Of a DNA stretch of 64,000 nucleotides, positions 1 to 64,000 are shown piece after piece; the stretch's first letter is position 1; the number at the start of each line of letters is the position of its first letter. The stretch covers positions 62,001-126,000 of the forward strand of contig NZ_JAAXPV010000003.1 of the NCBI RefSeq assembly GCF_012396615.1, in the 5' to 3' direction. Source of the DNA: Rothia terrae (GTDB taxonomy: Bacteria; Actinomycetota; Actinomycetes; Actinomycetales; Micrococcaceae). The notes beneath the pieces are model-generated. The model worked only from the letters and a program-made list of their open reading frames with translations. It was not told where the DNA came from and made no database searches. A program made the translations under genes and the position numbers.

Positions 1-644
1 TGGCGCTGCCTACTTTGGTGTTCCGACTTCTAATGAGACCGCGTCCGTTGATGGGGGGGGTGTGGCAGAGCTTCTCTAACGCTAAGACCGTCTACTGGTC
101 GCCGTTTGGCGGCACTCACAGCGTCAAGCTCGGTGGTGAGGCAATCGGTAATAGCTTCCGCACCGCTGGTTACGAACGCGGAGTAGGCTACCCCATTGAG
201 GATGAGACCGCCTACTACTACGGTGCGCGTCAGGTCTTCCAGAAGGCAAATGGTGAGCAGACCCGTTTCTATTGGTCAGCTAATACTGGCTCTCACGCGA
301 TGAATGGTAATGGCGCGATTTTCAACAAGTGGGTTCAGGCAGGTCACGCACCTACGCTGGGCTTCCCTGCAACTGATGAAATCTCTCGTGAAGGCGGCGC
401 TCTTCAGTATTTCCGCGCATCCAACGGACGCGAAACCGGCATCTACTGGTCACCGGCTACCGGTGCTCACACCATGAACTCAAAGGGCGCAATCTACAAC
501 CACTTTGCGCGTACCGGTTACATCGGTAAGTACGGATTTCCGACTACCGATGAGTACACGGATGCTAACGGCGTCACTCACGTGAAGTTCTCGGGTGGTG
601 CCGACATCACGTGGACGGCACGCGGCGGCGTAGTGGTTCGTTAG
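1..644 (+). pseudogene. LGFP-repeat surface/secreted protein, 3' end, frameshifted
   Basis: This is the 3' part of a gene for an LGFP-repeat protein; such repeats are found in actinobacterial cell-wall-associated proteins. Four repeat motifs are visible: FGVPTSNE, VGYPIEDE, LGFPATDE and YGFPTTDE, each about 50 residues apart and separated by YWSP-type segments. The first motif lies in frame 2 (from base 2) and the rest in frame 3. The switch falls exactly in a run of eight G at 53-60; with seven G the two halves would read through as one repeat. The upstream frame otherwise stops at about 71-73. The gene is therefore out of frame as written, by slippage, mutation or sequencing error. The true start lies outside the window. 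Product class is confident; functional state is not. Confidence 0.8.
53..60 (+). repeat. G8 homopolymer at the frameshift
   Basis: Eight consecutive G inside the LGFP repeat gene. A length of seven restores one continuous repeat, so eight is the off state. Such tracts are classic sites of slipped-strand length change and also of base-calling error. Confidence 0.85.
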
Positions 645-652
645 CCCGTTTC

Positions 653-709
653 GTACATCCTTTTCTCTGTGTGCAACGAAAATCGTTGTACACAGAGAAA
701 AGGATGTAC
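653..709 (+). terminator. Long hairpin terminator after the LGFP gene
   Basis: A 27-bp stem (653-679 with 683-709) with one G-U pair and a 3-base AAA loop, starting 8 bases after the LGFP stop codon. The stem is much longer than a standard terminator, as for many hairpins in this window. It carries A/T-rich stretches that give a T-run on either strand. Confidence 0.75.
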
Positions 710-776
710 AAAGCCGTGAGGGAGGACGCGCACCCCCGCGACCACCTGTTCACACTGTGAAATAGATTCTCGCTCA

Positions 777-805
777 TTGGTCGCATCTCTTCAGAAGCGT
801 AGACT
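777..805 (+). promoter_or_regulatory. Candidate ilvD promoter
   Basis: TTGGTC (777-782) and TAGACT (800-805) are separated by 17 bases, and lie 43 bases before the ilvD start. The same -10 hexamer with 17-base spacing precedes the SRP RNA gene. Predicted by eye only. Confidence 0.5.
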
Positions 806-847
806 TTTACACAACACACTTGAAGAGACTTGAAGGGAAGAAAAGCA

Positions 848-2686
848 ATGCCCCACTTGCGTTCACGCACCTCAACTCACGGTCGCAACATGGCTGGCGC
901 TCGCGCCCTGTGGCGTGCAACCGGCATGGGAGATAGCGATTTCGGTAAGCCAATTATTGCTATTGCTAACTCCTTTACCCAGTTTGTGCCCGGCCACGTG
1001 CACCTGAAGAATATGGGCTCGCTGGTCGCATCCGCTATTGAAGAAGCTGGTGGCGTTGCTAAAGAGTTCAACACTATTGCGGTGGATGATGGCATTGCGA
1101 TGGGTCATGACGGCATGCTGTACTCCCTGCCGTCGCGTGATTTGATTGCTGATTCTGTTGAGTACATGGTGAATGCGCACCGTGCGGATGCGCTGGTCTG
1201 CATTTCGAACTGCGACAAGATTACCCCCGGTATGCTGATGGCGGCTATGCGTCTGAATATTCCGGTTATCTTTGTCTCCGGCGGTCCTATGGAGTCCGGC
1301 GAGGGCGTTGAGGGCGTCGTTGAGCACCGCCTTGACCTCGTGGATGCGATGGTGATGGCTGTGGATGATTCGGTGAGCGATAACGACCTGGCTCAGATTG
1401 AGAAGAATGCGTGCCCTACCTGTGGTTCGTGTGCGGGTATGTTCACCGCGAACTCCATGAACTGCCTCAATGAGGCTATCGGTTTGGCTTTGCCCGGTAA
1501 CGGCACCACTTTGGCTACTCAGGTGGCGCGTAAGGATCTCTTTGAGAACGCGGGTAAGCAGATTGTTGAGCTTTGCAAGCGTTACTACGAGCAGGATGAT
1601 GAGTCTGTTCTGCCTCGCAACATTGCGACTAAGGCTGCGTTTGAAAACGCTATGGCGTTGGATGTTGCAATGGGCGGTTCTACCAATACTGTTCTGCATA
1701 TCTTGGCAATTGCTAATGAGGGTGAGGTTGATTTCACTCTGGCTGATATTGACCGTATTTCGCGCAATGTTCCTTGCTTGGCTAAGGTTGCGCCGAACTC
1801 CACTAAGTACCACATTGAGCATGTTCACCGTGCCGGTGGCATCCCCGCAATTTTGGGTGAGCTCAACCGCGCCGGTTTGTTGAACACGAACGTCCACTCG
1901 GTGCATGCTGATTCACTGGATCAGTGGTTGAGCGACTGGGATATTCGTTCTGGCGCTGCCACCGATACCGCTAAGGAGCTTTTCTTGGCTGCTCCTGGCG
2001 GCGTTCGCACCACGCAGGCTTTCTCAACCGCTAACAAGTACGAGTCCCATGAGACCGATGCTGAAAACGGTTGCATTCGCGCGGTAAAGCATGCTTACAC
2101 CAAGGACGGTGGCTTGGCGGTTCTTTACGGCAATATTGCTGAGGACGGCGCTGTTATTAAGAGTGCGGGTATTGATGAGGAGCTCTTCCACTTTGTGGGT
2201 AAGGCATATGTGGTGGAGTCGCAGGACGAGGCTGTACACGAGATTCTGTCTAAGAACGTAAAGGAAGGCGACATTGTCGTCATTCAGTACGAGGGGCCCA
2301 AGGGCGGCCCGGGTATGCAGGAGATGCTCTACCCGACGTCCTACCTCAAGGGTCTTGGGCTGGGTAAGAAGTGCGCGCTTATTACCGACGGACGTTTCTC
2401 GGGCGGTACCTCGGGTATTTCTATTGGTCATATTTCACCGGAGGCTGCCGCTGGTGGCGCTATTGGTTTGGTGGAGCACGGCGATGAGATTGAGATTGAC
2501 GTGCATAACCGCATCCTGCGCGTGAATGTTTCTGATGCTGAGTTGGCTGAACGACGCGCGAAGAAGGGCGATGCGCCGTGGAAGCCCACCAAGCCGCGCG
2601 AGCGTGAGGTGTCGAAGGCTTTGCGTGCTTATGCTTCTATGGTGACTAGCGCTGACAAGGGCGGCGTGCGCGTTGTTCCGGAGTAA
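848..2686 (+). CDS. ilvD: Dihydroxy-acid dehydratase
   Basis: Dehydrates 2,3-dihydroxy acids to 2-oxo acids in isoleucine, valine and pantothenate synthesis (cytosolic Fe-S enzyme). The 612-residue protein matches the family length and begins like other IlvD proteins, with [18 protein letters not shown] near the N terminus. The cluster-binding cysteines appear in [10 protein letters not shown] and in [19 protein letters not shown]. The ATG at 848 is chosen over the upstream in-frame ATG at 830 because it follows a GAAGGGA Shine-Dalgarno-like stretch and gives the usual N terminus. The gene stands alone, between two strong hairpins, so it is probably monocistronic. No other ilv gene is nearby. 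Confidence 0.97.
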
Positions 2687-2704
2687 AAATGATGTAGTTT
2701 GCGT

Positions 2705-2747
2705 ATAACAATTGGTCCCGGGTTTTACACCCGGGACCAATTGTTAT
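2705..2747 (+). terminator. Hairpin terminator, probably bidirectional
   Basis: Stem of about 18-19 bp (2705-2723 with 2729-2747) with a short loop, between the converging ends of ilvD and the minus-strand monooxygenase gene. Confidence 0.8.
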
Positions 2748-2759
2748 CTATGGAAAAGT

Positions 2760-3041
2760 TTAGAAGGTGTAGATTTCTACATCCAGTGGTGCTGCCAAGT
2801 GCTTTTCCCATGCTGCTACCGCACCGGTGAAGTGGGAGGTTTGCATATGCTGATCTAGAGCTTTTTGATCTTCCCATCGCTCGATAAAAGCAAAAGAAGT
2901 TTCGGAGTCTGCAAGCTTGCCAAAATCATAACTGATGTTGGTGGTTTCTTGACGGCTTGCTTCTACCAGTTCCTGAGCAATAGCGATGAATTCTTGGATA
3001 TTATCGGGCTTGACCTCAACAGCGGCGCGTACACCAATCAT
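2760..3041 (-). CDS. Antibiotic biosynthesis monooxygenase (YgiN-like) family protein
   Basis: A 93-residue single-domain protein with the dimeric alpha+beta barrel pattern of the ABM/quinol monooxygenase family: an N-terminal strand (IGVRAAVEVKPD), a helix rich in Ala/Glu, and the typical segment SFAFIERWEDQKALDQHMQTSHF. Members act on quinols or small aromatic compounds without cofactors, but the substrate here cannot be read. The start ATG at 3041 follows AAAAGGAGAA on the minus strand. It converges on ilvD and shares its terminator. Family confident, reaction not. Confidence 0.85.
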   Translation of the reverse strand: MIGVRAAVEVKPDNIQEFIAIAQELVEASRQETTNISYDFGKLADSETSFAFIERWEDQKALDQHMQTSHFTGAVAAWEKHLAAPLDVEIYTF

Positions 3042-3168
3042 GGTGTTCTCCTTTTAAAAGATGAGTGGTTTGGTCTTTTCAACATAACATTAGTTTTCAG
3101 TTGCTCCTCTCACAGTAATATTTTGTCCCCAGAACAGCTGAGCTCATTGCGTTAACCTTCCGTTCATA

Positions 3169-3194
3169 GATATAAAAGATATAAAGGATATAAA
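3169..3194 (+). repeat. Three tandem 9-bp repeats GATATAAA(A/G/C)
   Basis: GATATAAA occurs at 3169, 3178 and 3187, an exact 9-base period, about 45 bases before the AAA ATPase gene. Iterated A/T-rich repeats here could be an operator or part of the promoter. No -35/-10 pair is clear. Confidence 0.7.
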
Positions 3195-3236
3195 CGTAAA
3201 GCTTCATAGCGCAGTCATCAGAGAGAGGAAAAGAGC

Positions 3237-4277
3237 ATGTTAACGTCTATGTCAGCGGCGCAAGCGGCTGAGCGCTCGAGCGAACTTGCAATCTTTACCT
3301 CTCGCATGACGGGTGAAAACCGCCTGCCTCTTGTTATCACAGGACCCGCTGGGTTCGGTAAAACCACCGTGGTCACCGCGTTTGAAGATTTAGCACGCAC
3401 TCATAATTGGCGCGTTATTTCAGAAACCGCCAGCAAAGGCGCTTACTCTCGTCTTACCGGCACATATTTGCCGGCGCTATGGGATTCTTTGCAAGATTCA
3501 TCCGGTAGCTCTTCTGAGAAAAACTTTGAAACTCTATGTCTGACAGAGCAACTTGAGATGCTGTTGGACGCCCTTGAAGAGCTAGGCGCTGGCCTGCTCA
3601 TCACCTTTGACGACTTTCAAAAATCCAGCGTGAAAGAACTCAAAGAGCTCTTTGTTTTTGCGGAAAAAACCAGAGAAACCAACCAGCCCTTGCAGATTGT
3701 GGTGGCGGGGCGTCCTACCGATATGCGCGATGTTCTTGCGCAGTCCAAGGCGTCCTACCTGAACGCGGGGGAGCGCGTAGATCTTTGCTCCTTCAACCGT
3801 GAGCAGACCGAAGCGGCTTTCAAAGAAGCATACGTGAGGTCAAACCGTGATCTTGCTAGCGATGCGTTGGCGATGATGTGCGCAGTCACCAAGGGGCATC
3901 CACATATGGTGCGTTTACTCTCGAAATTCCTGCTGGATTCCTGCGTGCACCCGCCCACCGAACATGAGATTGAGCAAGGAGCTAAGGCTGCCACAGAGGT
4001 TCTAGACTCTACAGTATTTGAGCCGATGCTCGCCGAATTCTCTGCCGGTGACCGCGCTTTCTTGGAAGCTATGTCGGTGGATGACGGGCCGTCCAAAATG
4101 AGCGATATCGCAGCTCGTCTGGGCAAAAATCCGCAGTATACCGGGGTCTATCGTAACCGCCTGGTTGAAGCGCACATTATTCGCGCGGCATCCTACGGCA
4201 AAGTCACCTTTGCGATTCCTCACTTGCGCGAGTATTTGCGTAGAAAAGCTGAGCAACCCTCAGACTTTAATTTTTAA
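3237..4277 (+). CDS. AAA/STAND-type ATPase with C-terminal winged-helix region
   Basis: A 346-residue P-loop ATPase. Walker A is GPAGFGKTT at residues 36-44, and Walker B is LLITFDD around 120-126, in an ORC/Cdc6-like or STAND-like arrangement. A later segment, VAGRPTD, is in the position of a sensor strand. The last 90 residues look helical with a winged-helix style run (KMSDIAARLGKNPQYTGVYR). There is no nuclease or membrane segment. It is followed 46 bases later by the RNase H-fold gene on the same strand, so the two are probably co-transcribed. The start follows AGAGAGGAAA. The ATPase class is clear; the biological role is unknown to me. Confidence 0.85.
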   Translation: MLTSMSAAQAAERSSELAIFTSRMTGENRLPLVITGPAGFGKTTVVTAFEDLARTHNWRVISETASKGAYSRLTGTYLPALWDSLQDSSGSSSEKNFETLCLTEQLEMLLDALEELGAGLLITFDDFQKSSVKELKELFVFAEKTRETNQPLQIVVAGRPTDMRDVLAQSKASYLNAGERVDLCSFNREQTEAAFKEAYVRSNRDLASDALAMMCAVTKGHPHMVRLLSKFLLDSCVHPPTEHEIEQGAKAATEVLDSTVFEPMLAEFSAGDRAFLEAMSVDDGPSKMSDIAARLGKNPQYTGVYRNRLVEAHIIRAASYGKVTFAIPHLREYLRRKAEQPSDFNF

Positions 4278-4323
4278 AAGATTTAAAACAGAAAAACAAC
4301 ATCAACATTTGGAGGTGAAAAGA

Positions 4324-5520
4324 ATGGGTATAACACCGGCAAGTATCAAAAAGATAGAGCTGACATGGGAACCGCCTGACTACACGTCGTCCTATCCTGC
4401 GGGTTACACGCAAGAGGGCGTTGCTGTTATTGCGATTATGATGCACACGCATCAATCAAAAGGGATGTGTTACACGGGATTATCAGCGATGCTCTACGTG
4501 TCGCGTGAAAACGGTGATCGCGAGATTTTAGCGTGCGGACCAATTACAGAGGGCCGAACGCACTCAATGTTGGATTCGTGCGATGATGTGCACGTTGCCA
4601 TGATTGGCCGCACTATTTTGCGGGCGTGGGAGCAGATTCCGCAGCAGTACAAAAAGAATCTGGTGACGGTGGTAGCTGACAAACACTACCTCAAATTGCT
4701 GTTTCGTCAGTTCCCGCATTTGAAAGAAATTCTTGAGTACAGGGCGCTTGAGAAAATTCTCAACCCTTACGAGTCTCATTCACTGGGCGAGATTCACGTG
4801 AAGGTTCTGCGCTCTGAGGCCGGTGAGGTTGTTCCTTACCACCTTGAAGAAGCATCGCGTCTTGCTCATGAACAGATGGAGCGCAACCTTGCGCAGCGTC
4901 CTTTAGAGAAACTTGAAGAGTACAGGGTTTTTACGGATTGTTCGTTCCGTTCGACAAACAATAAGCGGTACTCCAAGGGCGGACGCATGGGTATCGGAGG
5001 CGTGAGTGAGGACGGCTTTTACTTTCACTCGCACTACGATGCCACCAACATTATGACCGGTGAGCTGACTGCCATGTTGGCTGCTTTCAACATTTTCTAC
5101 CACGGTGGCCGTCAGCTGATTATTCATACTGACTCTCTGGGTGCTCTCACTTTTGTGCTACGTCTGGCGCATAATCGCTGGTCTTTTGAGCACTGGGTTA
5201 AAGAGGGTGTGCAGAACCCGCAGGTCATTCAAGAAATGACCGATTTGACCACCGCTATTCGCGAACGACGCGTGCTGGTCAAGCACGTGCCGGGGCATAC
5301 CGGTCACGGTCTGCAGGAATCTAGCGACTCGGTGTCTAAGATGCACCGGCACTTTCCGGGGCAGATTGTTGAAAAGTGCGATATGGCTGAGTTCAATCGC
5401 CGATGCGAGTCAATTATCACCGCGTTGTCGGGATGCAAAAAGGCTGTGCGTCTGATGTGCCCCGACTGGCTGCAGATTCGCCCCTCGGTGGTGCACGCCC
5501 GCAACCGGTTGTGGAAGTAA
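4324..5520 (+). CDS. RNase H-fold protein with intact acidic catalytic set
   Basis: A 398-residue protein. Its C-terminal half carries a type 1 RNase H signature: FTDCSF (D205), TGELTAML (E247), IIHTDSLGAL (D270) and a final ESSDSVSKM (D335) after a HVPGHTGHG segment. All four acidic residues are present, so nuclease activity is plausible. The first 200 residues are unassigned; VTVVADKHYLKLL near 114-126 resembles an RNase H strand-helix unit, hinting at a degenerate second copy (inference). The ATG at 4324 is chosen because it follows TTGGAGGTGAAAAG; the frame is open further upstream but would overlap the ATPase gene. Probably an operon with that ATPase. It is not a standard housekeeping RNase HI (about 150 residues). 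Confidence 0.8.
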   Translation: MGITPASIKKIELTWEPPDYTSSYPAGYTQEGVAVIAIMMHTHQSKGMCYTGLSAMLYVSRENGDREILACGPITEGRTHSMLDSCDDVHVAMIGRTILRAWEQIPQQYKKNLVTVVADKHYLKLLFRQFPHLKEILEYRALEKILNPYESHSLGEIHVKVLRSEAGEVVPYHLEEASRLAHEQMERNLAQRPLEKLEEYRVFTDCSFRSTNNKRYSKGGRMGIGGVSEDGFYFHSHYDATNIMTGELTAMLAAFNIFYHGGRQLIIHTDSLGALTFVLRLAHNRWSFEHWVKEGVQNPQVIQEMTDLTTAIRERRVLVKHVPGHTGHGLQESSDSVSKMHRHFPGQIVEKCDMAEFNRRCESIITALSGCKKAVRLMCPDWLQIRPSVVHARNRLWK

Positions 5521-5537
5521 AAACACTTACTCTACTG

Positions 5538-5576
5538 AAAAGATCTCCTCGCCTCTTGAGGACGGGGAGATCTTTT
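5538..5576 (+). terminator. Rho-independent terminator of the ATPase/RNase H operon
   Basis: An 11-bp stem AAAAGATCTCC (5538-5548) pairs with GGAGATCTTTT (5566-5576), with a 17-base loop containing a smaller hairpin and a T-run at the 3' end. Confidence 0.85.
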
Positions 5577-5651
5577 GTTGTGAACATCCAGCATCCACCC
5601 AGATAACCGCTCATATTAAGTGATATAGCACTCAATAAGTGGAGAGATGGC

Positions 5652-5663
5652 TTACTTAAGTAA
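5652..5663 (+). promoter_or_regulatory. 12-bp perfect palindrome TTACTTAAGTAA
   Basis: A perfect palindrome 80 bases before the MFS start, close to another small inverted repeat (AGTG...CACT around 5620-5633). It could be an operator for the transporter gene. Position and symmetry are the only evidence. Confidence 0.4.
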
Positions 5664-5742
5664 CGAACTTGTTTGGTTTTAGAGGCTCCACCCCGCGCAC
5701 CATGCGTTACCGTAGCTCTGTACTTGACCAGAAAGTTCACTT

Positions 5743-7272
5743 ATGAATACTCCAGAACAGATTCACCAGTCCGTCCCCCTTCTCAAAGAAGAAGACGTGC
5801 TGGTTGTCGACCAAAAAGAAATGAAGAAGGCTCTGCGAGCTACCATCTTGGGTAACTTCATGGAGTGGTTCGACATAGGCGTCTACGCATACCTTTCCGC
5901 TTCAATCACCGCTGTCTTCTTCCCCTTCGGTGAGCCCTGGAACCAGCTAGCGTTCTTCGGTGCGCTGGCCGCGACCTTCATCGTGCGTCCTATCGGCGGT
6001 CTCATTCTCGGGCCGCTGGGCGACAAGCTCGGACGACGCAAGGTACTCGCATTCACCATCATCATGATGGCGCTGGGCACCTTCCTCATCGGTTGCATCC
6101 CCTCCTACGACAGCTGGGGCATGTGGGCACCCATCACCTTGATCCTGCTCAAGTTCGTTCAGGGCTTCTCAACCGGTGGCGAATACGCAGGTGCAGCAAC
6201 CTTCATCGCAGAATACTCAGCAGACCGCCGACGCGGCTTCTGGGCGTCCTTCCTGGACATGGGCTCATACATCGGCTTCGCTTTCGCAGCTGCCCTAGCA
6301 ACCGGGGTTGAACTCTTGCTCACCGACGAACAGATGATCTCATTTGGCTGGCGTATCTGCTTCTGGGTTGCTCTGCCCCTCGGTATCATCGGCGTTATCA
6401 TGCGCTCGCACATCAAGGAATCAGCAACCTTCGAAGCGCAGCAGGAAGCCGCTAAAGACGAAGAAGAAAAAGGTATGGGCGCAACCCTTATCGAAATCTT
6501 CAAGAAGTACTGGCCCCAGCTTCTCACCGGTGCTGCTCTGGTGATGTGTGCACAGGTTATCGGCTACGCGCTGACCACCTTCATGCCCACCTACCTCACC
6601 GAGAACCTGGGCTACGACACCCTGCACGGTAACGCCCTGCTCATTCCGGTACTGCTGATTGTGGCGGCTGGCCTGCCCATCTTCGGTCACTTCTCAGACA
6701 AGATCGGCCGCAAGCCGATTCTGATTGCCGGCGCTATCATCAGCATCTTCCTGGCAATCCCGTCCTTCTACCTCATGATGAACGGCGGCGTCTGGATGAC
6801 CTTCTTCGGCCTGCTGATTATGGGCTTCATGCTCATGTTCCAGGCAGCTATCCAGCCCTCAGCACTGCCCTCACTCTTTGCAACCGAAAACCGCTACGCA
6901 GCAATGGGTATCATGTTCAACATCGCTGTTGCGTTGCTCGGCTCAACCACCGGTTCAGTCATTACCGTTCTTGAATCATGGTGGAAGACCGACTATGCCG
7001 GCGCCTACTACATCATGATTGCCTGCGTTGTTGGCCTGATCGGTATGTTCTTCTTGCGTGAATCAGCAGGACGCAACCTGCTCGGCTCAATGCCCACCGT
7101 TGAATCACACGAAGAAGTACAGGAACTGGTTGAAACCCAGCTTGAAAACGACAAGCTCGACACCTCAACCATGCCCATTCCCGTTGTTCGCATCGAGAAG
7201 GCAGAAGCACAACTCGCATCCGAAAACGGTACTGCAACTTCTGCTGCAGAAGGTTCACAGCGCGTAGAATAA
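5743..7272 (+). CDS. MFS transporter, metabolite:H+ symporter (ProP-like) family
   Basis: A 509-residue inner-membrane transporter of the major facilitator superfamily. It shows the MHS-family features: N-terminal NFMEWFDIGVYAYL, a loop 2-3 GDKLGRRKVL, FVQGFSTGGEYAGA in helix 4, and a repeat of the loop motif as GHFSDKIGRKPIL in the second half. Twelve hydrophobic segments can be followed. The family includes proline/betaine (ProP), citrate and alpha-ketoglutarate carriers; the substrate is not determinable here. The C terminus has an acidic, Glu-rich tail of about 70 residues. The ATG at 5743 has only a weak ribosome binding site. Flanking hairpins suggest a single-gene unit. Confidence 0.9.
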   Translation: MNTPEQIHQSVPLLKEEDVLVVDQKEMKKALRATILGNFMEWFDIGVYAYLSASITAVFFPFGEPWNQLAFFGALAATFIVRPIGGLILGPLGDKLGRRKVLAFTIIMMALGTFLIGCIPSYDSWGMWAPITLILLKFVQGFSTGGEYAGAATFIAEYSADRRRGFWASFLDMGSYIGFAFAAALATGVELLLTDEQMISFGWRICFWVALPLGIIGVIMRSHIKESATFEAQQEAAKDEEEKGMGATLIEIFKKYWPQLLTGAALVMCAQVIGYALTTFMPTYLTENLGYDTLHGNALLIPVLLIVAAGLPIFGHFSDKIGRKPILIAGAIISIFLAIPSFYLMMNGGVWMTFFGLLIMGFMLMFQAAIQPSALPSLFATENRYAAMGIMFNIAVALLGSTTGSVITVLESWWKTDYAGAYYIMIACVVGLIGMFFLRESAGRNLLGSMPTVESHEEVQELVETQLENDKLDTSTMPIPVVRIEKAEAQLASENGTATSAAEGSQRVE

Positions 7273-7300
7273 ACTGCCTGAACCTTCGCGAAGAAACATG

Positions 7301-7342
7301 AAGGACGCCGGCGCTCAGCAACTGCTGGGCATCGGCGTCCTT
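7301..7342 (+). terminator. Terminator after the MFS gene, with inverted GGACGC pair
   Basis: AAGGACGCCG (7301-7310) pairs with CGGCGTCCTT (7333-7342), with an inner stem GCTCAGCA/TGCTGGGC. The arms contain GGACGC and GCGTCC as an inverted pair. Confidence 0.85.
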
Positions 7343-7365
7343 GCGTTTAAAGAAGAGGAAAGCGA

Positions 7366-7470
7366 GTAGGACGATGCGGCCGTCAGCTGGCATTGGGGTT
7401 GGCATGAATCGCAGGTGTGAGCGTCAGCGAACCCTGCGAGAGGGACTGCCGGCGGGTCGTAGCGTCCTAC
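7366..7470 (-). repeat. Dispersed palindromic element, family C copy 1 (inverted orientation)
   Basis: The segment from about 7384 to 7452, read on the minus strand, matches the 60-base internal region of the elements at 13625-13725 and 59000-59092 (shared pieces AGCTGGCAT-GGGG-TGGC-TGAATC and GAG-GGGACTGC-GGC). The outer arms GTAGGACG/CGTCCTAC pair but the rest of the stem is degenerate. It fills most of the gap between the MFS and DedA genes; a further small hairpin sits at about 7485-7532. Confidence 0.6.
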
Positions 7471-7551
7471 AAGCATCCGTTTGCTGGCGACTGCGATCGG
7501 CTATCGAGCGCGCCTATCGCAGCTGAGCGTCGCATCCTTGGACTCAGTGTT

Positions 7552-8187
7552 TTACAGCGCCGGCTTGCCCTGCTTTTTGCGCTTGCGCTGGCGACGAATC
7601 AAGAAGAAAAGTAGCGCCGCAACTGCAAGGCCCAGAACAATTTTGACGATCAGGGAGTATTCATCGATGACGACTCCTACCTGCTCCCAATTTTCGCCCA
7701 GCACAAAACCGAGGTAGATAAGTACGGCGTTCCACAGGGCAGAACCTGCCAGCGAGAACAGGCCAAAGGTCACAAGATTCATGCGGTCGATGCCTGCTGG
7801 AATCGAGATGAGTGAGCGCACACCGGGCAGTAGGCGTCCAAAGAAAATGGACCATTGACCGTATTTATCGAACCATGCGAGGGACTTATCAACGTCCTCG
7901 GGCTCAACTAGCCACATCCATTCGGCGACGCGGCGCAGACGTTGCGCGCCGATGGCGGCACCAATGTAGTAGAGCACGTAGGCACCGGCTACTGAGCCTA
8001 CTGTTGCCCAGATAAAGGCGGCCCACACGTTAATGGTGCCAACGGATGCGGTAAAGCCAGCGAGCGGCAGAACAACTTCGGATGGGATCGGCGGGAAGAC
8101 GTTCTCAAGGAAGATGGCGATGCCCACGCCGGGCGCGCCGAGGGTTTCCATGAGAGAGATGATCCAGTTGACGATCGAATCGAACAT
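7552..8187 (-). CDS. DedA family membrane protein
   Basis: A 211-residue polytopic membrane protein of the DedA/SNARE-associated family. It carries the hallmark ENVFPPIPSE near the N terminus and the conserved GRLLPGVRSLISIPAG motif in the middle, with the arginines needed in studied family members. Members are thought to flip polyprenyl phosphate or phosphatidylethanolamine and affect membrane potential and envelope integrity. The C terminus is a basic tail (RRQRKRKKQGK). The length is typical. It is monocistronic, converging on the MFS gene. Confidence 0.93.
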   Translation of the reverse strand: MFDSIVNWIISLMETLGAPGVGIAIFLENVFPPIPSEVVLPLAGFTASVGTINVWAAFIWATVGSVAGAYVLYYIGAAIGAQRLRRVAEWMWLVEPEDVDKSLAWFDKYGQWSIFFGRLLPGVRSLISIPAGIDRMNLVTFGLFSLAGSALWNAVLIYLGFVLGENWEQVGVVIDEYSLIVKIVLGLAVAALLFFLIRRQRKRKKQGKPAL

Positions 8188-8328
8188 TGAGGCCTTTCAA
8201 AATTTTTGTGGTTCTCACTATTCTCAGCGAACTTACTGTATTGCGCTACAGAACTTGCTCCGTGTCACCTGTGAAACTGACCTCTTGTAAAAGTTTTAGG
8301 CGGGACTGTCAAAAAACATACTGAGTGT

Positions 8329-8389
8329 CACTTTCCGTGGATTTGCGCTGTAATTTTCGGATTTTTTCAGCGCCAATCCACGGAAAGTG
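8329..8389 (+). repeat. Dispersed palindromic element, family A copy 1
   Basis: A 22-bp stem (8329-8350 with 8368-8389, one mismatch) built on CACTTTCCGTGGATTTGCGC, with an A/T-rich 17-base loop. The same sequence recurs at 21593-21653 and 22121-22179. It lies between divergent genes, so it is not simply a terminator here. The rest of the 330-base gap holds no gene I can support. Confidence 0.85.
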
Positions 8390-8517
8390 AGAGGGCAGGA
8401 CGCGTGCCGCCACCCGCGTCCGTCATATTTCGAAACCTGGGTCACAGTTGTTTACCTGCGCCGCCTTCACCCACTATGGACAGTGAAAAGTTCTACCCTG
8501 ATTAAAGGAGCACTGAG

Positions 8518-9952
8518 GTGGCTGAACATACTTTCGGTTTCCGCACGCGCGCATTGCACGCCGGTGGCACCCCTGACACTGAGCACGGTTCTCGTGCCGT
8601 CCCGATTTACCAGACCTCGTCCTTCGTTTTAAGGATGCAGATGACGCCGCTAATCTCTTCTCCTTGCAGAAGTACGGCAATATTTATTCGTGACTTTCAA
8701 ACCCCACCGTGGCGGCGCTTGAGGAGCGCATTGCGTCATTGGAAGGTGGCATCGGTGCGGTAGCGACCGCATCGGGTATGGCAGCTGAGTTCATTACGTT
8801 CGTTGCTTTGTGCCAGGCAGGGGATCATATTGTGGCGTCCTCCCAGCTGTACGGCGGCACCGTGACCCAGCTGGATGTGTCGTTGCGTCGTTTTGGTGTT
8901 GAGACCACTTTTGTGCCGGGAACTGATCCGGCTGATTTCAAGGCGGCTATCCGCCCTGAGACTAAGGCAGTGTACACCGAGATTGTGGCTAACCCGTCCG
9001 GTGAGATTGCCGATTTGAAGGGGCTGGCTCAGGTCGCTCACGAGGCCGATATTCCCTTGGTGGTGGATGTGACGCTTTCCACTCCTTACCTGGTGCGCCC
9101 CTTTGAACACGGTGCTGACATCGTGATTCACTCCGTGACCAAGTTCTTGGGTGGTCACGGTACCACTCTCGGTGGTGTTGTGGTTGAGTCTGGAAAGTTC
9201 AACTGGGGTAACGGTAACTTTCCGACCATGACCGAGCCCGTGCCTTCGTACAATAATGTTTCATGGTGGGGCAATTTTGGTGAATATGGTTTCTTGACCA
9301 AACTGCGTTCTGAACAGTTGCGTGACTTTGGTCCGTCCATGAGCCCGCAGTCAGCGTTTAACCTGTTGCAGGGTGTTGAGACCTTGCCTCAGCGCATGGA
9401 CGCCCACCTTGCCAACGAGCAAGCTGTTGTCGAGTGGCTGAACACTGATCCTCGCATCGCGTACGTCAACTACGCTGGCTTGCCTGATCACCCGCATCAT
9501 GCGCGTGCGCAGGAGCTTTTGCCGCTAGGCGTGGGTTCTGTCTTTTCCTTTGGTGTTGCTGGTACTGAGAACGCGAGTGGACGCGACGTGGGTGCCGAGT
9601 TTATTGGTGCGCTGCAACTGGCGTCGCATCTGGCTAACATTGGCGATGCTCGCACGCTCGTGTTGCATCCGGCGTCCACCACTCATCGCGCAGTAGCTGG
9701 TAGAAGGCGGCGTGAAAGAAGATTTGATTCGTATTTCGGTAGGTCTTGAAGATGTTGAAGACATTATCTGGGATCTTGATCAGGCACTGACTTATGCCAC
9801 CGGTACTAATCGCGAAGGTGAGAAGGTGGGTGAGTCCGCTGCGGATCAGCGTGCTGCCGCAGAACGCGCCGCTCAATTAGCTGCTGAACAGGCGGCATTC
9901 GACGCGGACGCTGCTTGCTACCTACGAAGCTGCCAAAAAGGAGGGCAGATAA
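8518..9952 (+). pseudogene. metY: O-acetylhomoserine sulfhydrylase, multiply disrupted
   Basis: The translation pieces together as a PLP-dependent O-acetylhomoserine aminocarboxypropyltransferase (MetY), but in three frames. It starts at GTG 8518 after AAAGGAG. Four lesions are visible: a missing T in the T-run at 8627-8630 after YQTSSFV; an in-frame TGA at 8691-8693 where the family has Arg in GNIYSR; a loss of about 11 bases near 9688-9694, just after STTHR; and an extra T at 9915-9916 that removes the native stop. The PLP lysine segment HSVTKFLGGHGTTLGG is preserved. The ancestral stop TAA (9950-9952) overlaps the next ATG. Sequence outside the lesions is well conserved, so decay is recent, or the assembly is poor here. 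Confidence 0.85.
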
Positions 9953-10461
9953 TGGCTGAGACTACCGAACGCACCTGGGAAGGCCCGTCAGCACCGGAGC
10001 GTCTGAACATTCTACGTGATACCCGGTCCATTGCGATCGTGGGTATGTCCGACAAGATTTCTCGTGCATCTTACTTTGTGGCAACTTACCTGCTGTCATC
10101 TTCGCGTTACACCGTGTACTTTGTGAACCCTATTCTCGCGGCGAAGGGCAAGGAAGTTTTGGGGCAGAAGGTTTACGCTTCTTTGGAGGATTTGCCTGAG
10201 GTTCCCGATATGGTTGAGATTTTCCGTCGTAACGAGGACCTTCCCGGCGTTGTGCAAGAAGCCATTGATCTCGGAGCTAAGACCGTCTGGATGCAGCTGG
10301 GGTCGTGGAATGAGGACGCGGCGCATCTTGGTGAGAATGCCGGACTCAACGTGGTCATGGACCGCTGCGTGAAGATTGCGCACGCACGATTCCACGGCGG
10401 CCTGCACCTGGCAGGCTTCAATACCGGCGTCATTAGCTCAAAGCGTCAGGTCACAGCCTAG
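9952..10461 (+). CDS. CoA-binding (Rossmann-fold) protein
   Basis: A 169-residue protein with a CoA_binding_2-type Rossmann fold: TRSIAIVGMSDKISRASYFV near the N terminus, a strand YTVYFVNP, and later KTVWMQLGSWNE and a VMDRCVKI segment. Proteins of this family bind CoA or a nucleotide but rarely have a known reaction. The gene often sits directly behind metY in actinobacteria, and here its ATG overlaps the ancestral metY stop (TAATG), with GGAGG 8 bases upstream. Because metY has lost its stop, the metY tail now runs in frame into this gene, but the internal ATG with its own site should still be used. Confidence 0.85.
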   Translation: MAETTERTWEGPSAPERLNILRDTRSIAIVGMSDKISRASYFVATYLLSSSRYTVYFVNPILAAKGKEVLGQKVYASLEDLPEVPDMVEIFRRNEDLPGVVQEAIDLGAKTVWMQLGSWNEDAAHLGENAGLNVVMDRCVKIAHARFHGGLHLAGFNTGVISSKRQVTA

Positions 10462-10474
10462 AGTCTGAGCAAAC

Positions 10475-10532
10475 GTGAGAGTAGTTGTGGTGCACTATCA
10501 CTTTCATAAAGTGCACCACAGCTTTCTCTCAC
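10475..10532 (+). terminator. Long hairpin terminator
   Basis: GTGAGAG and TGTGGTGCACT on the left (10475-10496) pair with AGTGCACCACA and CTCTCAC on the right (10510-10532), with a small asymmetric internal loop. It follows the CoA-binding gene by 13 bases. Confidence 0.75.
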
Positions 10533-10594
10533 ACATAAAATCTCGCCCGCGAAAAGGGTGGGTGAGCGATTTCCCTACAGTGGGCTTTTCTGAT

Positions 10595-10629
10595 GGTGAA
10601 AATTTGTTTCCCCGCTCGGAATTTTCACC
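10595..10629 (+). repeat. Conserved-loop hairpin, family D copy 1
   Basis: Stem GGTGAAAATT/AATTTTCACC (10595-10604, 10620-10629) around a 15-base loop TGTTTCCCCGCTCGG. The hairpin at 26030-26074 has a different stem but almost the same 15-base loop. Both are followed by CTC-rich sequence ending in CTCGCGG. Confidence 0.7.
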
Positions 10630-10647
10630 GTCAGCTCATCTCGCGGT

Positions 10648-11220
10648 TTACGAGACCCGAAAGTTTTTCTCCAGCCACTGCTGCTGCGTCATGGTTGCGC
10701 GCCAAGCATCCAGGCGGGTGGGGGCGCTTGCCGCGTCCAGGCGTCCTGCCGTGCCGTTTTCTACGAACTCGATGTCGCTAAAGCCGAGTTTTTCTGCCAC
10801 ATGACGGCTGGCATCGTTGCCGTAAATAGCCGTCCAACCTAATGCGTCAAAGCCCAGGCCCTGCGGGTCAAACGCAAACCCAATCATCACGCGAAGCGCC
10901 TCGGTGAGCAATCCCTGCCCACGAGATTCCGGGTGCGCCCAAAAGCCTAGCTCCGCGAAAGGCCCCTCAATCTCGTGGAGCGTGACGATTCCGGCGAGCT
11001 TACCCGAAGCATCAATACCCCACACCAATTCAGTGCCCTGTTCACCGGCTGCACACGTAAAACTGATGTAGTTGCGCGCCGTTTCTTCGGTGTAGTTCAA
11101 CGGCACACCCATGCACCATTTCAAGATCTCAGGGTCTTGGCAAGCGGCAGTAATAGCGGATGCGTCTGCCTCCCGCAAAGGACGCAACGTAAAGCGTTCG
11201 GCAATGAGATCTGGGTGCAT
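10648..11220 (-). CDS. GNAT family N-acetyltransferase (RimJ/RimL-like)
   Basis: A 190-residue GCN5-related acetyltransferase. The N terminus (ERFTLRPLREADASAI) and the pattern ELGFWAHPESRGQGLLTEALRVMI, including the acetyl-CoA P-loop-like R-G-Q-G-L, are typical of the RimJ/RimL group that acetylates protein N termini or small amines. A later GNDASRHVAEKLGF completes motif B. The acceptor substrate is unknown. It is divergent from the PLP enzyme at 11582 and convergent with the CoA-binding gene. Confidence 0.88.
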   Translation of the reverse strand: MHPDLIAERFTLRPLREADASAITAACQDPEILKWCMGVPLNYTEETARNYISFTCAAGEQGTELVWGIDASGKLAGIVTLHEIEGPFAELGFWAHPESRGQGLLTEALRVMIGFAFDPQGLGFDALGWTAIYGNDASRHVAEKLGFSDIEFVENGTAGRLDAASAPTRLDAWRATMTQQQWLEKNFRVS

Positions 11221-11581
11221 GAGAGCCGTCCTTTAGTGAGGCTTATTTACCGGGGGAGCCTGAAGCCAAGCCCGGTGGCCGATAAATTCTTAACCAAAAA
11301 TCATTACCAGTCTGCGTGGGCATCGCAAAATCTAGCGGGGCGAAATGTGCGGGGATTATTCCGCTAATTCTTGCATTTGAAAGTATTAGAGAGTGTCCGA
11401 GCGACTAAAAACCCGCGAAGTAAAGCGGTTTTTCGTAGGCTGGCTCACAAGAAAAGCGTACCAAAAGCTTTTAAGTCATAAAGCTTCATATTAATTACGG
11501 TAACCACTTTTGACGGGCATAAACTAACCCAATCACAGAAGTACGCGAAGCGTCCCCGAACAACCACGAAAGAAGTTTTAC
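11221..11581. other. 361-base divergent intergenic region with an attenuator-like hairpin
   Basis: It holds no gene. A hairpin followed by a U-run (11407-11433, AAAAACC(C)GC with GCGGTTTTT) lies 150 bases before the PLP enzyme start and could be a leader terminator. I looked for SAM riboswitch landmarks and did not see them. Confidence 0.4.
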
Positions 11582-12715
11582 ATGTCAGGTTTTACTACTC
11601 GCGCTATTCACGCCATTGAGAACATCGAGAATGATGCAATCGTCCCGCCGATTTACCTCGCATCCACTTTCGGTCAGCCCACCACTTTCGAAGAGGGCCC
11701 CTTTGAATACCAGCGCGGCGGCAACCCCACCCGCGCCAATGTGGAAACCACCATGGCAAAAATTGAGGGTGCCAAGCATGCGCGTGTTTTCGCATCCGGC
11801 ATGGGTGCAACCGCAGCGGTTATGGGTATGCTCAAGACCGGCGAGACCATGCTCATGGGAATGCCTGTATACGGCGGTAACTACCGCTTTGCAACCATCG
11901 AGCTACCCAAGCGCGGCGTCGAATCACGCTTTATCCACGACTTTGCAACCCTGAGCGATGATGACTTCGATGAGACCGTCAAGATGGTCTTCCTCGAGAC
12001 TCCCACCAACCCCACCCTGCGTGTTGCTGACATTGCGCGCATCGCTGAGATTGCCCACCGCAACGGCGCAATCGTGGTTGTCGATAACACCTTCATGACG
12101 CCCTACCTGCAGCTCCCGCTAGAACTCGGTGCGGACGTCGTTGTACAGTCAGCCACCAAGTACCTAGCTGGTCACGGTGACTTGCTGGGTGGTGTTGTCA
12201 CCACCAACGATGCAGAAATCGACGAGCAGGTCTTCAAAGCACAGCTGATTTCCGGCGGCATCTTGCCTCCGATGGATTCATACCGCCTGATGCAGAACGT
12301 CAAGACCTTGGCAATCCGCATGGAACGCCAGCAGGAAAACGCTCTCAAGATTATTGAGATGATGCGCGATCACCCCGCCGTTGACGAAATTTTCTACGCG
12401 GGCTCAGCCAACGAGAATGAGGCTGAAATCCAGTCACGCCAGGCAAAGGGCATCGGCGCACTGTTCTCCTTCACCCTCACAGAAGGTAAGGACGTCAAGG
12501 CCTTCCTCGACACCCTTCAAATCTTTGAATTCGCGGTATCACTGGGCGGCATCGAATCACTGATCTGCCTGCCTGCAACCATGACGCAGGGCGCCTACGC
12601 ACCTGAGCACCTCAAAGACTCGCACGTTGCCCCCAACCTGCTTCGCGTAGCGGTCGGTATCGAAGACATCGACGATCTTCTGGGCGACTTGCGCACCGCG
12701 CTCGACGCCGCGTAA
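11582..12715 (+). CDS. Cystathionine gamma-synthase/lyase family PLP enzyme
   Basis: A 377-residue enzyme of the Cys/Met metabolism PLP family. The Schiff-base lysine lies in SATKYLAGHGDLLGG; PLP-phosphate contacts are in FASGMGA and YGGNYRF, and DNTFMTPYLQ contains the conserved Asp. The family covers cystathionine gamma-synthase, gamma-lyase and methionine gamma-lyase; sequence alone does not decide among them. The gene is followed by an amino acid ABC transporter on the same strand (53, 250 and -8 base gaps), which favours a role in cystine/cysteine or homocysteine use. It is the only intact enzyme of this family in the window, as metY nearby is broken. Confidence 0.9.
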   Translation: MSGFTTRAIHAIENIENDAIVPPIYLASTFGQPTTFEEGPFEYQRGGNPTRANVETTMAKIEGAKHARVFASGMGATAAVMGMLKTGETMLMGMPVYGGNYRFATIELPKRGVESRFIHDFATLSDDDFDETVKMVFLETPTNPTLRVADIARIAEIAHRNGAIVVVDNTFMTPYLQLPLELGADVVVQSATKYLAGHGDLLGGVVTTNDAEIDEQVFKAQLISGGILPPMDSYRLMQNVKTLAIRMERQQENALKIIEMMRDHPAVDEIFYAGSANENEAEIQSRQAKGIGALFSFTLTEGKDVKAFLDTLQIFEFAVSLGGIESLICLPATMTQGAYAPEHLKDSHVAPNLLRVAVGIEDIDDLLGDLRTALDAA

Positions 12716-12768
12716 ACCCGCGTCCACTAGAGTTTAAAAATAACCCCGCCAACGAAAGGTAAACACAC

Positions 12769-13590
12769 ATGGCACCGGCAGTAACACGTAAAGCAGCTCT
12801 TCAGCTTGTTGGTTTGGGCGCAGTTGGCGCTTTTCTCGCGGCATGCTCGTCAGACAACGGCTCAGGGAGCACCAACGCTGCAGATAAGTTGCAGGCAATT
12901 AAGGATGCCGGCAAAATCCGCATCGGTATGGAAGGCACCTTTAAGCCCTTCGGCTACCACGACGAGTCAGGTAAGCTTGTCGGTTTCGAGAAGGAAATCG
13001 GCGACCTCATCGCTCAGGACCTCGGCGTTGAAGCGGAGTACATTGAAACTCAGTGGGACTCACTGATTGGTGGCGTTGATGCTGACCGCTACGATCTTGT
13101 GATCAACAACGTTTCGGCTACTGATGAGCGCAAGCAGAAGTACGACTTCTCAGTTCCTTACGCAATTTCAGAGGGACGCGTGGGCGTGCTCGACAACTCA
13201 TCGTTGAAGAAGATTGACGACATTTCAGGTAAGACCGCAGCGCAGTCAGAGACCTCAAACTTCCGCACCCTGGTTGAAGAAAAGGGCGCGACCATCATTC
13301 CCGTCACCGGTTTTGATGAGGCAATTGAGCAGGTTCTCTCGGGTCGCGCAGACCTTACCGGCAATGACTTCGTGACCTTCCAGGCGTACATCCAGGAGCA
13401 CCCCGAAGCTAAGCTCCGCTTGCTTGATGGCACTTTGGGCGAAGGTTCAGAGGCTGCGATCCTTATGCCTAAGGGCGCAACTGACCTTAAGAAAGCAGTG
13501 GATGATTCCATCACCAAGCACCTGGACAACGGCGACTTCAAGAAGATCTACGAGAAGTACGTCAACGCTGATTTGAGCCCGAAGGCATAA
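12769..13590 (+). CDS. Amino acid ABC transporter substrate-binding lipoprotein
   Basis: A 273-residue family 3 solute-binding protein. The signal sequence ends in a lipobox LAAC at about residue 26, so it should be a lipoprotein outside the membrane. The body begins GKIRIGMEGTFKPFGYHDE, with VGFEKEIGDLIA and YDFSVPY motifs typical of polar amino acid (cystine, glutamine, histidine) binding proteins. The position behind a cystathionine-type enzyme makes cystine the best guess (inference). An AAAGG site precedes the ATG. The next gene, the permease, is separated by a palindromic element. Confidence 0.92.
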   Translation: MAPAVTRKAALQLVGLGAVGAFLAACSSDNGSGSTNAADKLQAIKDAGKIRIGMEGTFKPFGYHDESGKLVGFEKEIGDLIAQDLGVEAEYIETQWDSLIGGVDADRYDLVINNVSATDERKQKYDFSVPYAISEGRVGVLDNSSLKKIDDISGKTAAQSETSNFRTLVEEKGATIIPVTGFDEAIEQVLSGRADLTGNDFVTFQAYIQEHPEAKLRLLDGTLGEGSEAAILMPKGATDLKKAVDDSITKHLDNGDFKKIYEKYVNADLSPKA

Positions 13591-13624
13591 CTAACACCAT
13601 CTCAAGAGTAGTGTTCTGTCCGGC

Positions 13625-13725
13625 AGATACATCGTCGTCCGCTGTCCCTCTCGCTTCACTCGCGCGGGGGCGCTCGGAAGCGATTCACGCCAGCCCCGAG
13701 CCAGCAGCGGACGACAGATGTATCT
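13625..13725 (+). repeat. Dispersed palindromic element, family C copy 2
   Basis: A 20-bp outer stem (13625-13644 with 13705-13725, one bulge) encloses a 60-base region (13645-13704) that matches the 60-base centre of the element at 59000-59092. It lies inside the transporter operon, between the binding protein and permease genes, so it may also set relative expression. Confidence 0.8.
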
Positions 13726-13840
13726 ACCGTTCAACGGACGCCGATAGAAGGCGTTGAAACTGTCTTCGTCAGGCCTGCTCTGTGTAAGTTTTGTTGATTG
13801 CAGGCACCATCTACACCCCCAATATTTTTAAAGGTTATTG

Positions 13841-14518
13841 ATGAACCGCTACATTGAACTCTGGATAGAGTCGCTGCCTCAGTTGCTTGAGGCAATGGTG
13901 AAGGTGACTTTGCCGCTGACTCTGATTGCGTTCGTGCTTTCACTGCTGATTGGTATTTTGGCAACCGTGATGCGCACCCGCTCGAATGTGAACCCGTTGA
14001 ACTGGATTTCACGTTTTTATGTGTGGGTTTTCCGCGGAACGCCTCTGCTGGTACAGCTCTTTTTGATTTTCTACGGCCTGCCGCGTCTGGGCATTACCCT
14101 TGATACGTGGACGGCCGCCATTATCACCTTGAGCCTCAATACTGGCGCGTACGTTGCTGAGACTTTCCGCGCGTCTGTGGCGTCTATTCCGCGTGGCCAG
14201 TTTGAGGCTGCTCGCACCCTCAATTTCACTAAGATGCAGACGCTGACCAAGGTGGTTATTCCGCAGGCTGTGCGTATTGCTTTGCCGCCGCTGGGTAATG
14301 ATTTGATTGACTTGGTGAAGGGCACTGCGTTGGTTTCAACGATTTCGCTGGTTGATCTTTTCCAGTCAGGACGCCAGGTGGCTGCTCGTACCTACGAGCC
14401 GCTGGCGATGTACCTTGAGGTCGCTTTCCTGTACCTGATTATTGTCACGATTCTTTCGTGGGGTCAGCGTTATCTTGAGAAGCGCAGCAGCCGCTATGTA
14501 AGGAGTGCGAATGCTTAA
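13841..14518 (+). CDS. Amino acid ABC transporter permease
   Basis: A 225-residue inner-membrane permease of the HisM/GlnP type with about five membrane segments. The EAA loop that docks on the ATPase is seen as EAARTLNFTKMQTLTKVVIPQ. Near the N terminus, VWVFRGTPLLVQLFL is a typical family signature. The ATG at 13841 follows AAAGG; a TTG three bases earlier is less likely. It overlaps the ATPase gene by 8 bases, showing translational coupling. It probably works as a homodimer with the ATPase and the binding protein at 12769. Confidence 0.93.
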   Translation: MNRYIELWIESLPQLLEAMVKVTLPLTLIAFVLSLLIGILATVMRTRSNVNPLNWISRFYVWVFRGTPLLVQLFLIFYGLPRLGITLDTWTAAIITLSLNTGAYVAETFRASVASIPRGQFEAARTLNFTKMQTLTKVVIPQAVRIALPPLGNDLIDLVKGTALVSTISLVDLFQSGRQVAARTYEPLAMYLEVAFLYLIIVTILSWGQRYLEKRSSRYVRSANA

Positions 14519-15248
14519 GCTTGAGGATCTTACAAAGAGCTTTGAGGCCACCACGGTGCTCGATAACATCTCGCTGGACCTTGAGAGTGGCGAGACCACT
14601 GTTATTTTGGGCCCGTCGGGTTCGGGTAAGTCTACGTTGCTGCGTTGCTTGAACTTGTTGGAGACTCCGCAGTCCGGCACTTTGTTTATTGAGGGCGATC
14701 TTGTGGAGTTCGGCGGTAAGCTCACCGATGAGCAGGTGCGCACTATCCGCAAGCACTCGGCTATGGTGTTTCAGAGCTTTAATCTTTTCCCGCATTACAC
14801 TGCTTTGCAGAACGTGGCGTTGGCGCCGGTTCTTAACGGCAAGATGAATAAGAAGGACGCGAACAAGCTGGCGTCTGACTTGCTGGATAAGGTGGGTTTG
14901 GGTGCGAAGAAGGATTCGTACCCCGATAATCTTTCGGGTGGTCAGCAGCAGCGTGTGGCTATTGCTCGCGCGCTTGCGGTCTCACCCGATTACTTGCTGT
15001 TTGATGAGCCAACGAGCGCGCTTGATCCGGAGCTTGAGGCTGAAGTAATCGGTGTTCTGATTGATTTGGCGCGTGAAAAGCGTTCGTTGGTTGTGGTTAC
15101 CCACAATATGGCGTTTGCGCAGAAGGTAGCCGACCGCATCGTCTTTCTTGAGGGCGGGCATGTGCTGTATAACGGCAGACCAGAAGGCTTTTTCTCGTCA
15201 ACGAATGAACGTATTCGCAGGTTCTTAAATATCTTCGAAACCGTTTAA
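14511..15248 (+). CDS. Amino acid ABC transporter ATP-binding protein
   Basis: A 245-residue ABC ATPase: Walker A GPSGSGKSTLL, signature LSGGQQQRVAIARAL, Walker B YLLFDEPTSALDPE and switch histidine in VVVTHNMAFA. The order of motifs and the length fit the polar amino acid (HisP/GlnQ) group. The ATG at 14511 follows AAGGAG and lies inside the permease stop region. An upstream in-frame start at 14505 is less well placed. Last gene of the operon. Confidence 0.95.
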   Translation: MLKLEDLTKSFEATTVLDNISLDLESGETTVILGPSGSGKSTLLRCLNLLETPQSGTLFIEGDLVEFGGKLTDEQVRTIRKHSAMVFQSFNLFPHYTALQNVALAPVLNGKMNKKDANKLASDLLDKVGLGAKKDSYPDNLSGGQQQRVAIARALAVSPDYLLFDEPTSALDPELEAEVIGVLIDLAREKRSLVVVTHNMAFAQKVADRIVFLEGGHVLYNGRPEGFFSSTNERIRRFLNIFETV

Positions 15249-15275
15249 GGTCGCTTGAGTAAATCAATAAATGAG

Positions 15276-15307
15276 GAGCGGGCAAGGCGTTGGCGCCTTA
15301 CCCGCTC
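15276..15307 (+). terminator. Terminator of the amino acid ABC operon
   Basis: GAGCGGGCAAGGCG (15276-15289) pairs with CGCCTTACCCGCTC (15294-15307) around a TTGG loop, followed by TTTTGTTG. Confidence 0.92.
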
Positions 15308-15550
15308 TTTTGTTGTCCTTTTATTTACGGGCACCTAAACTTTTTATAGTTCACTTGATTAACAGTCCAGTAACTGGAATCTATGTTTAAGGTTACCTCT
15401 CAAGGTTGGCTAAAAACCACAATTTAGTGTTGTCCGTTTTGCCTAGTCACGGTGCTTATTATCTGCAAAATACTTTTTTCTTCAACCAATATGGGTACAG
15501 CCTGGGGCTGTATGTCGGACGCTCAGACTGCTTATAAATAGCCAAAAACC

Positions 15551-15641
15551 CGTAGCGTGGTAGATGGTCTTGCACCAGTTCGGGTAGGGGAAACCTGAAC
15601 TGCGGGGAAGAGCAAGACTGTATCGCACACACCGTGTTACG
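15551..15641 (+). ncRNA. Candidate structured leader RNA upstream of the GDPD-like gene
   Basis: Three nested stems can be drawn: an outer 15551-15560/15632-15641 (with G-U pairs), a middle GTCTTGC (15567-15573)/GCAAGAC (15612-15618), and an inner AGTTCGGG (15577-15584)/CCTGAACT (15594-15601). Purine-rich single strands (TAGGGGAAA, GCGGGGAAGA) sit in the loop and junction, as in ligand-binding RNAs. It lies 45 bases before the start of the secreted GDPD-like gene in a 437-base gap that holds no other gene. I could not match it to a riboswitch class I know. Confidence 0.5.
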
Positions 15642-15685
15642 CGTAAATCACGCCCATTTTTATCTACAAGGGGATAACAAATTTT

Positions 15686-17305
15686 ATGGGCGACTTCCGT
15701 CTAAACCGTCGAACTGCTTTGATCGCTGTCGGTGCAGGTGCCGGCGTACTTGCCGCATCACCGGCTTATGCGGCTGAAGAATCAGGCACAATTACTCCGC
15801 CGACTCCTGTACCTGATCCCAGCACACAGACTCTTGCTCAGCGATTCATCTCGCAGCAGCAGTTTGTTATTGCACATCGCGGTGCTGGCGATGTTAATCC
15901 TGAGCACACCGCTTACGCTTACCAGCAGGCAATCCTTAAGGGTGCGCAGGCTATAGAAATCTCAGTGAGCTCCACTGTGGATGGCGAGCTCGTGTGTATG
16001 CACGATAACGCACTTTCACGCACCACCACTCAGAAGAGCGGCTACGTCAGCAGCACTACTTTGGCTGATGTAAAGCGCGCCATGATTGATATGCGCCCGT
16101 TCCTGGGTTCTGGCACTCTGCTGCAGAATATCGTGACTCTTGACGAAGCTCTAGATCTGATTGCGGCAACTCCTGCAGGCGGTGCTTACGGCTCATCTGG
16201 CCCTAACACCATCTTCTTCTTGGAAGCTAAGGATTCTGCGGCTCAGCTGAAGATTCTGGATGTTATGACCCGCCGTGGCCTGGTTGGTCAGACCGTCATT
16301 AAAATGTACCGCAACGGTGCCGGTGGCTTTGATCCCAACGCAGGTTTTGCAAAGTACGCCAAGGACGCTGGTTTCTTGACCTGGTGCTACTTCGACGCTG
16401 GCGATGCTGCCACCTCGATTAACGCTATGGCTCAGTCAGCTAATGTTGACCTGATTGGTCTGCCCTACTTTGAGACTGTTCTGGATCGCAACTACGCATC
16501 AATGTCTGATTACAAGGTGCGGCAGGTTGTAGCGATGGGTAAGCCCGTTATTATGTGGGAAATTCACCGTCGCAGCGCAATGGAGCACTTCGCATCCTTG
16601 GGTGTTCGCGGCTTCATGTCGCCGGATCCTTACTGGCTCTCCGGCGGTAGCATGGCGGCAGATTTGAAGCTGACCACCGCGCGTCGTCAGCACGGTATGC
16701 TTCCGGCTGGCCAGCAGGATGTTGCGAATATGCCGGTGTGGGAAAACGGTGCGCTGATTCACCGTCAGACCTACGATGAGTCCATCATGCTTGGTCCTTT
16801 GACTCCGTTGGCGCAGTCTTACCCTTCGTATGTTCTGTACTTCACGATGAAGTGGGAAGATCTGTTGCCGACCACTAACTGGCAGTACGGCTACATTGCT
16901 TTCGGTCGCCAGACCGATGCGCCGTTCGGTTTGGGTGGTAAGCACGCTGTTACGAACAACAATGGTTGCTATGTTTTGGCGATTCGTCCTAAGGCTGATG
17001 CTATGGACGAGAACGGCAAGTACGTAAACGGCGACATGATTCAGCTGCTTCGTATCGATAATGGAACGAATAATCCTGTGCCGGTGAAGACTCTTTACCC
17101 CAAGCAGGGTTTTGCGCCGAATAAGGATATCAACGGCAAGATTATCGTTCGTCCTGACTCAATCACTATTGATGTTGCCGGTGCACGTTCAGAGGCTATT
17201 GCAGATACCGCGTACCGTGGCCCCTACATGCACTTTGGTCGTTACCATGATAACTCAACCGGTGGCGGTCTGGCGCTCAGCAATGTGACTGCGTACCGCC
17301 TGTAG
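15686..17305 (+). CDS. Secreted glycerophosphodiester phosphodiesterase-like protein
   Basis: A 539-residue exported protein. The N terminus NRRTALIAVGAGAGVLAA followed by SPAYAAEE is a signal peptide with a twin arginine, so Tat export is possible. Residues 60-330 form a GDPD TIM barrel: AHRGAGDVNPEHTAYAY carries the catalytic HRG...PE motif, and VCMHDNALSRTT the conserved His-Asp. The usual E-x-D appears as E-I-S, a change at one metal ligand position. The last 200 residues form a separate beta-rich domain (YGYIAFGRQTDAPFGLGG) that I do not recognise. Expected substrates are glycerophosphodiesters from lipids or teichoic acids. A candidate structured leader lies just upstream. Confidence 0.87.
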   Translation: MGDFRLNRRTALIAVGAGAGVLAASPAYAAEESGTITPPTPVPDPSTQTLAQRFISQQQFVIAHRGAGDVNPEHTAYAYQQAILKGAQAIEISVSSTVDGELVCMHDNALSRTTTQKSGYVSSTTLADVKRAMIDMRPFLGSGTLLQNIVTLDEALDLIAATPAGGAYGSSGPNTIFFLEAKDSAAQLKILDVMTRRGLVGQTVIKMYRNGAGGFDPNAGFAKYAKDAGFLTWCYFDAGDAATSINAMAQSANVDLIGLPYFETVLDRNYASMSDYKVRQVVAMGKPVIMWEIHRRSAMEHFASLGVRGFMSPDPYWLSGGSMAADLKLTTARRQHGMLPAGQQDVANMPVWENGALIHRQTYDESIMLGPLTPLAQSYPSYVLYFTMKWEDLLPTTNWQYGYIAFGRQTDAPFGLGGKHAVTNNNGCYVLAIRPKADAMDENGKYVNGDMIQLLRIDNGTNNPVPVKTLYPKQGFAPNKDINGKIIVRPDSITIDVAGARSEAIADTAYRGPYMHFGRYHDNSTGGGLALSNVTAYRL

Positions 17306-17324
17306 GACGCTTGTATAAAGCAAG

Positions 17325-17354
17325 GCGGGGAGCACGGTTTATCGTGCTCCCCGC
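17325..17354 (+). terminator. Terminator of the GDPD-like gene
   Basis: GCGGGGAGCACG pairs with CGTGCTCCCCGC around GTTTAT, followed by TTTGTT. The next 200 bases up to 17564 hold nothing I can assign. Confidence 0.92.
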
Positions 17355-17564
17355 TTTGTTATAGCGTGACGGGTCTGGTCGTTCCCGCGGTTTCTCATCG
17401 GTGAGTTGCCTTGCGCTATGTTCACTGCTTGTCTTTTGAGGACGTTTTTATCTTCTCAGTAAATATGCAGATAGTCACCCACATTTACTAAATTCTTTTC
17501 AGGTATTCTTCAGTGTAGGCTTTATGTCTTTTTGTTATTGTCCGGTATCTTGGCGGATTTTTCC

Positions 17565-18110
17565 TTAATCAGCACGAGGAGTGGGCATCCATACCTCTGC
17601 TTCAGAATCTGAGGGGTAATAATGCCCCTCAGGAATCGTTTGAAGTTCGATAAGCATTCCCCAAGGAGCTTTTACATAGACGCTGCCGTTGCCCTCTGAG
17701 TCTTCGTATCGGCTATTTCCGTGTACTTCTGACAGTGCTGTGCCGCCTGCGGCGACCAAGCGTTTAAGAGATTCGTTGATGTCGTCGCAGTAAAAAGAAA
17801 CATGGTTGAGACCAAAGTCAGCGAGTCCTGCGGCTTCTCTTTGCTTTCCTGAAATTTCAAAAACTTCTAAGCCGGGTCCATTGCCGATAACAAAGAATCG
17901 CTGACGGTGGATTGCAGCTCCCTGGGGTAGTCCTAGCTGACGTTCTACCTCCGGCCCCTGACGTGGCTCATCATCCGGTGAGAGTCCGTCGTACGCTATC
18001 TTGGCACCCAGACCTTCTACAAGAAATGTGGTTGCAGCTTCTAAATCGGAAACCGTCACTCCGATATGTTGTACAGCTCGGGGCAGTGCGAGATTCTTCT
18101 TGTTAGTCAT
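17565..18110 (-). CDS. VOC (glyoxalase/bleomycin resistance) family protein
   Basis: A 181-residue protein of the vicinal oxygen chelate superfamily. It opens with AVQHIGVTVSDLEAATTF, which supplies the first metal-binding His, and the second beta-alpha-beta unit has FGLNHVSFYCDDINESLKRL with a second His; WGMLIELQTIP contains the terminal metal-binding Glu. These metalloenzymes include lyases, dioxygenases and resistance proteins, so the reaction stays open. It is divergent from the esterase gene downstream. Confidence 0.85.
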   Translation of the reverse strand: MTNKKNLALPRAVQHIGVTVSDLEAATTFLVEGLGAKIAYDGLSPDDEPRQGPEVERQLGLPQGAAIHRQRFFVIGNGPGLEVFEISGKQREAAGLADFGLNHVSFYCDDINESLKRLVAAGGTALSEVHGNSRYEDSEGNGSVYVKAPWGMLIELQTIPEGHYYPSDSEAEVWMPTPRAD

Positions 18111-18304
18111 GGTTTAAACATACTCCTCTGGCACGAAGGTAATCAGCCTGCTTTCAAAATGCGGAAGGTCATTGCGAAGGTATTACAGTGCACTGTTTAT
18201 CGGGAACGCGGTGTTTCTTCGCCGTAAAATGTGCTCCTGCCACTAGCCGTGCGATATGGGTATATGTAAGGCTAAAAGTGAGTAAACAAACGAAGGGGTT
18301 TCTT

Positions 18305-19681
18305 GTGAGTCGTTTTGAACATGAAATCGGTCAGCAATCGCTATCGAAGGGTAAGACTGTCCCAGCAGCTGCTCAGACAATGATTCGCTCTGCCCCTTTT
18401 GCGCATCCGCCAGCGGGTGATGTTCAAGGTTTCTATGAGCGTGGGACCGCACGTTTTACCGGAATCCCGTATGCTCGGGCGGAACGATTTGAAGCTCCTC
18501 ACCCGCTTGATCGCTGGGGCGATGTCCTGGTGGCGACGCGTCCTGCCCCGGCATGCCCGCAAAATCCCAGCCCCGCCATTGAGAACATGTTTCACGCCCG
18601 CGTCGAAGAACTGGGCTTTAGCGAGGATTGCCAGAACCTTTCGATTACAGCGCCCGAGGATGCGGCTGAGGGCGATGACCTGCCGGTAATGGTGTGGATT
18701 CACGGCGGTTCAAACATTTGCGGTGCAGGCGATATGCACGGTACAAATCCGACTGCCCTGGTCACCGAACAGAACGTGGTAGTGGTGAACGTGACCTACC
18801 GCCTGGGCATCCTGGGATATCTCAATATTGAGGGTCACCCCGCCAACCGCGGTCTTCTGGATCAGGCAGAAGCTTTGCGCTGGGTGCGTCGTAATATCGC
18901 AGCTTTTGGCGGTAATCCCGAGAACATCACGGTCTTTGGCCAGTCCGCCGGCGCGGATGCTATCCAGCACCTCCTATCCCTGCCTGAGTCATTGTTTGAC
19001 CGTGCAATCTTGCAGAGCCCACCTGCTGGTATCGTGCTAGGACGCGAGTCAATGACAGCCAAAATGCTTAAACTTGGCGCCGACCTGAACCAAGACACCC
19101 CGATTTCTGACATTCTGGCCCTCGAGAAAAAGATTCTGAAATCGGTGCTCGGGTACGGGGTAAAAACGGGTATGGCATTTGGGGTCCAACACGGTGCCGA
19201 ACCCGTTCCACCCGCCGCCATGCTCCCTATTGCGTGGCAAAAGAAATCCCACGTAGCGCTCATGGTAGGGCACACACAGTACGAGACGGGGTTCTTTACC
19301 CAGACTCTCGGCATCGCCGATGCTCTACAGCCGCTGGGCAAGACGGGGTCACGCATCCAAGAAAAACTGATTGAATCAACGACGCGTTCGGTCTACGCCG
19401 CGGGGATCGAGGAGTTTACTCGTAACCAGCAGGAGGCGGGCGCACCGGTGACTCGGTACGAGCTGAGCTGGCACGGGTCAGGGGAACTTGGAGCGGTTCA
19501 CGGCATCGACGTGCCACTGCTTTTTGAAGAACCCGGCATTGAAAACCTGCCGATTATCGATGGCGCTACCGCCCAAGAGGTTCACCGTGCAGGGGTGCTG
19601 CTGCGTAATATTTGGGCTGATTTTGCCCGAGGACTCGACGTGTCAACACAGCGTGAAGAAGGAATTATCAGCTTTATCTAA
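18305..19681 (+). CDS. Carboxylesterase/type B lipase family protein
   Basis: A 458-residue alpha/beta hydrolase of the type B carboxylesterase family. The oxyanion hole is MVWIHGGSN, and the nucleophile serine lies in ITVFGQSAGADAI. DCQNLSITAP before it is also typical. The catalytic His is likely in GAVHGIDVPLLF. No signal peptide is seen, so it should be cytosolic. I chose GTG 18305 because AAGGGG sits 7 bases upstream; the frame is open back to 18188, giving a longer option. Substrate unknown. Confidence 0.87.
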   Translation: MSRFEHEIGQQSLSKGKTVPAAAQTMIRSAPFAHPPAGDVQGFYERGTARFTGIPYARAERFEAPHPLDRWGDVLVATRPAPACPQNPSPAIENMFHARVEELGFSEDCQNLSITAPEDAAEGDDLPVMVWIHGGSNICGAGDMHGTNPTALVTEQNVVVVNVTYRLGILGYLNIEGHPANRGLLDQAEALRWVRRNIAAFGGNPENITVFGQSAGADAIQHLLSLPESLFDRAILQSPPAGIVLGRESMTAKMLKLGADLNQDTPISDILALEKKILKSVLGYGVKTGMAFGVQHGAEPVPPAAMLPIAWQKKSHVALMVGHTQYETGFFTQTLGIADALQPLGKTGSRIQEKLIESTTRSVYAAGIEEFTRNQQEAGAPVTRYELSWHGSGELGAVHGIDVPLLFEEPGIENLPIIDGATAQEVHRAGVLLRNIWADFARGLDVSTQREEGIISFI

Positions 19682-19701
19682 CATTATTGCTAGGGGCGAA
19701 C

Positions 19702-20919
19702 CTAATAACGCTCAATCATGCACGGCACAAAACGGCTGTAATAGTCGGTGATGTACCCGTCTGCCTCGCGCATAGCAAAAGCGACGGATTCAGCGTCCAC
19801 CACCCACGCACCAAGTAGCGGGTGGTTAGGTTCGTTCTCATCACTCAGGTAGTTCGGTGCCTGAACGTACGCCTGGTAGATGTACTCCTCTTCTGTTGCC
19901 GTTTCGGTGATGTAGCCGTCCGTGTGTTCAACGTGCACGTCAAAACTCGGCGCGTTAATCACGATGCCGTCACCCTCGCGCCCAAACAGGGGTTTCTTTA
20001 CCCAGTCGCGCATCTCGCGCGGGGAATCAAGGTAAGCAGGCACAAGTATCGGATGATGCGGGAACAGCTCCCACAGCGCCACCAACAGAATCTTGTTAGA
20101 GAGGAACATCTTCCACGCTGGCTCAAACCAGTTATCCATCGCCTCATAACCGCCGTTGGCAAGCACCTTGCCGTACTCGTCAGAGACCATATCTTCCCAC
20201 GGGTAGAGCTTAAAGAGATTGCGGACGCGCCGCCCAGCAGCATCGTGCCAGATGCGGTTGTTCGCGTCCCAAAATAGCTGATCAATATCGATAATGTGGG
20301 TTTCCCAGCCCGCCATCTTCGCGGCGTGTGCCACTACCTCAAGGTTGGCTTTGTCTTCGCCGGTGGGGTTGATCTCGTCATTGACGCAGGCAAGATGCAG
20401 CACATGATGCTCGGTATAGTCACGTAGTTCGCGCCAGCGTGACACAAAACCGGTGCCTAGCTCGTTCCACTCTTCAAAGCCCTGCAGGTGCATGTTCTTG
20501 TCGGTAAACCAGGTGGACTGCGAGATAGCGCCCTCCACTATGCCGGTGGGGGTATCTGCGTTGTATTCCAGCAACTTGAGAGAATCATCGTCACTGTTGT
20601 AGATGAAGTCAAAGCGGCCGTAAAAGTCGGGCTCGCGTCGTCGCCAAGAATCTAACGCCAAGCGGATAGCGTGATCGGGCAACCCTAAACGGAATAGGAG
20701 CGGGCCGTTGATGATGTGATCGATAGCTTCCAAGCACATGGCGTGGGCTTCTTCGATGCGGTCTTGCAACCACATCGTCTCACCGCGGGTGAAAGTGTAG
20801 GCGGCAAATTCGTTCCAGTAGTGGTCATCGCCGTCAAAATCCTGCGAGAAAACGAGGCCCTCAGACTTGATGGTGTTTTCCCAATCTGGGCGAGGGGCGG
20901 GGAAGGTTTTGCGTTGCAT
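19702..20919 (-). CDS. Glutathionylspermidine synthase-like ATP-grasp protein (YjfC/YgiC type)
   Basis: A 405-residue protein of the glutathionylspermidine synthase (preATP-grasp) family. Recognisable segments are LLEYNADTPTGIVEG, NLFKLYPWEDMV, WELFPHHPILVPAYLD, and KKPLFGREGDGIVI. Stand-alone synthetase domains like E. coli YjfC and YgiC do not make glutathionylspermidine and probably ligate another amine to a peptide or protein. Since actinobacteria usually make mycothiol rather than glutathione, the substrate here is open. It follows, 49 bases on, the small secreted Ser/Gly-rich protein gene, a pairing also seen in E. coli (ygiB-ygiC). Confidence 0.88.
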   Translation of the reverse strand: MQRKTFPAPRPDWENTIKSEGLVFSQDFDGDDHYWNEFAAYTFTRGETMWLQDRIEEAHAMCLEAIDHIINGPLLFRLGLPDHAIRLALDSWRRREPDFYGRFDFIYNSDDDSLKLLEYNADTPTGIVEGAISQSTWFTDKNMHLQGFEEWNELGTGFVSRWRELRDYTEHHVLHLACVNDEINPTGEDKANLEVVAHAAKMAGWETHIIDIDQLFWDANNRIWHDAAGRRVRNLFKLYPWEDMVSDEYGKVLANGGYEAMDNWFEPAWKMFLSNKILLVALWELFPHHPILVPAYLDSPREMRDWVKKPLFGREGDGIVINAPSFDVHVEHTDGYITETATEEEYIYQAYVQAPNYLSDENEPNHPLLGAWVVDAESVAFAMREADGYITDYYSRFVPCMIERY

Positions 20920-20968
20920 GGAATCCTCTGAAGTTGTGAACGGGTAAAACTAGCGGTTGAGGTCTCTA

Positions 20969-21520
20969 TTACCCGCCCTTTGATCCGCCACCTGTACGCG
21001 CGCCGCTACCAAAGCCACCGCGGCTCGAGCTCTTGCTTGACTTTCCGCCGTATTTGCTGTCACCGGATGCTTTACCTGCGCTGCTGCTACTTTTCGCGTC
21101 GCGGAACGACTGCGCGAAGGTGCCACCCTGCCGTGAAATACCCTTGTAAATATGGCCGTTGGTGGGACGCGTCGTCTGACCACCAGCTACTTTTTGCCCC
21201 ACGCCGGGAACACGATTTGCTGAGGATGAGGAGTTGCTAACCCAGTACCAGCCGTGCCCACCGCTGGAATGTCCGCCGCCGCCGGATTCACCGTCGTCTA
21301 TGTTCTTACAGTAGGAGTCATCAACACGCTCATTGGTGGCTTCGTCGTAGCAAACCTGCGCGTACTGGCGTGAAACTTCGCGGTTGGTTCGGTTCGGACG
21401 TGGCTGTGTAGCGCGCACGGGTGCGTGCGTGACGCCGTAGCCGGCCGCAGCGAGGACGCCCGCGGCTGCGGCAGTGGTCACCGCGATGATGAACGGGTGG
21501 CGAGGGCGGTGAAGTGACAT
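20969..21520 (-). CDS. Small secreted Ser/Gly-rich protein, YgiB/DUF1190-like
   Basis: A 183-residue protein with an N-terminal membrane/signal segment (PFIIAVTTAAAAGVLAAAGY), a central part with two cysteines (QVCYDEATNERVDDSYCKN) and a long Gly/Ser/Lys-rich tail of low complexity. The two-cysteine CYDE...DDSYC piece and its location before a YgiC-like gene resemble YgiB/YjfM of E. coli. This makes it a possible partner or substrate of the ATP-grasp ligase (inference). The tail is likely unstructured. Confidence 0.65.
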   Translation of the reverse strand: MSLHRPRHPFIIAVTTAAAAGVLAAAGYGVTHAPVRATQPRPNRTNREVSRQYAQVCYDEATNERVDDSYCKNIDDGESGGGGHSSGGHGWYWVSNSSSSANRVPGVGQKVAGGQTTRPTNGHIYKGISRQGGTFAQSFRDAKSSSSAGKASGDSKYGGKSSKSSSRGGFGSGARTGGGSKGG

Positions 21521-21592
21521 AGAAAAGCCAATCGGTGAGTGAGCGTGACCTCACTATCTTATCGAAGAGGGTCGGCCAGTAACGAGGAACCT

Positions 21593-21653
21593 CACTTTCT
21601 GTGGATTTGCGCTGGAATTTGGTCGTTTTTACAGCGCAAATCCACGGAAAGTG
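21593..21653 (+). repeat. Dispersed palindromic element, family A copy 2
   Basis: A 22-bp stem (21593-21614 with 21632-21653, one mismatch) and a 17-base loop, nearly the same sequence as copies 1 and 3. It lies between two minus-strand genes. Confidence 0.88.
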
Positions 21654-21661
21654 CTTAGCTC

Positions 21662-22084
21662 CTAGAACGTGAATTGTGCCAGCGTGGTGCACTCATAGCC
21701 ATCAACGTTTTTAAAACCTAATGAGAGGTAGAAATCAATGACGTGCTGATTAGCAGCTGCAGAGTCTGTCGTCAGATAAGTTTGGCGAATTTTAGCCTCA
21801 GAAATACGGGTGAGGACGCGATTCATTAGCTCGCGACCGATGCCCTGCCGTTGATAGTCAGGTAGAACCAAGAGATCTTGAATATAGGCAACACTAAAAC
21901 CGTCGCCAACCACGCGCGCTAGCCCAACAAGAGCATCCTCATCGAAGGCAGCGTACACATACCAGCAGTTTCTTACCATGGGTACTAGATCTTCAGGATT
22001 ATTGCTGTATGCGCCCCACCCTACGGCGGTGTAGAGGTTGAGCAGTTGCTCGGCGTCTAGTTCTTTGGTTTCAACATACTTCAT
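21662..22084 (-). CDS. GNAT family N-acetyltransferase
   Basis: A 140-residue single-domain acetyltransferase. The acetyl-CoA binding motif is IQDLLVLPDYQRQGIGRELMNRVL, with Q-R-Q-G-I-G as the pyrophosphate loop, followed by a Tyr-containing motif B (HVIDFYLSLGFKNVDGYE). The size and order fit the small YhbS/PhnO-like group. The acceptor is unknown. It is flanked on both sides by family A palindromes. Confidence 0.88.
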   Translation of the reverse strand: MKYVETKELDAEQLLNLYTAVGWGAYSNNPEDLVPMVRNCWYVYAAFDEDALVGLARVVGDGFSVAYIQDLLVLPDYQRQGIGRELMNRVLTRISEAKIRQTYLTTDSAAANQHVIDFYLSLGFKNVDGYECTTLAQFTF

Positions 22085-22120
22085 GAGTGAAATCTACAGC
22101 ACCTGAATCGGGCTGACCTT

Positions 22121-22179
22121 ACTTTCCGTGGATTCGCGCTGTAATTTTGGTGTTTTTACAGCGCAAATCCACGGAAAGT
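22121..22179 (+). repeat. Dispersed palindromic element, family A copy 3
   Basis: A 24-bp stem (22121-22144 with 22156-22179, one mismatch) and an 11-base T-rich loop. It is 468 bases from copy 2, so the GNAT gene is bracketed by two near-identical elements. Confidence 0.88.
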
Positions 22180-22196
22180 GCGGTGATTGGCGGGGT

Positions 22197-22556
22197 CTAA
22201 CGCCATTCCCCGCCAATCACTGCGTACTGTTTACGCAATGACGCGTGGTTTTTGGCCGGTGGAATATACACCCAGGCGGTGTGTGTGGTGCCGTCCGTGG
22301 TCTCTACTTCGTGAAGGACCCTGTTATACAAATTGTCGTCATGCTCAGGATGCGCCGGGTCAGTGTCTTCAAGTTCGTCAAGGGCAGCCGAAACCTGCGC
22401 CCAAGCGGTCGCATCCACAAAAACTAGGGTGCCGAGGATGCGGGCGCTCGCATCCTGGGCGGGCAAAAGATAGGGAAAGCTGCCGCCCCAACGCTTAGCT
22501 GTCAAGCCACTGCTTACAAGCCTCTGCGCTCGCGTCCTGAAAACGAGAACGAGCAC
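22197..22556 (-). CDS. Gamma-glutamylcyclotransferase-like (AIG2) protein, abnormal N terminus
   Basis: A 119-residue protein whose body matches the AIG2/GGCT-like fold: ILGTLVFVDATAWAQVSAALDELE with the likely catalytic Glu, then YNRVLHEVE and HTAWVYIPP. The family's N-terminal YGSL/YGTL substrate loop is missing; the first 20 residues read instead LVLVFRTRAQRLVSSG. A neighbouring frame reads FSGRERRG at the same place, similar in shape to the expected YGTLRRG. The start (GTG at 22556) has no clear ribosome site. The gene may be frameshifted or degenerate at its 5' end. Confidence 0.6.
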   Translation of the reverse strand: MLVLVFRTRAQRLVSSGLTAKRWGGSFPYLLPAQDASARILGTLVFVDATAWAQVSAALDELEDTDPAHPEHDDNLYNRVLHEVETTDGTTHTAWVYIPPAKNHASLRKQYAVIGGEWR

Positions 22557-22593
22557 GGAGGATTTTTATACTTAGAATCCCGCGAGAAAAGTC

Positions 22594-24081
22594 TTACAGG
22601 AGCGATGACCAGAGTCTGCAGACGTTCTCTACCATTTTTACGCGTAGCGGGCGTTCTACCCATTCGCTGTAGCGAATTTCTTTGGTGAGTTTGTCGTAGT
22701 CTTCAACGATGCTTTCAATTTCGTGGACGACCTCTCGGTTGACGACGAAAGTTGAGATTTCCATGTTGAGCGAGAATGAGCGCGGGTCCATGTTTGATGA
22801 GCCGATGAAAGCGATGTCATCGTCAATAAGCATGAACTTGGAGTGCAGGACGGTGGGGCCGGGGTAGGCATGAATCTTGACGCCGGTGCGCAGAAGTTGC
22901 TCGTAATAGGAGCGTTGTCCCATGTTGGCGAGGAACTGGTCGCCCTTTTCCGTCACGATGAGGTCCACCTGAATATTTGAGAGAGCGGCGTTGGTGAGCG
23001 CTTGCAGAAGTGTTTCTTCAGGGACGAAGTAGGGCGAGCAAATAAGGATGCGTTTTTCGGCATTGTAGATGAGGTAGTTGATCAGGCGCAGGTTATTTTC
23101 GGTTTCGTAACCGGGGCCTGATGGTACTACCTGGGCTAGCGCACCGCCGTGAACTTCTTCGAGGGTAGGTTTAATTTCTTCGAGAAGGAGTTCTTTGGTT
23201 TCTGAGTACCAGTCTGAGATGAAGACTGCGTTGAGTTCTTCGACGATGGGGCCGCGGGCAGTGAACGAGAGGTCCAGCCATTCAAGACCTTTTCGTTTGT
23301 TGCGTCGGGTTTCGTAGGAGCGGTGAATAGCGTTCTGCGAGCCGGCGAATGCTTGTTCGCCGTCAATGATGACGATTTTGCGGTGGTTGCGAAGATCAGG
23401 ACGCTGCCATTTACCTTTGAAGGGTTTGACGGGTAGCATGAGGTGCCAGTCCATCTCGTCCTGCTTCAAAATGCGCTTGAGCTTTTTGAAGCCTGCATAT
23501 TTGCGCGAGCCGATATGGTCAACGAGGACGCGCACGGTGACGCCGCGCTGGTGGGCGCGCACAAGGGCGTCCCACAGGGGTGAGGTGGCTTTGTCGTAAG
23601 AGGTGATGTAGAACTCTACGTGCACATAGTGCTGTGCCTTATCGACTTCTGCCGCTAGGTCAATCATCGCCTGGTGGTTATCGGGGTGCAGGGTAAAACT
23701 GTTACCGCTGACCATGGGTAGCGCACCGAGTTTGTAGTTCAGGTTTGCTGCTACGCGCACCTCATCGGAGATGCGGTGGTTGTTGCCTAGGATCGGGTCG
23801 TTGTTGGGGACTGCCTCGCGCATGAGTTCGTTCATGACGCGTTGACGCGCGCGACGGTAGCGGGGCAGGTTTGATGAGCCGAAGACCAGAAAGGCTATAA
23901 ATCCGATGTAGGGCAGGAAGAAGATTGCCATGAGCCAACCGAGTGCCACGTTGGGTTTGCGGTTGTACGGTAACCAGCAGATAGCGATAATGCGGATGAC
24001 GATATCGATAATGACTGCAGTAACAGATGCCCAGGGGAGTAAGCCTGGGATATTAATGAAGGGGTAGGTCAGCTGGTTCAT
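22594..24081 (-). CDS. cls: Cardiolipin synthase
   Basis: A 495-residue phospholipase D-superfamily enzyme that joins two phosphatidylglycerols into cardiolipin at the inner membrane. Two N-terminal membrane helices (VTAVIIDIVIRIIAICWL and LGWLMAIFFLPYIGFIAFLV) are followed by two HKD motifs, HRKIVIID and HSKFMLID, each with the downstream GSQN/GSSN. Length matches the family. It is divergent from the TetR gene, with about 130 bases between the chosen starts. Confidence 0.95.
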   Translation of the reverse strand: MNQLTYPFINIPGLLPWASVTAVIIDIVIRIIAICWLPYNRKPNVALGWLMAIFFLPYIGFIAFLVFGSSNLPRYRRARQRVMNELMREAVPNNDPILGNNHRISDEVRVAANLNYKLGALPMVSGNSFTLHPDNHQAMIDLAAEVDKAQHYVHVEFYITSYDKATSPLWDALVRAHQRGVTVRVLVDHIGSRKYAGFKKLKRILKQDEMDWHLMLPVKPFKGKWQRPDLRNHRKIVIIDGEQAFAGSQNAIHRSYETRRNKRKGLEWLDLSFTARGPIVEELNAVFISDWYSETKELLLEEIKPTLEEVHGGALAQVVPSGPGYETENNLRLINYLIYNAEKRILICSPYFVPEETLLQALTNAALSNIQVDLIVTEKGDQFLANMGQRSYYEQLLRTGVKIHAYPGPTVLHSKFMLIDDDIAFIGSSNMDPRSFSLNMEISTFVVNREVVHEIESIVEDYDKLTKEIRYSEWVERPLRVKMVENVCRLWSSLL

Positions 24082-24210
24082 CGTTTATAAGTGTATCGTG
24101 TGTGGGCCGGCTGGTTTCTTTTTGTGTCGAAGGTTCTTGTGGTGAACACAACCGCGGTTAAAGCCGGTTTGGGGTATTTCAAAACTCAAAAGAGACATAA
24201 AATTGCAGTT

Positions 24211-24867
24211 ATGCAAAAAAGTGAGGTATCGCTACGCGAACGCAGAAAAGATCGCACCTGGAAAGCAATTCACGAGTCTGCCCAGCAACTCGTGCAAGAA
24301 CGCGGTCTAAAAGGCACTACCACCGAAGAAATCGCGGTGAGTGCCGGGGTGTCGCCGCGTACCTTCTTCAACTATTTTGCCACGAAAGAGGACGCCGTAC
24401 TGGGCTTACGCAAGCCTCGTTTAGCTCCTGAAATGCTTGAGGCCGATGCTGGCCGTCACGGTGTCTATGTCTTTGAACGCATCACCCATTTGCTACTCGA
24501 TATCCTGGTGGCAAGTTTTGGTGAGGACGCCCTGCCGCGCATCAAACAAACGGTGGAGCAGTATCCTGAGCTTCGCAATCGCATCAAATGGACTCAGATC
24601 TCCGGTGAGCAGATTCTTACCGATTTTTTGCTGACGATAGACTGGAGAACGTTCGCCGCGAACGGCCGCAAGGGCGAGTTCCCTTTGCTGGGGGAGGGCG
24701 TTGAACCTGATGCTGATACTTTCTCGCGTGTGCGCGCATCCGTTCTCATCGCTTCTGCAGCAGTGCGTCACCTTGAGCTGCACAAGGGCGCTGTAGATCT
24801 TGAGAATATTGACCGGTACATCTCAGATACTGTGGCGATGTTCCGTATGCTGCTTCGCGAAGACTAG
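24211..24867 (+). CDS. TetR family transcriptional regulator
   Basis: A 218-residue regulator. The N-terminal helix-turn-helix reads TTTEEIAVSAGVSPRTFFNYF followed by ATKEDAVL, the standard TetR DNA-binding core; the C-terminal 150 residues are the helical ligand-binding and dimer domain. I chose ATG 24211 because the family begins shortly before the HTH; the frame is open further upstream to 24091. It is divergent from cls and upstream of a dehydrogenase gene, but a terminator-like hairpin separates it from the latter. Target unknown. Confidence 0.9.
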   Translation: MQKSEVSLRERRKDRTWKAIHESAQQLVQERGLKGTTTEEIAVSAGVSPRTFFNYFATKEDAVLGLRKPRLAPEMLEADAGRHGVYVFERITHLLLDILVASFGEDALPRIKQTVEQYPELRNRIKWTQISGEQILTDFLLTIDWRTFAANGRKGEFPLLGEGVEPDADTFSRVRASVLIASAAVRHLELHKGAVDLENIDRYISDTVAMFRMLLRED

Positions 24868-24910
24868 CGCTGATGCGCTACTGAAATTCAAAGAGCGCAA
24901 TAAACCTATC

Positions 24911-24949
24911 TACCGCACTTTTTAGCCAGTAGGCTTAGAAAGTGCGGTA
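24911..24949 (+). terminator. Terminator of the TetR gene
   Basis: TACCGCACTTT (24911-24921) pairs with AAAGTGCGGTA (24939-24949), followed by TTTTTGT; an inner AGCC/GGCT pair tightens the loop. The arms happen to contain the 9-base core of the Haemophilus uptake sequence as an inverted pair. Confidence 0.88.
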
Positions 24950-24988
24950 TTTTTGTAAGAGACCTCGACCCGTGAAGGAGAAGTTCCA

Positions 24989-25948
24989 ATGAAGATTCTT
25001 GTACCCACCTCCGTAAAGCTCGATGAATCAAAGCTGGGCTTGACCAGCGAAGACACCACTGTCAGCTACGACCCCAAGCAGCCTATTGATTCTGCCGACT
25101 ATGATGCAGATGTCATGATTGCCTGGGCTAACACCAATGACCAGCTCAAGGATGCGGCTGCCAACCTGAAGGACGTCAAGCTGGTACAGGCGCTGCTGGC
25201 AGGCCCGGACCAGGCGCGAGCTGCGGGCTTCCGCGATGAGGCTGTCATTACCTCCGGTAGTGGCTTGCATTCTAAGACCGTTGCCGAGCATACGCTGGCG
25301 CTGACCCTCAACTTCATCCGTTTTCTGCCGACCCTGGCGGATCACCAGGAACGCAAGCACTGGGCATCAGAACTAGGTGGTGCGCAGGAGCTTTACCCCG
25401 AAGATCAGGTCACCACCCTGCTGAACGCTAACGTCACCATTTGGGGCTTCGGTTCTATTGGTAAAGAAACGGCTGACCTGTTCAAAGCGTTTGGTGCGAA
25501 CGTCACCGGTGTGGCAACTACCGCGGGTGAGCGTCACGGTTACCCCGTGATTGCTACCGAAGATATTGATGCTCAGCTTGAGAAGACTGACGTTTTGGTC
25601 ATGATTCTGCCCACCAGCGATTCCACCAAGAATGCGCTGAATGCCGACAAATTGGCTAAGCTGCCCAAGCGTAGCTACGTCATCAACGTTGGACGTGGCA
25701 CCACTGTTGATGAAGATGCTCTGATGGCATCGCTCAATTCCGGTGAGATTGCAGGTGCGGCACTGGACGTTGTCGTTGAAGAGCCGTTGCCTGAGGACTC
25801 ACCGCTGTGGGGTACCAAGAACATTGTGATTACTCCTCACTCAGCTGGCGGACGTCCGGTCAACCCCGAGGAGCTCATCGCGCAGAACCTGCAGGCTGTA
25901 CGCGACCTTGAAGCGGGTAAGGAGCCGAACTGGCGTAACAAGATGTAA
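24989..25948 (+). CDS. D-isomer 2-hydroxyacid dehydrogenase family protein
   Basis: A 319-residue NAD(P)-dependent oxidoreductase. The nucleotide-binding loop is VTIWGFGSIGKETA, the catalytic Arg is in YVINVGRGTTVDEDAL, the Glu in DVVVEEPLPEDSPLW and the His in VITPHSAGG. These are all the expected catalytic positions. Members reduce 2-oxo acids (pyruvate, hydroxypyruvate, phosphoglycerate and others); the substrate is not clear. A GAAGGAGAAG site precedes the ATG. The next feature is a long hairpin, so it is a single-gene unit. Confidence 0.92.
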   Translation: MKILVPTSVKLDESKLGLTSEDTTVSYDPKQPIDSADYDADVMIAWANTNDQLKDAAANLKDVKLVQALLAGPDQARAAGFRDEAVITSGSGLHSKTVAEHTLALTLNFIRFLPTLADHQERKHWASELGGAQELYPEDQVTTLLNANVTIWGFGSIGKETADLFKAFGANVTGVATTAGERHGYPVIATEDIDAQLEKTDVLVMILPTSDSTKNALNADKLAKLPKRSYVINVGRGTTVDEDALMASLNSGEIAGAALDVVVEEPLPEDSPLWGTKNIVITPHSAGGRPVNPEELIAQNLQAVRDLEAGKEPNWRNKM

Positions 25949-25964
25949 GCGCCGTCTTAGAGCC

Positions 25965-26022
25965 GTGAGAGGGGAGGGATGTACCGTTTTTAGCTAAAAC
26001 CGGTACATCCCTCCCCTCTCAC
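25965..26022 (+). repeat. Dispersed palindromic element, family B copy 1
   Basis: A 22-bp perfect stem (25965-25986 with 26001-26022) built on GAGAGGGGAGGGATG and its complement, with an internal TTTTT/AAAA part. The same arms recur at 38458-38516 and 39523-39591. It lies between converging genes and may act as a two-way terminator. Confidence 0.88.
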
Positions 26023-26029
26023 GTTCTAT

Positions 26030-26074
26030 CTAGGAAAGAATTTTTATTTCCTCGCTCGGAAAATTCTTCCCTAG
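26030..26074 (+). repeat. Conserved-loop hairpin, family D copy 2
   Basis: A 15-bp stem (26030-26044 with 26060-26074, one mismatch) around the 15-base loop TATTTCCTCGCTCGG, which differs at only two positions from the loop of copy 1 at 10605-10619. It immediately follows family B copy 1 and is followed by CTCCTCTCGCGG. Confidence 0.75.
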
Positions 26075-26100
26075 CTCCTCTCGCGGTTAAAAGCTAAAGC

Positions 26101-27168
26101 TTACGCATACATCGGGTTATGTCCGGCCTGCACACGTTCGGACGCGCGAACCTCGCCGGGTGCGGTGGCACCGGCATCCGCGTCAAAGGGCGAGCCGCCC
26201 AGCTTTTCGCGTCCGTGCTCGCTCAGCCATCCCGAAAGGTCAGGGCCTACAGGAACAATGCCGGTGGGATTAATGTCCTCGTGAACGATGTAGTAGTGTT
26301 CCTTGATTTGCTGGAAGTCTACGGTGTCACCAAAGCCGGGAGTCTGGAAGAGGTCGCGTGCGTACCCCCACAGATTGGGCATGGATGCGATGGTCTGGCG
26401 TCCGCACTTGAAGTGGCCGTAGTAGACCGCGTCAAAGCGAACCAGGGTGGTAAAGAGGCGAACGTCGGCTTCGGTGATGTGATCGCCCATGAGGTAGCGG
26501 CGGGTGGCCAGGCGTTCTTCAACCCAGTCAAGTGTAGTCCATAGGCGTTCAAACGCCGCATCGTATGCTTCTTGTGAGCCCGCGAAACCGCAGCGGTAAA
26601 CGCCGTTATTAATCTCGGTGTAAACGCGCTTCATGACCTGGTTCATCTCGTCTTCCAGTTCCTCAGGCCAGAGGTTGGGTGCACCCTCACGGTGGAATTC
26701 TTTCCACTCTTTCGAGAAGTCTTCGGTGATTTGCGGGAAGTTGTTGGTAATGACTGCGCCAGATTTGATATCGACAATCGCGGGTACGGTGATGCCGCGC
26801 GGATAGTCGGGAAAACGCTTAAAGTAGGCTTCCTGCAGGCGCTCAATGCCGAGCACGGGATCCTTGCCCTCCTCGTCGAGATCGAACGTCCAGGAGCGCG
26901 CGTCGTGGGTGGGGCCGGGGAGCCCAATGGAGATAGCATCTTCAAGACCGAGCAAGCGTCGCACAATCAGGGTGCGGTTTGCCCAGGGGCAGGCGCGTGC
27001 GGCAACTAAGCGGTACTTGCCGGCTTCGACGGGCCAGAACTCGTGGTTGTTATCCGCTGTGTGCGCGGCAGGGTTTGCCACGATGCGGTCTTCGATGTAG
27101 TTGGTGTCGCGGCTGTATTCTTCGCCCGCGTGAACGTAAGAGCCGAGGGTGGAGCGGGGAGTGGTCAT
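26101..27168 (-). CDS. ECM4/YqjG-type (glutathionyl-hydroquinone reductase-like) protein
   Basis: A 355-residue protein of the Omega/Xi-class GST group. The catalytic cysteine lies in ARACPWANRTLIVRRLLG; VPAIVDIKSGAVITNNFPQI and a C-terminal helical domain (YLMGDHITEADVRLFTTLVR) complete the pattern. Characterised relatives reduce glutathionyl-hydroquinones. In mycothiol-using actinobacteria the thiol adduct is probably mycothiol-based (inference). I chose ATG 27168 over the longer frame up to 27243, as MTTPRSTLGSY matches the usual N terminus. An inverted repeat lies just upstream. Confidence 0.88.
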   Translation of the reverse strand: MTTPRSTLGSYVHAGEEYSRDTNYIEDRIVANPAAHTADNNHEFWPVEAGKYRLVAARACPWANRTLIVRRLLGLEDAISIGLPGPTHDARSWTFDLDEEGKDPVLGIERLQEAYFKRFPDYPRGITVPAIVDIKSGAVITNNFPQITEDFSKEWKEFHREGAPNLWPEELEDEMNQVMKRVYTEINNGVYRCGFAGSQEAYDAAFERLWTTLDWVEERLATRRYLMGDHITEADVRLFTTLVRFDAVYYGHFKCGRQTIASMPNLWGYARDLFQTPGFGDTVDFQQIKEHYYIVHEDINPTGIVPVGPDLSGWLSEHGREKLGGSPFDADAGATAPGEVRASERVQAGHNPMYA

Positions 27169-27189
27169 GGTAGTAACTATACTCCAGAG

Positions 27190-27209
27190 ATACTTTCGAA
27201 GTAAAGTAT
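27190..27209 (-). promoter_or_regulatory. Inverted repeat ATACTTT-N6-AAAGTAT, candidate operator
   Basis: It lies 22 bases before the start of the ECM4-type gene, where a repressor could block transcription. Related proteins elsewhere are controlled by quinone- or thiol-sensing regulators; no regulator gene is adjacent here. Confidence 0.45.
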
Positions 27210-27227
27210 TGCTCTTTATTTTATATG

Positions 27228-27287
27228 GTTGAAGGTCGCACAAACATCCGAAAATTACTTGATGTCGAATGTTATGCGACCTTCAAC
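27228..27287 (-). terminator. Terminator of the ABC-2 exporter operon
   Basis: GTTGAAGGTCGCA (27228-27240) pairs with TGCGACCTTCAAC (27275-27287), with a further AACAT/ATGTT inside. It lies 17 bases past the permease stop on the minus strand. Confidence 0.8.
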
Positions 27288-27303
27288 TATCTATAGCGGA
27301 TAA

Positions 27304-28083
27304 CTACCAGATTTCTTCGGTACGTCGTCCGCTACGAATCAGCGCCAGAATACGTGAGGACGCGAGTACCCCCGCAAGTGCCCAGATGCAGCAGATTGCC
27401 AGCTCGGCGAGGGCATGTAGAAGCACCGCGTCGGATAATCCGTTCCCGGCTGCGACCTCACGGAAAACTACTATCCCGTGGGTGAGAGGTAACCACTGCA
27501 CCAGTACGGCCAGCCACGCAGGGTAGGCAGAAACAGGCGCGAGCACCCCGGCCGTGAGCGGTAGTGCAGCTGCCACCACGTTGGAGATCAGGTAAGGGTC
27601 ATTGAGGGCAACCGAAAGTGTCGCACAGGCAAACCCCAATAGCGCACCCGCCAGAATAAAACAGGGGAGTAGTGCAAGTGCTGTTCCCGCTATTTTCGCT
27701 GAAGAATCCGGTGCGAATAACCAGATACCGCCGATCATCACGCACCCCATCAGCGCTGCGTTGAGACAAGGAACAGCCAGCTTCGAAAACCAGAACACAG
27801 GGTTGAAAAAGCGGGTGAGCAATACATCGTGCAACACACCAATATTGCGGTCGTAGGTTACCAAGGCAATACTCTGTGCCATCACCCCGGTTGCAGCAGC
27901 TACTAGCGCACCGCAGTAGGCGGTCATGACTAGCTGAGGCGAGTTCATCGCGGATGCCACAGCTACCAGCATCAGTAACTCTGTCAGAGGTAGCGCCACC
28001 AGCGTGGTGAGAGTGGTGGGCACGTTGATGAAGGTTTGCGTTGCAGCAAGCCGCGCCGCAACTGCGTAGCGTGAGGTACTCAC
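27304..28083 (-). CDS. ABC-2 type exporter permease (second)
   Basis: A 259-residue membrane protein with six hydrophobic segments in the ABC-2 pattern. TGVMAQSIALVTYDRNIGVLHD and the SAYPAWLAVLVQWLPLTHGI stretch are typical of drug/polysaccharide ABC-2 permeases. Its GTG start directly abuts the stop of the preceding permease (TAAGTG), so the two are coupled and probably form a heterodimer with the ATPase at 28842. Substrate unknown; the lack of a signal sequence or extracellular domain fits an efflux pump. Confidence 0.85.
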   Translation of the reverse strand: MSTSRYAVAARLAATQTFINVPTTLTTLVALPLTELLMLVAVASAMNSPQLVMTAYCGALVAAATGVMAQSIALVTYDRNIGVLHDVLLTRFFNPVFWFSKLAVPCLNAALMGCVMIGGIWLFAPDSSAKIAGTALALLPCFILAGALLGFACATLSVALNDPYLISNVVAAALPLTAGVLAPVSAYPAWLAVLVQWLPLTHGIVVFREVAAGNGLSDAVLLHALAELAICCIWALAGVLASSRILALIRSGRRTEEIW

Positions 28084-28842
28084 TTACATCACCTCCAATG
28101 ACGCGTCGCGATGTGCCTTGATCAGGGCGCGTTTGAGCAGAACGGTGCTGAGTGCAAACCACGCTAAGCTCACCGCTACCGAGACAGCAATGGCGCCCCA
28201 GAAGCTAGATTCCGTCGTACTTGTTGACCCCGCGTCCAACACGGCACGCACTGCGCTGGACGTCGGTAGCAGATAGCTCACCGGCACTGCCCAGTGCTCA
28301 ATGGAGGCTGGAATACCGAAAATGCCACTGACCAGAATCAAGGGAGCAACTAGCAACCCCTCGTACGTCATGGCGTAGGGCGTCAGCACAAACAAAGCCG
28401 CCACTGCACACGAAATACTCAAACATGCGAGCCAGAAAACGAATACCGCGGGCACCAGCTGCCAGCTAACCTGCGGGTGTAACCGCAGAATCCACGCGAG
28501 TAGACCGGCAAGCGGAAAAGCAAACAGACCAAAAGCTGACGCCGAACCTACGAGCGGAAGCAGGGTAGAACCGGCACGCGTTGGAGTAAATACCAAGTGC
28601 ACCAGTGTGCCCTGAAACCGTTGAAAACCAATGAGGCCCGCGGCAACCGTGCAGACCGTCCACGTACCCACTAGTCCAGCGCGCAACCAGGCGCTACTGG
28701 CCGATGAGGGGGAGTGCGATGCAAACGACGCCACATACTGCATCAGTAAAATCGTCACCGTCGATGTAATCATCAACTGTACAAAATAACTATTGCCCGC
28801 GAATAAGCGTGTGTGAAAGGCGAGCATACGAAGAACCCTCAC
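28084..28842 (-). CDS. ABC-2 type exporter permease (first)
   Basis: A 252-residue membrane protein with about six membrane helices, including LMITSTVTILLMQYVASFA and LVAPLILVSGIFGIPASIE. QRFQGTLVHLVFTPTRAGSTLL is similar in place to the matching loop in the second permease, so the two are distant paralogues. Its GTG start overlaps the ATPase stop (TAGTG). It should form the membrane part of the exporter with the next gene. Confidence 0.83.
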   Translation of the reverse strand: MRVLRMLAFHTRLFAGNSYFVQLMITSTVTILLMQYVASFASHSPSSASSAWLRAGLVGTWTVCTVAAGLIGFQRFQGTLVHLVFTPTRAGSTLLPLVGSASAFGLFAFPLAGLLAWILRLHPQVSWQLVPAVFVFWLACLSISCAVAALFVLTPYAMTYEGLLVAPLILVSGIFGIPASIEHWAVPVSYLLPTSSAVRAVLDAGSTSTTESSFWGAIAVSVAVSLAWFALSTVLLKRALIKAHRDASLEVM

Positions 28843-29627
28843 TACTTGCCCTCCTGCTCGGTTTCAACGCCCAGAAGCGCAAAGTAGGCGTCCTCTAAGG
28901 TGGCATGGTCGGCAAGTGAGCTGTGCGCCCGTAGATCCTGTAGCGTTCCGTGGAAAGCTGTCTTGCCCTCATTGATAATCAAAAGGTCATCGGCAAGTGC
29001 CTGAGCTTCTGCCAGATAGTGCGTGGTGAGTAGGATGCCCGTGCCAAGCTGCGCTAGCGACTTCACGAGTTTGCGCACCTCAAGAGCCAGTTCTGGATCA
29101 AGCCCGTTGGTCGGCTCGTCCAGAAAAAGCAGGGCGGGGTCGTTGAGTAGTCCGCGCGCGATGTGCAGTCGCTGCTTCATACCGCGCGAAAAATCTTGAA
29201 CCTTAGAATCGGCGCGTTCGGTGAGAGCCACGGCCTCTAGCGCATCTTCAACACGTTCCTTGCGGAACTTACGGGGGACGCCCAAGACATCTGCGAAGAA
29301 GAGTAGGTTATCCCGAGCTGTGGCACGCGAGTAGAAACCTCGATCGCCACCGAGGACCAGTCCAATGTGCTGACGTGCCGCGCGGGGCTGCGCAACCGCG
29401 TCCACACCGGCTACCTGTATATCGCCGGACGTCGGCGCTAACAGAGTGGAGCACATGTTAATAGTGGTGGTTTTACCGGCACCATTTGGCCCGAGAAAGC
29501 AGAGAATCTGCCCAGCGTTGATCTCAAAAGAGACGTGATTGACCGCGCGAAAATTCTTCGGGCCCAGATCGCGCACCAGATTGTGCGCGCTAAAAATAGG
29601 TTGGAAAGCCAACGTTATGCCTTTCAA
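28842..29627 (-). CDS. ABC-2 type exporter ATP-binding protein
   Basis: A 261-residue ABC ATPase with Walker A LGPNGAGKTTTINM, signature FSRGMKQRLHIARGLL, Walker B LLFLDEPTNGLDPE and the switch His in LLTTHYLAEAQAL. The FSRGMKQR signature and the 'Y' type exporter spacing fit drug or peptide exporters (NatA/DrrA/CcmA-like). It heads a three-gene overlapping operon. A 15-codon reading frame with its own ribosome site and a following hairpin lies 110 bases upstream. Confidence 0.93.
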   Translation of the reverse strand: MKGITLAFQPIFSAHNLVRDLGPKNFRAVNHVSFEINAGQILCFLGPNGAGKTTTINMCSTLLAPTSGDIQVAGVDAVAQPRAARQHIGLVLGGDRGFYSRATARDNLLFFADVLGVPRKFRKERVEDALEAVALTERADSKVQDFSRGMKQRLHIARGLLNDPALLFLDEPTNGLDPELALEVRKLVKSLAQLGTGILLTTHYLAEAQALADDLLIINEGKTAFHGTLQDLRAHSSLADHATLEDAYFALLGVETEQEGK

Positions 29628-29736
29628 GCATGAGAAATTCAGAGGATGCGTGATGAAAGGGGAGCCGAAGGCACAACAAATAAACCCTACGAGTCCGGTA
29701 TTTACGGACAGGAGGTATCAACTGTCTTAAGACGGG

Positions 29737-29784
29737 TTAGGCGGTTACCTTCAGCATCTCGTGCGCGCGAACAGTTGTTGACAT
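29737..29784 (-). CDS. Possible 15-residue leader peptide upstream of the ABC exporter
   Basis: An ATG with AAGGA 6 bases upstream opens a 15-codon frame, MSTTVRAHEMLKVTA, ending in TAA. Upstream, TATGAT (about 29818-29823 on the minus strand) could be a -10 box. Downstream, before the ATPase start, a small hairpin (GTCCG...CGGAC, about 29692-29708) precedes a T-rich stretch. This arrangement fits a translated leader controlling the exporter, but such short frames also arise by chance. Confidence 0.4.
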   Translation of the reverse strand: MSTTVRAHEMLKVTA

Positions 29785-29838
29785 GTGGCATTCCTTAGAA
29801 AAACAAAGATGTTATCTGAATCATACTCTTAAATGCCG

Positions 29839-29893
29839 AGAGGGGTCACTTATCGTTCAAAAAAGCGTAATTTTTGAACGTGAAGTGACCCCT
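29839..29893 (-). terminator. Long hairpin terminator of the oligopeptide ABC operon
   Basis: GAGGGGTCACTT (29839-29850) pairs with AAGTGACCCCTC (29882-29893), with an inner CGTTCAAAAA/TTTTTGAACG. The outer ends (CCGAGAGGGG...CCCCTCGCGG) resemble the ends of the family B elements. Confidence 0.82.
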
Positions 29894-29909
29894 CGCGGGA
29901 GAAAAGGGC

Positions 29910-31682
29910 TTAGGAAACCACGTGACCGGTTTCGTCCAGCAACTTGGCGCGTAGCTCGCGTCGTTCTGCCTGAGCCTTGGGATCGGGCAGCGGAACCGCA
30001 GCCAGCAAACGCTGGGTGTATGCCTGCTTGGGGTGGCGCAGAATCTGTTCACGCGTACCCTGCTCGACAATTTCACCGCGGCGCATCACGGCGATGCGGT
30101 CTGCCAGGGCATCGATAACCGCCAAGTCGTGAGTCACGAAGAGGCAGGCGAAGCCCATTTCTTCCTGAAGTTCCTGGAAGAGCTCGAGCACGCGAGCCTG
30201 AACGGAGACGTCCAACGCTGAGGTGGGCTCATCGGCAATCAGTAGCTTGGGCTTGAGCGAGAGCGCACGTGCAATACCCACGCGCTGCTTCTGACCACCG
30301 GAAAGCTCGTGCGGATAGCGGTTGCGGTAAGAGCGGGGCAGCTCAACACGGTCCAACAGGCCCTCGATGCGACGCTGCAGCTCAGCACCCTTAGCCTCAC
30401 CCGCGAGGAACATAGGCTCACCAATGGACTCACCGATAGGCAGACGCGGGTTCAGCGAGGACGACGGGTCCTGGAACACCATACCGACGTCCTTGCGGAC
30501 AGCCGCCAGGGTCTTGCGGTTGGGCTTGCGCATGTCGTAACCGCACACGTTCAACTCGCCTTCGGCAACATCCAAGAAGCCAACGGTCGCGCGACCAATG
30601 GTTGACTTACCGGAGCCGGATTCGCCCACCAGACCGAGCACCTCGCCGGCGCGGATTTCAAGGTTTGCGCCGGTGACCGCGCGGAAGGGGCCAACGCGTC
30701 CCTGCTTGGGGTATTCCAGCGCCACGTCCTTCAGCGAGAGAATAACGTCGCCGTCAAACTCGCGCGGGGGCATGACCTGGTTGATAATAGCTGTCGGAGG
30801 ACGCTGGCCCTCGGCTGCATCGTCGATAGCCGCGTTGACGTCGATCTCGCCGCCACCCAGATTGAGCACTGAACCGAGCAGCGCCTTGGTGTAGTCATGC
30901 TGCGGGTTGTTGAAGATATGCTCAGCGTCGCCGGTTTCAACAATTTCACCGCGGCGCATCACAGCAACGCGGTCTGCGAGGTCAGCAACAACACCCATGT
31001 CGTGGGTGATGAGAATAATTGCTGAGTTGAGCTTCTTCTGCAGGTTACGCATGAGTTCAAGGATTTCAGCCTGAACGGTCACGTCGAGCGCGGTGGTGGG
31101 CTCATCAGCAATCAGCAGCTTGGGGTCGGTTGAGAGCGACTGCGCAATCATGGCGCGCTGGCGCTGACCACCTGACATCTGGTGCGGGTATGAGTTGAAT
31201 GCCTTGATGGGATCCGGCATTTCAACCAGTTCCAGCATCTTGATGGCTTCTTCTTTACCCTGCGCAGGCGAGATGTCCTTGTGCAGACGCAGGGTCTCCA
31301 CAATCTGATCGCCCACAGTCATTACCGGGTTCATCGCGGTCATGGGTTCCTGGAAGATGACTGCAATGTCATCGCCACGAACGCCAAGAAGCGCTGAGTT
31401 GCTCAAGCCAATGAGCTCGCGTCCGTTGAGCTTAACGGAGCCTGAGACGCGGGCGTTCTTGGGCAGAAGGCCGATCATACCCATGGATGAAACCGACTTA
31501 CCTGAGCCAGATTCACCCACGATTGCCAGAACTTCACCGGCGTGGACGGTGTAGTTCAGGTTGGTTGCTGCCGGAACCCATTTACGGTCGACGCCAAAGT
31601 CGACGCTGAGGTTGCGTACTTCGAGGACGGGCTGTGCTGCTTCTGCACGGTCTGCTCGTACGCTAGCTGTTTGAGTAGTCAC
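29910..31682 (-). CDS. Dipeptide/oligopeptide ABC transporter ATPase, two fused domains
   Basis: A 590-residue protein with two ABC domains in tandem, corresponding to DppD and DppF. Domain 1 has GESGSGKSVSSMG, MSGGQRQRAMIAQSL and LIADEPTTALDVT; domain 2 has GESGSGKSTIGRA, LSGGQKQRVGIARAL and LIADEPTSALDVS. Each ends with the oligopeptide-transporter C-terminal extension (for example HPKQAYTQRLLAAVPLPDP). It powers uptake with the permeases at 32479 and 33639 and the binding protein at 35304, but is split from them by an opposite-strand gene. Whether one transcript covers all four is uncertain. Confidence 0.95.
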   Translation of the reverse strand: MTTQTASVRADRAEAAQPVLEVRNLSVDFGVDRKWVPAATNLNYTVHAGEVLAIVGESGSGKSVSSMGMIGLLPKNARVSGSVKLNGRELIGLSNSALLGVRGDDIAVIFQEPMTAMNPVMTVGDQIVETLRLHKDISPAQGKEEAIKMLELVEMPDPIKAFNSYPHQMSGGQRQRAMIAQSLSTDPKLLIADEPTTALDVTVQAEILELMRNLQKKLNSAIILITHDMGVVADLADRVAVMRRGEIVETGDAEHIFNNPQHDYTKALLGSVLNLGGGEIDVNAAIDDAAEGQRPPTAIINQVMPPREFDGDVILSLKDVALEYPKQGRVGPFRAVTGANLEIRAGEVLGLVGESGSGKSTIGRATVGFLDVAEGELNVCGYDMRKPNRKTLAAVRKDVGMVFQDPSSSLNPRLPIGESIGEPMFLAGEAKGAELQRRIEGLLDRVELPRSYRNRYPHELSGGQKQRVGIARALSLKPKLLIADEPTSALDVSVQARVLELFQELQEEMGFACLFVTHDLAVIDALADRIAVMRRGEIVEQGTREQILRHPKQAYTQRLLAAVPLPDPKAQAERRELRAKLLDETGHVVS

Positions 31683-31776
31683 TTGGGTATCCCCACTCTT
31701 ATTTGTGTATCAATTCTTGGGAGCGTTGCTCGTATGTTGGTTGTTTGCGCTTGAATCTTTGAGAGAATTTAGAACT

Positions 31777-32397
31777 ATGAAATCCCAGTATCTTCAGAAC
31801 CCGCCGGTGCGTTTTCGCCCTAAGACCGCTGTCTTCTACACCGTTGTTGCTGTTGTTATTGCTGTCGTTTTGGTTGCGGCAACTTTGTACGTTTACGGTG
31901 TGTATGGGATGGTTGCTAAGTGCTGGCCGTGGTTCTTTTTAGCCTACGGAGTGTGGTATCTGCTGGGCTATCCTTCGTTTGAGGTTGACCGCGATGAACT
32001 CTGCATCAAGAACCCTTTTGTTTCTCACCGCGTGGGTTACCCCAACCTGATTGATATCTCGACCAAATTCAACTTGACCTTGGTGACCGCTCGTAAGAAG
32101 TATCAAGCATTTGCTGTGCCTTCTACCGGTATGCGTGCTGGGTTACATACTCGCGAGGAAGAAATTACCAATCTGCCATCTATCACTTACGGCGGTCATG
32201 GCTCGGTTCGTACTTCTGATCTCCCCACGGGATTCTCCGGTAGTGCTGCCATGGTGGCTCGCGGCTACTGGCAAGAAATCGTTGAGGATGAAGCTCTGAG
32301 CACCTTCCCCGGGATTGAAGAATCAACCTTCGATGTCAAAGGCGGCGTCATCTTTGCGCTTTTAGCATTTGCCGCTGCGGTGAGTGTATTTCTCTAG
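31777..32397 (+). CDS. Membrane protein with a bacterial PH-like domain
   Basis: A 206-residue protein with two N-terminal membrane helices (TVVAVVIAVVLVAATLYVYG and WPWFFLAYGVWYLLG) and then a soluble part, PSFEVDRDELCIKNPFVSHRVGYPNLIDISTKF, that has the strand pattern of a bacterial PH (bPH) domain. A hydrophobic helix lies at the C terminus. Its function is unknown. I chose ATG 31777 because the frame then starts shortly before the first helix; the frame is open to 31705. It is inserted on the opposite strand inside the oligopeptide transporter cluster. Confidence 0.6.
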   Translation: MKSQYLQNPPVRFRPKTAVFYTVVAVVIAVVLVAATLYVYGVYGMVAKCWPWFFLAYGVWYLLGYPSFEVDRDELCIKNPFVSHRVGYPNLIDISTKFNLTLVTARKKYQAFAVPSTGMRAGLHTREEEITNLPSITYGGHGSVRTSDLPTGFSGSAAMVARGYWQEIVEDEALSTFPGIEESTFDVKGGVIFALLAFAAAVSVFL

Positions 32398-32425
32398 TTC
32401 GTTATCTCTATAAAGTTTTCAAGAG

Positions 32426-32471
32426 GCGGTGGACGCTTGCTCCTGTGTGTAGCGGGGCGGGCGTCCACCGC
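32426..32471. terminator. Two-way terminator between converging genes
   Basis: GCGGTGGACGC (32426-32436) pairs with GCGTCCACCGC (32461-32471) with a 24-base loop. The arms contain GGACGC and GCGTCC as an inverted pair. It serves the PH-domain gene and the minus-strand permease gene. Confidence 0.8.
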
Positions 32472-32478
32472 TTGTTCT

Positions 32479-33639
32479 TTAGCGCTTGGTAACGGTGATA
32501 TCAGACCAGGGAACCTGGCCGTCTTCGCCGTCTTCAACGACCTTGCCGCGGTTGACGGTTGCCTCACCGGGGGCTGCTACTGCAAGACCTTCGATGCCCA
32601 GACCGTTTTCAGCTGAGTGAGCGGTGCGCTCCTTAGCCTTACGCGGGTTGAACTTCTTCTGGCGGGGGTCGAATGCGTCGCGCAGACCGTCACCGACGAA
32701 GTTCACGCACAGTGAGAGCACGAGGATGAACAGGCCCGGGAACCAGAAGAGCCAGGGGCGGGTTGAGAACGCGGTCTGGTTAGCTGAGATCAAAGAACCC
32801 AGTGACCAGTCGGGAGCCTTCACACCGAAGCCGAGGTAGCTCAGCGCAGTCTCGGTCAGAATTGCTGATGACATCATGAGCGAGACGTTCACGGTCACAA
32901 CGCCGATAGCGTTAGGCAGAATGTGCTTGAAAATGATGCGCATATCTGACGCGCCAGCCAGGCGGGCAGCGTCCACGAACTCACGTTCACGCAGGGTCAA
33001 GAACTCTGCACGAACCAGACGAGCCAGTGAGCTCCAGAAGAGCAAACCAACAACCACACCGAGAGCAATGATGCTCCAGGTGCCGTGGAAGTAGTTACCG
33101 GCGATCTTACCGAGCACAGCGGTGAGCAGCATCAGAGGAATAATGATGATGATGTCGGTAAAGCGCATGATGATGGTCTCTACCCAGCCGCGGAAGTAAC
33201 CCGCCAGACCACCGAAGAGAACACCGAGGAAGCCTGCGATGCCGCTGATGAGGATAACCACTAAGAAGGTGTTTTGCACACCGCGCATGGTCATTGCAAA
33301 GAGGTCGCGACCGGTTGCGTCCTGACCGAACCAGTGTTCACCGGAAGGCGCGCCGCCGTTGACCATTTGCTGCATTTCGGTGTGGTCGTACTTCCACCAG
33401 CCGGGAATGGGGCCAACGCCCATAGCGGTCATTGCCAGCAAGAAGATGAAGACAATAATTGCCAGCGAGATAATTGCACCGGTGTTCTGCACAAAGCGCT
33501 TACGAACAATCTGGCCCTGAGTTTTACCCGCTGATTCCTGGTTACGGTTATCAACGTTGGTTTCGACGGAGCGCAGAGCGGTGGTTTCTGTGGTGGGCGC
33601 TTTGGTGCTACCCGAGGTCTTGTTTTCGTTGGTGCTCAT
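32479..33639 (-). CDS. Oligopeptide ABC transporter permease, DppC/OppC type
   Basis: A 386-residue membrane permease. After a disordered N-terminal extension of about 60 residues come six helices, and the DppC hallmark EREFVDAARLAGASDMRIIFKHILPN (EAA-type loop) is clear. GEHWFGQDATGRDLF near the N terminus is the usual DppC loop. The C terminus carries a 70-residue hydrophilic tail. It overlaps the upstream permease gene by one base (TAATG). Confidence 0.94.
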   Translation of the reverse strand: MSTNENKTSGSTKAPTTETTALRSVETNVDNRNQESAGKTQGQIVRKRFVQNTGAIISLAIIVFIFLLAMTAMGVGPIPGWWKYDHTEMQQMVNGGAPSGEHWFGQDATGRDLFAMTMRGVQNTFLVVILISGIAGFLGVLFGGLAGYFRGWVETIIMRFTDIIIIIPLMLLTAVLGKIAGNYFHGTWSIIALGVVVGLLFWSSLARLVRAEFLTLREREFVDAARLAGASDMRIIFKHILPNAIGVVTVNVSLMMSSAILTETALSYLGFGVKAPDWSLGSLISANQTAFSTRPWLFWFPGLFILVLSLCVNFVGDGLRDAFDPRQKKFNPRKAKERTAHSAENGLGIEGLAVAAPGEATVNRGKVVEDGEDGQVPWSDITVTKR

Positions 33640-35171
33640 TATGCTTTCACCCTAACGCGCGGATCAAGGACGGAGTAGAGCAGGTCTGCAATGAGGTTGA
33701 AGACCAGCGCCATAATACCGGTGACGAGGAAGACGCCCATCACGGGGTTGGGGTCTGTGTGCGCTAGTGAGTCCAGGAAGAGTGAACCCATGCCCTTGAA
33801 GGAGAAGATACGTTCGGTAATTGCTGCACCACCGATGATTGCGCCGAAGTCCATCGCGATGATGGTTGCCAGCGGAATCAAAGCGTTGCGGAAGGCGTGC
33901 TTCATGACGACTGCGCGTTCTGAAACACCCTTTGCGCGTGCGGTGCGAATGTAGTCCTGGTTCATGATTTCGAGCATGGACGCGCGTGAGTAGCGTGAGT
34001 AGCTAGCCAGCGAAATCAAGGTCAGAGCAATGGTGGGCAGAAGGATGTGGGTGAAGGTGTCCAAACCGCTGATCCAGAAGTCCCCGTTGAGGTTAGGGGT
34101 GGATGCGTTTGCGGTCGGGATCGGACGGCCCTTAATACGGGGGTTGGTGATGTAGTCACCCCATGACTGCATGAAGCGGTCTGCGAAGATCAGCAGTGCC
34201 ATGACGAAGCCGGTGAGTGCACCAACGCGTGCGCCCTGACCCTTGTCGTAGCCGCCTGCGAGCAGACCTGCAATGATACCGAGAACGATGAAGACAACGG
34301 AGATGATGACGATCATCAAGAAGGTTGCCTGGTCGAGAAGGTTCTGAATGGGGAAGTAGACGATCAAACCAACTACTACCATTGCCAAACCTGCAATGAG
34401 TGCGCGGCGGTTACGAAGACCGGACACCAAAATGGTGAAGACAACCGCTGCAAGAACGCCGAGAACCAGCATGAAGGGAATACCCAAGAAGGGGTTGAGC
34501 AGCCACTCGGTAGCTGAGACGAAGATAATCAGACCTGCGGTGAGCACAAAACCGAAAACAGCTAGCAGGATGCGGGTCTTCTGCTTGCCGTAGGAGGCTG
34601 CGTACCAGAAAAGGCCAGCCACCAGTGAAATCAACAGCGTTGTTGGGATGGTGACCTGCGGGTTCTTCAAGAAGTCGTTGAAGCCGATTGCCAAGAATTC
34701 CTTGAGTAGGACCGCAATCCAGAAGGAAGGCAGTGAGAAGAAGAGGAAGCTTGCAAAGGTTACGGTGTAGTCCAAGCCTGAGTACTGGCGAAGAGCTGAG
34801 ATGATACCGAGGCTCACACCAATCAGAATCGACAGAATGGTTGCCGCAACTACCAGAATCAGGGTCTGGTAGATAGCGTTTGACAGCAACTGGGTGACGG
34901 GAGTGCCTGCAAGGTTTGAGCCAAAGTCGCACTTGCCCGTGAAGCATCCCAGCACGCCGCCGAGCCATATAAAGTAGCGCAGGGGAGCGGGGGTATCAAG
35001 ATTCAGAGCATCAATGCGCTGCTGGATTAAGGCTTCTTTATTTGCACTTTGTAGGGTGCGGAGTTCCGCGAGGGGGTCGCCCGACGCGGCTGTCAGAAGG
35101 TAGATCAAAAATGATGCACCAAAGAGGATGAACACTGCCGTGAGCAGTCTCCTCGCTACGTACATGAACAT
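33639..35171 (-). CDS. Oligopeptide ABC transporter permease, DppB/OppB type (enlarged)
   Basis: A 510-residue permease, notably longer than the usual 310-330 residues. The N terminus (YVARRLLTAVFILFGASFLIYLL) and the C-terminal EAA loop (YIRTARAKGVSERAVVMKHAFRNALIPL) are standard. The extra length is a block of about 170 residues between helices 3 and 4, holding several added hydrophobic segments (roughly 170-340). Similar enlarged DppB proteins occur in actinobacteria as far as I recall. It pairs with the permease at 32479. Confidence 0.92.
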   Translation of the reverse strand: MFMYVARRLLTAVFILFGASFLIYLLTAASGDPLAELRTLQSANKEALIQQRIDALNLDTPAPLRYFIWLGGVLGCFTGKCDFGSNLAGTPVTQLLSNAIYQTLILVVAATILSILIGVSLGIISALRQYSGLDYTVTFASFLFFSLPSFWIAVLLKEFLAIGFNDFLKNPQVTIPTTLLISLVAGLFWYAASYGKQKTRILLAVFGFVLTAGLIIFVSATEWLLNPFLGIPFMLVLGVLAAVVFTILVSGLRNRRALIAGLAMVVVGLIVYFPIQNLLDQATFLMIVIISVVFIVLGIIAGLLAGGYDKGQGARVGALTGFVMALLIFADRFMQSWGDYITNPRIKGRPIPTANASTPNLNGDFWISGLDTFTHILLPTIALTLISLASYSRYSRASMLEIMNQDYIRTARAKGVSERAVVMKHAFRNALIPLATIIAMDFGAIIGGAAITERIFSFKGMGSLFLDSLAHTDPNPVMGVFLVTGIMALVFNLIADLLYSVLDPRVRVKA

Positions 35172-35303
35172 GGTGGAATCCGTAAGGGTTGTAATTGAGG
35201 TTCTATGGTTATAGGTCTACACAACCAAAGCGCGGATGCAATTGCACCCGCGCTATGGCGTTTTCTCAAGTGGTGAGCATAAAGACTGGGTGCCCTATCG
35301 CGA

Positions 35304-37064
35304 TTAGCTAGCGATATCCCATTCTTCAGCGTTCCAGGTTAGAGGCTGCTGACCCGGCTTGGGCTTTACACCGGTAATCGCATCATTGTAAGAAGCGACT
35401 GCTACGGACTGGAAGAGGGGCAGACCGTAAGCGTCCTTGAAGAGCTCTGCGTCAGCTGACTGCTTGAGCTGTTCAATCTTGCTCTGGTCAGTGGTCTTCA
35501 TAATGTCATCTGCTGCTGCATCAACAGTTGCGTTGGAGTAGCTGGTGAAGTTAGAGGAAGCGCCGGTCTTGAAAATCTGACCCAGGGCTGAGTTGCCAAC
35601 ACCTGATGAAACCCAGCCGAAGATAGATGCGTCGTATGCGCCGTCCTTACCGGTGGGAAGCTGCTCTGACCAATCCTCGGTACCCTTGTCTTCGACCTTG
35701 AAACCTGCCTTCTCAGCTGATTCCTTAATCATCTGGTAGGAGTTCACGCGGTTTGCGTTCTTGTTGTTGTAGAGGATGCGAACGGTCGGGGTCTTACCGC
35801 CGAGCAGCTCTTTTGCCTTCGAGATGTTCTCATCCATGTTGTCTGAGGGGTACTCAGATGAGGTGTTGTTCTCAACGCTCTTGTCGTAGTTTTCCTTGTC
35901 TGATAAAACGTAGAGCTGTGAGTTCAGAACTGAAGCATCAGATTCCATAGGCTTGATGAGCTTATTGACGATGTCCTGACGGGGAATAGTCAGCAAGAAT
36001 GCTTTACGAACGTTCTCGTCAGCGAAGGGGCTACCTTCAACCATGTTGAGGTCAACGTGATCGTAAGACTGGTCGGGCTGGGTCTTGGTGGTAACACCGT
36101 CAACACCCTGCAACTGTGAAACGGTGTCGATGGATGCCTGAGGCGCAACCATGTCAACGTCACCGTTCTGAATTGCCTGAACCTGCGCTGAAGGGTCAGC
36201 CATGGTCTTGAAAACGATTTCGTTGACCTTGGGCTTGTTATCGCCCTGGTAGTTTTCGTTGGCAGTCAGGGTAACTGACTGGTTTTCAACGATGTCGGTG
36301 ACCTTGTAGGGGCCGTTACCTACGAGCAGTGACTCATCGCTGGGCTTAGTAGTGGTATCAAAACCGGTGTTCCACGCGTCCGCAATCTTGCGTAGGTCTG
36401 AGTTTTCCTTGCCGGGCTCAGCATTCTCAAGTGTTTCAGCGAGCTTGGCTTCGTCCATGCCTGCCTGCTGTGCTACAACATGAGCAGGTACTGAGATGTT
36501 GTAGGCAATCTCCCAGTCAGCAAACTGCTGGGGGTAATTGAAGGTGATAGAGCGACCGTCTTCGCCCAGAGTGGGCTTGCCAGCCTGGCCAAGACCCTGG
36601 GTCTCGCCTGCAAAGTCAAAGTAGCTAACGCCGTTCTCGCCTTCGCCATTGAAGTAACCGGACTCTGCAGCCCATGCGAGAAGAAGATCAGCCTTGTCGA
36701 TATCGTTGCCATCAGACCACTTCTGGCCTTCGTTGACCTTGTAATCAACCTTGATGCCGTCGCCGTCTTCGGTCATGTTGTATGAACCGAACCAGTCATT
36801 GTGGCGAACATCGAAAGTGTCGGTAATGGTGTAGAAGCCACGGGTAGTCAGCTGAGCAATAATACCGTTGGTATCTGAGTTGCCACTAGCGGTATCAGTG
36901 TTGAGCGATGAGAAAACGTTGGTCAGAGCAACAGACACTGACTTGTCTTTGTTGTCTGATGAGCCCGATGAGTTGTTTGATGAACCGTTTGATGCACAAG
37001 CGGTCAAACCCAAAGCAGCGATAGCGGTGAGGCTCAAAATGCTGGAGATGCGTGACTTAGCCAT
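35304..37064 (-). CDS. Oligopeptide ABC transporter substrate-binding lipoprotein
   Basis: A 586-residue family 5 solute-binding protein. A signal sequence with lipobox LTAC is followed by a Ser/Asn-rich linker, so it is a membrane-anchored lipoprotein. Family 5 features are IKVDYKVNEGQKWSDGNDIDKADLLLAW and NGPYKVTDIVENQSVTLTAN. It delivers peptides to the permeases that follow. ATG 37064 is preferred over the longer frame to 37154 because AAGGAGA lies upstream and the signal peptide then starts correctly. It is the promoter-proximal gene of the operon. Confidence 0.94.
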   Translation of the reverse strand: MAKSRISSILSLTAIAALGLTACASNGSSNNSSGSSDNKDKSVSVALTNVFSSLNTDTASGNSDTNGIIAQLTTRGFYTITDTFDVRHNDWFGSYNMTEDGDGIKVDYKVNEGQKWSDGNDIDKADLLLAWAAESGYFNGEGENGVSYFDFAGETQGLGQAGKPTLGEDGRSITFNYPQQFADWEIAYNISVPAHVVAQQAGMDEAKLAETLENAEPGKENSDLRKIADAWNTGFDTTTKPSDESLLVGNGPYKVTDIVENQSVTLTANENYQGDNKPKVNEIVFKTMADPSAQVQAIQNGDVDMVAPQASIDTVSQLQGVDGVTTKTQPDQSYDHVDLNMVEGSPFADENVRKAFLLTIPRQDIVNKLIKPMESDASVLNSQLYVLSDKENYDKSVENNTSSEYPSDNMDENISKAKELLGGKTPTVRILYNNKNANRVNSYQMIKESAEKAGFKVEDKGTEDWSEQLPTGKDGAYDASIFGWVSSGVGNSALGQIFKTGASSNFTSYSNATVDAAADDIMKTTDQSKIEQLKQSADAELFKDAYGLPLFQSVAVASYNDAITGVKPKPGQQPLTWNAEEWDIAS

Positions 37065-37391
37065 TCGATGGTCTCCTTGAAAGTGAAAAGGAAATGCGGT
37101 GGTGCACTTGTAGTGCATACAGGCGAGACAGTCACTTAATGTGACTGGCAACACTTATTGGTCTTATAGTAGACCAAAGATGCTGAAAACGGGTAACCAG
37201 AATGACTTTTTTTCGTTTTATTTCTATGTTGCGGATTTATTGCCCACGATTTCACATGGTGGCATCTCGAATTGAGGATGCGCCGCGACAGGTGGAAAAT
37301 ATAGTGCACGCTCGAGGTTGAGACGCCCGGCGGTGTCCTCACTTAATGGGATAAATTAACGCTTAGAGACGTCATAGTAATGTGAGGCTTC
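37065..37391. other. 327-base divergent intergenic region
   Basis: It should hold the promoters of the oligopeptide operon (minus) and the GNAT pair (plus). No clear -35/-10 pair, palindrome or structured RNA stood out. Confidence 0.4.
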
Positions 37392-37862
37392 ATGTTCACC
37401 GCTAAAAAATTCTCAGACTTAACCGTTGAAGAGCTCAACGCTATCTACATTGCGCGGTCAAAGGTGTTTACCGTCGGCCAGCAACTCACCGTTCAAGAAC
37501 CGGACCTCGCTGACCGCCAAGCTGTGCACTTCTTTTCACAGAATGATGCCGGCGAAGTTGTAGCCTATATGCGTCTGATCGATCTTGAAAAAATTGAAGA
37601 CGACCACTACGAACAGGTGTCCGGCGCCTACGCCCTGTCTCGCGTCGCCGTTCTCAAAACCCTGCGAGGACAAGGCATGGGACGCAAGCTCCTCGACGCT
37701 GCTATTCAGTGGGTTCGCGATGAAACTGAAGCAACCAAGATTATTATTGATGCACAGGCATACCTGCGCGATAGTTACTACGCGCCAGTAGGGTTCGTGC
37801 AAGTAGGTGAAGAATTCCGCGAGGCAGGGCTACCCCACGTCAAAATGATTCTGGAGCTCTAA
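37392..37862 (+). CDS. ElaA-type GNAT acetyltransferase, first of a tandem pair
   Basis: A 156-residue acetyltransferase of the ElaA group. It opens FTAKKFSDLTVEELNAIYIARSKVF, as ElaA proteins do, then YALSRVAVLKTLRGQGMGRKLLD gives the acetyl-CoA loop R-G-Q-G-M-G, and YYAPVGFVQVGEEF the end of the fold. The substrate is unknown. The next gene starts on the base after its stop codon and encodes a clear paralogue, so the two are a tandem duplication and are translated together. Confidence 0.88.
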   Translation: MFTAKKFSDLTVEELNAIYIARSKVFTVGQQLTVQEPDLADRQAVHFFSQNDAGEVVAYMRLIDLEKIEDDHYEQVSGAYALSRVAVLKTLRGQGMGRKLLDAAIQWVRDETEATKIIIDAQAYLRDSYYAPVGFVQVGEEFREAGLPHVKMILEL

Positions 37863-38333
37863 ATGTTTACCATCAAAAACTTTGATGAACTCACCAACAC
37901 CGAGCTGTACGCCATCTGCGCTCAACGCGTCGCGGTTTTTGTGGTGGAACAGAACTGCCCTTACCAAGACATCGATGGGTTGGACCCTCGTTGCCAGCAT
38001 ATGTTCGTGATGAATAACGGTGAGATTGATGCTTACCTGCGCGTCTTTGACAGAGGTACTGTTGATGACCACCACTCCCCGCGTCGGGAGGGCGTCGCAT
38101 CCTTGGGTCGAATTATCACCGGACCGAAGGCGCGTGGCAAAGGCATGGGGCACCAGCTGGTGGCTGCCGGAATTGAGCATGTGCGCACAACGATGCCGCA
38201 TGTCCACACTATTTTTATTTCAGCCCAGGAGCACCTAGCAGAAACCTACTACGGCAAGCACGGATTTGAGAGGGTCTCCGAGGTGTACTTGGAGGACGAC
38301 ATCCCGCACGTGGATATGGAACTGAAGCTTTAA
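37863..38333 (+). CDS. ElaA-type GNAT acetyltransferase, second of a tandem pair
   Basis: A 156-residue paralogue of the previous protein with the same length. It shares FTIKNFDELTNTELYAICAQRVAVFVVEQ, the loop KARGKGMGHQLVAAGI and the ending YYGKHGFERVSEVYLEDDIPHVDMEL. Unlike the first copy it keeps the VEQ-CPY-DIDG-D segment typical of ElaA, so it is probably the more conserved copy. Its ATG directly abuts the preceding TAA, with GGAG of the upstream coding end as the likely ribosome site. Confidence 0.88.
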   Translation: MFTIKNFDELTNTELYAICAQRVAVFVVEQNCPYQDIDGLDPRCQHMFVMNNGEIDAYLRVFDRGTVDDHHSPRREGVASLGRIITGPKARGKGMGHQLVAAGIEHVRTTMPHVHTIFISAQEHLAETYYGKHGFERVSEVYLEDDIPHVDMELKL

Positions 38334-38340
38334 CCATTAG

Positions 38341-38395
38341 CCGCGAGGGGGCCGGGCGCTGATTTTCCGAGCGAGTGAGGAGGTGAAAGTTAGCG
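38341..38395 (-). repeat. Possible family D hairpin, divergent copy 3
   Basis: Read on the minus strand it shows CTCGCTCGGAAAAT and ends in CCCCCTCGCGG, as the two clear family D hairpins do, but the stem is imperfect and the loop less conserved. It lies about 65 bases before family B copy 2. Confidence 0.4.
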
Positions 38396-38457
38396 ACTAG
38401 AGGGCTTTCACGCGGAGGCCGCCGTCAGCCTACTTATAAAAGCAGACTTATAGATGC

Positions 38458-38516
38458 GCGAGAGGGGAGGGATGGACCGTTTTTGGCAAAAAAACGGTCC
38501 ATCCCTCCCCTCTCGC
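38458..38516 (+). repeat. Dispersed palindromic element, family B copy 2
   Basis: A perfect 23-bp stem (38458-38480 with 38494-38516) and a 13-base T/A-rich loop. The left end is preceded by TAGATG, as in copy 3. It lies just upstream of the AbiEi-like gene. Confidence 0.9.
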
Positions 38517-38592
38517 GGAAGAAAAAGCGAAAGTTATCCACAGATTTAAGAATTTGCCCTAAACGCACATGAAATAATACAGACTGAAAGAC

Positions 38593-39519
38593 ATGAACCG
38601 CACCTATCCTTCAGTTTTCACGACTCAAGAGGCTGCTCAGCATGGAGTCTCTCGACGCGTACTTAAAAGAAATAACAACATCAATCAGCACTCACAGGGG
38701 TTAAGATTTGTCGGTAACCCCGATGTTGCACTCATCGCTGAAAAGATTTGCGAGCTTACCGAAGACATCGTAATTTCCCACCACACAGCGGCAAAAGTGC
38801 ATGGCCTACGAATACCTAACTACCTTGAGAAGAAGCACGAAATCTCAGTGCTAAAAACTCATGGCAAATGGTCTACCAAGAGACAGGGAGTTGTCGGTTA
38901 TCGAACGAAAAAGCTTCTTGACGATGAAACTCAACCATTTGGCTCTGCCTACATTACGACTGTCGAACGTACCATTTTTGATTTAGCGCAGTATCTGACA
39001 CCCTATCAGCTTATCCAAGTAGTAGACGGAGCTATTAATTCTCATGCCCATGGATATTACTGTTTCGAAGCGCAAACTAGCATCGAAAAAATTCGGGGTC
39101 TCTGTCTTAAGCATCCCGGAGAGCGCGGCGTCAAGAAACTGAAGCTCTGTCTAGAGCGGGCACGGGTAGGTTCGGATTCCGCGCAAGAAACGCTTCTTCG
39201 CCTGTTGCTCGATGACCACGGAATACACGGACTTCTTCTGAACCATCCCGTTTATTCAGAAGACGGAGAGTTGCTATTTCAGTCAGACTTAGCGGACGAA
39301 CGCACAAAAACAAGTATCCAGTATGAAGGGGAACGCCACTCGGAACAGCTTCAAGTTCGTCGTGATATCCGCAGAGAACGTCGTACCGAAGATGCAGGAT
39401 GGACTGAAATTCGAATTATGGCAACTGATCTTTACGAAGAGGTTTTTGATGCGGACGCTCAAGACTGGATGCCGAGAGCCGTATCGATTGTTCGCCGCGT
39501 CCTCAAAGCTAAAAGTTAA
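38593..39519 (+). CDS. AbiEi-like/DUF559-type protein with possible nuclease domain
   Basis: A 308-residue protein of a kind common in actinobacteria. The N terminus (YPSVFTTQEAAQHGVSRRVLKR) is a winged-helix region like that of AbiEi-type antitoxins. The C-terminal part has a Vsr/DUF559-like pattern: an acidic residue in FQSDLADERTKTSI, then QYEGERHSEQ, a downstream DIRRERRTEDAGW and EIRIM. This is consistent with a PD-(D/E)XK fold. No AbiEii toxin gene follows, so it is not a standard toxin-antitoxin pair. Its base use looks more A/T-rich than its neighbours, and family B elements flank it on both sides, suggesting acquisition. Confidence 0.7.
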   Translation: MNRTYPSVFTTQEAAQHGVSRRVLKRNNNINQHSQGLRFVGNPDVALIAEKICELTEDIVISHHTAAKVHGLRIPNYLEKKHEISVLKTHGKWSTKRQGVVGYRTKKLLDDETQPFGSAYITTVERTIFDLAQYLTPYQLIQVVDGAINSHAHGYYCFEAQTSIEKIRGLCLKHPGERGVKKLKLCLERARVGSDSAQETLLRLLLDDHGIHGLLLNHPVYSEDGELLFQSDLADERTKTSIQYEGERHSEQLQVRRDIRRERRTEDAGWTEIRIMATDLYEEVFDADAQDWMPRAVSIVRRVLKAKS

Positions 39520-39522
39520 TTA

Positions 39523-39591
39523 GATGCGCGAGAGGGGAGGGACGGACCATTTTTGGCGAAAAAACGGTCCATCCCTCCCCTCTCGCGCATC
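39523..39591 (+). repeat. Dispersed palindromic element, family B copy 3
   Basis: A 28-base arm pair (39523-39550 with 39564-39591, two mismatches) and a T/A-rich loop. It begins 4 bases after the AbiEi-like stop codon, in the same orientation as copy 2, and may also terminate both this gene and the PTS gene. Confidence 0.9.
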
Positions 39592-39613
39592 TACTCTCGC
39601 GGAAGGTGGAGAA

Positions 39614-41803
39614 CTACTTGGTAGTAATCTTCAGGATTTTATCCGACTGGGTGACGTCGCCGGTTGCGCCCTCAACATCGTCGAACTTGACGGTGTTAGT
39701 CACGAGAACCGGAGTGGTCAGCGGGTAGCCCGCCTTCTTGATGACGTCATGATCAAAAGTCAGCAGGGTCTGACCAGCGGTAACGCGCTCGCCCTTCTTC
39801 ACCTTCACGTCGAAGCCTTCGCCGCCGAGGTTTACGGTGTCAATACCAACGTGGATCAACAGCTCAGCACCGTTATCCAGCTTCAGACCAACTGCGTGGC
39901 CGGATGCGGGGGTTGCAATAACCTTGCCGTCAGCAGGAGCCACAACGGTGTTGCCGGTGGGCTCAATCGCAGCACCCTTACCGAGCTTCGCAGCAGCGAA
40001 GATGGGGTCGGGAACCTCAGACAGCGGGATAGCGCGTCCAACAATGGGGGATGCAATAGCCAAAACGGTGCCTGCCTCGTAGGAGTCAGGTGAGGTAGCC
40101 ACGGGTGCGGCGGTAGCTGAAGCGGATGATGCGGTAGCACCAGCTGCTGCCGCAGTGCCAGCGGGTGCGGTGCGAGCACCTGAGTGAAGAACCTCTGACT
40201 CATGAGCTACGGGAGCTCCTGATTCAACGGTGTCAACAACGGCAGCTTCGCCACCCTCTGCATCAATTGCGGGAGCGTTGTCGCGCTTTGCACGTGATTC
40301 AGCAGCCTGAGCCTTTGACTCGTAGCCGAAGATCAGAACGCCAGCCATTGCACCGAAGAATGCAACAGCCAAACCGATAACGAACAGCGGAATGGGCTGC
40401 ATCGCGGGGATTGAAAGCAGTGAGGTGAACGCGAATGCGTATGACCTAACACCGAGTGCTGAAATCAAAGCACCGCCGATAACAGCGGGAACGAGAATCA
40501 GCGGGAAGACACGCTTGTAGCGCAGAACAACACCGTAGAGTGAGGGCTCAGAAATACCACCGAGAAGACCGGAAACAGCCGCACCGGTTGCGGTCTGACG
40601 CAGTTCCTTATCGTGCTTTGCACGGATAGCAACACCGGTTACCAGGCCGAAGACTGCAAAGTTGTAAGCAGCCATGGGTGACTGGATGAAGTCGAAGCCG
40701 TTGGTCTGCAGGTTGTTAATCATGACAGCGTTCAAAGGCCAGTGCAGACCCAGGGGAACCATGAACAGGTAGGTACCAGCGATAACTGCACCAACGAGCC
40801 ACGGAGCGATGTCGTTCAACCAGCCGAAGAGGTCTGAGATGCCCTGGCCCAAGAGGATGCCGAAGGGGCCGATAACCAGTGCGGTCAAGGGAACGAGAAT
40901 CAGGATTGAAATCATCGGCACAAACACCATGTGAAGCATGGTGGGGATGATCTTCTTCAGGAAGCGCTCAAGTGGAGCAAGCAGAGCAGCAGCGAACAGC
41001 GGAGGGAAGATCTGGCCGGTGTATGAGAAGAGGTAGAGCGGAACAGCCCAGCCACCGATGTGGAACAGGTCTAGGTGGTTAGCGCCCTCGGGCAGAATCT
41101 CTGACAGGCCGCGGAAAGCGTCCGTCATGAGTGCTGCGGGGATAGCTGCACCAACCCACATGTTCGCGCCCAGGCGCTTAGCAGCGGTGGCACCAATCAT
41201 GATGGGCATGAAGTTCAGAACTGACAGTGACGCTGCCAGGATCAAGAACCAGAAAGTGTACTCGGTACGCCATGAGTTCAGCATGTCAGCGTTCAGCGCT
41301 GCATCGCCGAGCTTAGGGCCGTTGACGAGGTCCTTGTTAACAACTTCGCCAGCGAAGTTGGTGTAGGTGCCGAAAACACCGAGCTGCTGCAGCAAAACGA
41401 TGAGGGTCAAGATCATCGATGAGCCGAGCAGTGCCCACAGGACAGGGCGGAATGAGTCTGAGAGGACGTCGAAGGTACGGGTAATCCAGTTAGCCTTCTT
41501 CTCGTTGGGGTCAGCAACTTCGTTACCTGCTGCTACTGAGCCTTCGCCAACGCCTGAAACGCCGGGAAGCTTCTGCATCTCGTTGTAAACAGCCTCAACT
41601 TTGTCGCCCAGAACAACCTGGGTCTGGCCTGACTGCTCGATGATTGAGAGCACGCCGGGTACGTTTTCGATTGCCTTCTTGTCGATGGCAGCCTTTGACT
41701 TAGGAGTCACGCGCAGGCGGGTTGCGCAGTGCGTGAAGTGAGAAATATTCTCGGGGCCACCAAGACCCTCAAGAATTTTCTTGCCCATTTCGGAGTTATT
41801 CAC
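39614..41803 (-). CDS. PTS transporter EIIBCA, beta-glucoside family
   Basis: A 729-residue phosphotransferase permease that imports and phosphorylates a sugar. The domain order is EIIB (phosphorylated Cys26 in FTHCATRLRV), EIIC with about ten membrane helices (residues about 105-490), an Ala/Ser-rich linker, and EIIA with the active His in LLIHVGIDTV. The order B-C-A and the motif PGVLSIIEQSGQTQVVLG place it in the beta-glucoside/sucrose/trehalose group, but the sugar cannot be told. No antiterminator or glycosidase gene is adjacent, which is unusual for this group. Confidence 0.93.
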   Translation of the reverse strand: MNNSEMGKKILEGLGGPENISHFTHCATRLRVTPKSKAAIDKKAIENVPGVLSIIEQSGQTQVVLGDKVEAVYNEMQKLPGVSGVGEGSVAAGNEVADPNEKKANWITRTFDVLSDSFRPVLWALLGSSMILTLIVLLQQLGVFGTYTNFAGEVVNKDLVNGPKLGDAALNADMLNSWRTEYTFWFLILAASLSVLNFMPIMIGATAAKRLGANMWVGAAIPAALMTDAFRGLSEILPEGANHLDLFHIGGWAVPLYLFSYTGQIFPPLFAAALLAPLERFLKKIIPTMLHMVFVPMISILILVPLTALVIGPFGILLGQGISDLFGWLNDIAPWLVGAVIAGTYLFMVPLGLHWPLNAVMINNLQTNGFDFIQSPMAAYNFAVFGLVTGVAIRAKHDKELRQTATGAAVSGLLGGISEPSLYGVVLRYKRVFPLILVPAVIGGALISALGVRSYAFAFTSLLSIPAMQPIPLFVIGLAVAFFGAMAGVLIFGYESKAQAAESRAKRDNAPAIDAEGGEAAVVDTVESGAPVAHESEVLHSGARTAPAGTAAAAGATASSASATAAPVATSPDSYEAGTVLAIASPIVGRAIPLSEVPDPIFAAAKLGKGAAIEPTGNTVVAPADGKVIATPASGHAVGLKLDNGAELLIHVGIDTVNLGGEGFDVKVKKGERVTAGQTLLTFDHDVIKKAGYPLTTPVLVTNTVKFDDVEGATGDVTQSDKILKITTK

Positions 41804-42209
41804 CGTTTGAGCTCCTTGCTAGTGATGAAAGTGCCCTGAAAACGCAAAAAGACCCGAGTTACTTACTTCCATTTTCGCGTGCGCATCTGTGCGGATGCGG
41901 TTAGTCCAGGACTAATGGCGAGGAGCATAGAGTCCTAGCCTGCGAAAAGTGAACGATGCGTGTAGGTGCATTTCTGCGCCGTGCACGAGCTACGTTCAGA
42001 TGAAATGAGTAACTCAGGTCTTGCCTGCATTGTCAGTAACAATCCTGATGATTACTACTTGGTTCACACCAAATTCGATGCTTACTCTACTCCGGGTTGT
42101 CACAATACGCAACACTTGGTTTTTGATGCTATGCCACAGAAAAACATGGATTTCACTTGGCTATATACAAGCTGTGGAATGAGTAAGTTTAAGGCTTCCC
42201 TTAAAATTT
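41804..42209. other. 406-base intergenic region upstream of the PTS gene
   Basis: It should contain the PTS promoter on the minus strand. A small hairpin (CGCATC...GATGCG, about 41883-41900) is present. I looked for a BglG/LicT antiterminator site (RAT) and saw none. A plus-strand frame from 42005 encodes an unrecognised sequence without a ribosome site and runs into the ATPase gene; I do not support it as a gene. Confidence 0.4.
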
Positions 42210-44669
42210 CTAATACTTTGCTGCGCGAGTGGCGGCAACCGCGTCCGGATGATACCTACGCAACCAACGCTGATGGTACTGATAGTTGACTTCAACCAGC
42301 GCGCTACCGAGCACACCGAGTGCCAGCGTCCACACCAGGAGGGGGCCGGTGGGAAGCTCAAACTGGTGATACCACTGCGAGATGGGGACGAGAACCGCAA
42401 GCGCCAAACCGAAGTACATGGCAACCACTAGAGCCGCTCGTTTGAGATCGAAGGGACGCACCGCCGTGGTCAAATTCCACAGCCCCAGCATGACCAGCGT
42501 AATGAGCGTTGCCGTCTGCAACTGTGTCAAGGACGCTCCACCGGCTACCTGCTCTGCGCGTCCCACAAAATTCAGCACAATAAGCGAGAGAGCAATAATG
42601 ATGGCACTAGGTGCCGCAAAATGCAGGGCTCTATTCAAGAACCCGGGCACATAGCGGCGGGTATTGTTCATCATGGTCAAGAAGAAGGCAGGGCCTCCCA
42701 CCATCAGAAGATCAGCCGTGGAGTACTGGCGCGGTAGCAACGGGAACTGCCAGCACAACAGACCCAGAAGAACACCGAGCACAATCGCAAAGCCTGTTTT
42801 GGTCAGGAACAGGTTGGTAACGCGCTCGATGTTTGCGATAATCTTGCGCCCTTCGGCGAGGACGGAAGGCAGACGATCGAAACGTCCGTCGAGAAGAATC
42901 AGACGCGATACTGCCTTGGTGGCGGGGGCAGCGTTACCCATCGCGATGCCGAGGTCTGCATGTTTGAGGGCGAGAGCGTCGTTGATGCCGTCACCCGTCA
43001 TGGCTATGGTGTGACCAGCTTTCTGCAGGGCGAGCACCATATTTTTTTTCTGCTCGGGCGAGACGCGACCGAAGACGTTGTGCGTGAGCGCCGCCTGAGC
43101 AAGTTCTTCACCGTCGGCGGGTAGGGCAGACGCGTCGATAGCACCGCTATCGACGTTCATGCCGGCGAGCTTAGCGGCTGCAGCCACGGTCTGTGGGTTA
43201 TCACCCGAAAAGACCTTGAGGCTGATGCCCTGGTCAGCAAAGTATTGCAGGGTTTCCGGTGCCTCTTCGCGCACCTGCTCGCGGAAGGTTATCAGCAAAG
43301 CCGGGCTAGCTTTTGGCTTATCGGTCAGCACCTTGCCGTCTGCAGTGCGCGGTAAGGACGCGGTGTGCGCGAGAACCATGGTGCGCAGGCCGGACGCGGC
43401 GAGTTCGCTGGCTCGCTCGCGTTCTGGGGTGCCCGCGTCCAACAGTGCCTCTGGCGCACCCAAAACCCAGGCGCCGGTGGAAAGCTCCACCGCAGAAAAA
43501 CGTTGCGCCGAAGAAAAGGCAATGGTTCCCGACGCTTTTTTGGCAGGTACGTCGGTGAATTCTTCGCTCAGGGCAGCGGCTGTCGGGTTAGCGTTTTCAT
43601 CGGCACCAAACCAGGCTAGCGCCTGACGCCAGCCTGCCGGTGCGTTATCGAGTGCCTGCACAGAATCAAAACCCACACCACCCTCGGTGAGCGTACCGGT
43701 TTTATCGAAGCACACCACGTCCACGCGGGCGAGAACCTCAACCGCAGGCTGCTCCTGAATCAGCACCTCGTCCTGCGCCAGTTTCACGGCCGCAACCGCA
43801 AACGAAATGGTGGTCATCAACGCCAGACCCTGCGGAATCATGGACGCGATGGACGAGACCGCGACGATGGTGGCATCCTGCCACGCACCGCTTGATAAGG
43901 CGCGCGACCAGCCGCCAACCGCCATCATCTGGCCGTTCACAACAATCGCGATGATTGGAATTAGAGCGAAGGTAATCCACTTGACCACACGCTCCATACC
44001 GGCGCGCAACTCGGAATTAATGCGCGTAAACTGGCGGGCTTCCTGCGCCAGCTTGTTCGCGTGTGAATTAGCACCGACGGCGAAAATCTGCACGCGTCCC
44101 GTACCGCCCAGCACCGACGATGCAGAAAGCACCGCATCACCCGGGACCTTCGCCACGGGGTCATTCTCACCGGTCAGCATTGACTCGTCGAGGTCCAACC
44201 CATCGGACGTGAGAACGGTGGCATCGGCGGGAACCTGGTCACCGCGCTTGAGCACCACAACATCGTCTACGACGAGCTGATCCAGCGGCACTTGCTGCAC
44301 GCGTCCTTCACGCACTACTGTTGCGGGATCGCGGCGCAATAAGGCAATCTGATCGAGCTTTTTCTTAGCCGAATATTCCTGCACAAAGCCCACCACCACG
44401 TTGGTGATAGCGGCCAGAAGAAAAAGGGTGTCGAACCAGCGTCCCAGAAGGACAACAGCAAGCCCGCACAGCCCCAAAATAAGGTTGAAAAGTGTGAAGA
44501 GATGGGTTCGAACAATCGTCCAGACGCTACGGGAGGTCGTGGAATCCACAGTGTTCGCTAACCCGGCGTTGATACGGTCTGAAACTTGGCTCTCGCTCAG
44601 CCCCTGATGCGGGTCAATGTTCTGTCGGTCTTCGGCGCGAGGAACAACTGTTGAGCGAGAGTTTTTCAT
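42210..44669 (-). CDS. P-type cation-transporting ATPase, CtpE-like
   Basis: An 819-residue P-type ATPase. It has the actuator TGE (ESMLTGENDPVA), the phosphorylated Asp in CFDKTGTLTEGG, and the hinge GDGINDALALKHADLGIAMG. The fourth membrane helix reads SIASMIPQGLALMTTI, with the M-I-P-x-G-L form of the CtpE branch. Mycobacterial CtpE imports calcium, so this is a possible substrate (inference). About ten membrane helices are visible, four of them in the C-terminal part. There is no metal-binding CXXC domain at the N terminus, which argues against a copper or zinc pump. Confidence 0.92.
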   Translation of the reverse strand: MKNSRSTVVPRAEDRQNIDPHQGLSESQVSDRINAGLANTVDSTTSRSVWTIVRTHLFTLFNLILGLCGLAVVLLGRWFDTLFLLAAITNVVVGFVQEYSAKKKLDQIALLRRDPATVVREGRVQQVPLDQLVVDDVVVLKRGDQVPADATVLTSDGLDLDESMLTGENDPVAKVPGDAVLSASSVLGGTGRVQIFAVGANSHANKLAQEARQFTRINSELRAGMERVVKWITFALIPIIAIVVNGQMMAVGGWSRALSSGAWQDATIVAVSSIASMIPQGLALMTTISFAVAAVKLAQDEVLIQEQPAVEVLARVDVVCFDKTGTLTEGGVGFDSVQALDNAPAGWRQALAWFGADENANPTAAALSEEFTDVPAKKASGTIAFSSAQRFSAVELSTGAWVLGAPEALLDAGTPERERASELAASGLRTMVLAHTASLPRTADGKVLTDKPKASPALLITFREQVREEAPETLQYFADQGISLKVFSGDNPQTVAAAAKLAGMNVDSGAIDASALPADGEELAQAALTHNVFGRVSPEQKKNMVLALQKAGHTIAMTGDGINDALALKHADLGIAMGNAAPATKAVSRLILLDGRFDRLPSVLAEGRKIIANIERVTNLFLTKTGFAIVLGVLLGLLCWQFPLLPRQYSTADLLMVGGPAFFLTMMNNTRRYVPGFLNRALHFAAPSAIIIALSLIVLNFVGRAEQVAGGASLTQLQTATLITLVMLGLWNLTTAVRPFDLKRAALVVAMYFGLALAVLVPISQWYHQFELPTGPLLVWTLALGVLGSALVEVNYQYHQRWLRRYHPDAVAATRAAKY

Positions 44670-44713
44670 ACAACATTTCCGGGGTCTGGTCGGGGTGTTT
44701 TTATCATTCTAGA

Positions 44714-44775
44714 GGACGCTGGTGGGCGGCGGCATCCTGCGTAAGGATGAGATACCGCCTCGGCTCACAGCGTCC
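44714..44775. repeat. Hairpin with inverted GGACGC pair
   Basis: GGACGCTG (44714-44721) pairs with CAGCGTCC (44768-44775), with inner GGCGG/CCGCC and ATCC/GGAT pairs. It lies upstream of the ATPase gene, next to the purL terminator. Confidence 0.65.
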
Positions 44776-44837
44776 CACATACAAAATTCCCGAGCCACAC
44801 ACGAAAATCATGTGTAGCTCGGGAATTTTGTATGTGG
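44775..44837 (-). terminator. Terminator of the purSQL operon
   Basis: A perfect 21-bp stem (44775-44795 with 44817-44837) containing ACAAAATTCCC/GGGAATTTTGT, 20 bases past the purL stop. Confidence 0.88.
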
Positions 44838-44857
44838 TTACCTTGGCGGTAAGAGCC

Positions 44858-47176
44858 TTAGCCCTGTGCTACCTCACCGAAGTAGCGTGCCATGGTGCCT
44901 TCGTGTGCTTCGCGCATCTGGTCGAGGGTGAGGGTAAACTCGCCCTGTACTTCCAATGCCTCGGACGCCGCGTCCACCACGCCGATGCGTGCGAACGGGA
45001 AGTCGCGTGCGGTGCACATGTCCTTGAATCGAACCTCTTCGGAGCGAGGAACGGAGACAACCACACGGCCCAGCGACTCCGAGAAGAGCAGGGTGAAGGT
45101 GTCTACGTTATCGCGTTCTGCAACTTCGCCCAGACCGATGCGAGCACCGGTGCCAAAGCGCAGGCAGGACTCAACGAGGGTTGCTGCCAGACCGCCAGCT
45201 GCAACGTCGTGTGCAGCGTCGATCATGCCGTCGCGGCTCATGTTCACGAGCATGTCGCCCAGAGTGCGCTCCAGTGCCAAGTCAACCTTGGGAGGCTGGC
45301 CACCCAGGTGACCCTTCAAGCGTGCCCATTCTGAGCCGTCCAACTCGTCGCGGGTGGTGCCCAGCAGGTAGATAGCCTGGCCGTCTTCAGCCTTTGACCA
45401 ACCTGAGGGAGTGCGACGGGTGACGTCGTCCATAACGCCCATCATTGCCACAACGTGGGTGGGGTTGATGGCGCGGTCGCCGGTCTGGTTGTAGAGCGAC
45501 ACGTTACCGCCGGTGACGGGAACGCCCAGTTCCATACAGCCATCAGCCAAGCCACGAACAGCTTCAGCGAACTGCCACATGACGTCCGGATCCTCGGGGG
45601 AGCCAAAGTTCAGGCAGTCAGAGACAGCAACGGGACGTGCGCCCACGGTTGCTACGTTGCGGTAAGCCTCAGCCAAGGACGCGCGTGCGCCCTCGTAGGG
45701 GTCGAGGTAGGTGAAGCGGGGGTTTGCATCGGTTGCCAGTGCAACGCCCAAACCGGTGTTTTCATCCACGCGTACCACACCACCGTCGTCCGGCATTGCC
45801 AGGGCGGTGTTGCCCTGAACGTAGCGGTCGTACTGGTTGGTGATCCATGACTTGGAGCAGAGGTTGGGGCCAGCCATCAGTTCGAGAACAGCGTTGCCGA
45901 GGGCACCGCCGGTAGGACGTTGCGCGTCCGCCTCTGAACCGGTGAAGTGGTCAGCCTGAACGTCGTCCTGCCAATCCGGGCGTGCAAAAGGACGCTCGTA
46001 GGTGGGGCCGTCGTGTGCAACGGTCTTGGGGTCAACGTCAACGATGATTTCGCCGTCCCACTCGATGGTCAGACGGCCCGAGCCGGTGACCTCGCCGAGT
46101 ACTGAGTACTCAACGTCCCACTTGGCCATGATGTCTTCAAAGCGTGAGAGGTTCTCGGGGGTGACAACTGCCATCATGCGCTCCTGAGATTCTGACATGA
46201 GAATCTCGCCGGGAGTCAGGGTGGGGTCACGCAGAAGTACCTTGGTCAGGTCAACGTGCATACCGCCGTCGCCGTTTGACGCCAGCTCTGAAGTTGCACA
46301 GGAGATACCTGCTGCGCCGAGGTCCTGAATACCTTCAACGATGGAGTTCTTGAAGAGCTCCAAGCAGCACTCAATGAGTACCTTTTCTGCGAAGGGGTCG
46401 CCCACCTGAACAGCGGGACGCTTTGAGGGCTTGGAGTCGTCGAATGACTCGGACGCCAGAACGGACGCGCCGCCGATGCCGTCGCCACCGGTGCGTGCAC
46501 CGAAGAGGATGACCTTGTTGCCAACACCCGATGCGTTTGCCAGGCGGATGTCTTCGTGACGCATGATGCCTACAGCCAGCGCGTTAACCAGCGGGTTAGC
46601 CTGGTAGCACTCGTCGAATTCGACTTCGCCACCGATGTTGGGCAGACCCAATGAGTTGCCGTAGCCGCCAACGCCGGATACAACACCGGGTAGGACACGC
46701 GCGGTGTCTTCGTGATCGATGGCGCCAAAGCGTAGCGGATCCATGACAGCAACGGGGCGAGCACCCATGGAGATGATGTCACGCACAATGCCGCCAACCC
46801 CGGTTGCTGCACCCTGGTAGGGCTCAACGTAGGAGGGGTGGTTGTGTGACTCAATCTTGAAGGTCACAGCCCAGCCGTTGCCGATGTCGGTCACACCGGC
46901 GTTTTCGCCGATACCGACCATCAGGTCCTTCTTCATCTCGTCGGTTACCTTGGCGCCGAACTGCTTCAGGTGAACCTTGGATGACTTGTAGGAGCAGTGC
47001 TCAGACCACATGACTGAGTACATTGCCAGCTCAGCTGCGGTGGGGCGACGGCCAAGAATCTTCTTGACGTCTTCAAATTCGTTTTCTTTCAGACCAAGCT
47101 CAGCCCAGGGGAGCTCGGTGTCTGGAGTTGCCGCCGCGTTCTCGACGGTGTCCAGATTGAACTGCTTTTCACTCAT
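44858..47176 (-). CDS. purL: Phosphoribosylformylglycinamidine synthase subunit PurL
   Basis: A 772-residue small-type PurL, the ATP-dependent part of FGAM synthase in step four of purine synthesis. The N-terminal stretch [33 protein letters not shown] is diagnostic. [12 protein letters not shown] and [20 protein letters not shown] form the ATP/substrate site. Length is right for the type that needs separate PurQ and PurS, both present upstream on the same strand. It follows purQ by 32 bases. Confidence 0.97.
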
Positions 47177-47208
47177 ATCGTAAAAATTCCTTGAAATAGG
47201 GCAGACGC

Positions 47209-48006
47209 TTAGCGTGCTGAAACGAGCTTGTTGAGAACCGAGGTGAACACACCCAGGCCGTCAGCACCGCCGCGCAAGGCGACGTCGCCGGAACCGGATG
47301 AGTCGGGGCCGAAGCCGGGTTCTACAGCGTGCTCGGGGTGAGGCATGAGACCCACGACGTTGCCGCGCTTGTTCGCGATACCCGCAATGTCGTTGCGTGA
47401 ACCGTTGGGGTTTACGCCTACGTAGCGGAAGACGACGCGTCCTTCAGCTTCAAGCTCTTCGAGGGTTTCCGCGTCCGCAACGTACTGGCCGTCCTGGTTC
47501 TTCAGGGGCACTACGATTTCCTGACCCTTTTCAAAGTCAGAAGTCCACGCGGTCTCGTTGTTATCGATGCGCAGAACCTGGTCACGGCAAATGAACTTGC
47601 GGTGATCGTTCTTAATCATCGAGCCGGGCAGCAAGTGGGTTTCGGTCAGTACCTGGAAACCGTTGCAAATACCCAAAACGGGCAGTGCCGCATCGGAGTT
47701 AGCCGCTTCGATAACCTTCTCCATAATCGGAGCTTTAGCAGCAATAGCGCCAGCACGCAGGTAGTCACCGTACGAAAAACCGCCGGGTACGACAACAGCG
47801 TCTACGTCCTGCAGATCAGTTGAATCGTGCCACAGCGGTACAGCGGTGCCACCGGCAAGGGTCACGGCACGAGCAGCGTCGCGGTCATCCAGCGTGCCGG
47901 GGAAAGTAATAACACCAACGCGCACACCTGATAGTGCGGAGTCGGTAGTCGGTTGTGAGAAGTCACCCACCAAGGGAACTTCGGTAGGAGCCAAAGACTC
48001 AGCCAT
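47209..48006 (-). CDS. purQ: Phosphoribosylformylglycinamidine synthase subunit PurQ
   Basis: A 265-residue class I glutamine amidotransferase that supplies ammonia to PurL. The nucleophile Cys is in [13 protein letters not shown], and the His/Glu pair in [29 protein letters not shown] is also a family marker. The first 30 residues are an extension before the usual start ([19 protein letters not shown]). It starts 2 bases after the purS stop. Confidence 0.97.
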
Positions 48007-48008
48007 GC

Positions 48009-48260
48009 TTAGTCCTCCAGTGCTTCAACGTTGATGACGTCCTCAATCACGGGGTTTGAGAGCAGCTCAGCGGCAGCTTCGCGAGCCTGCGCCAGCAGCT
48101 CTTCGGTAACCTCACCGTCAACAGTGAGTTCAAAACGCTTACCCTGACGAACATCGGTGAAGTTCTTCAAACCAATGCGGGGCAACTCGTTAGCAATAGC
48201 CTTACCCTGAGGGTCAAGGATTTCAGGCTTGAGCATAACGTCAACAACAATACGGGCCAT
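48009..48260 (-). CDS. purS: Phosphoribosylformylglycinamidine synthase subunit PurS
   Basis: An 83-residue protein that bridges PurL and PurQ in the FGAM synthase complex. The sequence [22 protein letters not shown] with VRQGKRFEL and the C-terminal [14 protein letters not shown] matches PurS. It is the first gene of the operon, with TAGGAG before its ATG. The 198 bases upstream must hold the promoter; I saw no riboswitch. Confidence 0.96.
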
Positions 48261-48458
48261 AGTATGGGCACTCCTAGATGTGCGTAAAAAGGTAACAATT
48301 GACCGTTAAACATCTTAACCCGAAAAAGTGAGCTGAAGTAACCCGGGCGCGCTGAGGTGTAAATGTTCCAAGGAACTGCATCAGATAAGTTTAAATTTTG
48401 AATAAGTAAAGCGTGCGGTGCTCGTCCGCTAAGGGCCTTCGACGTTTATTATATTTAG

Positions 48459-48977
48459 GTGCAACAGAAACACCGCCAGAAAAGAGTCCTTCGTGGATCG
48501 CTTTCTGCTACCTTCGCAACGTTTGCTGCGCTATGTTCGCACGCAATAGCAGGTGGTGCGTGGTCATTTTCAATTCTTGCTATGCTCATTCCACTGGTGC
48601 TATCTACACCGGTCTGCATAGCCTTGAGCTCTCATAAGTTCTCGTTGCCGCGCTTAGGTGCAGTGGTTCTTACCAGCCAATTTGTTTTCCACACATTATT
48701 TGAAGCATTAGCGAAAGCGCATGGACCCGTGATGCACCACCATCACGCATTCCATCCTTCGCACTCTCATCAGATACAGGTGCATGTGCCGACGCGGGTT
48801 GCAGAATCCCACCATCTCAGCATCAGCATGTGGCTAGCACACTTTATTACAGTAGTCGTTACCGTGCCCACGATGCTCATACACGCCAAGAACCTCAAGA
48901 GCAGGCTATTTCTTATGACCGTATTCTGCAGGACGCTCGCCAAGAGCCGACCATCGACTCCCGGAATATCGAGATAG
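48459..48977 (+). pseudogene. His-rich membrane protein, 5' part, truncated by a deletion
   Basis: The frame from GTG 48459 encodes about 135 residues of a hydrophobic protein with three membrane helices and a His-rich loop (HGPVMHHHHAFHPSHSHQ), like proteins found beside PepSY and copper-related genes in actinobacteria. After WLAHFITVVVTVPTML, at about 48870, the reading frame leaves its family-like sequence and ends out of register at 48977. The start has no ribosome site and lies 8-12 bases after TATTATAT, so a leaderless transcript is possible. The 3' end seems lost in a deletion joining it to the next gene. Confidence 0.55.
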
Positions 48978-49447
48978 TTCCCGGTGCAGACAGGACGGCG
49001 TGGACTGTTACCGAAACTCAGCGCAGCTTTCCCACCCAGGTAGATTCTGTTGCTGTGAATCCGCAGAATGACACCATCGTCGATACCGTTCGGTTTGCAG
49101 ATTATCCGCTCGCTGCAAAGCTGACTCGATGGGGTGTTGATACACATATGGGCATCATGTTTGGCGCTGTTAACCAGCTGGTCATCGTGATATTTTCTGT
49201 GGCTCTAACAATGCTGTGTATCTGGGGATACGTGATGTGGTGGCAACGTCGTCCTAAAAATAAATCTCACAGATTGGGTGCGGTTCCTCCTCACACGATG
49301 TGGAAGAACATACCCGTGTGGTTCTGGCTTCCTTTAACCCTAGTTGCTGTAGCGATTGGTCTTTTCTTACCGTTGCTAGGGATTTCTTTGGTGCTCTTCT
49401 TAGCGCTAGATACAGTGTTTATCTACCGTAAGAAACAAACACAATAG
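48830..49447 (+). pseudogene. PepSY-associated TM protein, 3' part only
   Basis: In another frame, from about 48880, the sequence reads as the C-terminal half of a PepSY domain membrane protein: ISYDRILQDARQEPTIDSRN, a conserved ADYPLAAKLTRWGVDTHMG loop, and membrane helices ending WGYVMWWQRRPK and FIYRKKQTQ. The N-terminal helices and first PepSY part are missing, and no start codon with a ribosome site lies ahead. Full-length relatives are about 450-500 residues, so half is gone. It looks fused by deletion to the His-rich gene upstream, though in a different frame. Confidence 0.65.
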
Positions 49448-49567
49448 ATGCGCTAAGGCATCGCTTCAGGCCATAAGCACGCCACAAACCTTCATACCAG
49501 GGGTCTAAAAGGTCTCATGTGGAAGGTTTCTGGCGTACTTATGAGCCGCGGACTATACGATGGCATT

Positions 49568-50194
49568 ATGGATTTTCTCACCGGTACCGGTCTCGCGGCA
49601 TCCGCAGGGCTTAATGCGTACATCCCCCTTCTGGTTCTTGGCCTTCTTGACCGATACACCCAGTTCGTCAATCTCGGCAGCGGATTCGACTGGCTTTCCA
49701 ACGGCTGGGCGATCATCATCTTAAGCGTGTTCCTAGCCCTTGAAGTCGTGGCTGACAAAATCCCCGCCGTCGATACTGTTAACGACTTTATCCAGACCAT
49801 CGTGCGTCCGACCTCCGGCGGTATCGTCTTCGGCTCCACCGCAGTCTCAAACATTGCCGGTTTCAGCGTAGGCGGTAGCGACACCGTCACCGATCCCGAA
49901 GCCTACGTGCAGTCCGGTGCCTGGGTTGCCATTGTCGTGGGCATTATCATCGCCCTGCTCGTGCACCTCTTTAAAATGACGACGCGTCCGCTCATCAACG
50001 GCGCAACCGTCGGCGTGGGTGCGCCTATGGTCTCAACCGCCGAGGACGCCACATCCGTACTACTGTCCATTGCCGCTATCTTCCTGCCTATTCTCGCTGC
50101 CCTGATATTGGTAGCCATTGCCATTCCCGTCACTATGGCAGTGAGCAGAATACGCGCTCGCAAAAAGCGATCACAGGCAGCGACCACCTACTAG
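49568..50194 (+). CDS. DUF4126 family membrane protein
   Basis: A 208-residue protein with six or so membrane helices. The start LTGTGLAASAGLNAYIPLLVLGLLDRY is the hallmark of DUF4126, a family of unknown function. PTSGGIVFGSTAVSNI in the centre is also conserved. The C terminus is a basic tail (RIRARKKRSQ). ATG 49568 gives the usual family N terminus; ATGs at 49517 and 49541 in the same frame are possible but add an atypical extension. Confidence 0.82.
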   Translation: MDFLTGTGLAASAGLNAYIPLLVLGLLDRYTQFVNLGSGFDWLSNGWAIIILSVFLALEVVADKIPAVDTVNDFIQTIVRPTSGGIVFGSTAVSNIAGFSVGGSDTVTDPEAYVQSGAWVAIVVGIIIALLVHLFKMTTRPLINGATVGVGAPMVSTAEDATSVLLSIAAIFLPILAALILVAIAIPVTMAVSRIRARKKRSQAATTY

Positions 50195-50221
50195 TAAGCC
50201 GCGTGAAAGCGCAAAAAAGAG

Positions 50222-50248
50222 GGGCTCAACCCGTAATAGGTTGAGCCC
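50222..50248. terminator. Two-way terminator
   Basis: GGGCTCAACC (50222-50231) pairs with GGTTGAGCCC (50239-50248), with A-runs before and T-runs after. It lies between the DUF4126 gene and the small minus-strand HTH gene. Confidence 0.88.
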
Positions 50249-50266
50249 TTCTTGCACGTAAAAACC

Positions 50267-50485
50267 TTAGATGAGGTCGGTGCCGTTCAGCGCGCCACGC
50301 AGGGTGTCGCCACCGAAGCCGCTGTCTTTGAGCGCGCCCAAAGCCTCGGGTGAGAACTTCAGACCGTCCTCGCCACCGCCTGCAGGTGACAGCTTGCCTT
50401 CGTCAAGCAGTGACTTCACTGCTGACTCATCAATGCCGAGTGCAGCAGCAACCTGCTCAATGCTCAAAAGATTGTTATCTGACAT
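50267..50485 (-). CDS. Small helix-turn-helix (excisionase/MerR-like) protein
   Basis: A 72-residue acidic protein whose first half, LLSIEQVAAALGIDESAVKSLLDEGKL, fits an excisionase/MerR type winged-helix recognition unit. It lacks the basic residues such DNA-binding proteins usually have, and the second half is Gly-rich (GGGEDGLKFSPEALGALKDSG). It could bind DNA or be a degenerate regulator or adaptor. AGAAGGAGTA precedes the ATG. A related protein is encoded 140 bases upstream on the same strand. Confidence 0.7.
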   Translation of the reverse strand: MSDNNLLSIEQVAAALGIDESAVKSLLDEGKLSPAGGGEDGLKFSPEALGALKDSGFGGDTLRGALNGTDLI

Positions 50486-50624
50486 GGGTCTACTCCTTCT
50501 ATCGGGTATCTCGTGTTAGTAAGCCTACACGTCAAATGTGACAAACAGGTTACCTGCATCACTGAAGATGCCAATATTGCGGAAGGTTTCGCTGTACTTG
50601 CGAAGCCTCCGCCTCGCTGAAGTT

Positions 50625-50840
50625 TTAGTATTCCCCGCCGAAATCACGCATCATGGTGCGTGATTCACTCTTGCGGTTGACCAGCACCTCTTTCAAAGCC
50701 TCTACGGACGCGCGAGTAAAGCGGACGCCGGGCGCGGACTCATCCTGTACGAGGGCGTCCTCACCAAACCATGTCATCACGGAAAATTCGTTGACGCCCA
50801 AGTATTCGGCGGTCTCTGCGATGGTCAGTGACTCAGCCAT
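50625..50840 (-). CDS. Small helix-turn-helix (excisionase/MerR-like) protein
   Basis: A 71-residue protein similar in layout to the one at 50267: SLTIAETAEYLGVNEFSVMTWFGEDALV, then an acidic part and VRFTRASVEALKEVLVNRKSE. The two form a small family of HTH-like proteins. No integrase is nearby, so they are not recognisable phage excisionases. AAGAGGTAATC precedes the ATG. It starts 24 bases after the gene at 50865 on the same strand. Confidence 0.7.
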   Translation of the reverse strand: MAESLTIAETAEYLGVNEFSVMTWFGEDALVQDESAPGVRFTRASVEALKEVLVNRKSESRTMMRDFGGEY

Positions 50841-50864
50841 GATTACCTCTTTCTAAACAGCTTT

Positions 50865-51821
50865 TTAGACAGCTTCGGTAAGCGCGAACCTGTACGTTTC
50901 GACGACCGCGAGGAGGCTATTTCTAAGTTCCACCGACCTCTCGGCGAACTCGCGTTGAATCTGTACGTATTGCGCCTTACCTTCGGTAGTTTCAACTTTA
51001 ACCGGTTCATAACCCCAATCCTTCAGATCGTACGGTGCCGCCTTCATATCGAGTTCACGCACTTCCCATGCCAGCTCGAAGGCGTCCATGAGGAGTTCTG
51101 AGGAGACCAGCGGAAGAAGCTTGTACGCCCACTTGTAGACGTCCATGTTGGCGTGCAAACAGGCGGGCTGCTCAAGGTTACGCTGCTGCTCGCGGGTGGG
51201 CTGAAGCTCGTTCATGGGTGCTGCCTGCGGCATGAAGAACCTGAACGCATCGAAGTGCGAGCACCTAATTTTGTGGGACTCCACCACCTTATCGGTGCCC
51301 TCAGCACCGAGTCGAAGGCCAAGGTAGTCGTGGCGGATATTGTTCTCCACTGACTTATAGGCCATGGCCCACTCGTGCATACCAAAGCACCCGAAATAAC
51401 CGGGTTTAGCGGCAGTATTGCTCAGAATCTCGCGAGTAAAGCTGACGGCAGTTCCGCGTTTTTCTAAGAAGCCTTCAATATCGACGGTTACAGCGGCGCT
51501 CTCGTGCGCCAGCTGTTGCGCACGCTCTGCCCGGACGCCGGCATCCTGCAACTCCTGCGCCGTCACAGCCCGGTAGAACTTCTGATCTGCGTACTCGGGT
51601 GCGTCTAACAAAATGATGCCAGCGCCCGGATGCCAGCGCATCATCTGACCGGGTTTGAGAGTGTAATAGGTAAAGAGAAAGTCCTCAACGGGGTGCTTTT
51701 CACCGCGGTTACGACGCTCAACGTAGGGGTTCGCGTAGCGTCCGGCGCGCGCTTGGTGCGCCTGCGCTAATTCCTGCCATTCGGCGCGTTCTAAAACTAA
51801 GGTCTGCGGTGAAAATTGCAT
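50865..51821 (-). CDS. Conserved actinobacterial protein (often called 3-methyladenine DNA glycosylase)
   Basis: A 318-residue protein common in actinobacteria, often annotated as a 3-methyladenine DNA glycosylase, though no helix-hairpin-helix or other glycosylase motif is visible. Recognisable conserved pieces are ERRNRGEKHPVEDFLFTYY, RWHPGAGIIL, GCFGMHEWAMAY and LRLG-C-H-DAFRFF-P-A-P-N-L-P-R. Many conserved His residues suggest metal binding (inference). I do not endorse the glycosylase name. It heads the minus-strand group with the small HTH gene. Confidence 0.82.
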   Translation of the reverse strand: MQFSPQTLVLERAEWQELAQAHQARAGRYANPYVERRNRGEKHPVEDFLFTYYTLKPGQMMRWHPGAGIILLDAPEYADQKFYRAVTAQELQDAGVRAERAQQLAHESAAVTVDIEGFLEKRGTAVSFTREILSNTAAKPGYFGCFGMHEWAMAYKSVENNIRHDYLGLRLGAEGTDKVVESHKIRCSHFDAFRFFMPQAAPMNELQPTREQQRNLEQPACLHANMDVYKWAYKLLPLVSSELLMDAFELAWEVRELDMKAAPYDLKDWGYEPVKVETTEGKAQYVQIQREFAERSVELRNSLLAVVETYRFALTEAV

Positions 51822-51982
51822 GGTTTCAAGTTTACCTGCGCAAGATGTGACAGTGCCCGCGAGTTCTTGTCAATCGTGACAAGATAGACATATGTCTGGT
51901 TCATCGCGTATTCGCAGTGTTCTGTCGCCCGATATGCCCCGGATTATCTGTCGCTGGCTCTGCCCGTCCTGCCCGTGTGCGG

Positions 51983-53260
51983 ATGCTGGCCGATCTCACT
52001 TTCACGCGCGATGGACAGCAGGTGAGTGAGCAGGCGATTTTTGATGCCATCGAGCAGGTTATCGCTAACGCCCAAAAATTCTTGGTGCTCGATATGTTCC
52101 TGTTTAACCCGGACCACTCACAGGAGCGCGACTACCCGAACCTGTCAGCGCGCATTACGCGGCTTCTGATCCAGCGCAAAGAAGCTGCGCCACAGCTGCC
52201 CATTGTGCTGATTACAGACCCCATGAACACCTTTTACGGCGCTTATTCTCGTGACTATTTTGAGCGGATGTGGGCTGCCGGCATCGAGGCCGTTGAAACT
52301 AACCTGGATGCGCTACCGGATTCTAACCCCGCTTACTCTGCGCTGTATCGCAGTGTATTGTCAAAGCTACCGGTTGGTGCTTCTGTACTGCCGAACGCGC
52401 TACATCCACAAGGTCCTAAGGTGAGTGCGCACGCCTATACTCAGCTGCTAAATTTCAAGGCTAACCATCGCAAGGTGGCGCTCAATGAGCGCGAAGCCGT
52501 GGTGTCGTCGGCTAACCCGCACGACGCGTCCGCGCCCAACGCTAACTTTGGTTTTCATGTTGATGGTGCTGTGGTCGCTGACCTGCTGGCAAGTGAACGC
52601 GCCGTGTACGCGTTTTCTGCACCGGAGGGCACTTTCTTTGACAATCTCAGCATGGAGGTTGATGCTGGCGATGAGGACGGCGCGGATGCTGCCTCGCTCC
52701 TGACCGAAGGCGCAATCCGTACACGCGTGGTAGAACTCATTAATTCCGCGTGCCCCGGTGAACTACTGACCATTGGGATGTTCTACTTCTCAGAACGCAG
52801 CATCATCAACGCCCTCAAAGATGTTGCGCGCAGGGGAGCGCGAGTGCAGGTCATCCTTGCTAAGAACAAGGACGCTTTCGGGCGCAACAAAACCGGTTTG
52901 CCCAACCTGCCGGTCTCAGCCGAACTTGCGGACGCCGGTATTCAGGTGCGCTGGGCGGCAACTACTGGCGAGCAATACCACCCTAAGTTCATTGCACTTT
53001 TGACGCCGGACTCCATCGAAATTATTGTTGGATCGGGCAACTTCACGCGCCAAAACGTGTCAGGTTTCAACCTTGAAACGTCGCTGTACGTGCGCTCCAC
53101 TCGACCAAAATTTATTATGGAGTTCACCGACTACTGGACCGGGCAATGGGAAAACCGCGGAGCCACGTTCACGCAGAGCCTCGACGAGTACAAGAAACCA
53201 GCCGCCTGGCAGCATCTTGTTTACCGCGTGCAGGAGGCAACGGGGCTCAGCACCTTCTAG
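51983..53260 (+). CDS. Phospholipase D-superfamily protein, 5' end uncertain
   Basis: At least 425 residues with two PLD-like halves. The first motif is HRKVALNE followed by AVVSSANPHD; the second is HPKFIALL followed by IIVGSGNFTRQN. His and Lys are in place, but the usual Asp is Glu in the first and Leu in the second, so the enzyme is divergent. No membrane helices are evident. The start is unclear: an ATG at 51892 opens another frame, a middle stretch (about 51942-51975) reads best in a third frame as DYLSLALPVLPV, and then the main frame follows. This suggests one or two indels. I list the frame from ATG 51983. Confidence 0.7.
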   Translation: MLADLTFTRDGQQVSEQAIFDAIEQVIANAQKFLVLDMFLFNPDHSQERDYPNLSARITRLLIQRKEAAPQLPIVLITDPMNTFYGAYSRDYFERMWAAGIEAVETNLDALPDSNPAYSALYRSVLSKLPVGASVLPNALHPQGPKVSAHAYTQLLNFKANHRKVALNEREAVVSSANPHDASAPNANFGFHVDGAVVADLLASERAVYAFSAPEGTFFDNLSMEVDAGDEDGADAASLLTEGAIRTRVVELINSACPGELLTIGMFYFSERSIINALKDVARRGARVQVILAKNKDAFGRNKTGLPNLPVSAELADAGIQVRWAATTGEQYHPKFIALLTPDSIEIIVGSGNFTRQNVSGFNLETSLYVRSTRPKFIMEFTDYWTGQWENRGATFTQSLDEYKKPAAWQHLVYRVQEATGLSTF

Positions 53261-53285
53261 GCTCTGGCTTCACCCGAAAGCTTAC

Positions 53286-53340
53286 AAGGACGCCCGCCCT
53301 CCTTTCCTGCCTACGGCAGTAGGGGAGAGCGGGCGTCCTT
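53286..53340 (+). terminator. Terminator of the PLD gene, with inverted GGACGC pair
   Basis: AAGGACGCCCGC (53286-53297) pairs with GCGGGCGTCCTT (53329-53340), with an inner CTGCC/GGCAG hairpin, followed by TT. Confidence 0.9.
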
Positions 53341-53405
53341 TTGAGATAAAACCTTCAGCGACTGCTTATCCATCAATAGGTTTTGAGCGGGCGTTGCAGC
53401 CAACT

Positions 53406-53484
53406 GGCTTCTTCGAGCCGTTGTTCATCAACATCCTTTAAACGCCAGCCCCGCGCCAGTTGATGAACAACGTCCTCAGAAGCC
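53406..53484 (-). terminator. Long imperfect hairpin terminator of lysC
   Basis: Two matching blocks, GGCTTCT (53406-53412 with 53478-53484) and CGTTGTTCATCAAC (about 53419-53432 with 53459-53472), pair across a 26-base loop. It lies 16 bases past the lysC stop. Confidence 0.72.
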
Positions 53485-53499
53485 TTAGACGCCTGGAAC

Positions 53500-54798
53500 C
53501 TAGCGTCCGGTACCGCCGTATACGGTAGCCTCCCCGTCAGCATCCAGGTCGAAGGCAGTATGAACAGCCTGAACAGCCTCGTCGAGCTTTTCGATGTCGG
53601 TGATAACAGAGATGCGGATTTCGGAGGTTGAAATCATCTCGATGTTCACACCAGCTTCGCGCAGTGCATCAAAGAACTTGAACGAAATGCCAGGGTTAGC
53701 CTTCATGCCGGCGCCTACCAGCGAAAGCTTACCAATGGAGTCGTTGTACTGAACCTCAGCGAACCCCAGCTCAGCCTTATGGTTGGTCAGAACCTCAACA
53801 GCTTTACCGCCCTGAGCCTGATCCAAGGTGAAGGTAATGTCGGTGACGTTCGGACGGTCAGTAGGAACGTTCTGCACAATCATGTCGAGGTTCACGTCAG
53901 CCTCATTCAGCAGACCAAACACCTCAGCGGCAGAACCGGGAACATCGGGCACACCCACCACGGTTACCTTTGCCTGGCTACGGTCATGTGCAACACCAGA
54001 AATCAGAGGCTGCTCCAAGGGGATCTCCTTCAGGTTCTCAAACTTAAAATCTTCGGGGTTATCAGGAAGAACGATAGTGCCATCAAGCTGCGAGAACGAC
54101 GAACGCACATGCAACTTCAGACCGAAACGACGCGCGTACTCAACACTGCGCAAGTGCAGAATCTTCGCGCCGTTAGCAGCAAGCTCAAGCATTTCTTCAC
54201 TGGTAACAGTATCTAGCTTACGCGCAGAGGGTACGATGCGGGGGTCGGCAGTGAACACGCCGTCAACATCCGAGTAAATTTCACAGACGTCAGCGTCCAT
54301 TGCCGCAGCCAAGGCGACAGCGGTGGTGTCGGAGCCACCGCGTCCGAGGGTGGTAATGTCGCCGGTTTGGCGGTTCATGCCCTGGAAACCCGCAACAATC
54401 GCGATGTGGCCTTCATCCACGGACTTCTGAATACGATCAGGATTAACCTCAACCAGACGAGCAGAACCGTGCACACCGTCAGTAATCATTCCAGCCTGCG
54501 AGCCTGTAAAAGACTGCGCCTTAGCCCCAAGAGAATTGACCGTCATTGCAAGCACAGCCATCGAAATGCGCTCACCAGCAGTCAGAAGCATGTCCAACTC
54601 GCGTGAAGGACCGGGCACAGCGTTCGTGGCTTCCTCAGCAAGATCAAGTAGCTCGTCAGTGGTGTCACCCATCGCTGAGACAACAACCACGACATCATTA
54701 CCCGCCTTCTGGGTGTCCACAATGCGGCGAGCAACGCGCTTGATGCCGTCAGCATCAGCAACAGAGGACCCACCGAACTTTTGGACAATTAGGCTCAT
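53500..54798 (-). CDS. lysC: Aspartate kinase
   Basis: A 432-residue aspartokinase, first step of the lysine, threonine and methionine pathway. [21 protein letters not shown] is the N-terminal signature; [17 protein letters not shown] and [20 protein letters not shown] are further kinase parts. Two C-terminal ACT domains bind feedback inhibitors. ATG 54798 follows GGAGATAAC and gives the canonical start; the frame runs on to 54849. In relatives an internal start makes a separate regulatory subunit, which I have not located. The usual partner asd is not adjacent, and the gene stands alone. Confidence 0.96.
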
Positions 54799-55247
54799 CG
54801 TTATCTCCAGTAAAACGTTTCTACATGCCGGTGCGGTTTGCCGGCTCACTTACATCCTATGGTTTTGAGGTCAGCAAACCACATTGTGTAGTGATTACTA
54901 CTTTATGACGCGCTGTGACATACCCGCAGGTGAGATAGCGCATGTATTACATGGTGGACGCGAGTAGGTGGCAGTTCACGGCGGTATCCGCAGGGTGGGC
55001 GTTGAGTAAACCGTCGAAATGTAGGTGAAGTAGCGTGTTCTCGGAGGGGGCGGTAGCACTCGCTATGTCGGTGTGCGTCCGCTACACTGGTGAGCAGGCG
55101 CACAGCCGGTGCCCAGCGTCCTCGCCTACCCAGCGCGGTGAGGTACACGCGAAGGAGAGAGAATCTTCCGGCTGTCTTTACACCTTTTTCGACGCGCGTG
55201 AACCGTGCCTAAAACGCATAGCTGGGATGCGCCAAGGTAGGTTATTC
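54799..55247. other. 449-base divergent intergenic region with candidate promoter
   Basis: It holds no gene I can support. TACACT at 55082-55087 could be a -10 box toward the plus strand. A strong ribosome-site-like GAAGGAG at about 55150 has no start codon after it. The frame open from 55035 into the DUF2087 gene does not look coding. Confidence 0.35.
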
Positions 55248-55736
55248 GTGACTTCTCAGAAAAACTTTAAGACCCTCGTTCGCCAACGAATGGCTGAAAC
55301 CGGGCAGAACTTTACCGCCGCTAGGGCACAGCTTCTTGAAGAATATGCGCAGCAAGTATTGGCTGCTGAAAATGAGCATCGCACCGTGGTTACACGCTTT
55401 TTCAAGGATGGGGCGCTCACCGCTTTCCCGTCTAAGCGCAAGGCGCGGGCGCACGTGTTGCTGTATCTGGTGAATCTCTTTGATGTCGGGGTTACGTATA
55501 CAGAGAAGGACATCAACGAGAAGTTGCGCGCGCTGTGGCCAGATTTCGCGTATTTACGTCGCGAACTGATCGATTACGGGTACCTGCAACGAGACAATGC
55601 GGGCTCTTACTGGCTCACGAGCGTTGCGCCTAACCGGTGGGAGACCGTCCTTCACAGTGAGGCACCGGAGTGGGAAGCGCTGTGGCTACCTGCCTATTTG
55701 AATGGGCAGGTACAGAAGTTCAATCTCGATAACTAG
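55248..55736 (+). CDS. DUF2087 domain protein
   Basis: A 162-residue cytosolic protein. Residues about 45-125 match DUF2087: RFFKDGALTAFPSKRKARAHVLLYL then TYTEKDINEKL, FAYLRRELIDYGYLQRD and GSYW. The family is common beside ArsR-type regulators and may bind nucleic acid, but its role is unknown. The N terminus FKTLVRQRMAETGQNFTAARAQLL is a helical piece. GTG 55248 follows AAGGTAGG; an upstream ATG at 55227 is possible. It is followed 7 bases later by an MFS gene. Confidence 0.8.
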   Translation: MTSQKNFKTLVRQRMAETGQNFTAARAQLLEEYAQQVLAAENEHRTVVTRFFKDGALTAFPSKRKARAHVLLYLVNLFDVGVTYTEKDINEKLRALWPDFAYLRRELIDYGYLQRDNAGSYWLTSVAPNRWETVLHSEAPEWEALWLPAYLNGQVQKFNLDN

Positions 55737-55743
55737 GTGGGCG

Positions 55744-56931
55744 ATGATGCTGACTCGTCAATTTTCAGCTCGCACCGCCCTGAACCTTCTGCTGTTAGGC
55801 ATTTTTGTCTCTGCTCTTGGCACCGGTTTGTCTTCCATCGGTTTTTCTTTGCTTGCCGCTCAGGCGGGGCAGTCTTACCTGATGGCCGCTGTACTCGCTG
55901 CTCATCTTGTCCCCGGTGTGGTACTGGGACTGCTGGGAGGTCATCTGGCCGATAAACATTTGAAATGGTGGTGGTGGCCCGCGTCCCTGGTTATTAATGC
56001 GTGCATCATGGCGACTGTTGCGCTCACCCTCCACTGGGGCATCATTATAGCGGGGTGCGCACTGATGAGCTCGTGCACTGCGCTGGTGGGGCCGGTAGCG
56101 CAGAAACTGGTAGCCCACTACTCCTTGGACGCCGCAAAAACCGGTGCGCACCTGGCAACAGTTCAGGGGCTCGCGGGCGTTGTGGGCGTCGCCCTTGGCG
56201 GAGTGGGATTCGGCGCCGGCATCATCCAGTGGATGTTAGCCGCGGACGCGCTTGCCATGCTTCTTTTTGCGGGGCTTGGCGCCCTGGTGGCTACCCCCGG
56301 CGTCATTGTTTTAGATGACGCCAGTGACAAGACTTCCTGGACCACCGGAGTACGTCTTCTGTATTCTCCCGGCGTGTTTGGGCTACTGGGGTTCGCCCTC
56401 ATTATCACTACAGTCACGAGTACCTCGCTTGATGATGTTTCCGGCGTCTTCGCGCTTACTTATTTTCTGGGGCTAACACCTCAAGAGTTTGGTGTCACGT
56501 CTGCTGCTTGGGGTGCGGGAGTCATCTGTGGTGGCTGGATGGGTAGGTTCATCGGCGATCACCCCGTTGCACAACACCCGCTGACAGCTTTGCCTATTGG
56601 TATTGCTCTCGGGAGCGTCGGGTTATTTCAGCCTTCGTTTGCTGTGATCATCCTGCTTTTTTGGGCGGGCGGAGCAGGAAACGGCATGTTCAACGCTGTC
56701 ATTAACCGCGTCATTATTGGATCGGTCTCCCAAGAGTTTCAAGGACGCGCGTGGGCTGGTTTTCGCTGGGTGGTGTACGTATGTCTGCTGGCCGGCTACG
56801 CCATAGCCGCCTTTGCGGGGCAGGAGCTTGCCCTTCAGCTGATGGCGGTAGCGGGCATATCAGTGACGGTGTGCTCGTGTCTGAATTTGATAGTGCAAAG
56901 AAGAGTACGGAGGAAAAAATATAAAATTTGA
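55744..56931 (+). CDS. MFS transporter, EntS/drug-efflux-like
   Basis: A 395-residue major facilitator with about twelve helices. LLGGHLADKHLKWWWWP is a weak version of the loop 2-3 motif, without the usual Arg pair. The central loop and the pairing with two unknown genes give no clue to the substrate; the general look is of an efflux pump. Two ATGs lie at 55744 and 55747 behind GGTGG. It is 7 bases after the DUF2087 stop and overlaps the next gene, so the three form an operon. Confidence 0.85.
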   Translation: MMLTRQFSARTALNLLLLGIFVSALGTGLSSIGFSLLAAQAGQSYLMAAVLAAHLVPGVVLGLLGGHLADKHLKWWWWPASLVINACIMATVALTLHWGIIIAGCALMSSCTALVGPVAQKLVAHYSLDAAKTGAHLATVQGLAGVVGVALGGVGFGAGIIQWMLAADALAMLLFAGLGALVATPGVIVLDDASDKTSWTTGVRLLYSPGVFGLLGFALIITTVTSTSLDDVSGVFALTYFLGLTPQEFGVTSAAWGAGVICGGWMGRFIGDHPVAQHPLTALPIGIALGSVGLFQPSFAVIILLFWAGGAGNGMFNAVINRVIIGSVSQEFQGRAWAGFRWVVYVCLLAGYAIAAFAGQELALQLMAVAGISVTVCSCLNLIVQRRVRRKKYKI

Positions 56932-57274
56932 ACTCATGCGGTTTCGAGTACTCGCGGGGAAAGAAGCACGAGTGCAGGAGTGGATGGAGTTTCTCAATGC
57001 GAACATGCCAGCAGTAGAAGAGACCCTCGAACCTGAACAGATGTACGTGGAGTCCATCTTCGCTGAGCAGATAGACGGCGTCTATTACTTGTATTGGTAC
57101 AGCGTGCAGGGCGATAACCCGCAGTCGGTTCATGACTCTGAGCATTGGCTCGACCGTAAGCATCTTGAATTTTGGCTGGAATGTATCGATCCCAACTACC
57201 CCGGGGTGAAACTGACGCCGAAGGTCTTGATGCTACTGCCACATGTGCGGGAATCTATGACGCCTCTACTGTAA
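56921..57274 (+). CDS. DUF6176-like protein, probable ATA start
   Basis: A 117-residue protein reading (M)KFELMRFRVLAGKEARVQEW, then EWMEFLNANMPAVEETLEPE and a Trp/Tyr-rich middle (GVYYLYWYSVQGD), which resembles the DUF6176 family as I remember it. The only ATG is at 56936, but the perfect ribosome site GGAGG (56909-56913) lies 22 bases before it, too far. The codon ATA at 56921 is 7 bases from the site and gives the family N terminus. The gene overlaps the MFS stop by 11 bases. If ATA is not used, the protein would be 112 residues from 56936. Confidence 0.6.
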   Translation: MKFELMRFRVLAGKEARVQEWMEFLNANMPAVEETLEPEQMYVESIFAEQIDGVYYLYWYSVQGDNPQSVHDSEHWLDRKHLEFWLECIDPNYPGVKLTPKVLMLLPHVRESMTPLL

Positions 57275-57327
57275 GGTGCAGAAGTTCAGCCTCTAAACCG
57301 CGTCCTTCTTTTGGACGCTAGATAAAC

Positions 57328-57362
57328 TTTCGGGCGTGGACTTCAACAGTCCACGCCCGAAA
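57328..57362. terminator. Two-way terminator
   Basis: TTTCGGGCGTGGAC (57328-57341) pairs with GTCCACGCCCGAAA (57349-57362) around TTCAACA. It ends the MFS operon and the small cationic peptide gene. Confidence 0.9.
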
Positions 57363-57383
57363 AGGATAGTCCGCGCTTGCGGT

Positions 57384-57566
57384 TTAGCGGCCGAATAGGC
57401 CCTTGCTGAAAGGCAAGAAACGAGTAATCTTGCGCCCTAGCAGTTTCTGGACGATCTTACGCGCGGTCTTATTCTTGAACAGGAAGAGAGCCACCTTCAA
57501 CGGCACGGATGCGGGAAGGTACTTCAAAACCAGCATGATAAGTTTCTTTTTCTGGAGGATGCTCAT
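57384..57566 (-). CDS. 60-residue strongly cationic hydrophobic peptide
   Basis: A 60-residue protein with 11 Lys, 4 Arg and no Asp or Glu. The rest is mainly Leu, Ile, Val and Phe, for example KLIMLVLKYLPASVPLKV near residues 8-25 and KIVQKLLGRKITRFLPFSKG further on. There is no signal peptide or double-glycine leader. Leaderless bacteriocins of Gram-positive bacteria have this general profile (50-60 residues, high positive charge, helical). That is a comparison of properties, not homology. ATG 57566 follows AAAGGAGAAACT; the frame runs on to 57641. A good promoter lies upstream. No cysteine or modification enzyme genes are near. Confidence 0.7.
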   Translation of the reverse strand: MSILQKKKLIMLVLKYLPASVPLKVALFLFKNKTARKIVQKLLGRKITRFLPFSKGLFGR

Positions 57567-57579
57567 AGTTTCTCCTTTG

Positions 57580-57608
57580 AGTAGACTGCCAATAAGTATA
57601 CTGCCCAA
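57580..57608 (-). promoter_or_regulatory. Candidate promoter of the cationic peptide gene
   Basis: Reading on the minus strand, TTGGGC (57603-57608) and TCTACT (57580-57585) are 17 bases apart, and the start codon is 14 bases further on. Eye prediction only. Confidence 0.45.
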
Positions 57609-57673
57609 TTCTGAAAGTGTGTGAAAACTTCGGGGATGCATCCTGTCAGCTGTGGCGAGGTCCCAGGTTTTGT

Positions 57674-57723
57674 TCGAGTTCCCACTTAATGACAGGGAAC
57701 TCGGGCAAAAAGTGGGAACTCGA
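57674..57723 (-). terminator. Terminator of recR
   Basis: TCGAGTTCCCACTT (57674-57687) pairs with AAGTGGGAACTCGA (57710-57723); the loop holds another GGGAACTCG copy, so two alternative folds exist. Confidence 0.78.
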
Positions 57724-57738
57724 GCGACTCATCGGATC

Positions 57739-58896
57739 CTATTCCCAGGGGTTCACGTACGTCTTCCCCGGAATAGGCGGAACATCCGGCTTTGCAGTGC
57801 GCAGCGGCGTCTTTCGCAATTCGGCCAACTGTCGCTCGTATTCCGCACGACGCGCGTCCTGACTCTCGCTAGCATCCTGCGACGTCGCTTCTTCCTCATC
57901 GAAAGCCGCAGCGGCACGTTCCTCTGCCGTCATTGAACCGGGGACGCGACGTGGAGCCTCCTGCCCAGCGGCGTCATTACTCTCTTGCGAAGCACCAAAC
58001 TGGTCACTGGCTACCGGTAACGCCTGAATTTCCTGTTCTAACAAAGCCTCATTCAGACTGCCCTGCTCGCCTGCGCCTTGCCCACCGGCGTCCTGCTCAA
58101 CCGCGCGATCAGAAGCTGACCCCTCGTCGTCGGTGCTACCTGTGTCTTCAGAATCATCAATGTCATCGAACATTGACCCGTTCCAGCGCTGACGCGGTGC
58201 AGACGGCTCAGCCGCCTTCTGTGCCTCAACCTCTGCGGTTTCTTCTTCAACAGCCTGCTCAAATTCCTCGGCAGCGTTCGCCTGCGTAAACCGCGTACCC
58301 TCCGAAATAATGCGACGGCCTTCGAGCGCGCGCCCCAGCGTAATCTCATCGGCATACTCAAGATCGCCACCCACCGGCAGGCCGGACGCCAAACGCGAGA
58401 CGCGAATACCCAGGGGAGTGAGCATACGCGACAGATAGGTGGCAGTAGCCTCGCCCTCAAGGTTGGGATCCATTGCCAAAATAATTTCCTGGATGCGTTC
58501 ATCCGACAGACGCGCCACCAGCTCACGAATACGTAGCTGCTCCGGTCCCATACCCGCCAGCGGGTTAATCGCACCGCCCAGCACATGGTAGCGACCTGTG
58601 AAGGAACGCGTGCGTTCCACCGCCACGACATCCTTAGACTCCTCGACCACACACAGCGCAGAAGGGTCGCGACGCTCATCCCTACAAATCACGCAGAGCT
58701 TAGTTTCAGAGACGTTACCGCACACCTCACAAAAACTCACGGTCTGCTTGACCTGCGTAATCGCACTTGAGAGTTTCTGCATCTCGGAGGCATCCGCATT
58801 CAAAATATAGAACGCGATACGCTGCGCAGACTTGGGCCCAACACCGGGAAGTCTGCCCAACTCATCAATCAAATTTTGGACGGCACCTTCGTACAC
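57739..58896 (-). CDS. recR: Recombination protein RecR with a long acidic C-terminal extension
   Basis: RecR acts with RecF and RecO to load RecA at gaps. The first 200 residues are standard: helix-hairpin-helix ([17 protein letters not shown]), a Cys4 zinc site ([16 protein letters not shown]) and a Toprim domain ([28 protein letters not shown]). After [20 protein letters not shown] about 185 further residues follow, rich in Glu, Asp, Ala, Gln and Ser (for example [18 protein letters not shown]), of low complexity and probably unfolded. Usual RecR is about 200 residues. GTG 58896 gives the family start [12 protein letters not shown], behind AGGAG; a TTG at 58911 is also possible. It lies downstream of dnaX. 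Confidence 0.92.
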
Positions 58897-58990
58897 ATAC
58901 ACTCCTGACAATCGTTCAATGCTGTGTTAAGTAAAACCCCGTGGCGGCGAGGAAAATTCCGGACGCTTGGACAGCCCTCGGTGTGCCCGA

Positions 58991-59100
58991 GATAGAACCT
59001 GGGTGATTCGCTAGCAGTCCCCCTCACGCACTCGCGCGGGGCGCTCGCACGTGATTCACGCCAGCCCCGATGCCAGCTAGCGACTCACCCAGCTTCTACC
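58991..59100 (+). repeat. Dispersed palindromic element, family C copy 3
   Basis: A stem of 17 bp (58999-59015 with 59076-59092, one mismatch), extendable to 58991 and 59100, encloses a 60-base region (59016-59075) that matches the centre of the element at 13645-13704. It occupies the place between dnaX and recR where ybaB commonly lies in other bacteria. Confidence 0.82.
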
Positions 59101-59109
59101 TCTTGAGCC

Positions 59110-62100
59110 TTAGAAGTTGCTGGTTTCTTCAATCACTTTGCCGCCGAGAATTTGCTCGATTGCTTTTTGGCCCATGAGCACGGTTTCTTCGAGAGCGATG
59201 TCTTCATCTGACGGCACAAACTCTGTGGGTTCCTCAACCTCCGGTGCGGCTATGCTGTTCTGTTGCTTAGCGCGGCGTCCTGCCTCAAACTGCGCGGCGT
59301 GGCGCTCGCGGAAAGACAATTTCTTGCCGGGAACGCTAGGCTGCGCTGGTGCGGATGCGGGTGCCTCCGAAGCCGCCGGAGCAACTTGCGGCTGTGCCGG
59401 CGCACCTTGGAAGCCTTGCGTGCCGTTAGACAGGGGCGGGCGTCCGCCAGCAAGCGGCGCGCCAGCTAACGGCGCACCCGGTTGAGGCGTTACAGCCGGT
59501 GCAGGTTGTGCCTGCTGGAACCCTTGAGACTGGGCGAGCTGTGAGGACTGTACCTGCTCACGCTGAGGCTGTTCATGCTGAGACTGTGCTGACTGTTGCG
59601 CTGTCTGAGCAGAGTCGCTCACATAGCCAACCCCCGCAATGTACTCAGGCTCATCCTGCGGGCCCTCGTCAAAGTATCCGCCTTCATAATCGCCGTATTC
59701 TTCAGCGATTGGACGCGCGGGAGCCTGCGGCTCAGCTACTTTTGGGTTCTGCCCTGCCTGGGGTTCTGAAGAATCCGGCGCATCAGAGTTACGGCTATCA
59801 TCCACAGAATCGGGAAGGTCCGTTGCGGTAGTACCGTCTGCAACAGGTTCACCCTCGGGCTCAACCGGTTGTGCGGCTGCCGGATGCGAGTCAGCCTCAG
59901 TGTCTTCTGCATCGTCATCGGCGGTTGCTTCGTCAGCAGCATCCGGGAAGTACTGAGTATCTTCGGTAGCGTTTTCTACCTGCTCACGCTGTGCCTGAGC
60001 GGTTGAATGGTCGACGGGCTCTGAGGCTTCTTGCTCGTGAGCGTCCTCAGCATCAAAACCGTTGGCTGCGCCCTGAGAGAGCTGGTCTTCGGGGTCGTTG
60101 CTCTGCTCCGGTGCAGGCTGAGCTGATTCCTGGATCGGTTGGCTATTCTCGGACTCTTCTGATGCTGACTGGCCGCGCGAAGTATCTGATGCTGGGGCTG
60201 GCTCACCACTTTGCGGAATGGACGCAACATCCCAGCTCGTGACGGGATTGTTCCAATCGTCCTGGCTCCATTGGGGCTCGGATTGAGTGCGCGGTTGGCC
60301 GTGCGCAGCCCATGCGGCTTCACCACTACGCGGACCTTCAGCGATTTCGAGATTCTGAGGACGCTCGTTGTGCTCATTTTGCTGCGGTGAGGATGCTTGC
60401 TGCTGTTGAGCCGGGTTCTGCGCAGGCTGGTTTTGGGGCTGCTGAGTCTGTGGATGCTGCTGTGGACGCTGGTTCTGCAGAGGAGCGCCGGGCTGCGGCT
60501 GAGACGGCGTGGACTGGCCATTAGCCTGAGCGGGCTGAGTCTGCGAAGCATCACCCTTATCTACCTCGGCACGCACTCGAACCTGCAAGCCTAATACGGC
60601 GTTGAGAGCGCTCTCAAGGTCGCCAATATGGTCTTTGACCTGGCGCAATACGGGCATGGTGGCGCGAATATAGAGCTGACCGTTTTCAAATTTAGAGGGG
60701 GTGCAGCGCGCCAAGAACTGTTGCGCAACTGGACTTTGCACGCGCGCAATGACGTCATGCCATGCGGTAAGAACCATCTGCACCACGTTCTCGCCCTGAG
60801 GGGCTGACTGCTGTGTGGGGTGAGCGGGCTGAGTTGGCTGCTGTTTCTGAGCCTGCTGCGCAGGGGTGGGGTTCGGGTTCTGAGCTTGGTTTTGCGTGGC
60901 CTGGTTCGGCGCTGAGTTCTGAGCACTCTGATTTTGCGCAGAAACCTGTTGTTGGGCAGTGGCGTGGGAGCTACCTTGCCCCTGCTGTCCTTGTCGCTGA
61001 GAGTTCCACTGCGCCAGGGGAGCGTTGCCCTGCGATGCTAAGGGTGCAGCATTCTGCGCCTGTGTTGGTTCCTGTGTCGGTGCTTGCTGTGACGCAGATG
61101 CTTGTGGTTGAGCAGTCTGGCCGCTCACCGCCTGCTGTCCACCTTGGTTACCCTGAACCGAGGCAGTCTGCTTACCCTGCGCCTGACGTGACGCGTTCAG
61201 CGCGGCTTGTACAGCGGCGCGTCCTGCCCCTTGGACGGGTGCGGGTTGCTCGCTGAGACCTTGTGTCTGACCAGCAGAAGCACCCGCTGAAGGCACTGCA
61301 ATAGTAACGTCTCCACCGGAGATGCGTCGTTCAATGCGGTCCAAACGCGCACCAAAACCACCGGCACTTTGATCGGAAGTGGGCAGCATGATGCGCGCAC
61401 ACAAAAGTTCCAAGTGAAGCTGGGGGTTGGTGGCGCCACTCATCTCGTTCAGCGCCGTGTTTGTAATATCCGCCGCGCGAGAGAGCTCGCCCGCACCCAG
61501 CTTGTCTGCCTGGGCGCGCAGGCGCACAATGTGATCAGCCGATGCGCCATGCAAAATCTGCTCGGCAGCATCCGGCACAGCCTTGATAATAATCAGATCG
61601 CGCAGACGTTCAAGGAGGTCCTCGATAAAGCGGCGAGGATCCTGACCGGTCTGAATCACGCGGTCAACAGAGCCAAAGAGAGTAGCTGCATTGTTGGATG
61701 CGAAAGCCTCAATGACCTCGTCCAGCAACTCGCCGTGAGTAAAGCCAAGCAGCGCAACGGAAAGATCGTAAGTGACGCCGTCGGCATCTGATGCGCCGGC
61801 AATCAGCTGATCCAAGATTGAGAGCGAATCACGCACTGAGCCACCACCGGCACGCACTACCAGCTGCAGAACGCCGGGAGCGATCTTAACACCCTCTTCA
61901 TCGGCAAGTTTCTGCAGGTAAGCAGTAAGAGTTTCAGGCGGAACAAGTCGGAAAGGATAGTGGTGGGTACGCGAACGAATAGTGCCCAGCACCTTGTTGG
62001 GCTCGGTCGTCGCAAAGATGAACTTGATGTGTTCCGGCGGCTCCTCAACGATTTTGAGCAGGGCGTTAAACCCCTCACGGGTGACCATGTGGGCCTCATC

Positions 62101-62478
62101 GATGATGAAGATTTTGTAGCGGTCACGCACAGGCGCGAAGGACGCACGCTCACGCAGATCGCGCGCATGGTCAACACCGCCGTGGGACGCCGCGTCCATC
62201 TCAATCACGTCGAGTGAACCGCCACCGTCGCGGGAGAGCTCACGGCAAGAATCGCACACACCACACGGGGTAGGCGTAGGGCCTTCAGCGCAGTTGAGGC
62301 AACGCGCCAAAATACGAGCCGACGTTGTCTTACCGCAACCGCGCGGACCAGAAAAGAGGTAGGCGTGGTTGACGCGGTTCTTCTCAAGCGCAGTCATAAG
62401 GGGCTCAGTCACGTGCTCTTGACCGATAACATCGGCAAAAGTTTCGGGACGATACCGGCGGTACAAAGCAGTGCTCAC
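59110..62478 (-). CDS. dnaX: DNA polymerase III gamma/tau subunit with a long Gln-rich tail
   Basis: The clamp-loader ATPase. Its N terminus YRRYRPETFADVIGQ, Walker A GPRGCGKTTSA (residues 44-54), a Cys4 zinc module between residues about 60 and 78, and IIDEAHMVTREGFNALLK are all standard. Residues about 380-550 and 640-1050 are low-complexity, rich in Gln, Ala, Pro and Glu (such as QPQNQPAQNPAQQQQ), so the protein reaches 1122 residues, longer than usual in actinobacteria. A conserved domain with NVVQMVLTAWHDVIARV sits between. The end KVIEETSNF is distinct. No frameshift slippery site for a gamma product was evident. Confidence 0.96.
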   Translation of the reverse strand: MSTALYRRYRPETFADVIGQEHVTEPLMTALEKNRVNHAYLFSGPRGCGKTTSARILARCLNCAEGPTPTPCGVCDSCRELSRDGGGSLDVIEMDAASHGGVDHARDLRERASFAPVRDRYKIFIIDEAHMVTREGFNALLKIVEEPPEHIKFIFATTEPNKVLGTIRSRTHHYPFRLVPPETLTAYLQKLADEEGVKIAPGVLQLVVRAGGGSVRDSLSILDQLIAGASDADGVTYDLSVALLGFTHGELLDEVIEAFASNNAATLFGSVDRVIQTGQDPRRFIEDLLERLRDLIIIKAVPDAAEQILHGASADHIVRLRAQADKLGAGELSRAADITNTALNEMSGATNPQLHLELLCARIMLPTSDQSAGGFGARLDRIERRISGGDVTIAVPSAGASAGQTQGLSEQPAPVQGAGRAAVQAALNASRQAQGKQTASVQGNQGGQQAVSGQTAQPQASASQQAPTQEPTQAQNAAPLASQGNAPLAQWNSQRQGQQGQGSSHATAQQQVSAQNQSAQNSAPNQATQNQAQNPNPTPAQQAQKQQPTQPAHPTQQSAPQGENVVQMVLTAWHDVIARVQSPVAQQFLARCTPSKFENGQLYIRATMPVLRQVKDHIGDLESALNAVLGLQVRVRAEVDKGDASQTQPAQANGQSTPSQPQPGAPLQNQRPQQHPQTQQPQNQPAQNPAQQQQASSPQQNEHNERPQNLEIAEGPRSGEAAWAAHGQPRTQSEPQWSQDDWNNPVTSWDVASIPQSGEPAPASDTSRGQSASEESENSQPIQESAQPAPEQSNDPEDQLSQGAANGFDAEDAHEQEASEPVDHSTAQAQREQVENATEDTQYFPDAADEATADDDAEDTEADSHPAAAQPVEPEGEPVADGTTATDLPDSVDDSRNSDAPDSSEPQAGQNPKVAEPQAPARPIAEEYGDYEGGYFDEGPQDEPEYIAGVGYVSDSAQTAQQSAQSQHEQPQREQVQSSQLAQSQGFQQAQPAPAVTPQPGAPLAGAPLAGGRPPLSNGTQGFQGAPAQPQVAPAASEAPASAPAQPSVPGKKLSFRERHAAQFEAGRRAKQQNSIAAPEVEEPTEFVPSDEDIALEETVLMGQKAIEQILGGKVIEETSNF

Positions 62479-62928
62479 AGCTAAACCCTCATTTTTCGTT
62501 CAATTCAACAGGTGCGATGCGCGAGCTTTCGGCGCTCGCGTCAACGACTCTTACCAAGTTTAGCGAGGGGGACTGACAATTTAAGGGTGGTTCACGCCGA
62601 GCATGCTAAGACATTTACCTCATTAACGAACGGCCGCGTTGCAGACCGCTGGTGGCAAGCACTGTGCGATGGGCGGGGTGCCGGGGGGCGTCGGATGGGC
62701 ATATAAAGCAGGACGCGCGTCGGCGGGATGTGCGTCTGCCGGGTGATCGCGTCGAGACTACCTGGGTGAAAAGTGACCACGTAAACGTCAAAATACTCCG
62801 AAAAGTAGGGTGATTGTGACGTTTTTATGGTCACCTTGACGGTTTTGTGGTCACACCCGCGGCAGAAACGGGCAGGCAGGAGGCGAGGGCTATCACCCGG
62901 ATGCGGACGCGGGCGTTAAACAAAAAAG
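62479..62928. other. 450-base intergenic region between SRP RNA and dnaX
   Basis: No gene. It contains a six-G run (about 62680-62685) and a cluster of three related operator-like motifs at 62773-62854. Confidence 0.5.
62773..62854. promoter_or_regulatory. Array of three TGACG...GTGGTCAC motifs
   Basis: One motif is inverted at 62773-62791, and two direct copies lie at 62817-62834 and 62836-62854, exactly 20 bases apart. Each has the form TTGACGTTTTnGTGGTCAC, itself an imperfect TGAC/GTCA palindrome. This spacing, two helical turns, suggests a protein-binding array upstream of dnaX. Confidence 0.55.
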
Positions 62929-63014
62929 ACCCCTCACGCACCCGTCAGAGCCCAGATACCCTTGCTACCTTCCGGTCCTGGGGGAGTTCTCCAAGATAAC
63001 GCCACGTGAGAGGC
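62929..63014 (-). ncRNA. ffs: Signal recognition particle small RNA (4.5S)
   Basis: Read on the minus strand, the apical region has CCCCCAGGACCGGAAGGTAG, the conserved SRP54-binding loop and tetraloop region, and the 5' CCTCTCACG pairs with the 3' CGTGAGGGG. The RNA is about 86 bases and ends in a run of T on the minus strand. It joins Ffh to target membrane proteins. Its place between tRNA-Ser and dnaX is a common arrangement. The exact ends are estimates. Confidence 0.93.
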
Positions 63015-63021
63015 AAGTAAA

Positions 63022-63050
63022 AGTCTACAGTAAAGATATAGCTGAGGCAA
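63022..63050 (-). promoter_or_regulatory. Candidate SRP RNA promoter
   Basis: On the minus strand TTGCCT (63045-63050) and TAGACT (63022-63027) are 17 bases apart, and the RNA start falls about 7 bases beyond. The match in spacing to the RNA 5' end makes this convincing. Confidence 0.65.
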
Positions 63051-63288
63051 TCTGCGACAGGACGCCCTAGTCAGCAACACCCTTCTTGCCAATCCATCTG
63101 CTCCCTAAATCAAGGATGCGAGCTTACACGCCTGCCTATAGTAAGACCTTGCACTCGCCTCACCTTCTGTCTTTAGTCGTTATCGGCGTTCTCACTGAGC
63201 TACCTCTAATTGCGAACCGTACACCTTATAAGGTAAGCTCGTATCTGTTCGCTTTCGTGACTGCGTATTTTGTGCAGAAGCAACGCTT

Positions 63289-63373
63289 GGAGGATTCGCC
63301 TAGCGGCCTATGGCGCACGCCTGGAACGCGTGTTGGGTTCACGCCCTCAGGGGTTCAAATCCCCTATCCTCCG
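63289..63373 (+). tRNA. tRNA-Ser (GGA)
   Basis: An 85-base gene. The acceptor GGAGGAT (63289-63295) pairs with ATCCTCC (63366-63372), with G as discriminator. The anticodon loop CTGGAACG contains GGA, which reads UCC and UCU. A long variable arm (about 15-20 bases) and the T arm GGGG-TTCAAAT-CCCC confirm a serine tRNA. CCA is not encoded. A 12-base palindrome ACCTTATAAGGT lies upstream (63225-63236) near a possible -10. Confidence 0.95.
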
Positions 63374-63380
63374 CTATGAG

Positions 63381-63412
63381 AAAAGCCCCGGCTCATGTGA
63401 GCCGGGGCTTTT
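63381..63412 (+). terminator. Terminator of tRNA-Ser
   Basis: AAAAGCCCCGGCTCA (63381-63395) pairs with TGAGCCGGGGCTTTT (63398-63412), followed by AGTG; a strong classic terminator. Confidence 0.92.
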
Positions 63413-63467
63413 TAGTGTCTGTGCGCCGCCCCCTAGTTGGCGGGTATGGGGGGGATAGGCTGAACCC

Positions 63468-64000
63468 ATGTCTACTATTGCAATTGCTGGAGCTTCCGGT
63501 TTTCTTGGAAAGCTCATTGTTGAAGAATCAAAGAAGCGCGGCCACGAGCTCGTTGAGATTTCCCGTTCAAAGGGTGTCAATCTAAGCACTGGCGAAGGCT
63601 TGGCTGATGCGCTCAAGAAAGCGGACGCTGTAATCGATGCTTCGCAGGTGGCGACTCCTGACGCTGCTGACCCCGTCCAGCCGATTGTTGATGCTGCTCA
63701 GACTCTGACTCGAGTGGCGAACGATCAGGGTGTTGAGCGCGTCGTGATGCTTTCTATCAACGGTGTTGAGAAAGAGAACTTGCAGGAGTTCCCTTTCTAC
63801 AAGGCGCGTTTTGAGCAAGAAGGTGTAATCACAAAAAATGCCAAGTTGCCCGTCGTGGTGCGTAGTGCTCAGTGGTTTGAATTTGTGCTGAATCCCGCGG
63901 GCACCGAAGAAGCCGATCATGAAGTTCGCGTGCAGAACTGGGACATTCAGCCGGTAGCTACCCGTAGCGTCGCCCGTTTCTTGGTAGAAGCCGCAGAGGG
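63468..64000 (+). CDS. NAD(P)-binding (NmrA/SDR-like) oxidoreductase, 5' part
   Basis: The first 177 residues are inside the window; the gene continues past the end. It begins STIAIAGASGFLGKLIVEES, an atypical-SDR Rossmann loop (G-A-S-G-F-L-G), then VIDASQVATP, VERVVMLSINGVEK and a FPFYKARFEQE segment with the usual Tyr-x-x-x-Lys region replaced by YKARFE, as in NmrA-like proteins. Such proteins may be oxidoreductases or redox sensors. ATG 63468 is 56 bases past the tRNA terminator. A run of seven G lies just upstream (63448-63454 region). Confidence 0.85.
   Translation, partial: MSTIAIAGASGFLGKLIVEESKKRGHELVEISRSKGVNLSTGEGLADALKKADAVIDASQVATPDAADPVQPIVDAAQTLTRVANDQGVERVVMLSINGVEKENLQEFPFYKARFEQEGVITKNAKLPVVVRSAQWFEFVLNPAGTEEADHEVRVQNWDIQPVATRSVARFLVEAAE

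Follow-up and report, generated by a model that had tools for sequence, protein, structure and literature searches.

Here we ask what role an AAA+ ATPase gene and an RNase H-fold gene play side by side in Rothia terrae, and whether they form one functional unit. Both lie in a window (the whole 64,000-nucleotide stretch of DNA analysed): the ATPase gene at 3237-4277 (+), an ATG-started open reading frame of 346 residues encoding an AAA+ protein with a C-terminal winged helix, and the gene for the RNase H-fold protein, hereafter RH, at 4324-5520 (+), an open reading frame of 398 residues that starts 46 bp past the ATPase stop. An initial annotation had described a self-contained unit with hairpins at both ends. 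At the 3' end this was correct, as a terminator-like inverted repeat follows RH at 5538-5576 (+; arms 5538-5551 and 5563-5576, 14 nt, 93% complementary in a repeat scan), whereas at the 5' end a terminator scan returned only a weak stem at 3031-3046, overlapping the start of an opposite-strand gene, and no hairpin matching the 3' one. Across 2600-5800 the terminator scan found 8 terminator-like sites against 3.8 expected; it also marked, close to where the ATPase gene ends (4249-4263, +), a weak 5-bp stem with a T-rich tail, which might possibly attenuate transcription between the two genes and which alone is not convincing.

The ATPase proved to be, as first described, a P-loop protein with a winged-helix end. 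Its Walker A motif, GPAGFGKT, occupies residues 36-43 (3342-3365, +, by sequence alignment), the secondary structure of its model (pLDDT 78.5) places a winged-helix DNA-binding domain at residues 268-333 (4038-4235, +), and model, alignment and covariation together point to residues 299-311 (PQYTGVYRNRLVE; 4131-4169, +) as the predicted recognition helix. The nearest folds are PABY2304 (2qen; Z 21.4, rmsd 4.5, 308 aligned) and SSO1545 (2fna; Z 20.5, rmsd 4.6, 308 aligned). In the model an SSO1545-type AAA+ core and a winged helix at the C terminus form one fold. The likeness to both proteins spans the whole length (Z 20-21), at an identity of 14-18%; to our knowledge, neither iterons nor own-promoter specificity has been described for either protein. 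The Orc1/Cdc6 structures 2qby, 1w5t and 2v1u and the STAND/NLR switches are also among the nearest folds, in a search from whose list the absence of a family does not exclude it. At the sequence level, the ATPase scores above both Pfam cut-offs (ATPase_2, 33.8 against 33.2; AAA_16, 36.7 against 32.6), and AAA_16 is found in 18/18 family members and ATPase_2 in 3/18 at E <=0.001; the orc1/cdc6 model TIGR02928, with 15.8 bits against a cut-off of 181.3, is far from reached. AAA+ part and winged helix fill the 346 residues in the model with no separate sensor or repeat domain, and the AAA part itself could act as sensor. Walker B Asp125 is followed by another Asp in the Rothia ATPase and by Glu in the 12 aligned relatives outside Rothia; because the catalytic Walker B glutamate is thus absent from the Rothia copies, these are probably nucleotide-binding switches, not motors. 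The six Rothia copies have a median identity of 82% in the winged helix and 36% in the AAA part.

What this winged helix might read is suggested by the DNA in front of the gene. The tandem repeats noted there earlier are indeed present, as an iteron array of three 9-bp direct repeats, AGATATAAA AGATATAAA GGATATAAA, at 3168-3194 (+; repeat scan and lag score), from position -69 to -43 counted from the ATPase start codon. Three tandem GATATAAA units spaced 9 bp apart lie in it at 3169-3194. The array has a lag score of 16 at lag 9, which 0/100 shuffles reach, and like arrays occur at the other five ATPase-bearing Rothia loci, one of which (L083) has one variant unit. Its position relative to the promoter is assumed, since a promoter scan picked up no sigma-70-like site either there or before the ATPase gene. 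In the source genome, the paired repeat pattern (<=2 mismatches) occurs twice at the ATPase promoter, as overlapping pairs that are both perfect, and once elsewhere, as an isolated site. In two further genomes all iteron sites lie at the own ATPase-family promoter (8/8 in G670 and 3/3 in G132), with 0 sites for the reversed-pattern control in each. One isolated site excepted, the repeats are confined to the own promoter in the three genomes tested, and the array is probably recognised by the DNA-binding domain of the ATPase that it precedes.

Repeats of this kind are a property of the whole ATPase family: 9-10-bp direct repeats precede the open reading frame across it, and the repeat sequence differs from member to member. 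A first shuffle test (p <=0.05) was passed by 6/6 Rothia, 15/22 Micrococcaceae, 18/29 phylum-wide and 8/12 plasmid members, by only 2/13 of the most distant relatives (L119-L131), and by 20/88 control genes too, two of which have the same intergenic repeats. Because control genes passed this test too often, we used a lag profile and a second control set. Among 88 members (114 collected, near copies removed), 43 have identical 6-mers at lag 9 and 39 have them at lag 10, where ~3 are expected, with further counts of 25 at lag 18, 34 at lag 19, 14 at lag 20 and 19 at lag 28; at lags 6-8 and 11-17 only 2-9 members have them. An earlier profile (101 genes, 75 kept) was made without the 13 most distant relatives, which were added in the 114-gene repeat, and shuffles of that 75-member set gave 2.1-3.4 per lag. 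Upstream of 234 control reading frames (mechanical ORFs of >=200 aa from plasmid stretches, some overlapping), the counts were 28 at lag 9, 3 at lag 10 and 8 at lag 19. The family repeats, 9-10 bp apart, lie for the most part no more than ~110 bp ahead of the ORF anchor; in members passing the shuffle test the arrays end 0-58 bp before a start assigned by rule.

Repeat and presumed reader do not vary independently. The 101 genes were reduced to 91 with a repeat region, to 76 with a score >=9 no further than 95 bp from the ORF anchor (L164, L144 and L053 removed by name) and to 61 once near copies (80% identity) had been taken out. Across these 61 members iteron distance correlates with the winged helix at r=0.43, and at 0.40 given the AAA part (p=0.0005, the floor of a Mantel test that ignores part of the shared ancestry), while the correlation with the AAA part is 0.17 (p=0.0015) and falls to -0.04 given the winged helix; the best 12-column window is 296-307. 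Two disjoint subsets (n=30 and n=28) that hold 58/61 members, with L098, L143 and L134 left out, gave 0.42-0.56 for the helix, conditional on the remainder of the winged helix (p=0.001, again the floor, with part of the ancestry ignored); the first subset seems to be mostly Coriobacteriia, judging by a single Collinsella plasmid matched at 93%. Repeated without thresholds on 69/91 members, the test gave 0.44 (p=0.001, part of the shared ancestry ignored). Across the family, then, recognition-helix sequence covaries with iteron sequence. A nearest-neighbour test counts against a helix that reads the iterons: the helix neighbour was no better than the AAA neighbour (21 vs 22, 1 tie) or the rest-of-winged-helix neighbour (18 vs 22).

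The suspicion of a mobile element, raised in the initial annotation, was right, and so was its attention to the promoter repeats: the ATPase is one of a family with such repeats, some members of which have relocated along with them. Family members occur Actinomycetota-wide, on chromosomes and plasmids, with 44 plasmid records holding a match (18/44 over >=80% of the query) and up to five matches per genome, partial ones counted; in viral contigs matches were found at two loci, and further scans returned the same locus again or nothing. Twenty-nine family gene pairs have >=400 bp on both sides, and 13 of these lose their match near the ORF on both sides. In 8/13 the match takes in 46-71 bp upstream, these eight falling into four groups (L043/L044 at 87% identity and L040/L049 at 85% are examples). 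Counted against a cassette are the other 5/13, in which the match ends 3-6 bp upstream and so without the repeats, and the long flanks common by descent in several pairs (e.g., L035/L037/L039 and L051/L053/L054). Some relatives have only repeats and ORF in common, between unrelated flanks. Cassette-like homology is thus present in several groups, and family members appear to move together with their repeats.

RH turned out to be a different kind of gene. The complete D-E-D-D RNase H set first ascribed to it is in place: its C-terminal domain, residues 199-337 (D205, E247, D270, H325, D335; 4918-5334, +), matches Pfam RNase_H (PF00075) at 8.1e-10, with 39.5 bits against a cut-off of 25.8, and D205, E247, D270, D335, H325 and H328 are invariant in 26/26 intact copies, the window's included. 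RH is thus like RNase HI in carrying the catalytic residue set, here in its second half; it is not the housekeeping RNase HI (rnhA equivalog), for which the models gave 24.8 of 280 and 19.3 of 160. In 34/35 Rothia genomes another RNase H match scores higher, one of these with an internal stop, and RH as its genome's only RNase H was rejected on the presence of this second, canonical match.

The N-terminal half, formerly unassigned, can now be given a predicted fold. Residues 25-190 (4396-4893, +) are modelled as a degenerate RNase H-like fold: the 50/50 PDB matches listed align within residues 20-192 (Z 7.4-9.3), and most of those listed are RNase H-like (Argonaute/PIWI, RNase H1, reverse-transcriptase RNase H, endonuclease V). 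Block means of pLDDT are 72-88 for residues 31-140, 55 and 42 for 141-160, and 70-89 for 161-190. Profile comparison found no sequence-level RNase H match in this half, which has no detectable sequence similarity to RNase HI, and an internal duplication of RH by sequence was rejected (profile comparison probability 0.1). The C-terminal half is modelled poorly (pLDDT mostly <50); because confidence in the RH model as a whole is low (mean pLDDT 52.1, built on four sequences), its whole-length Foldseek matches were set aside. In foamy-virus reverse transcriptase a tether precedes the RNase H, and the predicted order of folds in RH is like it; unlike that enzyme, RH is bacterial and has no polymerase, and its full-length homologues were found in Rothia only.

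RH is present in 27/35 Rothia genomes, shares the fetched stretch with ilvD in 26/27 loci and has a dN/dS of ~0.05. Full-length RH was found in 7/149 genomes of the taxonomic family and 4/297 of the order, all of them Rothia; a phage-borne origin was rejected, with no match in phages or, by a pattern-based search, in viral contigs. RH is an older resident Rothia gene, conserved and syntenic near ilvD. The ATPase adjoins it in 6/27 loci and is missing from the other 21, so the two genes are separable, and a self-contained two-gene unit finds no support. One gain and one loss of the ATPase (2 changes) fit the RH tree, in two clades of which the adjacency is kept. The initial annotation had named, as what would speak against its pair, genes separable and syntenic in all relatives with a housekeeping role: separability and synteny were found, while no housekeeping role is assignable to RH.

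Taken together, we give about an even chance to the reading in which the ATPase is a mobile, self-addressed autoregulator that acts via its own iterons and became fixed before RH in one Rothia lineage. The AAA+ domain, with the fold of the archaeal ATPases SSO1545/PABY2304 and related to Orc1/Cdc6 and STAND/NLR switches, would bear a winged helix that binds the three 9-bp repeats before its own start codon, the protein perhaps sitting on the array as an oligomer with one subunit per repeat. Binding would most likely repress the gene's own transcription, because the array lies where the promoter is likely; the repression would be lifted when the AAA part, which evolves fast, reads a signal or a change of nucleotide. 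Gene and repeats could relocate as one cassette among Actinomycetota, and one such cassette would have landed before RH in the ancestor of one Rothia clade, so that in six species RH would be co-transcribed under an iteron-controlled promoter; what RH cuts belongs to the inferred part of this explanation. Further, though somewhat short of even odds, Actinomycetota may harbour so far undescribed minimal mobile units of one gene with private iterons of 9-10 bp, read by its own winged helix and by no other, one of which units was domesticated in Rothia, losing the catalytic glutamate, keeping its address and taking over the expression of a two-fold RNase H. Several copies could then share a genome without cross-talk because address and reader diversify together, a situation that we liken to phage immunity repressors and plasmid incompatibility groups.

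The autoregulator could also work with the opposite sign. MalT is a STAND regulator that joins an ATPase switch to a DNA-binding domain. A STAND-type activator resembling MalT, AfsR or IniR would assemble on the repeats upon a signal and switch on its own operon, RH included, and this we hold to be unlikely, though to be taken seriously. STAND/NLR switches stand among the nearest folds, the window's ATPase weakly matches the MalT model (24 bits, cut-off 537) and 1/18 family members weakly matches IniR; yet arrays that end so close to the rule-assigned start favour overlap with a core promoter, whose position is assumed, and 346 residues leave no space for a MalT-like sensor domain. The IniR report describes an ATPase of mycobacteria that has a domain resembling SSO1545 and switches on a single dedicated operon (PMC5760070), and the AfsR report a STAND protein that activates via 11-bp direct repeats overlapping the -35 element (PMC10936776); because AfsR acts in this way, the sign of ATPase control may be positive. 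AfsR also shows that core-promoter overlap is compatible with activation. All of these STAND regulators are like the ATPase in joining a switch to a DNA-binding domain; the ATPase differs in having no separate sensor domain, in a DNA-binding domain that is a winged helix terminating the AAA+ part, and in its likely target, its own promoter, which differs from copy to copy.

Perhaps the two genes are merely unrelated neighbours: RH would have a role of its own and be transcribed from a promoter of its own, with the ATPase cassette inserted upstream by chance. Indeed, RH has its own upstream region in species without the ATPase, and no recurrent partner gene of ATPase relatives was seen in a survey of 26 Micrococcaceae loci (flanks <=1.5 kb) and 12 plasmid loci. 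This reading nonetheless seems improbable to us, given a gap of 36-47 bp with a ribosome-binding-like site in 6/6 ATPase-bearing species and an adjacency kept in two clades; the promoter scan leaves co-transcription undecided, because it finds no sigma-70-like site between the genes nor before the ATPase.

Archaea pair Orc1/Cdc6 with origin boxes, plasmids pair Rep proteins with iterons, and an initiator adjoining iterons is a plasmid-like layout. An Orc1/Cdc6-like initiator that loads at its own iterons for replication or plasmid marking, and is now stranded in chromosomes, would thus share with the ATPase an AAA+/winged-helix protein adjoining its own repeated sites, and it agrees with the Orc1/Cdc6 structures among the nearest folds, the weak match of 3/18 members to the orc1/cdc6 NCBIfam model, the plasmid records, one plasmid gene lying between ParA and ParB genes (other genes in between), and a 104-kb Citricoccus plasmid with no Rep gene annotated on 100 kb, in an incomplete gene table. 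Over that 100 kb, however, the cumulative GC skew has its extremes at 78 and 33 kb and the gene lies at 2 kb; with up to five matches per genome and Rothia copies devoid of the catalytic glutamate, we regard an initiator as quite improbable. From the known initiator pairs the cassette differs in showing no sign of origin function and in having repeats spaced 9-10 bp. A defence module, the kind of system with which the initial annotation linked such pairs, would have the ATPase sense or remodel and the RNase H cut invader RNA-DNA hybrids. It would suit the ATPase-nuclease adjacency, the fast-evolving AAA part, the mobility of family members and the weak hits of the relatives to PADLOC models (Cas3b in up to 9/18, CARF and Csa3 in fewer, best E 1e-05), but we reject it as highly improbable on the pair's separability (6/27 loci), the synteny and low dN/dS of RH, its single-genus range in the genomes, phages and viral contigs scanned, a neighbourhood survey for conserved co-occurrence that gave no recurrent partner in 12 plasmid neighbourhoods, and PADLOC matches of the window's pair that reach E 0.025 for the ATPase and none for RH at E <=1.

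For a mobile autoregulator, a precedent is RptR, the repressor of a defence island, whose report gives three 9-bp direct repeats 58-31 bp before the start codon, repression of its own promoter, and a homodimer binding a 6-bp palindrome conserved across RptR homologues (PMC12255303). The ATPase locus likewise has three 9-bp direct repeats before its own gene; its family departs from RptR in that the repeat differs among members and the protein is an AAA+ ATPase. Searches of an open-access library listed no paper that describes a gene of this kind together with its repeats. If the binding holds, the family would be a natural library of protein-operator pairs in which recognition helix and repeat changed together, so that the recognition code of winged helices would be open to direct reading and testing. 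Genes of actinobacterial genomes and plasmids annotated merely as 'ATP-binding protein' would then find an explanation too, and the locus would exemplify the capture of a mobile regulator by a resident gene. The arrangement of the ATPase before RH is itself found in a few mouth bacteria, the six Rothia species.

The two genes lie on the forward strand, with a 346-aa P-loop ATPase (3237-4277) followed by a 398-aa RNase H-fold protein, RH (4324-5520), on contig 23 of an assembly of 2.48 Mb. A repeat search placed three 9-bp repeats before the ATPase gene (3168-3194) and a terminator-like inverted repeat 3' of RH. The latter bears out the 3' hairpin described in the initial annotation; the hairpin claimed for the 5' end of the two-gene unit was unconvincing in a terminator and promoter scan. 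An MFS transporter gene (5743-7272) sits between RH and a DedA gene in the window, and in another Rothia genome (G033, locus L077) DedA directly follows RH with no MFS gene between; the MFS gene may be an insertion.

RH is a resident gene of Rothia. Marked by a second, lower-scoring RNase H match, it occurs in 27 of 35 Rothia genomes; the canonical, higher-scoring match is found in 34, with a stop inside one of these, and the single genome without it is an assembly of 87% completeness. All 27 fetched loci were verified by tblastn, 26 of them with ilvD on the same stretch. One copy (L086 of G149, 4719-5914) is disrupted by a frameshift, whether genuine or an assembly error, and the remaining 26 are intact, each of 398 aa, with D205, E247, D270, H325, H328 and D335 invariant and a median dN/dS of 0.05 (45 of 325 pairs, those with dS of 0.05-1). 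Full-length RH is confined to its own genus among the genomes of the family (7/149) and order (4/297), where non-RH matches are short pieces of the RNase H domain, and searches of viral contigs and of phages for RH found none.

Structurally, RH combines an RNase H fold in its second half with a further, predicted one in its first. PF00075 matches the second half, which also aligns with a retroviral RNase H across the active-site region and resembles the RNase H of its own genome (31% over 95 residues, E 0.001). For the first half, profile and sequence comparisons found no RNase H match; its predicted model at residues 25-190, outside which the RH model is poor, matches mainly RNase H-like proteins, including Argonaute/PIWI, RNase H1, reverse-transcriptase RNase H and endonuclease V, at Z scores of 7.4-9.3, a suggestive range. 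The most economical guess is that RH removes RNA from RNA-DNA hybrids.

The ATPase is a newcomer beside RH, lying immediately upstream in 6 of the 27 RH loci (gaps of 36-47 bp). On the midpoint-rooted RH tree the distribution of these six calls for two changes; a gain at the base of a 20-species clade plus a loss within a 14-species clade would be one such pair. Relatives of the ATPase are present in 66 of the 149 family genomes (E up to 0.001) and 60 of 396 phylum-wide genomes (E up to 1e-15; at most five matches per genome, partial ones counted), and 44 plasmid records have matches, 18 with coverage of at least 80%. No recurrent partner gene was found across 12 plasmid neighbourhoods, and clustering of neighbours at 26 Micrococcaceae loci (flanks up to 1.5 kb, frames overlapping the family gene itself set aside) gave nothing beyond sets of three or four loci with common flanks. 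On a Cellulosimicrobium plasmid, a family gene (L134, 4875-6005) lies between the ParA and ParB genes, with other genes intervening.

The predicted ATPase model (mean pLDDT 78.5) comprises an AAA+ domain and then a winged helix, with a putative recognition helix at residues 299-311. A fold search ranks the archaeal ATPases 2qen (Z 21.4) and 2fna (Z 20.5) closest, ahead of NLR/CED-4 switches and Orc1/Cdc6 initiators, and AAA_16 matches all 18 aligned family members. Residue 126, after the Walker B Asp125, is Glu in all 12 aligned members outside Rothia, and the six Rothia copies carry D, H, A, G, D and T there. Within the six ATPase-bearing Rothia, median identity is 82% for the winged helix, 36% for the AAA part and 77% for RH.

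Upstream direct repeats are a trait of the ATPase family, short and differing in sequence between members. Among 88 members (all 114 collected, once near copies were removed), identical 6-mers recur at lags of 9 (43 members), 10 (39), 18 (25), 19 (34), 28 (19) and 38 (13), with just 2-9 at lags 6-8 and 11-17. Shuffled upstreams from an earlier set of 75, which lacks the 13 most distant relatives, gave 2.1-3.4 per lag; 234 control ORF upstreams, which include coding sequence with its period of 3, gave 28, 3, 19, 8, 14 and 3 at the same six lags. A first, weaker test (p up to 0.05) was passed by 6/6 Rothia, 15/22 Micrococcaceae, 18/29 phylum-wide and 8/12 plasmid members, and by 20 of 88 control genes. 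The phylum-wide passes divide into 16/16 for the close part (L103-L118) and 2/13 for the distant part (L119-L131), of which 6/13 repeat a 6-mer exactly at lag 9, 10, 18, 19 or 20, vs 69/75 of the others. By eye, an inverted rather than a direct repeat seems to precede the start in L119, L122, L127 and L128. Besides the RH-linked ATPase gene, G033 holds a second family member (L165), which has distinct repeats of its own (AATAAGAAA type).

The repeat address is private in the genomes tested. In G670 (8/8) and G132 (3/3), every match to that genome's single repeat-pair pattern, allowing up to 3 mismatches, lies at the gene's own promoter, and reversed controls gave none; in the window's own genome (up to 2 mismatches), two overlapping matches lie at the ATPase promoter and one, with one mismatch, elsewhere.

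Sequence comparison further suggests that the winged-helix reader and its repeat address vary together. Across 61 members, repeat-array distance correlates with winged-helix distance (r=0.43, or 0.40 with the AAA part controlled for; p=0.0005, the lowest value attainable with 2000 permutations), and with the AAA part at 0.17 (p=0.0015), falling to -0.04 given the winged helix, in tests that remove shared ancestry incompletely. Scanned along the protein, the strongest window spans residues 296-307 (partial r 0.49); in two disjoint subsets, the helix, with the remainder of the winged helix controlled for, reaches 0.48-0.56 (n=30) and 0.42-0.48 (n=28), each at the floor of p=0.001, and with no thresholds applied the value for 69 members is 0.44 (p=0.001). 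Specifically, helix DYAQKYR accompanies repeat GGAAAA, SQVAQYR accompanies CTTAGA, [QK]Y-GVYR accompanies TATAAA or TCTAAA, and NT-GNYR accompanies TACACA or TTCACA. A nearest-neighbour comparison does not bear this out: choosing the neighbour by helix gave repeats no closer than choosing it by the AAA part (21 vs 22, with 1 tie) or by the remaining winged helix (18 vs 22).

We propose, as the most likely mechanism, that the winged helix reads the array, with one ATPase subunit per repeat. Given the position of the array, -69 to -43 relative to the ATPase start codon, repression of the ATPase's own promoter would be more likely than activation; a sigma-70 scan found no promoter at the array, and the array's position with respect to the promoter is an assumption. 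RptR (PMC12255303) offers a published precedent for the repeat layout, and AfsR (PMC10936776) one for the opposite sign, activation. RH lies 46 bp downstream and would be expressed together with the ATPase. Each component belongs to a known kind (SSO1545-type ATPase, direct-repeat operators, RNase H), and searches of an open-access library found no paper on a family whose every copy has its own repeats.

Flank comparisons suggest that the ORF and its repeats can move as a unit. We compared 49 family gene pairs with DNA identities of 74-98%, of which 29 offer 400 bp or more of flank on each side. In 13 of the 29, the match ceases no more than 150 bp upstream of the ORF anchor and no more than 60 bp from the stop codon, in flanks otherwise without any match; further pairs have long common flanks through descent. 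This comparison found neither the ends of a moving unit nor a movement mechanism. In 8 of the 13 pairs, forming four groups (L032/L034/L133/L135, L040/L049, L043/L044 and L045/L138), the match extends 46-71 bp upstream, covering the position of the repeats; in the other 5, which are less similar, it stops 3-6 bp upstream. At L133 and L135, a gene diverges from the ATPase gene across the intergenic repeats and may be under the same array.
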